Below, piece after piece: positions 1 through 39,830 of a stretch of 39,830 nt of DNA. Source of the DNA: Planctomycetota bacterium (GTDB lineage Bacteria; Planctomycetota; Phycisphaerae; Sedimentisphaerales; Anaerobacaceae); NCBI GenBank assembly GCA_022563885.1, contig JADFMM010000020.1, positions 1 to 39,830 of the forward strand, written 5' to 3'. A program made the position numbers and the translations under genes. Under the pieces are notes generated by a model, which saw only the letters and a list, made by a program, of their open reading frames with translations, was not told the DNA's origin and made no database searches. The stretch's first letter is position 1, and each line of letters opens with the position of its first letter.

Positions 1-371
1 CTCGTGAAAAAATAGAAAATTAGAGGTTAAAGAAGTGCGGAATGTGGGTGAGAAGATAACGATATTCGTGCTTTTTTGACAAATCAACACCGAGGGAACG
101 GCAAGAAATAGCTTGGACTTTTGAATGCCCAATTGCACCCCATCTTTGATCGCTTCTCAATCGCAAAATCCGCGACGTAGGACAGCTGCGCCTGTGGTTT
201 CGCTCAATCGGGCGCGACCCAATGTGGGCCCACTTGAACGCCAAATTGTCCAACTTATTTCTCGCCGATCCCTAATGGTAGATGCAAAACGTGTACAGAG
301 AATTGATTGGGGGAAAGGTTTCTCTCGCAAAGTAACGTGTAGTATTTCTTGAGTTATCTAGCTGACTGCAA
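1..371. other. Gene-free left margin
   Basis: I see no convincing gene here; short open frames on both strands have no family signature and no good ribosome site. The only clear structure is the MITE-like element at 93-273. Downstream of that the bases carry no recognisable repeat or terminator up to the end of the START-domain gene at 372. Confidence 0.6.
93..273. mobile_element. MITE-like element A (181 bp)
   Basis: The ends are imperfect terminal inverted repeats of about 26 bp: AGGGAACGGCAAGAAATA... at the left pairs with the complement AGGGATCGGCGAGAAATA... at the right, with about 22 of 26 positions matching. Bases 141-226 match, in reverse complement, the core of the element at 7976-8155; the block GGTTTCGCTCAATCGGGCGC is identical. 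The core begins about 48 bases from the end in both elements, which supports one family with diverged ends. It encodes nothing visible, so it would be moved by a transposase elsewhere. No clear target-site duplication is seen at this copy. Confidence 0.6.
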
Positions 372-1037
372 TCACGCCTCCGGTTCTATAACAAACTCCA
401 GCGTCGCTTTCTGGTATTTCTCCCTCTTGACTACTTTCTGCAGTCTTAGCAAGGTCTCATAAGGCTGCGACACGAGCGATGCGTTGACCAGCCACACGGG
501 GATGGCGCCACCAGGATCGCTGAGGTTTTGGTAAACGATTTCTATGTTCCCATCTTTTTTGGGCGTGAATTGCCAAACCCCTTGGATCCGCTTGACTCGG
601 GTGATATTTTTCTTCTCCTTGATGTGGTCTGGTTTGCCGGTCTGCTTGATGGTGACCACCAATGTGTCCCGATCTTGGGAGATGAGATTATGGACGATTG
701 AATCCCGGTCTGCTACTGGCCAGGGCGCTTTGCTTAAGGAGTACGTGTAGAACTCTTTTGTACTGATCTGTTTGAGCACTGCAGTTTCGCTGCAGTTTGC
801 CACCCAATCTGGGGCTGCCGCGGCATCACTCACCAGGGCGACCAGACTCGTCAGGGAAGCCTTGATGGTGACGACGCCTTTGAACTCTTTGAAGTTTGTG
901 CCTTCGACCTTCCGGGTGTAGACCTTTATATTCTTTTCATCTTTGGCCAGTATCCACTTAGCCTCTTTTTCGTCAGTGGCGAATAATGCCGAACAGCATA
1001 CGGCCAGAAGCAAACTGGGGATCATTAATGTTCTCAT
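372..1037 (-). CDS. START-domain exported protein
   Basis: This is a 221-residue protein with a Sec signal peptide (MRTLMIPSLLLAVCCSALFA) followed by one START-like lipid-binding domain spanning roughly residues 25-210. Typical features are the EFKGVVTIKASL strand, the DAAAAPDWVANC loop, and the WPVADRDSIVHN segment, which matches the WPVxxRD signature of bacterial START proteins. START folds bind a lipid or other hydrophobic ligand in a cavity; the ligand cannot be told from sequence. The start is backed by AAGGA about 9 bases upstream and by a strong promoter at 1097-1124. It faces away from the ThuA-like gene and appears monocistronic. A periplasmic location is inferred from the leader. 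Confidence 0.8.
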   Translation of the reverse strand: MRTLMIPSLLLAVCCSALFATDEKEAKWILAKDEKNIKVYTRKVEGTNFKEFKGVVTIKASLTSLVALVSDAAAAPDWVANCSETAVLKQISTKEFYTYSLSKAPWPVADRDSIVHNLISQDRDTLVVTIKQTGKPDHIKEKKNITRVKRIQGVWQFTPKKDGNIEIVYQNLSDPGGAIPVWLVNASLVSQPYETLLRLQKVVKREKYQKATLEFVIEPEA

Positions 1038-1096
1038 AAGATGAGTCCTTTTTTTGCTGATAGGGACAGAACAATTGATTTTTATCGACAGGCGTG

Positions 1097-1124
1097 ATTA
1101 TACCAACGAAGCCTTCCGGGTCAA
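1097..1124 (-). promoter_or_regulatory. Sigma70-type promoter of the START gene
   Basis: Read on the minus strand, TTGACC and TATAAT are separated by 16 bases. The -10 box is perfect and the -35 box matches 5 of 6. It lies about 60 bases upstream of the START-domain start codon and points at it. Confidence 0.7.
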
Positions 1125-1593
1125 ATTTTGAAATGGTCGCTAACCCAACTTTCACAGTTGGATTAGGAGTCATTCAGTCGCGTACAGACGCCGGACAATC
1201 AACCTTCAAGGCTACGAAAACCCTCTGGCACCGTTTCGACCGTCATGACTTCCTTGTAGACGAGGACACTCTGGTCCTCACACAGATCAAAGCCGCGGAA
1301 GACGAAACAAGAGAGACTCACCGCGAGGTGACTAGATTTCACCATACAACAGGACAGAGGCGTTGTCTGGTGGTGGGTCCAAAGGTTGCAGCGCCTGACA
1401 ATCCTGGAATCAGATGGGAAAGTCATATCAAGCTGGCTGAGCTAATCAAAAACGATGTGACCCTGCTCAACATTTGTGGTAGCCTCGATACCTACGGCCC
1501 TTGGCGGGCAGACGACCGTCATTGTCTAGGAAGGTGTGAGATATGATCCACTCGCACGCAAAGATCCAAACCGGTTGTGGAGTTCATGTAGCG
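1125..1593. other. Intergenic region without a recognisable gene
   Basis: Two overlapping open frames exist here: plus 1094-1546 and minus 1199-1426. Neither has a family motif or a good ribosome site. The minus frame ends in a plausible protein-like tail (LVYKEVMTVETVPEGF) and could be a decayed gene, but I cannot assign it. A short hairpin CCAACT...AGTTGG lies at 1143-1159. Confidence 0.4.
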
Positions 1594-2466
1594 ATGAGTA
1601 AACAGGTACCAACAATCATGGCCATCGGTTTCTTGATCCTGCTTGGCGGTGTCGCCGTGGCGGACGACAAGAAGCCCCATGCCGTGCTCGTGGTGGGAAC
1701 GTTGCACTACTCGCCGGAGCTTACCATGCCGGTCTTCGCTCGGGAGTTGGAGCGCTTTGGCTTTCGCACCACCGTTGTCATGGGCGCAGGTAATCCCGAG
1801 AAGAAGACCGAGAATGTTTTGCCCGGAATTGAGGTCCTGAAGGAAGCGGACGTAGCGATCTTTTTCATGCGATTCCTGCAACTGCCGGATCATGAGTGGC
1901 AACCCATTGAGGATTACCTCAAGAGCGGCAAGCCGGTGATCGGGCTGCGCACGGCCAGCCACTCGTTCAAATACGACAAAGATCATCCGCGTTTCGATTG
2001 GAATGATAATTTTGGGCGGCGGGCGCTGGGCACTCCCTACATCGTGCATCAGGGCGGGACGACCGCGATCAAGGTGGTGCCGAAACACAGGTCGCATCCC
2101 ATCATGAGCCATGTCGCCAAGACCGAATGGGTGTCGCCCGGTACGCTTTACTTGACGCGTTTGGAAGGTGGATGCATTCCACTCGTTACGGGCACTGGAC
2201 AAGGAAAGGCCCGCTTGCTCGAAAAGCGATTCGGCTCAATTCAGGTCAACGAGTCCGAAACGGATATCGTGGCCTGGGCCTGGGAAAACGAATGGGGCGG
2301 CAAGGTATTCGGAACTTCCCTCGGGCATCCCGGTGATTTTGCCGAAAGGGCTTTTACCCGCATGCTGGTGAACAGCGTGTGTTGGGCAGTGGGCAAGCCG
2401 CCGCCCGGAGCCGATGTGCAGATTTCCACCTGGCAAATAGAACGCATGGACAAGAAGAAGAAATGA
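1594..2466 (+). CDS. ThuA-like domain protein
   Basis: The product is about 290 residues with a Sec leader (MSKQVPTIMAIGFLILLGGV) and then a ThuA-like fold, a relative of class I glutamine amidotransferases. It shows the family strands LVVGTLHYSPE, VAIFFMRFLQLPD, KPVIGLRTASHSF and a C-terminal GKVFGTSLGHPGDF with MLVNSVCWAVG. ThuA proteins are linked to sugar metabolism in general; in PVC bacteria they sit in clusters of exported sugar-processing genes, and the exact reaction is unknown. I chose the ATG at 1594 because it gives a clean signal peptide with GGAG upstream; the frame is open from an ATG at 1543. It overlaps the next gene by 4 bases, so translation is probably coupled. Confidence 0.8.
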   Translation: MSKQVPTIMAIGFLILLGGVAVADDKKPHAVLVVGTLHYSPELTMPVFARELERFGFRTTVVMGAGNPEKKTENVLPGIEVLKEADVAIFFMRFLQLPDHEWQPIEDYLKSGKPVIGLRTASHSFKYDKDHPRFDWNDNFGRRALGTPYIVHQGGTTAIKVVPKHRSHPIMSHVAKTEWVSPGTLYLTRLEGGCIPLVTGTGQGKARLLEKRFGSIQVNESETDIVAWAWENEWGGKVFGTSLGHPGDFAERAFTRMLVNSVCWAVGKPPPGADVQISTWQIERMDKKKK

Positions 2467-3734
2467 TGATGAGCATTCATAAGCGCTTGTTAGCGGTTCT
2501 AGCCCTAGTCCTTGCAGTAGGTGTTGCCTCCGGCGTTGCTACGCCTGAGTCTCCTGTCCGTCCCGGCGACCGCATTGCGATTGTCGGCAACACCTTTGCC
2601 GATCAACTGCGTGTGCACGGTTATCTCGAGACGCTGCTGTTGCAGCGGACCATTCAGGGCAGGCGGGGAAAGGCCGTGTCGGTCCGTAACCTGGGCTGGG
2701 GCGGGGACATGCTGACGGCCCGCGACAGGCCTACGCATTTCCCCAGCGAGGAATCGACCCTCAGGGCGCACCAGACCGACGTTCTCATTGCCTGCTTTGG
2801 GATGGGCGAGTCGTTTGCGGGCCCAGAGGGGCTCGCGGAGTTTCGCCAGGATCTCGAAGCCTTCATTACCTCACACCGCGGCAAGAAATACAACGGCCAT
2901 TCGGAGGTGCGTCTGATCCTGGTCTCTCCGATTGCCGGTGAAGATCTCGGGAATCTGACTCCGGGGTGGAAACGGCGAAACCGGGAATTGGCGGCCTACA
3001 CCGAAGTGATGGGGGAAGTGGCGGCCGAGCATCAGATTCCCTTTGTGAATCTCTATGACGCGGCCCTGTGTCTATTGGATGACGACACGGCGCCAAGGTT
3101 CACGAGGAACGGCATCAACCCGAATTCATATGGTTATTGGGCGATGAGTCGGGCGCTGGCCGATGGCCTCGTTCCCGGGGAGGCACCATGGCGCCTTCGC
3201 ATCGACGCAAGAGCGAAGACGGCGCATGGCCGGGGCGTGAACATTTCGTCCGTGAAAAGTGACGCCGGCGGGCTGCGCTTTACGGTGGAGGAAAAGAGCT
3301 GGCCGAGTTTGGCGCCGCCCACCAAAGGAAAGGTCCATGACCATCTCGCCAGGAATCGCGACACCCTGGTCGTGGAGAGGCTCGCGCCCGGCGACTATCT
3401 ACTCACGGTTGACGGAGAACCGGTGGTTGCGGCGACTCACAGGAAGTGGGCGGAAGGGGTCGCGATTGATGCCTCGCCCGTGCATAAGAGCGCGGAGGCC
3501 TATCGCCGGGACGTGAACGACAAAAACCTCCAGTTCACTTACAGTTGGAAGGCGCTCAACCAGGTGCACATCGTGGGTGAGCGGAAGAAATCACGCAGTG
3601 GTCAGGCCTTGCCCAACGAGGTGATTGAGTTTTACCGGCTGGCCAAGCGGAAGGACGAAGCCCTGCGGGCCGGCATCCGCCTTCAGACCCGTGAGTGGCG
3701 TTTGACTCGAACTCCGGATCCGTTCACGGAGTAA
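2463..3734 (+). CDS. SGNH-hydrolase-like protein, catalytic blocks degenerate
   Basis: The product is about 423 residues, with a Sec leader (SIHKRLLAVLALVLAVGV) after three successive ATG codons at 2463, 2466 and 2469; the ATGA overlap with the ThuA-like gene implies coupling. Residues about 35-245 follow the SGNH/GDSL order: block I IAIVGNTFADQL, block II NLGWGGDML, block III ACFGMGESFAG, block V RNGINPNSYGYW. In active enzymes block I is GDS and block V is DxxH. Here the serine is replaced (GNT) and the DxxH aspartate and histidine read as N and N. The C-terminal third (about residues 260-423) is a beta-rich tail of unknown role. ThuA, SGNH and the large haem-binding protein form a recurrent planctomycete neighbourhood, so this may be a binding rather than a catalytic member. 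Confidence 0.75.
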   Translation: MMMSIHKRLLAVLALVLAVGVASGVATPESPVRPGDRIAIVGNTFADQLRVHGYLETLLLQRTIQGRRGKAVSVRNLGWGGDMLTARDRPTHFPSEESTLRAHQTDVLIACFGMGESFAGPEGLAEFRQDLEAFITSHRGKKYNGHSEVRLILVSPIAGEDLGNLTPGWKRRNRELAAYTEVMGEVAAEHQIPFVNLYDAALCLLDDDTAPRFTRNGINPNSYGYWAMSRALADGLVPGEAPWRLRIDARAKTAHGRGVNISSVKSDAGGLRFTVEEKSWPSLAPPTKGKVHDHLARNRDTLVVERLAPGDYLLTVDGEPVVAATHRKWAEGVAIDASPVHKSAEAYRRDVNDKNLQFTYSWKALNQVHIVGERKKSRSGQALPNEVIEFYRLAKRKDEALRAGIRLQTREWRLTRTPDPFTE

Positions 3735-3754
3735 GGGATTGACAAGTGACGACA

Positions 3755-3855
3755 ACCGTGTTTTTGAACCGCAGAATATCGAATGAGGAACCGCAGAATG
3801 TCGAAGGACGGTTAACTTCATCATTGGACATTCCTTGTTGGATATTCTGCGCTTC
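3755..3855. repeat. Heptamer-like repeat with inverted arms
   Basis: The spacer before the large exported gene holds near-repeats built from units such as GAATATC, GAATGAG, GAACCGC and GAATGTC. CGCAGAATATC at 3770-3780 is the exact complement of GATATTCTGCG at 3841-3851, with further partial pairing inward, so the RNA can fold into a hairpin. The style matches the heptanucleotide repeats further right in the window. Confidence 0.5.
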
Positions 3856-3913
3856 GTTTTTGCTCAAAATGATCGGTGAACGGATAGCGAGATCCTAACT
3901 GTAAAGAGTCCAT

Positions 3914-6900
3914 ATGAAACGAACGATTCTCTTCTTTAGCTTGATACTGATGACCTGCGCTAGTGCGTTTGCGCAGGATGCGAGCGGTATCAGGAGCGCC
4001 AATCTCAAGGATGCCGATCTGAGCCTGATGACGAATCACGACCCGGCCGTGGAACAGGCCAACTTCACGTTATTGCCGGGCTACGAAGTGAACCTGTTCG
4101 CTGCGGAGCCGATGTTGGCAAATCCGGTCCATATGGTGTGGGACTCGCGCGGCCGTCTATGGGTCGCCTGTTCTTGGGCCTATCCGCAACTCAGACCGGG
4201 CGAGGTGGCGAACGACAAGATCATCATCCTGGAAGACACCAACGGGGATGGGCGGGCCGACAAGTCGATCGTCTTCGCTACGGGACTTTACATGCCGACC
4301 GGCCTTGAACTCGCCAATGGCGGTTGCTATGTGGCGCAGACCCCCGATGTTTTTTTTCTGAAGGACACCGATGGCGACGACGTCGCCGATGTGAAAGAGT
4401 TGGCGTTGACCGGATTCGGAATCGCGGACAGCCACCACTCTATCAGCGCCTGGCGTCGCGGACCGGGGGGATGGCTCTATTTTCAGGAGGGTATCTTTCT
4501 GCACACCCAGGTTGAAACGCAGTACGGAACGGTCCGGAACTACAATGGTGGCGTTTACCAATTCAATCCGCGTACGCAGGCGCTGCGCATCTTCGCCAAG
4601 ATTGGCGTGGGCAATCCCTGGGGTCACGTCTTCGATCGCTGGGGGCAGTCGTTTTTTGTCGATAATCCGCGTATCAGTTACCTCTCTCCCTCGACCGGAA
4701 ACAGCGGCGAGAAAGTTCGGCTGGCGCTGTTGATCAAGACAGAGAAGCAGTGCGGCGGCGACCTGGCCTCCGGAACACACCTGCCGGAGGATATTCGCGG
4801 CCAGCTCCTGACCTGCCGTTTTAAAAGCCGCACCGTCATTCGCTATGAGCTCATGGAGGACGGGGCGGGCTTTAGCGCCAACGTTCTGCCGCCGCTCATC
4901 TCCTCGAGGCACCCGAACTTCCGTCCGGTGGACTGCAAGATCGGGCCGGACGGCGCCGTCTATGTGGCGGATTGGTACAACTCGATCATCAACCATGCCG
5001 GACACAACTTCCGCGACCCGCGACGCGATCATGAGCATGGCCGCGTGTGGCGGATTACGGCGAAGAATCGGCCGCTCGTGCAAAGGCCTCAGTTGGTCGG
5101 CGCGCCGATCCCGGATCTGTTGGATTGGTTAAAGAGTCCGGAAACCTGGATCCGGCACCAGGCGCGGCTCGAGTTGAGTGAGCGGGACCACGATGAGGTT
5201 TCGAAGGCGGTGGATGTGTGGGTCGAGCATCTGGACCCCGACGAAGCGGACTACGATCATCATCTCGTGGAGGCGATGTGGACCTGCCAGAATGTGGAAC
5301 GGCCCAGCGAAGGAATTCTCAAGCGGGTCTTGGCGGCGGAGGACGGCCATGCCCGCGCCGCCGGGGCGCGAGTCATTCGCTATTGGCATGGCCGACTCTC
5401 CGATCCGGTGGCGATGATCGCAAAGGCGGCCGGTGATCCCTTTCCGCGTGTGCGTATGGAAGCGATTCTTTCCGCCGGGTTCATCCCTCGGGCCGAGGCT
5501 TTCCCGGCGGCGCTGACGGCGCTCGATGCCAAACGCGACCGATTTATCGACATCGTCCTCCCGCAGACGGTGAAGGCTCTGGAGCCCTATTGGCGGCCGG
5601 CTCTGGAAGCGGGTAAGCTGGAGTTCGCAAGGCCGGCCCACCGAGAGTTCGCCGAGCGCGAGGTAGGGATGGGGTTCGAGCGGCGGCTCGTTGCCTTTCT
5701 GAGGAAGAAGACACACGGCCCCGGCGAGATTGCCGACATCAAGGCACAGTTGGTGGCTACCGGGAACGCGAAACAGGTGCGCCTGGTGCTGGGGGCGCTG
5801 GCAAAGCGGGATGCTCACGCATCGCGCGAATTCACGGTGGCATTGTTCGATGCCCTGCAGCAGGTGGGACGAAGAGGTGAATGGTCTTTAGGCCGAAAGA
5901 GCGCTACCCTGCTGCAGCACCTAGCGCATCAAGACGATGCGATTGCCGCCGGCGCCGCGGCGAATCTGGGCATTTGGAAAGTTCAAGAGGCGGGCCCGGA
6001 TTTGGTGGCGCTTCTCCATGACCACGATAGAGCTGTTGAAGTCCGCCAAACTGCGGCGGTGGCGCTGGGGGACTTGGGTCGGCCGGAGTTTGTGAAGGAG
6101 TTGATAGAACTCGCTGCGAGCGGCGACCTCGCAAGCCGCTACATTGCGCTACATGGCCTGGTAAAAGCCGACTTGGAGGAAGCGGCATCAACGGCGGCGG
6201 CATTGCTAAGCGAAGATCCCGGAACGGCGGACCCGGTGGCCTTGGTGACGGTGTTCGTGCAGCGAGAGAAGGGGGCCGGTTATCTATCAAATGCGCTCGT
6301 GTGGACAACGCCACATCCAGCCGTTCTAGACCGCGTGGCTGATTATCACCGGCGAACCGGCCAGCTTCCATCTTCTCTGGCAAAAATATTCCAAAGCGGC
6401 GGGGCGATGTCCTTGAGTGCCGCCCTGATCAAAGAGAAGCGGCAGGATCTCACTGTCGCCGTGGAGAACCTCGGCGACCCGGCGCGGGGCGAGGTGATTT
6501 TCCGTCGTCAGAATTTGGCCTGCGCCATCTGCCACGGAATTGGCCCCGTGGGACCTGCGATCGGCCCGAATCTCGTCGCGGTGGGCGCCGCGGCGTCCAC
6601 GGAGAACGTGGTGGAAGCAATTCTGGAGCCGAACAGGTCCATCGCCGAACACTATGAGAACATGATGATCACCACGCGTGACGGCACAGTCCACATCGGG
6701 GTGATCACCTTCAAGAGCGAAAAGGAGATCGTGATCCGGGATTCGACCGAGGCCGGAAACGACATCCGGATTCCCACCGGCGCGATCAAGAGGATGAGGT
6801 CCATGCCGTCCCTCATGCCGGCCCGTCTGGCGGACCAACTGCAAGACCGGCAGGAGTTTCTTGATCTCGCCAGGTTTTTGTCGCTGCTGGGCCGTCCGGG

Positions 6901-7312
6901 CCCGTATGCGAATGACGAAAGCCCGGTCATCCGAAAGTGGCGCATTGTTACGGCGGAACGATCAAACCCGGTTCCCGGGGAGGAGGCATTCTGGATGCCC
7001 GCTTACAGCCTCGTCAATGGCAAGTTGCCGCTTTCCGAGCTAGCCGACGGGGCAGTGGTCTTTGCGCGTGGTTTCGTCACGGTCCAGGCCGCGGGTGCGG
7101 TGAAGTTGCTGCTGAACGATACCAGGGGCCTGCGGCTTTGGGTCGACGGGCGGGAGGTTTCGGATTTGGCCGCGCCGATTGAACTGAGGCACGGCCGAAG
7201 GACATTCACCTTTTCGGTAGACCGTTCCCAGCGCGGAAAGACCGGCCTGCGGGTCGAACTCGCGCGAGCCCCCGGCTCACCGGCCAAGTTTAGACCGGAG
7301 GGCGGGATTTGA
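3914..7312 (+). CDS. PVC-type exported dehydrogenase-like, HEAT-repeat, haem-binding protein
   Basis: This 1132-residue protein has a Sec leader (MKRTILFFSLILMTCASAFA). Residues about 50-400 form the PVC-type membrane-bound dehydrogenase domain, a beta-propeller, with YEVNLFAAEPMLANP, VWDSRGRLWVACSW, DTNGDGRADKS and IGPDGAVYVADWYNSI. Residues about 400-830 are helical HEAT-like repeats (SPETWIRHQARLELSERD, AVEVRQTAAVALGDLG). A c-type haem site CAICH lies at residues 870-874, inside the usual ARGEVIFRR...GPNL frame of this family. A C-terminal domain of about 180 residues ends the protein. Such proteins are taken to be periplasmic redox or sugar-oxidising enzymes, but substrates are unproven. 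AAAGAG precedes the ATG. It is the largest member of the ThuA/SGNH cluster. Confidence 0.88.
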   Translation: MKRTILFFSLILMTCASAFAQDASGIRSANLKDADLSLMTNHDPAVEQANFTLLPGYEVNLFAAEPMLANPVHMVWDSRGRLWVACSWAYPQLRPGEVANDKIIILEDTNGDGRADKSIVFATGLYMPTGLELANGGCYVAQTPDVFFLKDTDGDDVADVKELALTGFGIADSHHSISAWRRGPGGWLYFQEGIFLHTQVETQYGTVRNYNGGVYQFNPRTQALRIFAKIGVGNPWGHVFDRWGQSFFVDNPRISYLSPSTGNSGEKVRLALLIKTEKQCGGDLASGTHLPEDIRGQLLTCRFKSRTVIRYELMEDGAGFSANVLPPLISSRHPNFRPVDCKIGPDGAVYVADWYNSIINHAGHNFRDPRRDHEHGRVWRITAKNRPLVQRPQLVGAPIPDLLDWLKSPETWIRHQARLELSERDHDEVSKAVDVWVEHLDPDEADYDHHLVEAMWTCQNVERPSEGILKRVLAAEDGHARAAGARVIRYWHGRLSDPVAMIAKAAGDPFPRVRMEAILSAGFIPRAEAFPAALTALDAKRDRFIDIVLPQTVKALEPYWRPALEAGKLEFARPAHREFAEREVGMGFERRLVAFLRKKTHGPGEIADIKAQLVATGNAKQVRLVLGALAKRDAHASREFTVALFDALQQVGRRGEWSLGRKSATLLQHLAHQDDAIAAGAAANLGIWKVQEAGPDLVALLHDHDRAVEVRQTAAVALGDLGRPEFVKELIELAASGDLASRYIALHGLVKADLEEAASTAAALLSEDPGTADPVALVTVFVQREKGAGYLSNALVWTTPHPAVLDRVADYHRRTGQLPSSLAKIFQSGGAMSLSAALIKEKRQDLTVAVENLGDPARGEVIFRRQNLACAICHGIGPVGPAIGPNLVAVGAAASTENVVEAILEPNRSIAEHYENMMITTRDGTVHIGVITFKSEKEIVIRDSTEAGNDIRIPTGAIKRMRSMPSLMPARLADQLQDRQEFLDLARFLSLLGRPGPYANDESPVIRKWRIVTAERSNPVPGEEAFWMPAYSLVNGKLPLSELADGAVVFARGFVTVQAAGAVKLLLNDTRGLRLWVDGREVSDLAAPIELRHGRRTFTFSVDRSQRGKTGLRVELARAPGSPAKFRPEGGI

Positions 7313-7378
7313 AGACAGTGATTGCATGACAAAGATGTCGCTAATAAACGCCACGGAAACCCCAAAGGAGAAAGACCC

Positions 7379-7927
7379 ATGAAAACACGAGTTGCTCTAA
7401 TTACGCTGTTCGCCATCCTCTTTTCGTCCCTTGCATTCTCCGATCATCACCTCAAGGGAGAACGTGAATTCACCAAACCAACCATTGATATTGGATGTGT
7501 GGTCAGTGATATCGACGCCTCGGTCAAATTCTACACCGAGGCCATTGGCTTCAAAGCCACGGGAGGGTTCAAAGTCTCGCCGGGAATGGCATCCGATGCC
7601 GGACTCACCGACAACAAGGCCCTTGACGTCATGGTGTTGACGCTCGGCGAAGGCGACGGTGCCACCTCATTGAAGCTGATGCAGGTGCAGGGGCGCAGCA
7701 AAAAGCTCAAGAACGACTACATCGATACGACGCTTGGGTTTAGCTACATCACAATTTTTGTGACGAGCACCGATGCTGCTATGGCGCGTCTCAAAAAGGC
7801 TGGCGTAAAGCCGATCGCCAAGGGCCCAGTCACTCTGCCCGCCGACCTCGATTCTTCGATGGCGTTGACCATCGTGCGCGATCCGGACGGGAACCTTGTC
7901 GAATTGCTTGGACCGAAGCCCCAGTAG
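7379..7927 (+). CDS. Exported VOC (glyoxalase-fold) protein
   Basis: The product is 182 residues with a Sec leader (MKTRVALITLFAILFSSLAF) then a single vicinal-oxygen-chelate module at about residues 35-180. It shows IGCVVSDIDASVKFYTEAIG at the start, a central FSYITIFVTSTDAAMARL, and the terminal VRDPDGNLVELLGP typical of VOC proteins. VOC enzymes use a divalent metal for isomerase, dioxygenase or lyase chemistry; the last motif supplies the common metal-binding glutamate. An exported version is unusual among VOC proteins but fits this exported cluster. The ATG at 7379 follows AAAGGAGAAA and is preferred over an upstream ATG at 7322. Confidence 0.8.
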   Translation: MKTRVALITLFAILFSSLAFSDHHLKGEREFTKPTIDIGCVVSDIDASVKFYTEAIGFKATGGFKVSPGMASDAGLTDNKALDVMVLTLGEGDGATSLKLMQVQGRSKKLKNDYIDTTLGFSYITIFVTSTDAAMARLKKAGVKPIAKGPVTLPADLDSSMALTIVRDPDGNLVELLGPKPQ

Positions 7928-7975
7928 TAAGGCCTGGTATGAAAGTTCGCCTTATTCTCCCAGTCGTTCTGGTTA

Positions 7976-8155
7976 GGACCCGCGCATAATTAAATGAGTC
8001 ATTTATCGCTCAGATTTGCGTCAGATTCAGTCGCGCCCGATTGAGCGAAACCAGAGTTGTAGTTGGCCTACTGCGGAGGATTTCGCGACTGAGAAGCGGC
8101 TGAAGATGACGCGAAGATGAGATGAGAAATGGTTCATTTAATTATGCGAGGTTCC
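7976..8155. mobile_element. MITE-like element B (180 bp)
   Basis: The terminal inverted repeats are GGACCCGCGCATAATTAAAT on the left and, as complement, GGAACCTCGCATAATTAAAT on the right. They match at 20 of the first 22 bases and continue imperfectly for about 10 more. TTA (or TTAG) borders both ends (7973-7975 and 8156-8158) and is a candidate target duplication. The interior, in reverse complement, matches bases 141-226 of element A. No coding capacity is seen. The remaining spacer up to the next gene (8156-8371) holds no recognisable gene, only a short basic open frame without a family signature. Confidence 0.75.
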
Positions 8156-8371
8156 TTAGCCTGATTGGATGCGCCGCTGCACCATGATGGCAGAGCTATG
8201 CGGCATGGACATCCCGATAAATCCACCGAGAGGCAGAGAGCAGAACAAGCGTCTCCGTGGCGGTGCTAATCGCCGTTTCGCAGCCCCAGTTTTCCCTTGA
8301 ATACCCCGGATGAATAAGGGATGATGAGGGTCATGTTGTCACGCCCCCCAACCGAGACCGAAAAGGGAACA

Positions 8372-10393
8372 ATGATGCTAGCCACCTGCGGCATGTTGCT
8401 GTGGCTCTCAGTGGCGAGTCGTTGTGTAGCGCAGACCACTGAGCCGACGGACCAGGTTCCAGGACAGGATATAATACTGGTGGTGATGGATCCTCTTTCA
8501 CTGCCTCTAAGCTGCCTCTGTGTGCCGGGCTTCGGCCAACGCAACTACCAGCCTCTGGCCGATCGCGTGGCCGCGGCCCTCGGACGCCGGGTGAATTTGG
8601 TGTTCGATGACGGACTGGCGCTGGCCGCTCCGCGCACGGGAGGTCGCGCCGACATCATCATTGGCAAGGAAGCCGTCGTCGAACTGGATGCGCGAACTGC
8701 CAAGATCTCGGTGCGGAAAATCGCCAAACTTTCGGGCCTGGATGGCAGCACCGGCACGCGGGGTCTGTTTGTGGTGAGGCGCGATGATCCGGCTAAATCC
8801 TTGGCCGACGTAATAGGGCGTCGCATCGTGATCGGCCCCGACGAAGACCGGGAGACCAGCGAGGTCGCGCTGGCGACTCTGCGAGCGGTCAGTGGCGAGC
8901 AGAAGTTTGAGTATAGGCAGGAGTCGAGTATCGACAACGCCGTGTTTGCCGTGGCCGACGGTGAGGCGGATGTCTCGATCATGCCGGACTACATGCCGGC
9001 GCTGATGGAAGGGTGCGGAAAGATCGACAAGGGTTCGTTGCGGGTGATCGGCAAGACCGAGCCCGTGCCTTTTATCGCCGTGTATGTCTCCGATGCGATC
9101 GATCCGGAACAGGAAAAGGCCATTCGATCGGTGCTGGCAGACTTAACGGCTTCACCGGCACGCCGCGCCGAGCTTGAATCCAAACTGGGCTTCATCCAAG
9201 TGTGGCCGCAGGTTCATTCGGCATCTCCACAGGATTGGCCTGATTTTCGCGGGCCGCGGCGGGATGGCCGGGTCGCGGAACTGCCGGATACGCTCCCGGC
9301 CAAGCCCAAGATTCTCTGGCGGCAAGGGTTGACCGGCGCGGCGATCGGCGGGCCGGTCGTGAGTCGGGGGGTCCTGGTCATTCCCGATAAGACTGTGGAC
9401 AGCTCACACGACCTTTGGCGTGCGTTCGATGTACAATCCGGAAAAGCCCTGTGGGAGTTTCGCCATCCGGCTGCCGGTGGATTGGACTATAGCAACAGCC
9501 CCCGCGCCACGCCGGTCATCCAGGACGATCGGGTCTACCTCTTGGGGGCGTTTGGTAATCTGCACTGTGTGGGCCTGGCCGATGGGCGGTTGATATGGCA
9601 AAAGAGTTATGTCACTGATTTTGATGGGGTACTCCCCACTTGGGGATTCTGTGCCGCGCCCTTGGTGGTGGGCGAAAAGTTGATCGTCAATCCTGGGGGA
9701 GAGAAGGCTTCGATTGTGGCCCTGAACCGCGAAAGCGGTGAAGTGATTTGGTCGACGCCGGGGAATGGGGCAGCGTATGCCGCCTACGTCCTCTCCGGCT
9801 CGGGCAGCAGGAGCCAAGTGGTGGGATTCGATGTGCTAGGCCTGGCGGGGTGGGACGTCCAAACCGGAAAGCGTCTGTGGGAGGCTTGCAGGCTGCCCTC
9901 CCAGGATTTTAATGTCGGCACCCCGGTGATCGTGGGCCAGACCGTGATTGTGGCCACAGAGAACAACGGGGCGCTTCGGTACCGGCTACCCCCGGCCGGT
10001 GTTCGCGAAATTAAGCCCGTGGCGTCGCACTTCGAGCTGGCCCCGGATTCCAGCACGCCGCTCGTCGTTAAGGATCGGCTGTTCTGCAATGCCTATGGTG
10101 AACTCTTCTGCCTCGATGTGGCCAACGGGCTCGAGGCCGTCTGGGTGCAGGAAGACGACATGTTCGCCGATCACTGCAACTTCATCGGCTCAGACGATCG
10201 TGTCTTGATCTGGACGATGTCTGGCGATCTGTTGCTCCTGCCGGCCGATTGCGACCGCTACCAGGTGATTTCTCATATGCGACCCTTTGCAGGGAGTGCC
10301 GGCGACGAATCCCTGGCGCCGCCGGCATTGGCCGGAAATGTTCTTTTCTTGCGCGGGCAAAGAGAACTGGTTGCCCTGCAGCTTTATCGCTAG
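8372..10393 (+). CDS. PhnD-like binding domain fused to a PQQ-type beta-propeller
   Basis: This is a 673-residue exported protein. The ATG at 8372 gives a leader (MMLATCGMLLWLSVASRCVA) with AAGGGAA upstream; the frame also opens at 8321. Residues about 30-285 resemble the periplasmic phosphonate/phosphate-type binding proteins of the PhnD family: YQPLADRVAAALGRRV, the paired GRADIIIGKEA and ADVIGRRIVIG strands, and DNAVFAVADGEADVSIMPDY. Residues about 300-673 are a PQQ-like propeller whose blades end in DVQSGKALWEF, LADGRLIWQKS, NRESGEVIWST and DVQTGKRLWEA. The combination suggests ligand sensing joined to a propeller scaffold or dehydrogenase-like fold, and the ligand is unknown. No ABC permease or ATPase is adjacent, so transport is unlikely. 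The two NHL genes downstream may be partners. Confidence 0.78.
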   Translation: MMLATCGMLLWLSVASRCVAQTTEPTDQVPGQDIILVVMDPLSLPLSCLCVPGFGQRNYQPLADRVAAALGRRVNLVFDDGLALAAPRTGGRADIIIGKEAVVELDARTAKISVRKIAKLSGLDGSTGTRGLFVVRRDDPAKSLADVIGRRIVIGPDEDRETSEVALATLRAVSGEQKFEYRQESSIDNAVFAVADGEADVSIMPDYMPALMEGCGKIDKGSLRVIGKTEPVPFIAVYVSDAIDPEQEKAIRSVLADLTASPARRAELESKLGFIQVWPQVHSASPQDWPDFRGPRRDGRVAELPDTLPAKPKILWRQGLTGAAIGGPVVSRGVLVIPDKTVDSSHDLWRAFDVQSGKALWEFRHPAAGGLDYSNSPRATPVIQDDRVYLLGAFGNLHCVGLADGRLIWQKSYVTDFDGVLPTWGFCAAPLVVGEKLIVNPGGEKASIVALNRESGEVIWSTPGNGAAYAAYVLSGSGSRSQVVGFDVLGLAGWDVQTGKRLWEACRLPSQDFNVGTPVIVGQTVIVATENNGALRYRLPPAGVREIKPVASHFELAPDSSTPLVVKDRLFCNAYGELFCLDVANGLEAVWVQEDDMFADHCNFIGSDDRVLIWTMSGDLLLLPADCDRYQVISHMRPFAGSAGDESLAPPALAGNVLFLRGQRELVALQLYR

Positions 10394-10437
10394 AATACAC
10401 TAACTGAAATGCAATGCGAATAATCAGGAGATCACAC

Positions 10438-11358
10438 ATGAACAACGAAACGAATTCGCAACAGTTCCATCGGCGTCACTTCATGGCTTTGGGCGTGCAG
10501 GGCACCGTGGTAGCCGGTTTGGGATTGACTGGACCGTCGGCACTGGCCGCAGACCAGAAGCCGATGGCAACCGGCTTCAAGCATGCATGTGACCTGACGG
10601 TCATGGCTACCGGGCAGATCGCGGTCATCGGCGATCGTCAATTGGCGATTTTTTCGCGAAACCGGCACAAGATTCTAGTGAAAGACCTTGACGCCGCACC
10701 GCAGGCGGTCTGTGCCGGGGCCAAGGGCGGGCTGCTGGTGGCGATGCAAGATGCCATTCTCCTGCTGAATGATGCAGGAGCGCAGATCGGCCGTTGGTCG
10801 CTTGCGGACCGCGACGGGCTTGCGGTCACGTCGATCAGTGCCGGCGGTAACTCGGTTTATGTCGGCGATGGCGTTCATGGCAAGGTTCACCGTTTTACCG
10901 CGTCAGGCCAATACCAGGGATCACTCGACCAGACTTTCGCGGCGGCGGCGAATTTCTTCCCGGTGGAAGTCGATGCCGAAGGGCGACTACACGTGGCTCA
11001 TTCCTCCCGCCATCGCATCGAGACGTTCAATCCTGCCGGAATTTCTGTTGCCAGCTGGGGTGCGAAGTCACGCGAGGCCGCAGGCTTTTCCGGCTGCTGT
11101 AACCCCGTAGACCTGGCGGTGTTGCCCGACGGCAAATTCGTGACCGCTGAACGAGGCCAACCGCGCATCAAACTCTTTTCCAGCAAGGGCGACTATATCA
11201 AGACCCTGGCCGAGCCAGAGCAGTTCACCGCCGACCGCCTGTCTTCCTATGACAACCATCAGGCCTGCAGTGGTGGCGGACTCAGTGTGGCCGCCGGGCC
11301 CAAGGGTGAGGTCTATGTGCTCGACCATGCCGACTCATCCCTGCAGAGATTAAGCTGA
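10438..11358 (+). CDS. NHL-repeat propeller protein with Tat-like leader
   Basis: The product is 306 residues. The N-terminus carries a Tat-type signal (FHRRHFMALGVQGTVVAGLG), implying folded export, perhaps with a cofactor. The rest is an NHL/six-bladed propeller with blade ends such as GNSVYVGDGVHGKVHRF, EGRLHVAHSSRHRIETF, DGKFVTAERGQPRIKLF and GEVYVLDHADSSLQRL. A GCCNP motif with adjacent cysteines precedes the fourth blade and also occurs in the next protein. NHL propellers usually bind proteins or ligands; enzymes exist, but nothing here fixes an activity. ATG at 10438 follows AGGAG. The gene is 44 bases after the PQQ fusion gene and probably co-transcribed with it. Confidence 0.75.
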   Translation: MNNETNSQQFHRRHFMALGVQGTVVAGLGLTGPSALAADQKPMATGFKHACDLTVMATGQIAVIGDRQLAIFSRNRHKILVKDLDAAPQAVCAGAKGGLLVAMQDAILLLNDAGAQIGRWSLADRDGLAVTSISAGGNSVYVGDGVHGKVHRFTASGQYQGSLDQTFAAAANFFPVEVDAEGRLHVAHSSRHRIETFNPAGISVASWGAKSREAAGFSGCCNPVDLAVLPDGKFVTAERGQPRIKLFSSKGDYIKTLAEPEQFTADRLSSYDNHQACSGGGLSVAAGPKGEVYVLDHADSSLQRLS

Positions 11359-11453
11359 ATCCCAGCGGCCAGTCACGGCGCTAGCGCATCGGGTGGGGAT
11401 GCCTGCCGGTTTCTTGCCGGCATGAACTCTGAAACAGAGAGCAAGGAGATGGA

Positions 11454-12545
11454 ATGTCGTTCCAACGAGTGGTTTGCGTGATGGCCCTGCTGGGCGTGAT
11501 GTTGCCGCATCGAGCGGCGCTGGCACAGGCGATCGAGGATGCCGTGATCGCGAGCATGGCGGCCACCCATGAAGAACTACCAACTATCACCATTAAGCAG
11601 GATGCAGCGGATTTGGTCAGCACCTTCGCCATGACGAGCGACGGCCGCCTGATGGCCAGCATCTCCCGCTGGAGTCAGGAACCGGCCACCCACGAGATCG
11701 TTTTCTATTCTCCAGAGGGGGAGACACTTGAGACCTGGGACATGACGGAGAAGATGCCGCCGCGGCGCAATTGGTACAAAGGCAAGTTGCCCGTCATGCT
11801 ACACGGCAGCGCCGAGGGAGATATCTACGTGGGTGGCGCAGGCTGGTTGATGCGTTTCAACGCCGAGGGCGACCTCTTGCAGGAGTTGGATTATCGTAAG
11901 ATGCTGGCGGAAGCCGCACAGGCGGAACATGCAGGGAAGTCCCAACAGGATCAATCCGAGGATCCGCCCCCAGGTGCCCTGGCATTCAAACGTGTCGTTC
12001 CAGCCGGCATTACCTCTTCCGCCGCCTATCTCTTTGTGGCGCTTCACATGGACGGAGGCGGCACTCGGTCCACTCAGGATGTGTATCGATTCAGCCGCGA
12101 GTTGGGTGAGCCGCTGCGCATCATCGAGAATCTGCGGGGCTGCTGCGCACACATCGACTTGGAAACGCTCGACAACGATAAACTGGTGGTTGCAGAGAAC
12201 ACCCGCTTTCGCATCAACACCTATACATTCGCGGGAACGTTGCTCGGTCGGTGGGGAAAGCGCAGTCGCACGAGTATTGAAGGCTTTGCCAGTTGCTGCA
12301 ATCCGGTGGGCATTTGCTTTGCCCCCGACGGCGAACTGATCACCGCCTCATCGGGCGTGGGACGCGTGAAGCGTTATACGCCTGAGGGAGAGTTTCTGGG
12401 GATGGTTGCCTTGGTGAACGTAACGCGTTGGGAGGGGGCCATACCCGGCAAGTGCTATATTCCCATCGAGGTGAGCCCTGACAACCAAAGGGTGTATGTC
12501 TTGGACGAGGTGACTCAGAACATCCACGTGATGAAACGGCGTTGA
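11454..12545 (+). CDS. NHL-repeat propeller protein, Sec-exported sister
   Basis: The product is 363 residues with a Sec leader (VVCVMALLGVMLPHRAALAQ) and a propeller homologous to the preceding gene. Shared features are TRFRINTYTFAGTLLGRWG followed by FASCCNPVGICFAPDG, matching the GCCNPVDLAVLPDG of its neighbour, and a final VYVLDEVTQNIHVM blade. A second cysteine pair occurs in RGCCAHIDLE. An insertion rich in Q, S and P near residues 150-165 is probably a flexible loop. AAGGAG stands 5 bases before the ATG. A short hairpin (TGCCGG/CCGGCA, 11405-11423) lies in the 95-base gap. The pair looks like a tandem duplication that diverged in export route; a shared metal or disulfide site is possible but unproven. 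Confidence 0.72.
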   Translation: MSFQRVVCVMALLGVMLPHRAALAQAIEDAVIASMAATHEELPTITIKQDAADLVSTFAMTSDGRLMASISRWSQEPATHEIVFYSPEGETLETWDMTEKMPPRRNWYKGKLPVMLHGSAEGDIYVGGAGWLMRFNAEGDLLQELDYRKMLAEAAQAEHAGKSQQDQSEDPPPGALAFKRVVPAGITSSAAYLFVALHMDGGGTRSTQDVYRFSRELGEPLRIIENLRGCCAHIDLETLDNDKLVVAENTRFRINTYTFAGTLLGRWGKRSRTSIEGFASCCNPVGICFAPDGELITASSGVGRVKRYTPEGEFLGMVALVNVTRWEGAIPGKCYIPIEVSPDNQRVYVLDEVTQNIHVMKRR

Positions 12546-12586
12546 GGTGTATATTCGCATGCTATGATCCCTGACGATCAACTCCC

Positions 12587-12770
12587 ATGCGGCATCCTCC
12601 CATCATGATGCCGCCAAGACATTCCCGTCGCTCGTTTCTGAAAGTCTCCTCCTCGCTGGCGGGCGGCGATGCTTGACGCTTCCTTGCTCAAGGCGCAATC
12701 GGGCGAAGCCAAGGGGCCGCCCATCGCCTATCTATTGTTGCGAAGGAGGTCCGGTTTACCGAGAGGTTGA
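12587..12770 (+). pseudogene. Remnant of a Tat-exported protein gene
   Basis: An ATG at 12587 opens a 29-codon frame reading PPRHSRRSFLKVSSSLAGG, a classic Tat signal (SRRSFLK), then stops at 12674. A second frame (12669-12770) continues with LLKAQSGEAKGPPIAYLLLR. This is what one expects of a Tat-leader gene (for example oxidoreductase or DUF1501 types common in planctomycetes) that was frameshifted and cut short. Only the leader and a few residues of the mature part survive. It overlaps the end of the minus-strand acyltransferase gene. Confidence 0.55.
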
Positions 12771-13724
12771 TTTCCGCCGGCGTCTATCTCCCGGCTTGGA
12801 TTTCCAGCGACGGTGGACCCACCAGTATTGACTGGGGTCCTCACGGACGAATGCCTCGATGGCCTTGGTGTACTCGGCTGTCACCCAGGTGACTGGGTCT
12901 TTCTGATCCGCCCATTCTTCCGGGAAGATGATGCGCTGGATGCCGATGTCGAAGAAAAACCGATTGCCCACGCGGCGGCTGTAACCCACTACCACAGGCA
13001 TGCTCTTGGTGATGGCTGTCAGGGCGATGCTTTTGTAGGTGCTGGCCTTGCGCCCGAAGAAATCGACGAAGATGCCCTTATATCCGGCGTCCTGATCGGC
13101 GATGAGTCCCAAGGTGACGCCTTCTTCAGAGGCCTGGGACATGAGGCGGGCGGCACCCCGCTTGTCGATGATCTTTTGCCCTTTGCGTTCACGGATGGCA
13201 CGAATGTAATTGTCGAGATGCCGGTTGTCCAGGGCCCGAGCGACACTGTAGATCTTGAATCCAAACAGGCCCAGCAGGTAGCCCGCGATCTCGAAGTTGC
13301 CATAGTGACCGGTGACCATGACGAGTCCGCGACCCTCCTGCATCATCCACTTGGCCCGCTCGATGTTCGTGAATCGGGCGTAGCGTTTCCAATTGTGCGA
13401 GTGTGCGAGTTTGGGTGTGAGCAGGCAATCGACACCGAGCATGGCGATCTGCTCGAAGCTGCGGCGACCAGTCTTGGCGATCCAGCGGGCGTCTTTTGCC
13501 GGAAAGCTGGCGCGCAGATTGTCCATGGCGCGTCCGCGACCTTCCCGGTGAAAGAGCCACAGCATCTTTCCAAAGAGGCAGGCCAGAGACAGTATCGCAT
13601 TGACCGGAAAAAGGGATGAGACCGCCGCTAGGGCGCGGATCATGGCGTATATCAACCAATCTCGGGTGGGGTGGGGCTTTTTGTCTCTCCTGCGGAGCCT
13701 TCTCTGTGGGTCGGGGCCAGCCAT
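12756..13724 (-). CDS. LpxL/HtrB-type lysophospholipid acyltransferase
   Basis: The product is about 322 residues of the lipid A biosynthesis acyltransferase family. Key features are a hydrophobic N-terminal segment (about residues 28-57), MDNLRASFP, the catalytic HX4E motif in VTGHYGNFEIAGYL (H140, E145), VARALDNRHLDNYIRAIRE, LIADQDAGYKGIFVDFFGR, and a C-terminal PSQYWWVHRRWKSKP. The family transfers a secondary acyl chain to a lipid A precursor at the inner membrane, so the organism probably makes lipid A or a related lipid; the exact acyl position is not predictable. The ATG at 13724 is preferred because the frame upstream overlaps the divergent sppA promoter and start. There is no ribosome site strong enough to prove it. 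Confidence 0.82.
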   Translation of the reverse strand: MAGPDPQRRLRRRDKKPHPTRDWLIYAMIRALAAVSSLFPVNAILSLACLFGKMLWLFHREGRGRAMDNLRASFPAKDARWIAKTGRRSFEQIAMLGVDCLLTPKLAHSHNWKRYARFTNIERAKWMMQEGRGLVMVTGHYGNFEIAGYLLGLFGFKIYSVARALDNRHLDNYIRAIRERKGQKIIDKRGAARLMSQASEEGVTLGLIADQDAGYKGIFVDFFGRKASTYKSIALTAITKSMPVVVGYSRRVGNRFFFDIGIQRIIFPEEWADQKDPVTWVTAEYTKAIEAFVREDPSQYWWVHRRWKSKPGDRRRRKSTSR

Positions 13725-13782
13725 CGACCGCGATTGTAGGTCCCCGCCGAGATCTGTCAAGGAGCGCACTCGGACCTGCCGT

Positions 13783-13811
13783 TTGACAGCGCGGGGGGCT
13801 CGACCTATACT
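13783..13811 (+). promoter_or_regulatory. Consensus promoter of sppA
   Basis: TTGACA and TATACT are separated by exactly 17 bases, followed by about 29 bases to the sppA start codon. This is the best-formed promoter near the housekeeping block. Confidence 0.8.
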
Positions 13812-13840
13812 GCGCGGACCTGCTCTTGAAAGGATATGGA

Positions 13841-14908
13841 ATGGATGATCCACAGTATGGGGGAGTCGCCGGCTCGGAAGCGTCGCCGAATTCGGGGGTT
13901 GTGCCGCCGCGACCCGTCGCACCTTTACCGACCGCGCCGACGCCACGTCGCCGCAGTGGCTGGCGAGTCCTAGGGTGGCTCTTTCTTGCACTGTCGGTGT
14001 CGGTCAACATCGGACTCTTCGTGACACTGCTTGGCACCGTGGCCTTTTTTTCGCTGGGATCCCAGTCAGGGACATTCACGGAAAGTGTCATCCAGAAGGG
14101 CAGCCGGTCGAAGAAGATTGTCGTAGTCAGTGTTGAGGGTGTGATCAACTCGCGTCAAGCCGACCGTGTGCGGGGGCAACTCAAAATGGCCGCAAAAGAC
14201 AGTGCCGTTGCCGGGTTGATCATCCGGGTCAATTCCCCCGGCGGGACGATTTCGGCCAGCGACCAAATCTATCACGAGATTCGTACGTTCCGCGAGCGAG
14301 AAGGGAAACCGGTACTGGCGTTCATGCAGGGCGTGGCCGCCTCCGGGGGCTACTACGTCTCGGCCGCCTGTGAGCAGATCATGGCTGAACCCACGGCGAT
14401 CACGGGCTCCATCGGCGTGATCATGTCCTATTTCGTGCTCGAAGACCTGCTGGAGGAGAAGTTGGGTGTTCTGCCCGTGGTCGTGAAGTCGGGTGAACGC
14501 AAGGACTGGCCGAGTTCCTATCACAAGCCCACCGAGGAACAACTGGAGTATCTGCAGACTCAACTCATCCGGCCGGCCTATGCCCGGTTCTTGTCGATCG
14601 TGCAGACGAGCCGGCAGGACCACTTATCAGCCGAACAGGTCGAGGCATTGGCGGATGGGACTATCTTCTCGGCGCACGAAGCGCAGGAGAATAGGCTCAT
14701 CGACCAGATTGGCTACTTGGACGATGCGATGACCCTCATCCAGTCCATGGCCGATGTCACGAACGCCCTGGTGGTGGAGTACCGGGAACCCTTTACGGTC
14801 CGAGACTTGGTGGGGCTGCGGAGTCGCCCCAGTTTTCTGAAGATCGATCAACACACGCTGCACGAGTGGAGTACGCCCCAGGTGCTGTACCTGTGGCGAG
14901 CCTTTTGA
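13841..14908 (+). CDS. sppA: Signal peptide peptidase SppA
   Basis: The product is 355 residues of the short SppA form (S49 family). A proline-rich cytoplasmic N-terminus leads to one membrane segment at about residues 41-70, then the protease domain. It shows RVNSPGGTISASDQIYHEI, the nucleophile Ser168 in GVAASGGYYVS, and the general-base Lys221 in VVKSGERKDWPS. The spacing of 53 residues fits the Ser-Lys dyad of bacterial SppA. It degrades leftover signal peptides and membrane-embedded peptides. AAAGGA lies before the ATG at 13841, which is better than a TTG at 13826. It is divergent from the acyltransferase gene and converges with miaB 18 bases away. Confidence 0.92.
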   Translation: MDDPQYGGVAGSEASPNSGVVPPRPVAPLPTAPTPRRRSGWRVLGWLFLALSVSVNIGLFVTLLGTVAFFSLGSQSGTFTESVIQKGSRSKKIVVVSVEGVINSRQADRVRGQLKMAAKDSAVAGLIIRVNSPGGTISASDQIYHEIRTFREREGKPVLAFMQGVAASGGYYVSAACEQIMAEPTAITGSIGVIMSYFVLEDLLEEKLGVLPVVVKSGERKDWPSSYHKPTEEQLEYLQTQLIRPAYARFLSIVQTSRQDHLSAEQVEALADGTIFSAHEAQENRLIDQIGYLDDAMTLIQSMADVTNALVVEYREPFTVRDLVGLRSRPSFLKIDQHTLHEWSTPQVLYLWRAF

Positions 14909-14926
14909 TGAACGCCGAGTCGGCGC

Positions 14927-16393
14927 TTACACTTGTGCGGATTCTCTTGCCACGACAAAGGAAGTGCTGTCCGCCCGCCCTTCGCTGGCGGTGACAGCTT
15001 GCCTGAGCTTCGCCGGCAGTTGACCAAAGAGGGTCAGCGGGCTCGTCTTGTCGATCGTGACCTCGACAAATCTCCCTGTGAGAGATCTGGGGCCATTAAA
15101 CACGACGATCCAATCGGTGTCGGTGCGGCCGACCAGTTGCGGCAGGCCTTGGCTGCTGGCCGCGTTGAGGTGGGGTTTTTTGCTTAGGCCTTCCACTAGG
15201 ACCCGGATGCGTTGCCCCAGAAATTGCCGGCAGAGCGCCTGGCTGACCGATTCTTGAACCGCCAACAGCTCCACGTTTCGCTGTGCCTTGGTCTCGGCGC
15301 TGACGTCGTCCTCAAGGCTTTTCTCGGAGGTCGTGCCGGGACGGGGTGAATACTTGAAGACGAAGGAGTTCTTGTACGCGACCTTCTTAACGAGTTCGAC
15401 GCTGGCCTGAAAATCTTCCTCTGTCTCTCCCGGAAAGCCAACGATGAAGTCTCCGGCAAGGGAGAGACCCGGGACCGCGCTGCGGGCTCGATCGATCAGG
15501 TCCAGGTATTCCTGGCAGGTATACTTGCGATTCATCGCTTTGAGGATGCGATCGGATCCGCTCTGGGCCGGCATGTGGAAATATTTACACACCTTGGGAA
15601 GATGGGCAATCGCCTGCATGATGCCATCGAAATACTTGGGAGCCGGGTAGTTGGTAATGAATCGAATCCAATCGATGCCTTCGACGTCATGGACCTGTTC
15701 CAGCACGTCGGCGAGCGAATAGATCCGGTCACCCGCCCGGTATTCGTAGGCATTGACAGTCTGACCGAGGAGTGTCACCTGCCTGACGCCATCCGCTGCC
15801 AACCTCTTTACCTGGTCGACGATGGCGCCGATGGGCCGGGACACTTCCGGACCGCGGACAAAGGGTACGATGCAGAAGGTGCAGAAGTAATTGCAGCCGC
15901 GCATGACGCGCACGAAGGCCTGTCCTTCTATCGCCTTGTCATCGCTGTCGTGCATCGACTCAAAGGCCTCCAGTTCGGGGTTGTCTGCGGACCGATGACG
16001 AATCCGGTCGGATACATCAAGTACCTTGGTCTTCTCGGTGATCACCTTGTGGCACAGATCCACGATGTGCGGGATTTGGTCCGGGCCACAGACGAGGTCG
16101 ACCTCTTCGCGCGCCAGCAACTCCTCCCCCAAGCGCTGCCCCATACAGCCAATCACGCCTACCACCAAATCGGGCTTCGATTTCTTGAGGTGCTTGAGGT
16201 ACCCCAGGTTCGAGATGACCCGGTCTTCCGCGTGCTGCCGGACCGAGCAGGTGTTGATCAGCACGATGTCTGCCGACTGAATGTCGTCGGTTTTGGTGTA
16301 CTGGGCATCCTTGAAGGCGGAGGAGATCAAGGCCGTGTCCAGCTTGTTCATCTGGCAGCCGTAGCTCTTGATGTGGATGCGTCTCTCAATCAT
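14927..16393 (-). CDS. miaB: tRNA-2-methylthio-N6-isopentenyladenosine37 synthase MiaB
   Basis: The product is 488 residues, close to the usual 440-480. The N-terminal UPF0004 domain carries three cluster cysteines (C13 in YGCQMNKLDT, C49 in INTCSVR, C83 in IGCMGQR). The radical SAM domain carries the CNYFCTFC motif (C167, C171, C174). The C-terminal TRAM region ends at about residue 450, with a short extra tail. NTCSVRQHAEDR and GCMGQR point to MiaB over RimO and MtaB. It methylthiolates i6A37 of tRNAs reading UNN codons. The gene follows the DUF374 acyltransferase after 42 bases on the same strand, probably one transcript with accA. Confidence 0.94.
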   Translation of the reverse strand: MIERRIHIKSYGCQMNKLDTALISSAFKDAQYTKTDDIQSADIVLINTCSVRQHAEDRVISNLGYLKHLKKSKPDLVVGVIGCMGQRLGEELLAREEVDLVCGPDQIPHIVDLCHKVITEKTKVLDVSDRIRHRSADNPELEAFESMHDSDDKAIEGQAFVRVMRGCNYFCTFCIVPFVRGPEVSRPIGAIVDQVKRLAADGVRQVTLLGQTVNAYEYRAGDRIYSLADVLEQVHDVEGIDWIRFITNYPAPKYFDGIMQAIAHLPKVCKYFHMPAQSGSDRILKAMNRKYTCQEYLDLIDRARSAVPGLSLAGDFIVGFPGETEEDFQASVELVKKVAYKNSFVFKYSPRPGTTSEKSLEDDVSAETKAQRNVELLAVQESVSQALCRQFLGQRIRVLVEGLSKKPHLNAASSQGLPQLVGRTDTDWIVVFNGPRSLTGRFVEVTIDKTSPLTLFGQLPAKLRQAVTASEGRADSTSFVVARESAQV

Positions 16394-16435
16394 AGGATGT
16401 GCAGCATAGGGAGTCGAAAGGGAAAAATCAATCGA

Positions 16436-17125
16436 TTAGTTGCCGACTTCCTGGCTGGCCCTCTGATTGAGTCCCCGCATGGTCTCCTCCAGTTGAACTC
16501 GGTATCCCTCAATTTCATCCGGGGTACTGCTGCGGGGGACAATGAGCGGATCCCCGTGGGCGATGTGGACATGGCCAAAGGGCAGGGGCAAAATGAATCG
16601 GTCCCAGCTCTTGAAGGTTTTTTTCCGGCTGGCGTCATAGCACAACGGCACGATGGGGGCACCTGTCATCTGGGCCAGCTTGATGATGCCAATCTGCACT
16701 TGAAAGGCGGGACCGCGGGGACCATCGGGAGTGACCACGACATTGTGACCTTTTTTGAGCCTGTCGCGCACGATGCGGATCGCCGTTCTGGCCCCTTTGC
16801 TGGTGGAGCCACGCACCGCTTCCATCTTTAGGCCCTCGATGACGGCCGTCCCGTAGTCCCCATCACGACTCTGGCTCACCACGACCGCCATCTGGGGCTT
16901 GCGGATGCGCTTGGCATAGTAATAGGACTGATAAAAGAGATGTCCATGCCAGCAGGCGAAGATCGTCTTTCCCTTCCAGGCGCCGCCTTTCAGGGCCTTT
17001 TCGTCGTCAAGCGTAAGACGGTTGAGGCAATAGACCAAGCGCTGCGATAGGACACCCACATGGCCAAACAGCCAAGTGGCGCAGGGGTGCAAGCGATCTG
17101 CCAACCGGCGTTTGAATGAGGCCAT
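16436..17125 (-). CDS. DUF374-type lysophospholipid acyltransferase
   Basis: The product is 229 residues of the DUF374 (LPLAT-like) family. Visible features are the acyltransferase histidine motif FACWHGHLFYQSYYYAK, VVVSQSRDGDYGTAVIEGL, RGSTSKGARTAI, VVVTPDGPRGPAFQVQIG and APIVPLCYDASRKKTFKSWDRF. The family is close to enzymes that acylate lipid A or glycerolipids; in several Gram-negatives the gene neighbours kdtA, which is absent here. The ATG at 17125 overlaps the accA stop (TGATG), so the two are translationally coupled. An open frame runs further upstream inside accA but is very unlikely to be used. Confidence 0.82.
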   Translation of the reverse strand: MASFKRRLADRLHPCATWLFGHVGVLSQRLVYCLNRLTLDDEKALKGGAWKGKTIFACWHGHLFYQSYYYAKRIRKPQMAVVVSQSRDGDYGTAVIEGLKMEAVRGSTSKGARTAIRIVRDRLKKGHNVVVTPDGPRGPAFQVQIGIIKLAQMTGAPIVPLCYDASRKKTFKSWDRFILPLPFGHVHIAHGDPLIVPRSSTPDEIEGYRVQLEETMRGLNQRASQEVGN

Positions 17126-18195
17126 CACATCCTTGTTGTGGTCTGTTCGCTCCGTGTACCGCTGGGCTTCGCGGGCAATTCGAGCTGCTCGAAGGTCGGC
17201 TGGTCGCCGCCATGGACCGTAAACTCTGTCCCCAGCCGTCGCCATTTCTGGTAGCGTTTTTTCAGTAGGTCTTCGAGCGGGGTGCGTTTCAGTTGAGCCA
17301 GCGTGGTCGCGACGTAGCTTTCGACATTGTAGACCGTGTCGTGAATGTTTCGGTGGGCGCCGCCCACCGGTTCGGGGATGATGGCATCAATGAGGCCCAA
17401 CTTGCTGAGATCCTTGGCGGTCAACTTTAGCGCGGCGGCCGCCTCGGCTGCGTAGGAACCGTCCCGCCACAGGATCGCGGCGCAGCCTTCCGGCGAAATG
17501 ACGGAATAGTAGGCGAATTCAAGCATCGCCATGCGATCGCCTACGCCAATGCCCAGTGCGCCGCCGGATCCCCCTTCACCGATACAGATGCAAATAATAG
17601 GGACCTTCAGGCGTGACATCTCCGCCAGGTTGACGGCAATGGCCTGGGCCTGACCCCGCTCTTCCGCGCCAATGCCAGGGTAGGCGCCCGGTGTATCGAT
17701 AAACGTGACTACGGGCAAACCAAACTTCTCCGCAAATTTCATCTTGAGCAGCGCTTTTCGGTATCCCTCCGGATTGGGGGAACCAAAATTGCGGGCGATT
17801 CTCTCCTTGGTGTCACGACCCTTGCTTTGGCCGATGATCATCACCTTGTTTCTGGCGATCTGGCCCATCCCCGTGACGATCGCCTGGTCGTCTCCAAAAC
17901 ATCTATCCCCATGAAGCTCGTGAAAATCCTTGATCATCAGTTCCAGGTAGTCGCCAAAGAGGGGACGCTGGGGATGCCTGGCCACCTGTACCGTCTGCCA
18001 GGCCGTGAGGTTGCTGTAAATCTGCTTGAGACTCGCCACGCGTTCATTCTGAAGCTGACGGATTTCCGTAGCATAGGCGATGCCCTTGGCGGAACTTAAG
18101 GCGCGGAGTTCTTCGATTTGTTCGTCAAGCACCACTATCTTGGCTTCAAAGTCGAAGTGGGTGATGCTCCCCAGTGTCGTCTTGTCTTGTTTCAT
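17125..18195 (-). CDS. accA: Acetyl-CoA carboxylase carboxyltransferase subunit alpha
   Basis: The product is about 356 residues. With AccD it forms the carboxyltransferase that moves CO2 from biotin to acetyl-CoA for fatty acid synthesis. Family blocks include a leading helix (LDEQIEELRALSSAKG), AWQTVQVARHPQRP, GQSKGRDTKERIARNFGSPN, TFIDTPGAYPGIGAEERGQA, IGEGGSGGALGIGVGD, SVISPEGCAAILW and IIPEPVGGAHRN. The C-terminal extension of about 40 residues past RRYQKWRRLG is loosely conserved. I chose the ATG at 18195 (GGA about 7 bases upstream); an in-frame ATG at 18234 would add 13 residues. accD is not in the window. Pairing with lipid acyltransferases fits envelope lipid supply. Confidence 0.92.
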   Translation of the reverse strand: MKQDKTTLGSITHFDFEAKIVVLDEQIEELRALSSAKGIAYATEIRQLQNERVASLKQIYSNLTAWQTVQVARHPQRPLFGDYLELMIKDFHELHGDRCFGDDQAIVTGMGQIARNKVMIIGQSKGRDTKERIARNFGSPNPEGYRKALLKMKFAEKFGLPVVTFIDTPGAYPGIGAEERGQAQAIAVNLAEMSRLKVPIICICIGEGGSGGALGIGVGDRMAMLEFAYYSVISPEGCAAILWRDGSYAAEAAAALKLTAKDLSKLGLIDAIIPEPVGGAHRNIHDTVYNVESYVATTLAQLKRTPLEDLLKKRYQKWRRLGTEFTVHGGDQPTFEQLELPAKPSGTRSEQTTTRM

Positions 18196-18495
18196 TTTAA
18201 ATTCCGACAGCCTACTTATTTCTTGTACGCCCATCGAGGACGAAGCCGAATCGTACCATCCATGAGGCTCTGTTTCAAAGAAAAATTGACATCCATGAAG
18301 TCCCGAAGTACTGTATCGTGCATGTCTTATGCTTGCTAGTTTACCAGTAACGACTTTAGCATAAAGGGGTTACGATAAGTATCTTGCTCGGATCGATCGT
18401 GTCGGTATCGGGCTGGGCTCTGCCGCCCGATCCCTTATTCGTTCGCCGGCTCGGCATGCGACCCGCCGGCACACCCTAAGGAAGGATTTCGCTTC
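18196..18495. promoter_or_regulatory. Divergent accA/purL intergenic region with candidate purL promoter
   Basis: About 300 bases separate the two starts. On the plus strand TTGACA (18286-18291) and TACTGT (18309-18314) are spaced by 17 bases; the -35 is perfect and the -10 weaker. This candidate would leave a leader of about 175 bases before the GTG of purL. No riboswitch or purine operator could be recognised by eye, and I found no clear accA promoter. Confidence 0.4.
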
Positions 18496-21375
18496 GTGAA
18501 AGAGTGGCGTTTTGAACTGTCCACCAAGACGGGTTTCACAGATGTACATGGAAAAAAAATCCTACAGGAAATCAGTGAACTTGGCATCGCAACGATCAGC
18601 GCGGTTGAAACGGCCCGGGTTTACCTGGTCGAGGCCGGTTTTGATAGGGCGGTCGCGGAGCGCGTAGGCCATGAACTGCTTGTGGATCCTGTCTGCGAGG
18701 TGGTTCACGTGGGTAGAAGGGCCTCGGCAAACAACGGCGGGGCTACCCAAATTGAAGTCCACCTGAAGAGCGGCGTGACCGATCCGGTCGCCGAGTCTGT
18801 GACAGCCGCCTTGGTCGACATGGGGGCGCCTTGCCAGAACGTCCGCACCGCGCACAAGTACACGCTACTGGGTCAGTTGAGCGAGTCGGAGATCGCCCTG
18901 ATCTGCCAGCGCATCCTGTCGAACGACTGCATCGAGACCTGCATCCGGGGCGAGGATGGCGAGCCGCCGAGCCCGCACGCACTGCCCTATGAATTCGCCC
19001 GAGTAGAATGGCCCCTTCGCGCGCTGAGTGCCGGGCAACTGGTCCAGATGAGCAAGGAAAGAGACCTGTTTCTAACCCAGGTGGAAATGGAGGCAATTCA
19101 AACCTATTTTCAAGGCCTCGGTCGAGATCCGACTGATGTTGAACTCGAGACACTGGCACAGACCTGGAGCGAGCACTGCGTCCACAAGACCCTCAAGAGT
19201 TCGGTGGACATGACGATCGACGGTCGGAGCGTCACGTTTGACAATCTCTTGAAAGAGACGGTGTTTAGAGCGACCCAAGAGTTGGCCAAAGAGTGGTGCA
19301 TCTCAGTCTTCTCGGACAACGCGGGGGTGGTCGAGTTTGATGAGGTGTCGGCTCTCTGCTTCAAGGTCGAGACACATAATCACCCCTCGGCCCTCGATCC
19401 CTACGGGGGAGCCGCCACGGGGATAGGGGGCGTCATTCGTGACCCCATGGGTACGGGCCTGGGCGCCAAACCCGTGGCCAACACCGACGTCTTCTGTTTC
19501 GGCGAACCGGACCGGACGCTGGCAGAGATTCCCAAGGGAATCCTCCACCCCAAGCGCATCATGAAGGGCGTGGTGTCGGGCGTCCGAGACTATGGCAATC
19601 GCATGGGCATCCCCACGGTGAACGGCGCCATCTACTTTGACGACCGCTATCTGGGCAACCCTCTGGTCTTCTGTGGCAATATTGGGATCCTGGATCGGGA
19701 CAAGTGCTTCAAACGCACCCAGGCAGGACAACTCGTGATCGTAGTGGGGGGCAGGACGGGGCGCGATGGGATCCACGGCGCCACCTTTTCGAGTGGCGAA
19801 ATGACGCACGAGCATGACTCGATCTTTTCGCACGCCGTGCAGATTGGCAATCCCATCGTTGAGAAGAAGATGCTGGATGTGTTACTGCAGGCCAACGAGG
19901 CGGGACTCTACGAAGGCATCACCGACTGCGGCGCGGGCGGCCTCAGCAGCGCGATTGGGGAGATGGGTGCGGACTTGGGGGTCGAGGTAGACCTGGAGCA
20001 GGCGCCCCTAAAATACGCGGGGCTCAGCTATACTGAGATCTGGATCAGCGAGGCCCAGGAACGCATGGTGATCGCCGTCAAACCGGAGAACCTGGAAGCC
20101 ATTGCGGCCATTTTCGCTGCCGAGAATGTGGAATCAACGGTGGTAGGGCGATTCACTAGTGACAAGAAGCTGAAGCTGCGTTACCAAGGCCAGTTGGTCT
20201 GTGATATCGACATGGACTTCTTGCACGAGGGCGTGCCCAAATTTGCGCGCAAGGGCGTCTGGAACACGCCGTCCTTGAAGGAACCCCGTCTGCCGGAAAA
20301 GGGCGACTACACCGCAGATCTCTGCAAAATCCTGGGTGCCTACAACGTCGCCAGCAAGGAGTGGGTCATACGACAGTATGACCATGAAGTGCAGGGGGGT
20401 TCAGTGGTCAAGCCCCTGACCGGGGTCGCCAATGACGGCCCCAGTGACGCCGCGGTCGTGCGGCCAAAACTGGCCTCGGACCGGGCGGTGGCGGTCAGCT
20501 GCGGCATGAATCCGCTCTATGGCGACCTTGATCCCTATTGGATGGCGCTGGCCGGCATCGACGAGGCGGTCCGCAATCTCGTCTGCGTCGGGGCCCGTAC
20601 CGATAGGATCGCCTTGCTCGACAACTTCTGTTGGGGAAACTGTGCCAAGCCCGAAGTATTCGGCTCCTTGGTTCGCGCGGCACAGGCCTGCTATGACGGA
20701 GCCATCGCCTATGGAGCCCCCTTTATTTCCGGCAAGGATTCGCTGAACAACGAATTTGCCTGCGAAGATGGGTCCACGATCTCTATCCCTCCGACGCTCC
20801 TGATCAGTGCCATGTCTCTGGTGGATGACGCGAATCAGTGCATCACCATGGACGTTAAGGCAGGGGGCAATCTGATTCTGGTCGTCGGCCAGACCCACAA
20901 CGAACTGGGGGGATCCCACTTCTACAAACTACAGGGTGAACTCGGCGCGAACGTGCCCAAGCTCGACATGGATATGGCGCCGAAGACCGCCCGGGCCCTG
21001 GCCGGCGCAATCGGTCAAGGACTCGTGGCGAGCTGCCACGACTGTTCGGAAGGTGGCTTGGCCGTGGCGCTGGCAGAAATGGCCTTTGCGGGGGGACTCG
21101 GGATCAAGGTACATCTGGGAGACCTGCCCAGGGGACCAGGATGTGAAGGAGCGGCCGCCCAGCTGTTCAGTGAGTCCAATGCACGCTATGTGGTCGAGGT
21201 TGCTCCAGAGCACTTGGACGCATTCGCCACATGTTTGGAAGGGATTCCGGTGGGTCAGATCGGTAGCGTCGTTGAGGCTCAGATCCTCCGCGTTCAGGAT
21301 GCATCGGGAAGAACCGTCATCGAAGCCGGAATCGACATGCTCAAGTCGCGTTGGCAGGCACCGCTAAACTGGTAG
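18496..21375 (+). CDS. purL: Phosphoribosylformylglycinamidine synthase PurL with N-terminal PurS-like part
   Basis: The product is 959 residues. It makes formylglycinamidine ribonucleotide (FGAM) from FGAR, ATP and glutamine-derived ammonia in purine synthesis. Residues about 1-150 hold two PurS-like repeats (WRFELSTKTGFTDVHGKKIL and TQIEVHLKSGVTDPVAESV), so a separate purS is not needed. The catalytic part has WSEHCVHKTLKS, KVETHNHPSALDPYGGAATG, GGRTGRDGIHGATFSS, ITDCGAGGLSSAIGEMG, FISGKDSLNN and SCHDCSEGGLAVALAEMA. It is longer than the small PurL (about 740) and shorter than enterobacterial PurL (about 1295), which also includes the amidotransferase; here that is the next gene. The GTG start has GGAAGG upstream. 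Confidence 0.93.
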   Translation: MKEWRFELSTKTGFTDVHGKKILQEISELGIATISAVETARVYLVEAGFDRAVAERVGHELLVDPVCEVVHVGRRASANNGGATQIEVHLKSGVTDPVAESVTAALVDMGAPCQNVRTAHKYTLLGQLSESEIALICQRILSNDCIETCIRGEDGEPPSPHALPYEFARVEWPLRALSAGQLVQMSKERDLFLTQVEMEAIQTYFQGLGRDPTDVELETLAQTWSEHCVHKTLKSSVDMTIDGRSVTFDNLLKETVFRATQELAKEWCISVFSDNAGVVEFDEVSALCFKVETHNHPSALDPYGGAATGIGGVIRDPMGTGLGAKPVANTDVFCFGEPDRTLAEIPKGILHPKRIMKGVVSGVRDYGNRMGIPTVNGAIYFDDRYLGNPLVFCGNIGILDRDKCFKRTQAGQLVIVVGGRTGRDGIHGATFSSGEMTHEHDSIFSHAVQIGNPIVEKKMLDVLLQANEAGLYEGITDCGAGGLSSAIGEMGADLGVEVDLEQAPLKYAGLSYTEIWISEAQERMVIAVKPENLEAIAAIFAAENVESTVVGRFTSDKKLKLRYQGQLVCDIDMDFLHEGVPKFARKGVWNTPSLKEPRLPEKGDYTADLCKILGAYNVASKEWVIRQYDHEVQGGSVVKPLTGVANDGPSDAAVVRPKLASDRAVAVSCGMNPLYGDLDPYWMALAGIDEAVRNLVCVGARTDRIALLDNFCWGNCAKPEVFGSLVRAAQACYDGAIAYGAPFISGKDSLNNEFACEDGSTISIPPTLLISAMSLVDDANQCITMDVKAGGNLILVVGQTHNELGGSHFYKLQGELGANVPKLDMDMAPKTARALAGAIGQGLVASCHDCSEGGLAVALAEMAFAGGLGIKVHLGDLPRGPGCEGAAAQLFSESNARYVVEVAPEHLDAFATCLEGIPVGQIGSVVEAQILRVQDASGRTVIEAGIDMLKSRWQAPLNW

Positions 21376-21438
21376 TCGAAAAAGGGCCCTTCGGAGGCGT
21401 CGATGGGCCAGGGTGAGAACAGGGAAGAAGACGCAAAC

Positions 21439-22227
21439 ATGACAGACGTAAAAGCCATTGTCCTACGGGCCGCCGGCACCAATTGTGATGTGGAAACGCA
21501 GCATGCCCTTGAATTGGCGGGGGCACGGGTAGACCGGGTCCATATCAATAGCCTCATTCGGAATCTGGAGCTCGTTGACGCATATCAGATATTCGTCATG
21601 CCCGGTGGTTTCAGCTATGGCGATGACGTGGCGGCCGGCAAGATCCTGGCCAACCAGGTGATGCATCATCTGCGTGATGCGCTGGAACGCTTCGTCGAGC
21701 AGGGCAAGTTGGTGTTGGGCATCTGTAACGGGTTCCAGGTCCTGGTCAAGGCCGGCCTGTTGCCCGGAGCGACAGCATCGTCCCACACGCAAGAGGACGT
21801 GACCATCACTTACAACGACAGTGACAAGTTTGAAAATCGTTGGGTCTACCTCGCCCCGCAGACAGATCGATGTGTGTTTATCGAGCCGGGCCGCCGTCTC
21901 TACTTGACCGTCGGCCACGGCGAGGGCAAGGTGGTCGCGCAGGACCCGTCCGTCTTGAGTCGGCTCCAGAGCATGAGGCATATCGCGTTTCAGTACGTCG
22001 ATGCTCAGGGCCGGGAGGGGGGCTACCCCGTCAACCCCAATGGATCGATGGCGTCGATTGCCGGGCTGACGGATACGACCGGCCGTATTCTGGGGCTGAT
22101 GCCGCATCCCGAGCGTTTTGTTCACCCCACCCAGCATCCCCGCTGGACGCGTATGAATGGCAATATCGAGTGCGATGGCAGGACGATTTTTGACAACGCC
22201 GTGAAGTATGTAAGAGGTCACTTCTAG
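21439..22227 (+). CDS. purQ: FGAM synthase glutaminase subunit PurQ
   Basis: The product is 262 residues, a class I glutamine amidotransferase that feeds ammonia to PurL. It has VLRAAGTNCDVETQHAL at the start, FVMPGGFSYGDDVAAG, the nucleophile Cys96 in LGICNGFQVLVKAGLLPG, and the His/Glu pair in MPHPERFVHP. The length is slightly above the 220-230 of the small PurQ type and matches the longer type found with PurS-fused PurL. The ATG at 21439 is preferred, with GGGAAGAAG upstream; an in-frame ATG exists at 21403. It lies 63 bases after purL, so one operon is likely. Confidence 0.92.
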   Translation: MTDVKAIVLRAAGTNCDVETQHALELAGARVDRVHINSLIRNLELVDAYQIFVMPGGFSYGDDVAAGKILANQVMHHLRDALERFVEQGKLVLGICNGFQVLVKAGLLPGATASSHTQEDVTITYNDSDKFENRWVYLAPQTDRCVFIEPGRRLYLTVGHGEGKVVAQDPSVLSRLQSMRHIAFQYVDAQGREGGYPVNPNGSMASIAGLTDTTGRILGLMPHPERFVHPTQHPRWTRMNGNIECDGRTIFDNAVKYVRGHF

Positions 22228-22425
22228 AGTCTGTGGCGAGTTTAGGGAAGAACGGATTCGGCAAAATTCTGCTTGACGGCCTCGGCAAATGGTTTTAATG
22301 TGCCTAGGAATTTGGCGGAGGGGCGTAAGAACTGTCGTAAAAATTGTCATATGTGGTATGTCAGCAAGTTGCCACGCTCGACAACAATGATTTCAGGCTT
22401 CAGGGAGTCTGGAAAGGACTAGACG

Positions 22426-23196
22426 ATGCGAACGGCAAGATTGGGTGGACTCGTGCTTGCGTGCACTGGCGTGGCGTTCTTGTGCGGGTGTAGCAACCAA
22501 GAGCTGCAGATCATGAATCGGACGCAGCAGACCCGTATTGCGGACCTGGAGAGCGAGCTGCAGACGAAGATCCTCCTGCTCGAGCAGCGCGACCGCCAAC
22601 TCGCCACGGCTGCCGAAGAAGAAAATATCGAGGTCGAGCAGCTCAAGGGGCAAGTCGCGGCGTTGAAGGAAGACCTGGAAAGCAAGAAGACGATGATTTC
22701 GTCTATGCAGGAACGCCTGCTGAGCACAGGGGGGCAACTCCCTGTCGAGCTAACGAGCAAGTTGGAAGAGTTGGCCGGCAAGTACCACATGATCAGCTAC
22801 GACGCAGACCGTGGTGTGCTCAAATTCGAGAGCGACTTGACCTTTCAGAAGGGCAGTGATCAGGTGACGAGTTCTGCCATCGGCGGCGTTAAGTCCCTCT
22901 GTACCATCCTCAATTCGGCCGAAGCCGAGAAGTTTGACGTGATCATTGCAGGCCATACCGACGACATTCCGGTGCTTAGACCGGAGACCAGGGCCAAGCA
23001 TCCCACTAACTGGCATCTTTCCGCCCACCGGGCTATCTCCGTGCTAAACATCATGGCAGCGAACAATGTCGCCCCCAAACGGCTGAGCGTGCGTGGCTTT
23101 GGCGAATTCAGGCCCGTCGAGGAGAACAAACCCAATAAAGGGGGTAGCGCGAAGAACCGGCGTGTGGAGATCTACATCGTGCCCCAGGGCATGTGA
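22426..23196 (+). CDS. OmpA/MotB-domain peptidoglycan-associated lipoprotein
   Basis: The product is 256 residues. The leader ends in the lipobox LCGC with Cys22 lipidated. Residues about 25-100 are a charged coiled coil (IADLESELQTKILLLEQRDR and so on). Residues about 125-255 are an OmpA C-terminal domain with DVIIAGHTDDIP, WHLSAHRAISVLNIM, LSVRGFGEFRPVEEN and NRRVEIYIVPQ, the peptidoglycan-binding signature. It probably tethers the outer membrane to peptidoglycan. About 200 bases separate it from purQ, with a weak promoter-like TTGACG...TTTTAATG around 22274-22300. It overlaps the next gene by 4 bases (GTGA). Confidence 0.87.
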   Translation: MRTARLGGLVLACTGVAFLCGCSNQELQIMNRTQQTRIADLESELQTKILLLEQRDRQLATAAEEENIEVEQLKGQVAALKEDLESKKTMISSMQERLLSTGGQLPVELTSKLEELAGKYHMISYDADRGVLKFESDLTFQKGSDQVTSSAIGGVKSLCTILNSAEAEKFDVIIAGHTDDIPVLRPETRAKHPTNWHLSAHRAISVLNIMAANNVAPKRLSVRGFGEFRPVEENKPNKGGSAKNRRVEIYIVPQGM

Positions 23197-24518
23197 CCTT
23201 GAGCGAGCAGGCAACTCCAACGTCCGGGGTCGGGGTCGGAAAGATGAAGGGCCTATCCAATTTTGGGCGTCGTTTGGCGGTCCCTTCGGGCATTTGGCAG
23301 TTGATGGAGGACCTGGGAGCGGCCCTGTCCGGCGAGGACGATGTTCTGATGTTGGGAGGCGGGAATCCGGCCCACATCCCCCAAGTTCAGAAACAGTTTC
23401 GTGATCGGCTCTTGCTCATAGCTCAGAGCGAGACACGTTTCGCCAAGGCGCTGGGAGACTACGATCCACCCCAAGGAAACCGGGCCTTGATTGAGGCCCT
23501 GAGTCGGCTGCTGCGGGAGCGATTCGGGTGGCCGATCGGGCCGAAGAACGTCGCATTGACCAATGGCAGCCAATCCGCCTTCTTCGCTCTGTTCAACCTG
23601 TTTGGGGGTACCTCTGAGAGCGGCCAGAAGAGGCGTATTCTCCTACCCTTGACGCCCGAGTACATCGGCTACAGTGACTTGGGATTAGAACCGGACATGC
23701 TCGTCTCGGCCAGACCCAGGATCGAACTGTTGGGCAGCCACCTGTTCAAGTACCACCTTGATCTGGAGGCTCTACAGGATCTCATGGACGAGAGCATCGG
23801 GGCCATCTGTGTGTCCCGGCCGACCAATCCCACCGGCAATGTGCTGACCGACTCTGAAGTCTGTCAGTTGAGCGACCTGGCCCGCAGCCACGGGATCCCC
23901 CTTATCCTGGACAGTGCCTATGGCTTGCCCTTTCCCGGCATCATCTTCGTGGACGCTGTCACTGCCTGGCAAGAGCACATGATCGTCTGCATGAGCCTGT
24001 CAAAGCTAGGATTGCCTGCGGTGCGGACTGGTATCGTCGTCGCCAATGAAGAGGTTGTGCGTATGATGGCGCGGATCAATGCCATCACCGCCCTGGCACC
24101 GGGCGGCGTCGGGGCTGCCCTTGTGCTGGATCTCATCGAGAGCGGGGAGATCGTGGACCTTTCTGAGAGGTGGATCAAGCCCTTCTACCAGTCCAGAGCC
24201 GAGCACGCCGTCAAGAAACTCGTGGATGCTCTGGAAGGAGTAAACTTTCGTATCCACACGCCGGAGGGCGCCTATTTCCTCTGGCTTTGGCTTCCAGATC
24301 TACCCGTGCCGGCCAAGGAGTTGTACGAGGCTCTGAAGAAACGAAAAGTCATCGTCGTGCCCGGCGAATACTTTTTTCCGGGAGCGCCGTCATCCTGGGA
24401 ACACGCTCAGCAGTGCATTCGCATCAGCTACGCGCCACCTACCGATGTGATAGATCAGGGGCTTGAGATCATAGCGGAAGAAGTTAAAGCAGTCATCAGT
24501 AAAAGCAGTAATCGGTAA
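23193..24518 (+). CDS. avtA: Valine-pyruvate aminotransferase AvtA
   Basis: The product is 441 residues, a fold-type I PLP aminotransferase that exchanges amino groups between valine or alanine and their keto acids. It follows E. coli AvtA closely through MLGGGNPAHIP, YDPPQGNRALIEAL, ALTNGSQSAFFALFNLF, PEYIGYSDLGLE, CVSRPTNPTGNVLTD, DSAYGLPFPGIIF, the PLP lysine in CMSLSKLGLP (K271), and EGAYFLWLWLPDLP. The GTG start overlaps the lipoprotein stop; an ATG at 23244 with GGAAAG upstream is a reasonable alternative that would trim 17 residues. The last codons run into the heptamer repeat region, so the final residues (ISKSSNR) may be repeat-derived. Confidence 0.92.
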   Translation: MTLSEQATPTSGVGVGKMKGLSNFGRRLAVPSGIWQLMEDLGAALSGEDDVLMLGGGNPAHIPQVQKQFRDRLLLIAQSETRFAKALGDYDPPQGNRALIEALSRLLRERFGWPIGPKNVALTNGSQSAFFALFNLFGGTSESGQKRRILLPLTPEYIGYSDLGLEPDMLVSARPRIELLGSHLFKYHLDLEALQDLMDESIGAICVSRPTNPTGNVLTDSEVCQLSDLARSHGIPLILDSAYGLPFPGIIFVDAVTAWQEHMIVCMSLSKLGLPAVRTGIVVANEEVVRMMARINAITALAPGGVGAALVLDLIESGEIVDLSERWIKPFYQSRAEHAVKKLVDALEGVNFRIHTPEGAYFLWLWLPDLPVPAKELYEALKKRKVIVVPGEYFFPGAPSSWEHAQQCIRISYAPPTDVIDQGLEIIAEEVKAVISKSSNR

Positions 24519-24539
24519 TCGGTGTCGAGCTAAGCCCCT

Positions 24540-24575
24540 GTTTACTGTTTACTGTTTACTGATCACTGATTACTG
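24540..24575. repeat. TTTACTG heptamer repeat
   Basis: Five consecutive seven-base units: three TTTACTG, then ATCACTG and ATTACTG. Complementary CAGTAA-type units occur at the very end of avtA (about 24490-24520), so the two sides can pair. The tract sits between the converging avtA and small-basic-protein genes. Confidence 0.75.
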
Positions 24576-24579
24576 TATT

Positions 24580-24747
24580 TTATCCCTTCGCGGTCTTGCG
24601 ATTGCCGACCTTGGGCAGGCCCATGACCGAGTCTCCCTCGGACCACCTTTCCTCTTCCTTGAGTCTCTCGAGTCGTTCGGCACGCGAAAGGACGTTACGA
24701 TGGCGGCTCAATACACCTCTGACTTTCAACGATCTGTCAATTGACAT
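24580..24747 (-). CDS. PVC-type small basic protein
   Basis: The frame encodes 55 residues, rich in Arg, Lys and Glu, starting MSIDRSLKVRGVLSRHRNVL and ending DSVMGLPKVGNRKTAKG. The pattern (MSIDxSL, RHRNVLxRAERL, DSVxGLPKV) is that of a small basic protein family known mainly from the PVC superphylum and thought to act with the ribosome; that role is not shown here. Its ATG lies 11 bases inside the end of the upstream SPOR-like gene, so its translation is probably coupled to that gene. It is short and easily missed by annotation cut-offs. Confidence 0.85.
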   Translation of the reverse strand: MSIDRSLKVRGVLSRHRNVLSRAERLERLKEEERWSEGDSVMGLPKVGNRKTAKG

Positions 24748-25483
24748 GGATCACTTCTCCGTTGTAGTTCTCATCTAAGGGCTTCAAATAGGCACCTCGA
24801 AATCGGTTGGGGGCAAAGCTTTCCCGCCCAGGCGGCGCCTTGTACTCCTGGCCCAACTCGGCAATTCGCTGTTTCAGTCTATATTCCCTCGTCCCCTTTT
24901 TCAGGGATGAAGACGAAAAGCGCTCTACTGTGAACAAGAAGTAGGCCTTATCCTTCCGAACGATCTCGGTCCCTATGCCCCGGCCTGTGAAAAACTGGCG
25001 CACCGGAATCAGATCCTCCAGCTTATCAAACTGCTGGATCACGATCGTACTGCCCGGCCGGACCAAGGAACTCGAGGAATCCGCGCCCGCGGAATGGGAG
25101 ATAACTTTCTCCGTCGTTCCCTCAGCCCCCTCGCTCTCCCCACCGGTCCCTCGTGCGGCCTCGGGAGCCGGTGGCTGTTGACTCGCCAAGCTGGAGAGGG
25201 GCTGGTTGTGCTGACCCAGCCGAAAAGATGCCACCAGGGCGAGAACAAACAGAATTGAAACGCCTGCAATGGCCGAATAGGGAAGGCTCAACTCCACTCT
25301 ACCCGAATGCAACTGAAAGGCCCTGGGCTTCCAATGCATCTTTCCGTTGTGGGTTCGATCGGCTTCGGCCGGCGGTTCGATCTGCTGCTGCGCACTGCGA
25401 CCGCGAGTCAACTTCGCCTGCGAGCGACTCGAAGCCCGGCTCATTGCCTCGTAAAGGGCTCTTTGACCACGGTAGCGTGCCAT
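24737..25483 (-). CDS. Single-pass membrane protein with SPOR-like C-terminus
   Basis: The product is 248 residues. It begins MARYRGQRALYEAMSRASSR, a basic cytoplasmic start I associate with Phycisphaerae-type planctomycete proteins. One membrane segment lies at about residues 70-90 (AIAGVSILFVLALVASF), then a Pro/Ser/Glu-rich linker, then a domain at about 145-235. That domain contains STIVIQQFDKLEDLIPVRQF, GIGTEIVRKDKAYFLFTVERF and an Arg/Lys helix (GTREYRLKQRIAELGQEYK), compatible with a divergent SPOR (peptidoglycan-binding) fold. The function is not established. The small basic protein gene starts within its last codons, forming a two-gene unit. Confidence 0.65.
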   Translation of the reverse strand: MARYRGQRALYEAMSRASSRSQAKLTRGRSAQQQIEPPAEADRTHNGKMHWKPRAFQLHSGRVELSLPYSAIAGVSILFVLALVASFRLGQHNQPLSSLASQQPPAPEAARGTGGESEGAEGTTEKVISHSAGADSSSSLVRPGSTIVIQQFDKLEDLIPVRQFFTGRGIGTEIVRKDKAYFLFTVERFSSSSLKKGTREYRLKQRIAELGQEYKAPPGRESFAPNRFRGAYLKPLDENYNGEVIHVN

Positions 25484-25578
25484 GTTCCTGCCAATTCAAT
25501 CATAATTAAGGAAAAAGGGCCTCTTTCAGCTCTGTGTCAGGCTGAATGATTAGGGCCGACCACAAAGAGAAGCTTGTA

Positions 25579-25674
25579 CTAAATTCCCCCTGGAATTGCA
25601 ACGACAAACTGCTTCCGGCAGACCGGTAAAATACACGTTTCTATCTTGTCTTGCTCGATGACTACCGTTCGCAT
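25579..25674 (-). CDS. Possible 31-residue cysteine-containing small protein or remnant
   Basis: ATG to stop encodes MRTVVIEQDKIETC followed by PVCRKQFVVAIPGG, with two cysteines spaced CX4C. It reads like a small metal-binding protein or the end of a decayed one; no family is recognised and the ribosome site is weak. It lies about 95 bases upstream of the SPOR-like gene on the same strand. The rest of 25484-25809 shows nothing else. Confidence 0.3.
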   Translation of the reverse strand: MRTVVIEQDKIETCILPVCRKQFVVAIPGGI

Positions 25675-25809
25675 TGTCGAACCTACAGACGGGACTCGAT
25701 TTACAACTGTGCTGCTGAGGAGTGGTCGAACTAACCTGACGCGTGTGCGAGAATTTTTCCTGGCGCGCTGTAATCCCATATTTTAGAATGACTTACGTTG
25801 AGAACAACG

Positions 25810-25830
25810 TGAACATTCGTTCCTCCCGTT
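25810..25830 (+). repeat. Left terminal inverted repeat of the IS
   Basis: This 21-base arm is an exact complement of 28530-28550. It begins GTGAACATTCG at the outer edge and ends CTCCCGT inward. Confidence 0.93.
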
Positions 25831-25906
25831 AGTGCCTCTCAGTTTTTATCAGCATTTCTAAAGATTTCTCGGGACACGCTTCAAGGCCCCTGCTATAGTT
25901 GTCCCC

Positions 25907-27523
25907 ATGATAGCTATGGCACCAGAACATGGATGTCTGGATCGGCCGATAGGCCCAGTCAGCGAAGGACTCCATCTAGGGCAACTGCTCCAAGAGAATC
26001 GTGCGCTGTACTGTGAAAAAAACTACTACAGGAGCCTGCACGAAAAAGCTAAAACCCGAGAAGAACTGCTCAAGCAGGAGGTTCAACAACTCAAGGCACG
26101 AATCCGCTATCTGGAGCAAAAGCTTTATGGTCGTAATTCTGAGAAGAAGAACTCGAGCGAGAAAAACACCTCTTCGTCCAGTGATGACCCACCCAAAAAA
26201 GAGAGAGGTCAGCAGCCAGGCAGTCCTGGCCATGGACGCAGAGATTACAGCCACCTTCCGGTGGAAGAGGAGACTTATGAATTAGATCAAGCCGTCTGTC
26301 CTAAATGTCGCTGTCCTTTCCATGAGGATCCATTGCTGGGCACCGATGACTCCGAAACGATTGAGATAGAGGTCAAGGCGTATCGCCGCAAGGCCAGGCG
26401 AAAAAAATACAAGAAAACCTGTCAATGTGAGGGTGTCCCAGGCATTATCACCGCCCCGGGGCCGCCCAAGTTGATTAACAAGGGCAAATTGGGCATCTCT
26501 GTATGGGTTCACCTCTTACTGGAAAAGTATCTCTATCAGCGTCCGATCAATCGACTTTTGGAGTCGTTCAAGGATATTGAATACGAGGTGCCTCCAGGAA
26601 CAATCGGTGATGGCCTCAAAAAACTGGCACCCCTCTTTGAACCTGTTTTAAAGGAGATCATCAAAAAGAATCAAACCGAAAGACACCTCCATGCGGATGA
26701 GACCCGTTGGCTGGTCTTTGAATTCATAGAGGGCAAAAAGAGCTATCGTTGGTATATGTGGGTCTTTGTCTCGAAACAGACGGTGGTGTATATATTAGAC
26801 CCCAGTCGTGCGACGAGTGTCATTGAAAAACACTTGAACGTCGTCAGTGTATTGATCTTGAGTGTCGATCGTTATTCATCCTACAAATCCTTTGCCAAAG
26901 ACCGTGAGAATGTCATTCTGGCGTTCTGTTGGACTCACGTCAGAAGGGACTTTTTGACGAGCGCCAAGGGCTTTGATGAACTCGAAGCATGGGGTATGGC
27001 GTGGGTTGATTCTATTGGTGAGATCTTTCATCTGAATAATCAGCGGATGGCCCATGAGGTTGATTCGCCCGAGTTTGCCCAGGCCGATCAGTCCTTGCGT
27101 CAAGCGCTGGATGCCATGAAACAACAATTCGAGTTGGAATTAACCGAAGAGAATTTACATCCTGAAAGAGCCAAACGTTTGAACAGTATCAAAGCACATT
27201 GGGAGGGCTTGCTGGTCTTTGTGGATCATCCGTGGATTCCCATGGACAACAGTGAGGCCGAGAGACGAATGGTTACCGCGGCATTGGGACGAAAAAACTA
27301 CTACGGTTCCGGCTCAGTATGGAGCGGTCATTTTACCGCGAGCCTGTTTAGTATCTTTCAAACACTGAAGCTCTGGAAGATCAATCCCCGTAAATGGTTG
27401 ACCGAGTATTTACAGAAGTGCGCCGAAAACCATGGTCACTCCCCCAAAGACTTAGCCTGTTTCTTACCTTGGACCATGTCAAAAGAGCAGTTGGCTCGAT
27501 TCCAATATCCGGATACCTCATGA
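25907..27523 (+). CDS. IS66-family transposase (TnpC type)
   Basis: The product is 538 residues. The N-terminal leucine-zipper-like helix (about residues 40-75: LKQEVQQLKARIRYLEQKL) is followed by the conserved LYGRNSEKKN, a zinc-binding region with CPKCRCPF and CQCEGVPG (about residues 130-185), and the DDE domain. The catalytic residues can be placed at D264 (HADETRWLVF), D321 (LSVDRYSSYK) and E450 (DNSEAERRMVTAALGRKN). The tail ends in NPRKWLTEYLQKCAEN, as in intact TnpC. It catalyses cut-and-paste movement of the element. No clear Shine-Dalgarno precedes the ATG at 25907. The stop overlaps the DruA start. Confidence 0.93.
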   Translation: MIAMAPEHGCLDRPIGPVSEGLHLGQLLQENRALYCEKNYYRSLHEKAKTREELLKQEVQQLKARIRYLEQKLYGRNSEKKNSSEKNTSSSSDDPPKKERGQQPGSPGHGRRDYSHLPVEEETYELDQAVCPKCRCPFHEDPLLGTDDSETIEIEVKAYRRKARRKKYKKTCQCEGVPGIITAPGPPKLINKGKLGISVWVHLLLEKYLYQRPINRLLESFKDIEYEVPPGTIGDGLKKLAPLFEPVLKEIIKKNQTERHLHADETRWLVFEFIEGKKSYRWYMWVFVSKQTVVYILDPSRATSVIEKHLNVVSVLILSVDRYSSYKSFAKDRENVILAFCWTHVRRDFLTSAKGFDELEAWGMAWVDSIGEIFHLNNQRMAHEVDSPEFAQADQSLRQALDAMKQQFELELTEENLHPERAKRLNSIKAHWEGLLVFVDHPWIPMDNSEAERRMVTAALGRKNYYGSGSVWSGHFTASLFSIFQTLKLWKINPRKWLTEYLQKCAENHGHSPKDLACFLPWTMSKEQLARFQYPDTS

Positions 27524-28398
27524 AGGCCGCCAGTCCATCCTATCGCTATTGTGGCCGGGACTTCTCTGGAACAGAATTGGAGAAGGTACGTCAAATCATC
27601 GCCTCAGACGATCGCCCTAATCGTGTAAAGATCTCTCGGCGTGTGTGTGAGGCCATGGGATGGACCAAGCCAGACGGCGGCCTCAAGGAGATGAGCTGTC
27701 GGGTCGCGTTACTCCGCATGGAACGTGATGGTCTGCTCCGGTTGCCACCGCCTCAAAAAGGCAACGGCAATCGCACGGCCAAAGTCCGCATCAGCCGTGC
27801 CTCTGATCCGAAGCCTGATGTCTGCGTTGGGGCGGGTGCCTTGGGACCATTAAGGCTTGAGCTAGTCGTTAAGGGCACCACCTCCGGACTATGGAACGAA
27901 TTGATAGAGCGCTATCATTACCTGGGCCATAAGCCGTTACCCGGTGCTCAACTGCGTTATTTTGTTTATGGGGGTTCTCGTCTTCTGGCCACGCTTGGCT
28001 TTGGGGCTTCGGCCTGGAGCGTGGCAGGTCGAGATCGCATGATCGGTTGGACTGCTGAGCAGCGCAAAAGCAATCTGCATCTCATCGTTAACAATGCCCG
28101 GTTTCTAATCCTCCCCTGGATTAAGTCCCGAAATCTGGCCTCTAAGATATTATCATTAGCCTGTAAACAGATACGGCAAGATTGGTACACCCGATACCAC
28201 TATTGCCCTGTATTACTGGAGACTTTTGTTGAGATTGATCGCTTTACAGGGACCTGCTACCGAGCCGCCAACTGGCAGCAAGTCGGCATTACGCAAGGCC
28301 GTGGCAAGCTAGAAAAATCAGTGCACGGCACATTACCCAAGAAATACGTTCTGGTTTATCCTCTCGTCAAAGACTTCAAAGAGCAACTCTGTTGTTAA
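27520..28398 (+). CDS. DruA-family (DUF4338) protein carried by the IS
   Basis: The product is 292 residues from an ATG overlapping the transposase stop (ATGA); the frame is open further upstream but inside tnpC. Residues about 10-80 look like a winged-helix-type DNA-binding part (ISRRVCEAMGWTKPDGGLKE, then MERDGLLRLPPPQ). Residues about 105-285 match the DUF4338/DruA domain: LIERYHYLGHKPLPGAQLRY, GRDRMIGWTAEQRKSNLHLI, NNARFLILPWIKSRNLASKI, PVLLETFVE, FTGTCYRAANWQQVGITQGR. DruA was named from the Druantia anti-phage system, where its biochemical role is unclear. The other Druantia genes are absent. Lying inside the inverted repeats and coupled to the transposase, it is more likely an element-borne accessory (targeting, regulation or immunity) than part of a host defence island. 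Confidence 0.85.
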   Translation: MKAASPSYRYCGRDFSGTELEKVRQIIASDDRPNRVKISRRVCEAMGWTKPDGGLKEMSCRVALLRMERDGLLRLPPPQKGNGNRTAKVRISRASDPKPDVCVGAGALGPLRLELVVKGTTSGLWNELIERYHYLGHKPLPGAQLRYFVYGGSRLLATLGFGASAWSVAGRDRMIGWTAEQRKSNLHLIVNNARFLILPWIKSRNLASKILSLACKQIRQDWYTRYHYCPVLLETFVEIDRFTGTCYRAANWQQVGITQGRGKLEKSVHGTLPKKYVLVYPLVKDFKEQLCC

Positions 28399-28484
28399 TC
28401 CATTTATCCCTGGCATAGACGTCCTTACGGGACGACCCACCCACTGCGTGAGTTCTTCATCAGCCTAGAGCCCCCCCTGTTGCC

Positions 28485-28504
28485 TTTGACATCATGATGT
28501 CAAA
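28485..28504. promoter_or_regulatory. Perfect 20-bp palindrome near the right end of the IS
   Basis: TTTGACATCATGATGTCAAA equals its own reverse complement. It lies between the DruA stop and the right inverted repeat. It could bind a dimeric protein encoded by the element or act as part of a transcription stop. A second short hairpin (CGTCC/GGACG) lies just after the DruA gene near 28419-28433. Confidence 0.6.
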
Positions 28505-28529
28505 ACGCTAAAAAAGTAGCCCGCGACAT

Positions 28530-28550
28530 ACGGGAGGAACGAATGTTCAC
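28530..28550 (-). repeat. Right terminal inverted repeat of the IS
   Basis: Exact complement of 25810-25830; together they define the element's ends. Confidence 0.93.
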
Positions 28551-28799
28551 AAGAGGGGGATCTTAAGTTGAGGTAGGCCAATGGCTTAGAAAATATAACC
28601 GTAGTTCGACACTATACAAAACTTCGGTCTAGCGGATGCCAATGGCGCCGAATCGCCAAATCCCATTGGCGACCTGTCTCACAGGCGCATGAAGCACTGA
28701 CCGACCGTCAGTAGCAGGGTCCAGATGCGTATGAACCAGCCCTTCGGAAGAGTCGGTGCCTGTTCTTGAAACGTCCAGGAAATATAATAGAAAAGCAGG
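28551..28799. other. Spacer after the IS, no clear gene
   Basis: There is an 8-bp hairpin stem GCCAATGG/CCATTGGC. On the minus strand a frame without a good start reads LFYYISWTFQEQAPTLPKGW and ends CFMRL; it looks protein-like and may be the end of a gene cut by the insertion, but no family is recognised. Confidence 0.35.
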
Positions 28800-28825
28800 G
28801 CGTCTTTGACGAGACGCGGGTTTTT
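28800..28825 (+). terminator. Rho-independent-type terminator
   Basis: The stem GCGTCT/AGACGC with a six-base loop is followed by GGG and five T. It separates the IS side from the polysaccharide region. Confidence 0.55.
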
Positions 28826-28874
28826 AGCTAAATATCAAGGTATTCCCTTGCTATCAGTGTAGATCACTATTATT

Positions 28875-28903
28875 TTGCCTATGCTATGCATTTGTGATAT
28901 GAT
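28875..28903 (+). promoter_or_regulatory. Promoter of the first WecA-like gene
   Basis: TTGCCT and TATGAT are spaced by 17 bases, matching 4 of 6 and 5 of 6 consensus positions. It lies about 320 bases upstream of the transferase start, implying a long leader (about 28910-29221). Confidence 0.55.
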
Positions 28904-29030
28904 AAGAGAATAACGGGCGAGATGGTAAGACGGATAGAGTGGCAACCGGCGATCGGGATTCGTCGCTGGCGGGTGATGCCATTCTGACGCGTGAGTGCTT
29001 GGGTCCCGGTAGGACCAGAGGAGGAGTTGG

Positions 29031-29225
29031 GTGGAAGTGCTCGCACAGTGGATCATGAGTCTGGCAACAGGGCGCGGGCAACGCGCCCGTGCTCCGTCCT
29101 GTAAAGAGCCACACACGCTCTGCTATCTCGATGTTTTTCAGACAGCCCCGTTGTTGGCGCAGACGGGGGTAGCTGATCCTCTCACCCCGTCACTCACTCA
29201 ACAGACAGCCTCTTCCCTGCCATGA
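29031..29225 (+). CDS. Possible leader peptide coupled to the first WecA-like gene
   Basis: A GTG at 29031 follows a strong GAGGAGGAG ribosome site by a few bases and opens a 64-codon frame. Its stop overlaps the ATG of the transferase gene (ATGA). The transferase ATG itself has no Shine-Dalgarno, so its translation may depend on this frame. The peptide (starting VEVLAQWIMSLATGRG) has no family match I know. A GC hairpin at 29070-29088 (GGGCGCG/CGCGCCC, loop GGCAA) falls inside it. The case rests on ribosome-site geometry only. Confidence 0.4.
   Translation: MEVLAQWIMSLATGRGQRARAPSCKEPHTLCYLDVFQTAPLLAQTGVADPLTPSLTQQTASSLP
29070..29088 (+). other. GC-rich hairpin in the leader
   Basis: Perfect 7-bp stem GGGCGCG/CGCGCCC with a five-base loop, no following T run, so not a simple terminator. 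It may act in folding of the leader of the first WecA-like gene. Confidence 0.6.
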
Positions 29226-30748
29226 AAACGTATTTGTTCACATACTGCCTATCCCTCCTGCTGGCCTCTGCCATGACACCGATTGTCATTCTGTGGGCGC
29301 GAAGGAGAGGACTCGTAGACAAGCCTGCTGCCCGGAAGATCCACACTCTGGCGATACCCCGGGTGGGGGGAATTGCGATCTTTCTGGGGGCCATGTTGGC
29401 CATCCTGCCGGTACTCGCAATGCGGAATCAAGTTGGAGCTGAATTCAGGGAAGTGATGCCCCAGGTGGTGGTCCTGCTCTTGTGTTCTTCGGCTCTCTTC
29501 ATTGTGGGACTATATGACGACCTGAAAAGGCTGCGCATTCGTACGAAACTACTGGTCCAAGGTGTGGGGGCGGTTCTGGTCTGTCTTGCCGGCGTTCGCA
29601 TAGAAGAGATTGTCGTCAGAGATCTTTTCACGCTTGAGCTGGGCAATTTTGGAATCATCGTGACCATCCTCTGGATCATCGGCATCACCAATGCTGTCAA
29701 CCTGATCGACGGCCTGGACGGATTGGCGGCCGGCATCTCAGGGATTGCCAGCGCCGTGATAGCGGTACTGGCGCTTTGGCAGGGGAATGCCGTTCTTGCC
29801 GTGGTCATGCTTGCCCTGTGCGGGTCACTCACCGGATTTCTGTTCTTTAATTTTCATCCGGCCAAGATCTTCATGGGAGATAGTGGCAGTCTGTTTCTAG
29901 GATTCATCCTAGCGGTCTCTTCTGTCATGACGGCCGCCAAATCAGAGGCCCTGGTTGGGACCTGCCTGCCGATCATTGTCCTTGGGATCCCCATCTTTGA
30001 CACCTTCTTCAGCGTGCTGAGACGCTACCTGGATCGAAGAGGTATCATGTCGCCGGATAGGGGCCATTTTCATCATGTGCTCTTGAAGCGGGGCCTAAAG
30101 CAACATCATGTCGCCATGCTCGCCTACGCTATCACGGCCCTCGTATCAGGCCTGGGTTTCGTTATGATATGGACCCGGAGCACCGCATCCTTGTTGGTGT
30201 TCCTTCTGTGTCTGGCATTAATCCTAATGGTCTTTAAGGAAATAGGATCCACAAGTTTTCGGCGCGCGTGTGAGGTAATCCGCGAAAGAGCCGGCATCGC
30301 CTATGCGCAACGCATGGAACAGAAAAGCTTTGAAGAGGCCCGTCTGAGCTTCAACAATGCCGAGACCTTTGAACAATGGTGGCAAAGCCTAATGAAAGCG
30401 GGCAGCTCCTTGGACTGCACCAGCATCGCACTGAGCCTGGAGACCCGCAACGGGCATCCTCGCCTCTTCGTTTGGCACCGTGAGAAAACCGGGATCAAGC
30501 CCGTTGGCGAAGAGGAGTTGATCCACCTCAGGATTCCCGTGCGAGATCGGCGTAAGGGTGGCCTGGGCCGTATCGAGGTCGCGATTCCCGCTCATAAACA
30601 ATCTATCGAAAGCGCGGGCCGACGTGGGGCTCTCTTCACACGACTAATAGAGGAACACGGGCTCGAAACATTGGCAGAAGGTTTAAAGAGCACGGCAAAA
30701 AAAGCAGATGAAATGAAGACTATTGATGATAAACTGGCCTACCCCTAG
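29222..30748 (+). CDS. WecA/MraY-like sugar-phosphate transferase, copy 1
   Basis: This 508-residue membrane protein is of the polyprenyl-phosphate GlcNAc/GalNAc-1-phosphate transferase family (WecA/TagO/MraY-like). It would start lipid-linked glycan synthesis by adding a sugar phosphate to undecaprenyl phosphate at the inner membrane. About ten membrane helices fill residues 1-345. Active-site motifs are LYDDLK (D99, D100), NAVNLIDGLDGLAAG (D163), FFNFHPAKIFMGDSGSLFLG (D220) and the histidine loop MSPDRGHFHHVLLKRG. The tail of about 160 residues after the last helix (ARLSFNNAETFEQWWQ..., RIPVRDRR, ESAGRRGALFTRLIEEH) is not part of ordinary WecA and recurs in the two sister genes. No Shine-Dalgarno is seen at its ATG. 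Confidence 0.88.
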   Translation: MKTYLFTYCLSLLLASAMTPIVILWARRRGLVDKPAARKIHTLAIPRVGGIAIFLGAMLAILPVLAMRNQVGAEFREVMPQVVVLLLCSSALFIVGLYDDLKRLRIRTKLLVQGVGAVLVCLAGVRIEEIVVRDLFTLELGNFGIIVTILWIIGITNAVNLIDGLDGLAAGISGIASAVIAVLALWQGNAVLAVVMLALCGSLTGFLFFNFHPAKIFMGDSGSLFLGFILAVSSVMTAAKSEALVGTCLPIIVLGIPIFDTFFSVLRRYLDRRGIMSPDRGHFHHVLLKRGLKQHHVAMLAYAITALVSGLGFVMIWTRSTASLLVFLLCLALILMVFKEIGSTSFRRACEVIRERAGIAYAQRMEQKSFEEARLSFNNAETFEQWWQSLMKAGSSLDCTSIALSLETRNGHPRLFVWHREKTGIKPVGEEELIHLRIPVRDRRKGGLGRIEVAIPAHKQSIESAGRRGALFTRLIEEHGLETLAEGLKSTAKKADEMKTIDDKLAYP

Positions 30749-30923
30749 CGAGGAATGGGAGTATCACAACGAGCAAGGTAACCGAGCATCGACATGAATC
30801 CAAGAAACCCGATGGAGCGAACAAAACACCCGATAACATCAACCCCTAGGATCCGACTCTTTGTCGGGCATATAAGCCACCGAATCCACTTATTTTTACG
30901 ACAGGTTTCGGATATAGAAAAGC
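30749..30923. other. Spacer between the two WecA-like genes
   Basis: There is a short hairpin CCGAC/GTCGG near 30854. A hydrophobic minus-strand frame crosses here (30745-31056) but overlaps a strong plus-strand promoter and has no family signature. Confidence 0.35.
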
Positions 30924-30952
30924 TTGACAAAAACCGCGGAACAAGGTATACT
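30924..30952 (+). promoter_or_regulatory. Consensus promoter of the second WecA-like gene
   Basis: TTGACA and TATACT are spaced by exactly 17 bases, the same box pair and spacing as at sppA. Transcription would start about 290 bases before the transferase start. Confidence 0.8.
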
Positions 30953-30958
30953 AAGCCG

Positions 30959-31249
30959 CTTAGGCTTAAAAGGTAAAAGAGGGACGAGCCTACGAGCGAG
31001 GCGGAGACATCCAACGTTGGTGAACTGTACGGTAGAGGTCTAATCGTCCGTGTCACACCAGCGAAGGGAAGGAAGAGTCTCGGAGAAGGGAACTCCTCTG
31101 TGGCTGCGGCCAGAAAATGGGTAGTATACCCACGGGCACGGAGTGCGCGCTAAGGCTTTTGGGTGTTCGGGCGCTGACGCTCTTCGGATTTGGCCAGCGC
31201 CGAACACCAAACTGCGAAAAGCGAAGCGCCCGAATGCCTGTTTTTAACC
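30959..31249 (+). promoter_or_regulatory. Long structured leader of the second WecA-like gene
   Basis: The leader of about 290 bases contains several pairing segments (for example CGGAGAAGGGAACTCC). Near its 3' end is a strong hairpin: 31158-31176 pairs with 31195-31211 over 17 base pairs with two bulged G bases. Immediately after comes a dispersed repeat unit (31200-31232) that recurs inside the downstream coding region. No known riboswitch class was recognised, and no Shine-Dalgarno precedes the ATG at 31250. Confidence 0.45.
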
Positions 31250-32848
31250 ATGACAACCTACCTCTTCACCTACGCACTAGCCTTGCTCCTATCCACGGCC
31301 TTGACCCCTGTCGTCATAGCCTGGGCGCAAAGGAGCAAGTTGGTCGACAAACCTGACGCCCGGAAAATCCACACGCGTGCCATCGCCAGAGTAGGCGGGA
31401 TTGCCATTTTTCTAGGCGCCATGTTGGCCATCCTGCCGGCGCTGGCAATCAACAACTCCGTGGGCAGTGCGCTGCGTCAGTTGGGCCCCAAGATTTCGGC
31501 CCTCCTCGTCGTGTCGACGCTTATGTTTCTGGTGGGACTATATGACGACCTAAAGGGAATAGGAGCGAAGAAAAAGCTCGCCGCACAGTGCCTGTGCGCG
31601 GGCCTTGTCTGTCTAGCGGGGATCTGCGTCGATGCCATTCATATCCGAGACCTGGGAACGCTTCAATTAGGCTGGTTGGGTTACCCCATAACCATTTTAT
31701 GGATTGTAGGCGTGACCAACGCCATTAACCTGATAGATGGCTTGGATGGTCTCGCGGCAGGCATATGCGGCATCGCCTGTGCCGTGATGGCGATGCTCGC
31801 CATGTGGCAGGGCAATGTTGTCCTGGCAGTGGTAATGCTTGCCCTGTTCGGCGCCTTAACTGGATTTCTGTTCTTCAACTTCCATCCCGCCAAGATATTC
31901 ATGGGAGACTGCGGCAGCCTGTTCTTAGGCTTTCTGATTGCCACATCATCCGTGCTCACGGCGTCCAAGGCCGAGGCCCTGGTGGGGATTGCGTTGCCCA
32001 TGCTTGTCCTGGGCATACCCATTTTCGATACACTGCTAAGCATCGTGAGGAGACTTCTGGCTCGACACGGCATCATGTCTCCAGACAGCAGCCATTTTCA
32101 CCACGTATTACTGAGGCGAGGTCTACGCCAACACCACGTTGCGATCATTGCCTACGGTATTACCCTGTTGGTCTCTGGCTTTGGCCTGTTCATGATGCTC
32201 ACGAGGAGCACCTTTTCCATCTTGGTTCTTGTTTTCAGTCTTGCGCTCCTACTGACGGCTCTCAGAATCACAGGCGTAGTGCAGGTGAAAGAAACTCTCG
32301 AGCGAACGCGAAAACGAATCTGGCTATTGCACCAGCAACACCTCGAACGTCGAAGCTTCGAAAAGGCGCGGCTCAGCTTCCACGACGCGCAAACTTTCGA
32401 CCAGTGGTGGGAATGCATGTGCAAAGCAGCCAAGGCCCTCGATCTCACCCGCCTCTCGCTAGAGATGGCAAACCAAGAGTCGGCTCGACAGTCGAAATCC
32501 CAAAAAGCGAGAAGCGTCGCGTCCGAACACCGAATCGCGAAAAGCGCAGCGCCCGGCTTCTGCTGGAAAAACGGTCACACCGATGACGAGATGCCAACTG
32601 AAGACGTGCTGCGAATGACGTTTCCAGTCAACGGTCACCCGCGAGGAGACGCGCAGTACTTCAAAATTGATATCGTGACCAATGGTTCACTGGAGTCTGC
32701 TGGCCGAAGAGCGGCGTTGTTTGCCCGATTGGCGAGCGAGAATCAGTTCGATAGCCCAACTCCCGAAAACCAAAAAGCAGCGATTCGCGATTCGGTCAGT
32801 GGGCATTCGGCGCGAGTCGAAACCGAACACCCGAATACCGAAGAGTGA
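31250..32848 (+). CDS. WecA/MraY-like sugar-phosphate transferase, copy 2
   Basis: The product is 532 residues, clearly a paralogue of copy 1 throughout the membrane part: LYDDLKGIG, NAINLIDGLDGLAAG, FFNFHPAKIFMGDCGSLFLG, MSPDSSHFHHVLLRRG. One difference is Cys for Ser after the MGD aspartate. The soluble tail is also shared (ARLSFHDAQTFDQWWE, ESAGRRAALFARLASEN). Within it lies an extra low-complexity stretch encoded by a dispersed DNA repeat (QKARSVASEHRIAKSAAPGF), and the C-terminal end (about the last 20 residues) is also repeat-like. The in-frame start is uncertain because no ribosome site is visible; the ATG at 31250 gives the N-terminus that matches copy 1 (MxTYLFTYxLxLLL). Confidence 0.86.
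   Translation: MTTYLFTYALALLLSTALTPVVIAWAQRSKLVDKPDARKIHTRAIARVGGIAIFLGAMLAILPALAINNSVGSALRQLGPKISALLVVSTLMFLVGLYDDLKGIGAKKKLAAQCLCAGLVCLAGICVDAIHIRDLGTLQLGWLGYPITILWIVGVTNAINLIDGLDGLAAGICGIACAVMAMLAMWQGNVVLAVVMLALFGALTGFLFFNFHPAKIFMGDCGSLFLGFLIATSSVLTASKAEALVGIALPMLVLGIPIFDTLLSIVRRLLARHGIMSPDSSHFHHVLLRRGLRQHHVAIIAYGITLLVSGFGLFMMLTRSTFSILVLVFSLALLLTALRITGVVQVKETLERTRKRIWLLHQQHLERRSFEKARLSFHDAQTFDQWWECMCKAAKALDLTRLSLEMANQESARQSKSQKARSVASEHRIAKSAAPGFCWKNGHTDDEMPTEDVLRMTFPVNGHPRGDAQYFKIDIVTNGSLESAGRRAALFARLASENQFDSPTPENQKAAIRDSVSGHSARVETEHPNTEE
32523..32555 (+). repeat. Dispersed repeat unit inside a coding sequence
   Basis: This 33-base unit matches the leader unit at 31200-31232 at 29 of 33 positions (CCGAACACC...CGAAAAGCG.AGCGCCCG). 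A shorter copy is at 32862-32892. Here it is in frame in the tail of the second WecA-like gene. Confidence 0.7.
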
Positions 32849-33094
32849 GCCACGCGAACGTCCGATAACCGAGCCGCGAAAAGCGAAGCGACTTAAAACC
32901 TAAAACCTGAAACACAGCGACTGCCCTGGCCCCGAAAAGCGAAAATGCGAACCGCCTACTTTTCACGCTTCACCTTTGACTTTTCCCTTTTCACCCTTAA
33001 CTTTTCCCTGATCCCTTTTCACTTTTAACTAACCATGCCCGAACCCCTATTCTAAAGCCCAAATCGCGCTGTTAACAGAAGTCGAGCAAAACAA
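32849..33094. repeat. Repeat-rich spacer (CGAAAAGCG units and pyrimidine heptamers)
   Basis: The left part holds CGCGAAAAGCGAAGCG and related units. The right part (about 32957-33030) is a pyrimidine tract made of seven-base units such as TTTCACG, TTTGACT, TTTCCCT and TTTAACT. No gene is present. Confidence 0.7.
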
Positions 33095-33726
33095 ATGAAG
33101 CGAATCCTAGTTACTGGCGGTGCCGGTTTTCTCGGTTCACATCTCTGCGAGAGGCTCCTAAACGACGGCCATGACGTGCTCTGTGTAGATAACTACTATA
33201 CCGGACGAAAGGCGAATATAGCCCACCTGATGTCAAATCCGAACTTTGAGAGTATACGGCATGACGTCACCTTTCCATTGTATGTAGAGGTGGATGAGAT
33301 CTACAACCTTGCCTGCCCAGCATCGCCGAATCACTACCAGTTTGTTCCGTGCAGACCACCAAGACTAGCGTGCATGGCGCAATCAACATGCTGGGCTTGG
33401 CAAAACGAGTGAAGGCGAAAATCCTGCAGGCATCTACAAGTGAGGTTTATGGTGATCCCAAAATACATCCTCAAACCGAACAGTACTGGGGTCATGTGAA
33501 TTGCATTGGGATTCGCTCTTGCTACGATGAAGGAAAGCGCTGTGCTGAAACGCTCTTTTTCGACTACTATCGCCAACACAAGCTTAGAATAAAGGTTGTA
33601 CGTATCTTTAATACCTATGGTCCGAGAATGCACCCTCAAGATGGTAGAGTGGTTTCAAACTTCATCATGCAGAAATTGACAGAAATCTCCAAAATGCTGT
33701 ATGGCCTAGCCAAAACTTTAGAATGA
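33095..33726 (+). pseudogene. Frameshifted, truncated UDP-glucuronate decarboxylase
   Basis: The first frame reads [20 protein letters not shown] (NAD-binding GxxGxxG), [27 protein letters not shown]. Near 33345 the homology moves to another frame: [42 protein letters not shown] (catalytic YxxxK) and [21 protein letters not shown] single-base deletion in a CCG-GTG context would explain the shift. Homology stops at about 33672 (FIMQ), so the C-terminal third (about 110 residues) is missing and replaced by unrelated sequence. The intact enzyme makes UDP-xylose for surface glycans. Two independent lesions make it non-functional. Confidence 0.88.
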
Positions 33727-33935
33727 TATTCCCTTTCAACTTTTACCCTTTAACTTTTTCCTCTTCACCATTGACTTTTAACTTTTCCCTTTTCACCTTT
33801 GACTTTTAACTATCGCCCTTTTAACTTTTCCCTTTTCACCTTTGACTTTTAACTATCGTCCTTTCACCTTTCACCTTTGACTGATCCCTTTTAACTCTTA
33901 ACACGTAAAACCAAGCGAAGCGCATTCTTTTCACC
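33727..33935. repeat. Degenerate pyrimidine heptamer array
   Basis: About 200 bases consist mostly of seven-base units on the theme TTTNNCY: TTTAACT, TTTCCCT, TTTCACC, TTTGACT, TTTTACC. The segment TTTTCCCTTTTCACCTTTGA followed by CTTTTAACTATCG occurs twice. No gene or CRISPR-like spacer is seen. Confidence 0.8.
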
Positions 33936-33977
33936 TTTCACAGCCAAAGGCGCTCCCAGCGCAGCGTTAACTCTAAA
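33936..33977 (+). repeat. Palindromic dispersed repeat, copy 1 (left of S23-like gene)
   Basis: It contains CACAGCCAAAGGCGCTC followed by CCAGCGCAGCGTTAACTC. The core can fold (GCGCT...AGCGC). It ends a few bases before the four-helix-bundle start codon. Confidence 0.75.
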
Positions 33978-33980
33978 AGA

Positions 33981-34352
33981 ATGAACCGCGCACACAAAAA
34001 ACTAGCAGTATGGCAAGGTGCGGTTCATCTGGCGACCCAGCTATACAAACAAACGGAGTCCTTTCCTGACTCCGAAAAGTTTGGTCTCGTATCGCAGCTC
34101 CGTCGTGCCGGTGTGTCAGTTCCTTCGAATATCGCCGAAGGAGCGGCCCGGAACAGTGACCGCGATTTCCTTCGTTTCCTAAACATGGCAAACGGGTCTC
34201 TTAGTGAGATTGACACTCAACTAGAAATTGCCAGGCAATTGAATTATCTCCATCCAGACGAAGTGGCATCGATCGAAGATCTGGTCAACTCGGTATCTAT
34301 AAAGCTAGCCGGACTAATAAGACATTTGAAACAAAAGAGAGGAGAAAAGTGA
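33981..34352 (+). CDS. Four-helix-bundle protein, S23/Avd-like
   Basis: The product is 123 residues of the 23S rRNA intervening-sequence protein family: KKLAVWQGAVHLATQLYK, TESFPDSEKFGLVSQLRRAG, VSVPSNIAEGAARNSDRDFL and the final helices (SLSEIDTQLEIARQLNYL). The family forms pentameric barrels of four-helix bundles that bind nucleic acid; relatives are encoded in rRNA intervening sequences and as Avd accessory proteins of diversity-generating retroelements. No reverse transcriptase or variable repeat is near. The gene is bracketed by inverted copies of the palindromic repeat (33936-33977 and 34350-34380), so it looks like a small cassette. No Shine-Dalgarno is visible. Confidence 0.88.
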   Translation: MNRAHKKLAVWQGAVHLATQLYKQTESFPDSEKFGLVSQLRRAGVSVPSNIAEGAARNSDRDFLRFLNMANGSLSEIDTQLEIARQLNYLHPDEVASIEDLVNSVSIKLAGLIRHLKQKRGEK

Positions 34353-34380
34353 GCGCTTCGCTGGGAGCGTAAACTGTGAA
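34350..34380 (-). repeat. Palindromic dispersed repeat, inverted copy (right of S23-like gene)
   Basis: As complement it reads TTCACAGTTTACGCTCCCAG then CGAAGCGCTC, matching copy 1 around CGCTCCCAGCG.AGCG. It overlaps the stop codon of the four-helix-bundle gene. Confidence 0.7.
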
Positions 34381-34421
34381 AAGTAAGCGAGATGCTGTTA
34401 TGGCTGCTCTTGCACTTTACC

Positions 34422-34510
34422 CTTCACAGCCAAAGGCGCTCACAGCGCGGCGCTAGCTTTCCCAATCCACCTTTCACAGCCAATGGTGCTCTCAGCGCAG
34501 CGCTAACTCT
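34422..34510 (+). repeat. Palindromic dispersed repeat, two direct copies
   Basis: Copies at 34422-34460 (CACAGCCAAAGGCGCTCACA, AGCGCGGCGCTAG) and 34471-34510 (CACAGCCAATGGTGCTCTCA, AGCGCAGCGCTAACTC). The second ends in the same CTAACTCTAAAA-type tail as the copy at 33936. Confidence 0.75.
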
Positions 34511-34565
34511 AAAAAACAGCAGCGCCAGTGGACTCATCAACAACGAAATGCATCACTGCAGCCAT

Positions 34566-34802
34566 CTAGCCGGCTAGAGGAAAAACGTCTTCGTGGGCGA
34601 GTACATCAGCGGCGTAGATTAAGGCCGCCCGGATATCATCAGGCTGCAGCCGAGGGTATTCCTGTATAATCTCACTTTCCGAAATGCCTTGGGCCAACAT
34701 GCGTACCACCAGCTCAACCGGAATTCGAGTGCCTCGAATGACAGGTTTTCCGACCATAACTTTGGGATTAAACGTGATCCGCTGTCTCAGTTGTTCATCC
34801 AT
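34566..34802 (-). CDS. DUF433 protein, orphan antitoxin-like
   Basis: The product is 78 residues: ITFNPKVMVGKPVIRGTRIP, VRMLAQGISESEIIQEYP, LQPDDIRAALIYAADVL, the full DUF433 signature. This is a small winged-helix-like DNA-binding family often paired with a PIN-like (DUF5615) toxin and grouped with VapB45-type antitoxins. The ATG at 34802 has AAGGAG upstream, better than an in-frame ATG at 34850. No toxin partner follows or precedes it, so it is an orphan or the survivor of a decayed pair. Confidence 0.85.
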   Translation of the reverse strand: MDEQLRQRITFNPKVMVGKPVIRGTRIPVELVVRMLAQGISESEIIQEYPRLQPDDIRAALIYAADVLAHEDVFPLAG

Positions 34803-34866
34803 TGCGGTCTCCTTCATGGGCACACGTGATCCGCTTGAATTTAGGAACAAGCCAATTGTAGCACAA

Positions 34867-35016
34867 ATGGCAAAAGCAAGGCCAACAATCCTCAGATTCT
34901 TTTTGCTTTCCTTGCCTTCGCTATTAACCGCAGGTTTCAGTGTGGAGCCTCCTGCTAGGGCAGATGATACAAGAGTGGCACACGGGTGCTGGCACTTGGC
35001 CTCTTATCCATTTTAA
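34867..35016 (+). pseudogene. Signal-peptide stub of an exported protein
   Basis: An ATG at 34867 gives 49 residues starting MAKARPTILRFFLLSLPSLL and reaching PPARADDTRV, a good Sec leader with an AxA-type cleavage site. The frame ends soon after in the repeat-rich zone. It is most simply the beginning of an exported protein whose body has been lost. The rest of 34803-35138 holds repeats only. Confidence 0.4.
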
Positions 35017-35110
35017 CCTTTCACAGCCAACGGCGCTCACACCAAAGCGATAAGTTTAAATCCTTAACCTCTAACAGCCAAAGGCGCTCCTAGCGAAGCG
35101 CTCACTTTTC
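35017..35110 (+). repeat. Palindromic dispersed repeat, two further copies
   Basis: Copies at 35017-35055 (CACAGCCAACGGCGCTCACA, then a diverged right arm) and 35064-35110 (AACAGCCAAAGGCGCTCCTA, GCGAAGCGCTCAC). The second runs straight into TTTCACC heptamers before the ABC-ATPase stub. Confidence 0.7.
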
Positions 35111-35138
35111 ACCTTTCACTGTTAACTTTTAACTAACA

Positions 35139-35447
35139 GTGTCCGACGTAGTAATCCAAATCGAAAACCTAAGCAAGCAATACCGCCTGGGCCTAGTCGG
35201 CACCGGAACCGTCTCCCACGACCTGAATCGATGGTGGCACCGCATCCGCGGCAAAGAGGACCCCTACTTAAAAGTCACGCAAGTAAATGATAGAACGAAA
35301 GCAGTAAAAAGTAATAAGCTAAAAGCAAAAAGTGATGGACAGAAAACCAGGAGCAAGTCTCACCCTTTGCTTCACCTTTCACCTTTCACCTTTCACCTTT
35401 CCCTTTTCACCTTTCACTATGAACAACGACGTAGTCATACGAGTTGA
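35139..35447 (+). pseudogene. N-terminal stub of a polysaccharide ABC-transporter ATPase (1)
   Basis: A GTG-started frame begins VIQIENLSKQYRLG, then GTGTVSHDLNRWWHRIRGKE, the opening of Wzt/TagH-like ATPases of polysaccharide exporters, whose full length exceeds 240 residues. Homology stops at about KEDPYLKV (near 35280), before the Walker A motif. The frame then enters low-complexity repeat sequence (about 35290-35418). It cannot be functional. Confidence 0.75.
35361..35418. repeat. TTTCACC heptamer array
   Basis: At least four nearly perfect TTTCACC units in a row with flanking variants (TTTCCCT, TTTTCAC). It links the first ABC-ATPase stub to the second. Confidence 0.85.
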
Positions 35448-35559
35448 GAATTTGTCCAAACAATACTCGCCCTGTGAAATAGGAAATCCAAGATGTACGT
35501 TTATGTACTTCAATCTGAGAAGGATACTCTTTTATATACTGGATGTACTAAAGACTTAA
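35419..35559 (+). pseudogene. N-terminal stub of a polysaccharide ABC-transporter ATPase (2)
   Basis: ATG at 35419 reads VVIRVENLSKQYS, a second start of the same ATPase family, then loses homology within about 20 residues as a GIY-YIG remnant begins in another frame. It is a duplicated beginning of the gene family, not a functional protein. Confidence 0.7.
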
Positions 35560-35662
35560 AATAACGGTAGCGATGCATGATGAAGGGCACGTAGAATCAA
35601 TCAATGCTAGACGCCCTCCAAAACTGGTCACCGACGGGGACGGAGTTTGCCCGCAAACATAA
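35493..35662 (+). pseudogene. GIY-YIG nuclease remnant
   Basis: ATG at 35493 gives MYVYVLQSEKDTLLYTGCTK then stops; this is the N-terminal YVYVLQS...LYTGxTxDL motif of small GIY-YIG endonucleases. A shifted frame from 35573 continues the family pattern with GHVESINARRPPKLV. The catalytic beginning survives, but the chain is frameshifted and only about half the usual 85-100 residues are present. Confidence 0.7.
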
Positions 35663-35675
35663 TGAAGAAGAGGTA

Positions 35676-35750
35676 GATTAGGCTGTAGGGATTTAGGCTG
35701 ATAGTAAGGATTCAAAGAACTAACAGCGCCTAACAGCCTACAGCCTAATC
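35676..35750. repeat. Inverted repeat with 14-bp perfect arms
   Basis: GATTAGGCTGTAGG at 35676-35689 is the exact complement of CCTACAGCCTAATC at 35737-35750. The right side is itself built from CAGCCTA units of seven to eight bases. The hairpin lies just before the broken third WecA-like gene. Confidence 0.75.
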
Positions 35751-35762
35751 AGCTAACTTAAA

Positions 35763-36894
35763 ATGCTCCCTTACCTACAGCTCTTTTTACTCGCCATGTT
35801 CTGTGCACTGCTTATTACACCCATTGTGATCAGGCTGGCCCAAAAGTTTGGCATTGTTGATGCACCGGGTGTGCGCAAGGTACATACCAAAACCGTGGCA
35901 TGTTTAGGAGGGGTGTCGATATTTATTTCGATCACTTGCCCCTTACTGATCACGGCCTGTATACCGAACGCAGTTGGTGGTGCGTTACGTCACGTTCCGC
36001 ATGTGGTTCTGGTGATTGCCGCTTCTTCGTTTTATTATTAGCACGTCCACTGTAGATGTGTGCGACGACGTCACCGACTTTGACGACGTTGGCCTTGCCC
36101 GTATTGGCACTTGGCGTTCCAATTTTGGATACCTTCTTCAGCATGATACGTCGTTTCATTGAACGTCGCTCTTTGTTTGCTCCGGATAGAGGCCATGTTC
36201 ACCATCGGTTATTAGAGTTGGGCTTTAAGCATCGAGACGCCGTCCTTGTCATCTACATCGTGACCGTAGGATGTACCGGTTTGGGTCTGTTGATGTTTGT
36301 CGCCTCCGAGTGGGGATCACTTGTCATCTTTGTGTGCGTGGTGGCACTGCTTCTTCAGTTCTTTTATGTTGCCGGTTCGATTCGCTTGGGAAAAGCATTC
36401 AAAGCCCTGCAGCGTCGGAATGCCATCATACGTGTGAGTCGAAATGAAATACGAACCTTTGAGGATTTACAGCTCGTGTTTCGACAAGTCGAGAACACCT
36501 CCGGTCTCTGGACGGCAACCTGTAAGGCGGCAAATCAACTGGACTTTGTTTGGTTGTCCCGTAAGGAGACAGACGAACAAGGGTTTTCGCAGACCACCGT
36601 TTGGCGAAACCCCAACTACAAACCTGAGGCCGAGGAACTCATCCTCATGAACATTCCGGTTTTGCCAACGAACGGCATGAGTCACTCGAATTTAAACTTG
36701 CCATCTCAAAAGACGGGTCTTTGGAAGCGGCGACCCGTCGCGCTTCCCTGTTTGGTCGTTTAATCGATGAGAATAAGAATCAAACCTTCCGAACCACAAC
36801 AAAAGATTTATCGATCACGAATTTGTCAGCCAAGTATGAAACAGCCGGACCAGCACTATCCCGCGGTGAGGAGTTGACCAATGATCAAAAATAA
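35763..36894 (+). pseudogene. WecA/MraY-like transferase copy 3, internally deleted
   Basis: Three pieces in three frames make one decayed homologue of copies 1 and 2. Piece 1 (35763-36041) is the N-terminus (FGIVDAPGVRKVHTKTVACL, GGVSIFIS). The middle, with LYDDLK, NxxNLIDGLDG and MGDxGS, is missing. Piece 2 (36056 to about 36685) resumes at ALPVLALGVPILDTFFSMIR, APDRGHVHHRLLELG, and includes much of the soluble tail (TFEDLQLVFRQVENTSGLW). Piece 3 (about 36688-36894), in another frame, ends EFKLAISKDGSLEAATRRAS and FGRLIDENKN, matching the ends of copies 1 and 2. The loss of all central catalytic aspartates rules out activity. Confidence 0.85.
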
Positions 36895-36985
36895 AATAAG
36901 GCCGGTGTTTGTGGATGTTGAGGCGGACACCACCTATACCTTGGATCACGAAAAGCAGGACCAGAAAGGAGGATCTCATGGATAG
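36881..36985 (+). CDS. Possible 34-residue peptide upstream of the tyrosine kinase
   Basis: ATG at 36881 overlaps the end of the broken transferase and encodes MIKNKIRPVFVDVEADTTYT and so on, ending just inside the next start codon. The excellent ribosome site AAAGGAGG of the next gene lies within it. It has no recognised family and may simply be open by chance. Confidence 0.3.
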   Translation: MIKNKIRPVFVDVEADTTYTLDHEKQDQKGGSHG

Positions 36986-39830
36986 AAACGAATCTCCCAG
37001 TGGCTCCGATCCAATCGCTCAGAATCCCAAAGACACCCATGACGCTCCGCAAGGCCTCCAGAGGACCGACGTCATCCGCAAAACCGATGCCTTATTGGCG
37101 GAACCCCAGTTACGCCAGGCAGGGCAGCCCTCAGCCTCCTCCTTATCTATTGCCACACCCACACCGCCAATGGATCTTTTTGCCTCTCTGTTACGCTACA
37201 AATGGACAGTGATCCTGGTGGCGATGCTGACGTCCATCTCATTAATTACTGCCGTCTGGATGTTGTACGTCCCAAAATACAAGGCCAAGGCTGAAATACG
37301 TATTCGACCGATCATTCCACGTCTGGTATTCCGCACCGACGAAAACGGCGCTATACCCTTTTATGCTTCCTTTGTGAACACCCAGGTCTCCATAATGCGG
37401 AGCCCCACCGTGTTGCAGCGAGTCCTGGATCAGCAAGCCGTGCTAAATACCCAATGGTACCAGTCCCCCTCTCAATCGCCGGTACAACGTCTGCTCGGAA
37501 ATCCTCCCACTCCAGCCCTGGAAAGGCTCAGGGAGGCCCTCTCCGTTCGACCCCGCCGGCGAACGGAAATCATGGACGTCTCCCTCACCGATTCCAATGC
37601 CAAAGATGCCGCCATCATTGTCAACACGGTCCTGGATCAGTACATCAAGTATATCGGGGAAAGGGCGGATGCCACCGAAGACGATCTTTACAGAAAACTG
37701 GTAGAGCAATATCGGGCCCTGGAAAACGAGATTCTCGGCAGGGAGAAGATCTGCGCTGAGCTACGCAAATCCATGGGCACCGAAGTCCCCCAAGTACTGG
37801 TAGCCACCAAACGCATGCGCCTGGACGAGACCCGAAACCGGCTGAATGATCTGAAAAACCGCATGGCCCTTCTGAGTTGGGACCGGCAGAAGCTAACGGA
37901 ATTGATCAGCTCAACCAGCCCGGAGGACGGCAATAGCGTCGCCTCTTCAGCTTCCGCAGCAGACGCACCTCAGCTCCATGACAACGCCGATGAGCTGAAA
38001 TACGCCACCCTGAACAACAACCTGCAAGCCATCCAATTTCATATAACCGCATTGGTCGCTACCCTTGGTACAAGCGGTAACAGAGCCGTCCAGATCGAGG
38101 AAGCCCGGATCCATCTCGAGGAAGTAAAACACCGAATTCGTGTCCTGGAACAGAACCGGCAGGAATGGGCAGGCCTCCTAAAACAGCTCCCGATCCCCGA
38201 TGGAAATGATACTTTACCAGGCCGGACCCGGATCATGGAACTCCCGTCCTTAGCCGCGGCAAATGATCTAGAGACCGAGTTAAGGAACATCAGAAATCAC
38301 CTCGACGCACTGACCCTATCGCTACTCACAAACAATACCCCGGATCCGGCCATTGACCCCGATATTGCGTCAACCATGAAACAAGTCACTCTCGCGGAAA
38401 TTCAACAACATGCCATCTCCATGGAAGGGGATTGGACCGTTTTTCGTAACAGATTGTCGTATATCCTGACTGCAACGGGAAACAGCATTGGACCGGCCAC
38501 AGCCTGGGAAAAACCACGACACTATCACGAAGACGTCGAATGGCGTAATCTGGATGTCAACCTGAGGGCCCTGCAACACCAATTAAATATCAGCCTCTAC
38601 GGTCCTCGACATCCGGAACGTCAACGTCTGCTACAAAATATCCAATTCGCCCGCGAAATGCTCAAGTTAAGAGAGATCCAGCTTGACGAAGCCTGGTTAA
38701 GACAATCCCGCCCTAACATGTATACTGCCACTGCCGTCGAATCACCCCTCCTCAGCTTCGAGATCCCAGATCCCGATTACCAAGGGCAACTCAAGGCACT
38801 CAATCTTCAACTGGAGCGATACAAACTCGAGGAAAAACTCCTCAAAGCTGACTATGAGCAGCAGCAGACGGAATTCAAAGAAATCATGGAAAGCGCCCAA
38901 TTACTGGAAAAGGAGAGCACCGCACTAAAGCACAAACGTAAGCTGTTCGGGGCCGTACGTGACCGACGGGATCACAAGAACATGGAACGAAATGTCCCGG
39001 GTTCCATCTCAATCCTGACCAATGCACGGGTCTCTTCCCGTCCCACGCAGGACCGGCGCCTTGTGTTTACAGCCATGGCCCTGTTTATGGGATTGGGCAT
39101 GGGCGGCGGTGTGGCTTTCTTGAGGGCCAGTCGCGATAGAGCCATCCGAGCCGTTAGCGATATCCCCATGACCTCGTATAATCCCTTCCTGGGCTGCGTC
39201 CCGCTGATACGCAGTTACAAAACAATGGCCTACGAGAACCATCCCGCGGTTACCGAGTCTGTCCGCAGCCTACGTACCGCCCTGTTATCACGTTTAGAGA
39301 ACCAGGAGAATCCGGCAACCATCCTGGTCACCAGTGCCAACGAAGGTACGGGTAAATCCAGCTTCACCCTAATGCTCGGCAGGAGCCTAATCCAGGCCGG
39401 CAAGAAGGTCCTGATAATCGATGGCGACCCCTACAAAAAGACCCTGTCAAAACGATTTGATCTTCACGAAGAAGAGGGTTTCCGCGACCTACTCATCGCC
39501 CGCGGCAATAGTATCAATAATCGGATCATGGCTACTACGGATATCCCCGACTTGAAGATTATGCCGGCAGGTCACGTAGACGACACCCACCAACCCTTTG
39601 ATGGAATCTCCAACGGGGCCTTTGAAACCTATCTCGATAAAATCGGCGAACGGTTCCAGTATGGCGTCATCTTAATAGACAGCCCTCCTCTTCTGGCCGT
39701 AGCAGACGCCGCCATCATGGCCGGCAAGGTCCATGGGGCCATCCTGGTCGAACGGGAACTGCTATCAGACCGAGACCACATCCTCCACGCCCTGGACCGA
39801 CTCCACGTCGCCGGCGGACAACTCCTGGGA
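36978..39830 (+). CDS. Wzz/Wzc-type polysaccharide tyrosine autokinase (partial, runs off the window)
   Basis: The frame is open for 951 codons from ATG 36978, with AAAGGAGG upstream, to the window end. A Ser/Pro-rich cytoplasmic start leads to a first membrane helix (about 76-98, WTVILVAMLTSISLITAVW) and a Wzz-like periplasmic region. That region runs to about residue 690, with long coiled-coil helices and a domain larger than in E. coli Wzc. The second helix (about 695-715) precedes the BY-kinase domain: Walker A ANEGTGKSS (K793), Walker A' VLIIDGDPYKK (D815, D817) and Walker B VILIDSPPLL (D901). Such kinases control chain length and export of capsule or exopolysaccharide through autophosphorylation of a C-terminal tyrosine cluster, which lies beyond the window. 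It follows the broken third transferase directly. Confidence 0.92.
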   Translation, partial: MDRNESPSGSDPIAQNPKDTHDAPQGLQRTDVIRKTDALLAEPQLRQAGQPSASSLSIATPTPPMDLFASLLRYKWTVILVAMLTSISLITAVWMLYVPKYKAKAEIRIRPIIPRLVFRTDENGAIPFYASFVNTQVSIMRSPTVLQRVLDQQAVLNTQWYQSPSQSPVQRLLGNPPTPALERLREALSVRPRRRTEIMDVSLTDSNAKDAAIIVNTVLDQYIKYIGERADATEDDLYRKLVEQYRALENEILGREKICAELRKSMGTEVPQVLVATKRMRLDETRNRLNDLKNRMALLSWDRQKLTELISSTSPEDGNSVASSASAADAPQLHDNADELKYATLNNNLQAIQFHITALVATLGTSGNRAVQIEEARIHLEEVKHRIRVLEQNRQEWAGLLKQLPIPDGNDTLPGRTRIMELPSLAAANDLETELRNIRNHLDALTLSLLTNNTPDPAIDPDIASTMKQVTLAEIQQHAISMEGDWTVFRNRLSYILTATGNSIGPATAWEKPRHYHEDVEWRNLDVNLRALQHQLNISLYGPRHPERQRLLQNIQFAREMLKLREIQLDEAWLRQSRPNMYTATAVESPLLSFEIPDPDYQGQLKALNLQLERYKLEEKLLKADYEQQQTEFKEIMESAQLLEKESTALKHKRKLFGAVRDRRDHKNMERNVPGSISILTNARVSSRPTQDRRLVFTAMALFMGLGMGGGVAFLRASRDRAIRAVSDIPMTSYNPFLGCVPLIRSYKTMAYENHPAVTESVRSLRTALLSRLENQENPATILVTSANEGTGKSSFTLMLGRSLIQAGKKVLIIDGDPYKKTLSKRFDLHEEEGFRDLLIARGNSINNRIMATTDIPDLKIMPAGHVDDTHQPFDGISNGAFETYLDKIGERFQYGVILIDSPPLLAVADAAIMAGKVHGAILVERELLSDRDHILHALDRLHVAGGQLLG

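Follow-up and report, generated by a model that had tools for sequence, protein, structure and literature searches.

A distinct group of DruA (DUF4338) proteins is constantly associated with transposases of several unrelated families, and the nearest relative of these proteins with a solved structure is a DNA-modifying enzyme. We describe this partnership starting from a two-gene insertion sequence in a 39,830-nucleotide stretch of a Planctomycetota genome (contig JADFMM010000020.1, positions 1–39,830, forward strand; hereafter called "the window"). The obligate partnership of DruA with the transposase is well supported. On the basis of the predicted fold of DruA, we propose, at what we judge to be even chances, that the element supplies a Mom-like transposition cofactor of its own, which would modify DNA or at the least transfer acyl groups.

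Structure of the element

The element spans positions 25809–28550 of the window (2742 bp). The first-pass annotation of this DNA had the right end at 28550, which holds, and the start at 25810 with a length of 2741 bp, which are corrected here. The terminal inverted repeats are 21 nt long and 100% complementary, with the left repeat at 25809–25829 on the forward strand (GTGAACATTCGTTCCTCCCGT) and the right repeat at 28530–28550 on the reverse strand (ACGGGAGGAACGAATGTTCAC). They form the longest perfect inverted pair in a 3.4-kb stretch, in which the other pairs measure 12–14 nt. As annotated earlier, the perfect repeats enclose exactly two genes, joined by an ATGA overlap, and neither tnpA nor tnpB is present between them. 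The tnpC gene (25907–27523, forward strand) encodes an IS66-family DDE transposase of 538 residues. The druA/DUF4338 gene (27520–28398, forward strand) encodes a protein of 292 residues with a predicted winged-helix-like N-terminus and a GNAT domain, and the stop codon of tnpC and the start codon of druA share the ATGA at 27520–27523 (forward strand), which couples the two genes.

The inverted repeats of the window element begin with GTGAACATTCG, and the ends of its relatives with GTAAATATTCGG. The left end is of the same GTAA.TATTC. type as the ends of the relatives that have 8-bp target duplications. In the same genome, the match of one partial copy (C194) starts at window base 25808/25809 and those of two others (C95 and C5) end at 28550, these copies being located at contig ends. 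In addition, uninterrupted copies of a repeat in the right flank pick up exactly at window base 28551. The borders of the element are confirmed, because the partial copies start and stop at the ends of the inverted repeats and the flanking repeat continues at 28551.

No target duplication borders the window copy (AGAACAAC and AAGAGGGG compared). Its right flank begins inside the dispersed repeat, a piece of which occupies 28551–28617 (uninterrupted copies lie at G000:C265 and, in a genome of the same genus, at G998:C798). The other half of this repeat is missing on the left, and the two flanks therefore derive from different sites. This could reflect recombination between copies or, equally, an assembly join made across a multicopy repeat. 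The flanking genes are housekeeping genes, encoding an aminotransferase, purine-synthesis enzymes and glycosyltransferases. Two neighbouring Glycos_transf_4 (WecA-like) genes, at 29222–30748 and 31190–32848, are 68% identical in DNA, and a further copy at G000:C367 is 87% identical.

TnpC is an IS66-family transposase

TnpC matches the Pfam model PF03050 with 172.1 bits (E 2e-50; cut-off 23.1 bits) and NF033517 with 259 bits (cut-off 180). The DDE triad, Asp264, Asp321 and Glu452, is invariant across 14 TnpC relatives, which bears out the earlier description of the triad as intact, and cysteines 131, 134, 172 and 174 are likewise invariant in these relatives. The element has the DDE_Tnp_IS66 domain above the curated cut-off, the DDE triad and the terminal inverted repeats of the IS66 family. 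The 8-bp target duplication of this family is present in the relatives L019–L022, L213 and L215 and absent from the window copy, and the canonical tnpA and tnpB genes are lacking. This lack leaves membership in the IS66 family at large intact, since there is a tnpC-only subgroup (ISBst12-like), which we take to be the closest known type of insertion sequence.

tnpC and druA move as one unit

The first-pass annotation had proposed looking for further copies of the unit, and such copies are found in related genomes. In a complete Acididesulfobacillus genome, two tnpC>druA copies (L020 and L022) are 100% identical over 2714 bp and have different 8-bp duplications. Three Acididesulfobacillus copies, these two among them, are bordered by the exact 8-bp duplications TTATTACT, GGTAACGG and CCTAGAAA; A. 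acetoxydans has four copies in all. Another locus with tnpC followed by druA and with similar ends (L019) has the exact 8-bp duplication TATAGCTC, and copies in Arenicellales have aactagtg and acagaatt; 8-bp duplications are likewise observed at L019, L021, L213 and L215. In several other relatives the ends are recognisable and the duplication is absent. Units with the reversed order, druA>tnpC, are also multicopy. At L062, TCTCGCAA is located on both sides if the repeat is taken to start at GTGTCACTT, the exact border being an inferred one. Overall, tnpC and druA move as one unit. The DruA protein gave no tblastn match in phages, and matches in plasmids are confined to two records.

druA is a constant part of the unit

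How often does this transposase occur without DruA? We searched 593 genomes of two phyla with TnpC only, and then scanned for DruA nearby. DruA adjoins every intact-ended TnpC match of approximately 35% identity or more, and the sole high-identity match without DruA is a fragment cut by a contig end. In two surveys, no DruA was found beside TnpC matches of 22–30% identity. In a tree of 111 TnpC proteins, those encoded in the order tnpC>druA form one clade of 30 rows with a support of 100. druA accompanies every intact member of this clade and none of approximately 40 ordinary IS66 TnpCs; in the single row that lacks a neighbouring druA, the copy has been split by another insertion. The proteins of druA>tnpC units fall mainly into two further groups, with the DruA-less TnpCs apart. 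The DruA labels change only 6 times on this tree, as compared to a mean of 52 after shuffling; it is a quick tree with long branches, in which the deep joins are unsure and the clustering is not. The same transposase with the same ends and no DruA gene, which had been named earlier as an argument for chance adjacency, has no intact case in the clade.

The junction is also conserved, with the start codon of druA overlapping the stop codon of tnpC in most of the tnpC>druA loci listed. Both genes are under purifying selection, and druA (dN/dS 0.15–0.17) is no more weakly constrained than tnpC (0.17–0.19). We conclude that druA is very probably an obligate part of the transposition unit. A role in transposition, one of the two suggestions made at first for the DruA gene, is favoured because the gene is translationally coupled and obligate in a mobile unit.

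DruA resembles phage Mu Mom

The window DruA matches PF14236 with 164 bits (E 4.5e-48). Its AF2 model (mean pLDDT 91) consists of a winged-helix-like N-terminus, approximately residues 7–70, and a GNAT domain, approximately residues 106–292. The N-terminal part is a three-helix structure, with weak winged-helix-like matches in the fold search (Z up to 5.6). In a Foldseek search of all PDB chains, the best match of the model was phage Mu Mom (8bv8). Mom also ranked first when Foldseek's top 1000 were aligned with VIA-align, with a Z score of 15.3 over 167 residues at 19% identity, as compared to 12.6 for the next entry. Hundreds of PDB chains exceed a Z score of 8, and among the matches listed nearly all are GNATs. 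The predicted fold of the window DruA is, in all likelihood, GNAT/Mom-like.

The likeness extends to the sequence profiles. In nine of the ten DruA proteins scanned, Mom ranks second among the Pfam families, in each case below the cut-off of PF25680 (27.1 bits; best relatives 26.1–26.8 bits). The window protein alone scores 18.3 bits against this cut-off, which counts against the Mom-like reading. Comparison of the DruA profile with Mom by hhalign, with the Mu Mom sequence taken from the phage Mu record, gave 94.8% over 162 columns. His133, Arg194, Ser208, Tyr247, Ala249 and Asn251 are identical in all 64 of the DruA sequences compared, and all six have conserved equivalents in Mom, where the serine position is Ser or Thr. 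In the same alignment, Ser208 corresponds to the serine that is replaced with alanine in 8bv8, an entry titled as the inactive mutant S124A. The equivalent of Mom Asp139 is Asp or Glu in DruA, and is not invariant. Neither the DruA profile nor the single protein gave a meaningful match when searched by sequence against PDB chains, and the profile misses Mom.

In DndF proteins, DUF4338 has previously been described as a GNAT domain (PMC10853773). This is one of three papers that mention DUF4338 in our literature search, which covered mainly open-access papers. The search found neither a Mom link nor a transposon link of DUF4338, no paper with both IS66 and DruA, and none combining Druantia, acetyltransferase and Mom.

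DruA is associated with several kinds of transposases

The first-pass annotation also proposed tabulating the neighbourhoods of DUF4338 genes. We surveyed 990 genomes of three phyla with PF14236 and classified the neighbours by profiles built in this analysis. Among 88 distinct transposon-type DruA genes, 71 are fused to a transposase-like gene or lie within 400 bases of one in the same orientation; some of the other 17 are located at fragment ends. The partners are of six kinds: IS66, Tn5-like (PF14706+PF02281), other IS4-like (PF01609), ISAs1-like (PF13808), DDE_5 (PF13546) and UPF0236, the last seen once; a single further partner could be assigned to no kind. Fusions were found to Tn5-like, IS4-like, DDE_5 and ISAs1-like transposases, and also to TnpC, as in L013:368-2794, where TnpC and DruA form a single continuous reading frame. 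The DruA tree clusters by transposase partner, with 34 label changes as compared to 110 after shuffling.

On the 4.42-Mb Arenicellales chromosome OY282380.1 (G394; L213–L232), there are 52 matches to the DruA domain. DruA-bearing insertion sequences form four multicopy families there, each with its own target duplications: IS66 with a separate druA (2.8 kb, 8-bp duplications), DruA-IS4-like (2.5 kb, 10 bp), DruA-Tn5-like (2.4 kb, 8 bp) and DruA-ISAs1-like (2.1 kb, 9 bp). One Tn5-like DruA copy is nested in an ISAs1-like copy, for which the intact ISAs1-like copies provide the matching empty site. Elsewhere, L048:3034-4088 is a DruA-only unit between IS66-type ends, in which tnpC is missing and the druA frame is intact. 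From these distributions, transposon-type DruA seems to belong to the general machinery of transposons, rather than being a stray passenger.

The DruA proteins at L037 and L038 are approximately 440 residues long; an internal insert or duplication breaks their profile match, and no transposase was recognised in their neighbourhoods. At L271, L272, L278 and L280, the PF14236 matches are split within frames of 702–1297 residues, possibly representing other DruA or DndF-type architectures.

Relation to Druantia DruA

DruA is known from Druantia defence, and the window protein was initially named by analogy with it. The analogy is not supported. Against the PADLOC DruA model, the window DruA reaches 16.8 bits, as compared to 268–596 bits for the long-form DruA proteins, which include L129 (beside DruE) and L130 (beside DruD). 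It belongs to a separate branch and retains the Mom-like residues, whereas in the long form the Mom-like Ser, His and YxAxN residues are absent and LGGK takes the place of the LASK of the IS-borne protein. The Druantia partners DruB–DruE had no PADLOC match among the ten proteins flanking the element. We rejected Druantia membership of the window DruA on these grounds, and surveys of defence systems should avoid scoring DUF4338 genes as Druantia. The sole PADLOC match among the ten neighbours is a MotB/OmpA-like protein (22426–23196; ZorB, 57.6 bits), probably an ordinary envelope protein.

In profile comparisons, IS-borne DruA matches Mom at 94.8% and Druantia DruA at 97.3%, while Mom and Druantia DruA fail to find each other (0.2%). 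This bridging position of IS-borne DruA agrees with an ancestral transposon setting and falls short of establishing it, the tree being unrooted.

Proposed mechanism and alternatives

We propose the following mechanism, in which we infer that DruA is catalytic, that it acts on DNA and that its action affects transposition. The unit would be an autonomous IS66-type insertion sequence with two genes, in which TnpC cuts and joins the ends. DruA, made from the coupled start, would be a GNAT enzyme resembling Mom, equipped with a DNA-binding-like head of its own, and would work with the transposase. It would most likely put a small acyl-type group on bases at or near the element ends or the target, either within the transposition complex or immediately after it. 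The resulting mark on, or protection of, the element DNA may control or favour transposition. There are precedents for both effects: host Dam methylation controls the transposition of Tn5 and Tn10, and Mom, which acts on adenines, protects Mu. Base modification as the activity of DruA, as suggested by the modelled fold, falls in our estimate just short of an even chance. GNAT folds acylate many substrates, so the fold alone does not give the substrate, and a chromosomal insertion sequence, unlike Mu, has no obvious need of protection from restriction.

An alternative is that DruA is a non-catalytic, DNA-binding cofactor, whose head and GNAT-shaped body recognise the ends or the target and replace TnpA and TnpB. 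The predicted winged-helix-like N-terminus and the absence of tnpA and tnpB would suit such a role, and the fusions suggest that DruA and the transposase act in the same complex. This role sits poorly with six residues that are identical in 64 of 64 DruA proteins and common to Mom, and with the ISAs1-type fusions (family D), which appear to be headless and to keep the GNAT part; we consider it unlikely, though worth keeping in view. DruA might instead acylate a protein, such as the transposase or a host nucleoid or replication protein, and so regulate transposition. Many protein acetyltransferases are among the structural matches of its GNAT domain, and regulation in cis would fit with the tight coupling and the fusions to transposases. 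The best GNAT match by both structure and profile is nevertheless a DNA-modifying enzyme, and we regard protein acylation as quite unlikely.

The remaining alternatives detach druA from transposition. It could be an element-borne immunity or passenger gene that benefits the host or the element, with transposition independent of it, as its family name and the intact gene of the DruA-only derivative L048 might suggest. Immunity had been the other early suggestion, and it finds no support in surroundings that are housekeeping in nature and devoid of Druantia partners. Moreover, the obligate presence of druA, its conserved overlap and its fusions into the transposase polypeptide itself oppose a dispensable role, and we regard this explanation as very unlikely. 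The idea that an IS66 transposase and a DruA gene came to lie between these repeats by chance could appeal to the missing target duplication of the window copy. It was rejected in view of the whole-unit copies with target duplications in other genomes, the clade-wide pairing and the conserved junction, which leave it a vanishingly small probability.

If DruA modifies DNA, then base modification would be a step that transposons bring with them; to our knowledge, the control of transposons by base modification is so far known mainly from host Dam methylation. More broadly, we tentatively suggest, against the balance of probability, that self-modifying transposons are widespread: a Mom-like base modifier, coupled or fused to several DDE transposases, would mark or protect element or target DNA within the transposition complex, and Druantia DruA would be a relative in which the Mom-like residues were lost.

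Comparison with known systems

The element shares with the tnpC-only IS66 subgroup (ISBst12-like) a TnpC with the DDE triad, the IS66 motifs, the absence of tnpA and tnpB, the GTAA/GTGA-type ends and, in its relatives, the 8-bp duplications. It differs from this subgroup in the addition of an obligate, translationally coupled gene for a DruA/Mom-like GNAT protein. Elements of the IS1595 type also have an extra gene inside their ends, and acetyltransferase genes are among these passengers. Such cargo is variable and dispensable, whereas the clade of the window element keeps one constant gene, relatives of which are fused to other transposases.

Druantia DruA (PADLOC DruA1, the long form of PF14236) has in common with the window DruA a GNAT-like core, the RDxxIGW motif and the profile match of 97.3%. 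In contrast, it forms a separate deep branch, is approximately 390–420 residues long and is seen beside DruD or DruE. Phage Mu Mom (PF25680, 8bv8) shares the GNAT-type fold and the equivalent His, Arg, Ser, Tyr, Ala and Asn residues, and it is also encoded by a transposing element. The two proteins are only 19% identical over the 167 aligned residues, with the window DruA below the Pfam cut-off for Mom, and DruA differs further in its extra DNA-binding-like domain at the N-terminus and in an RD..IGW stretch that is invariant.
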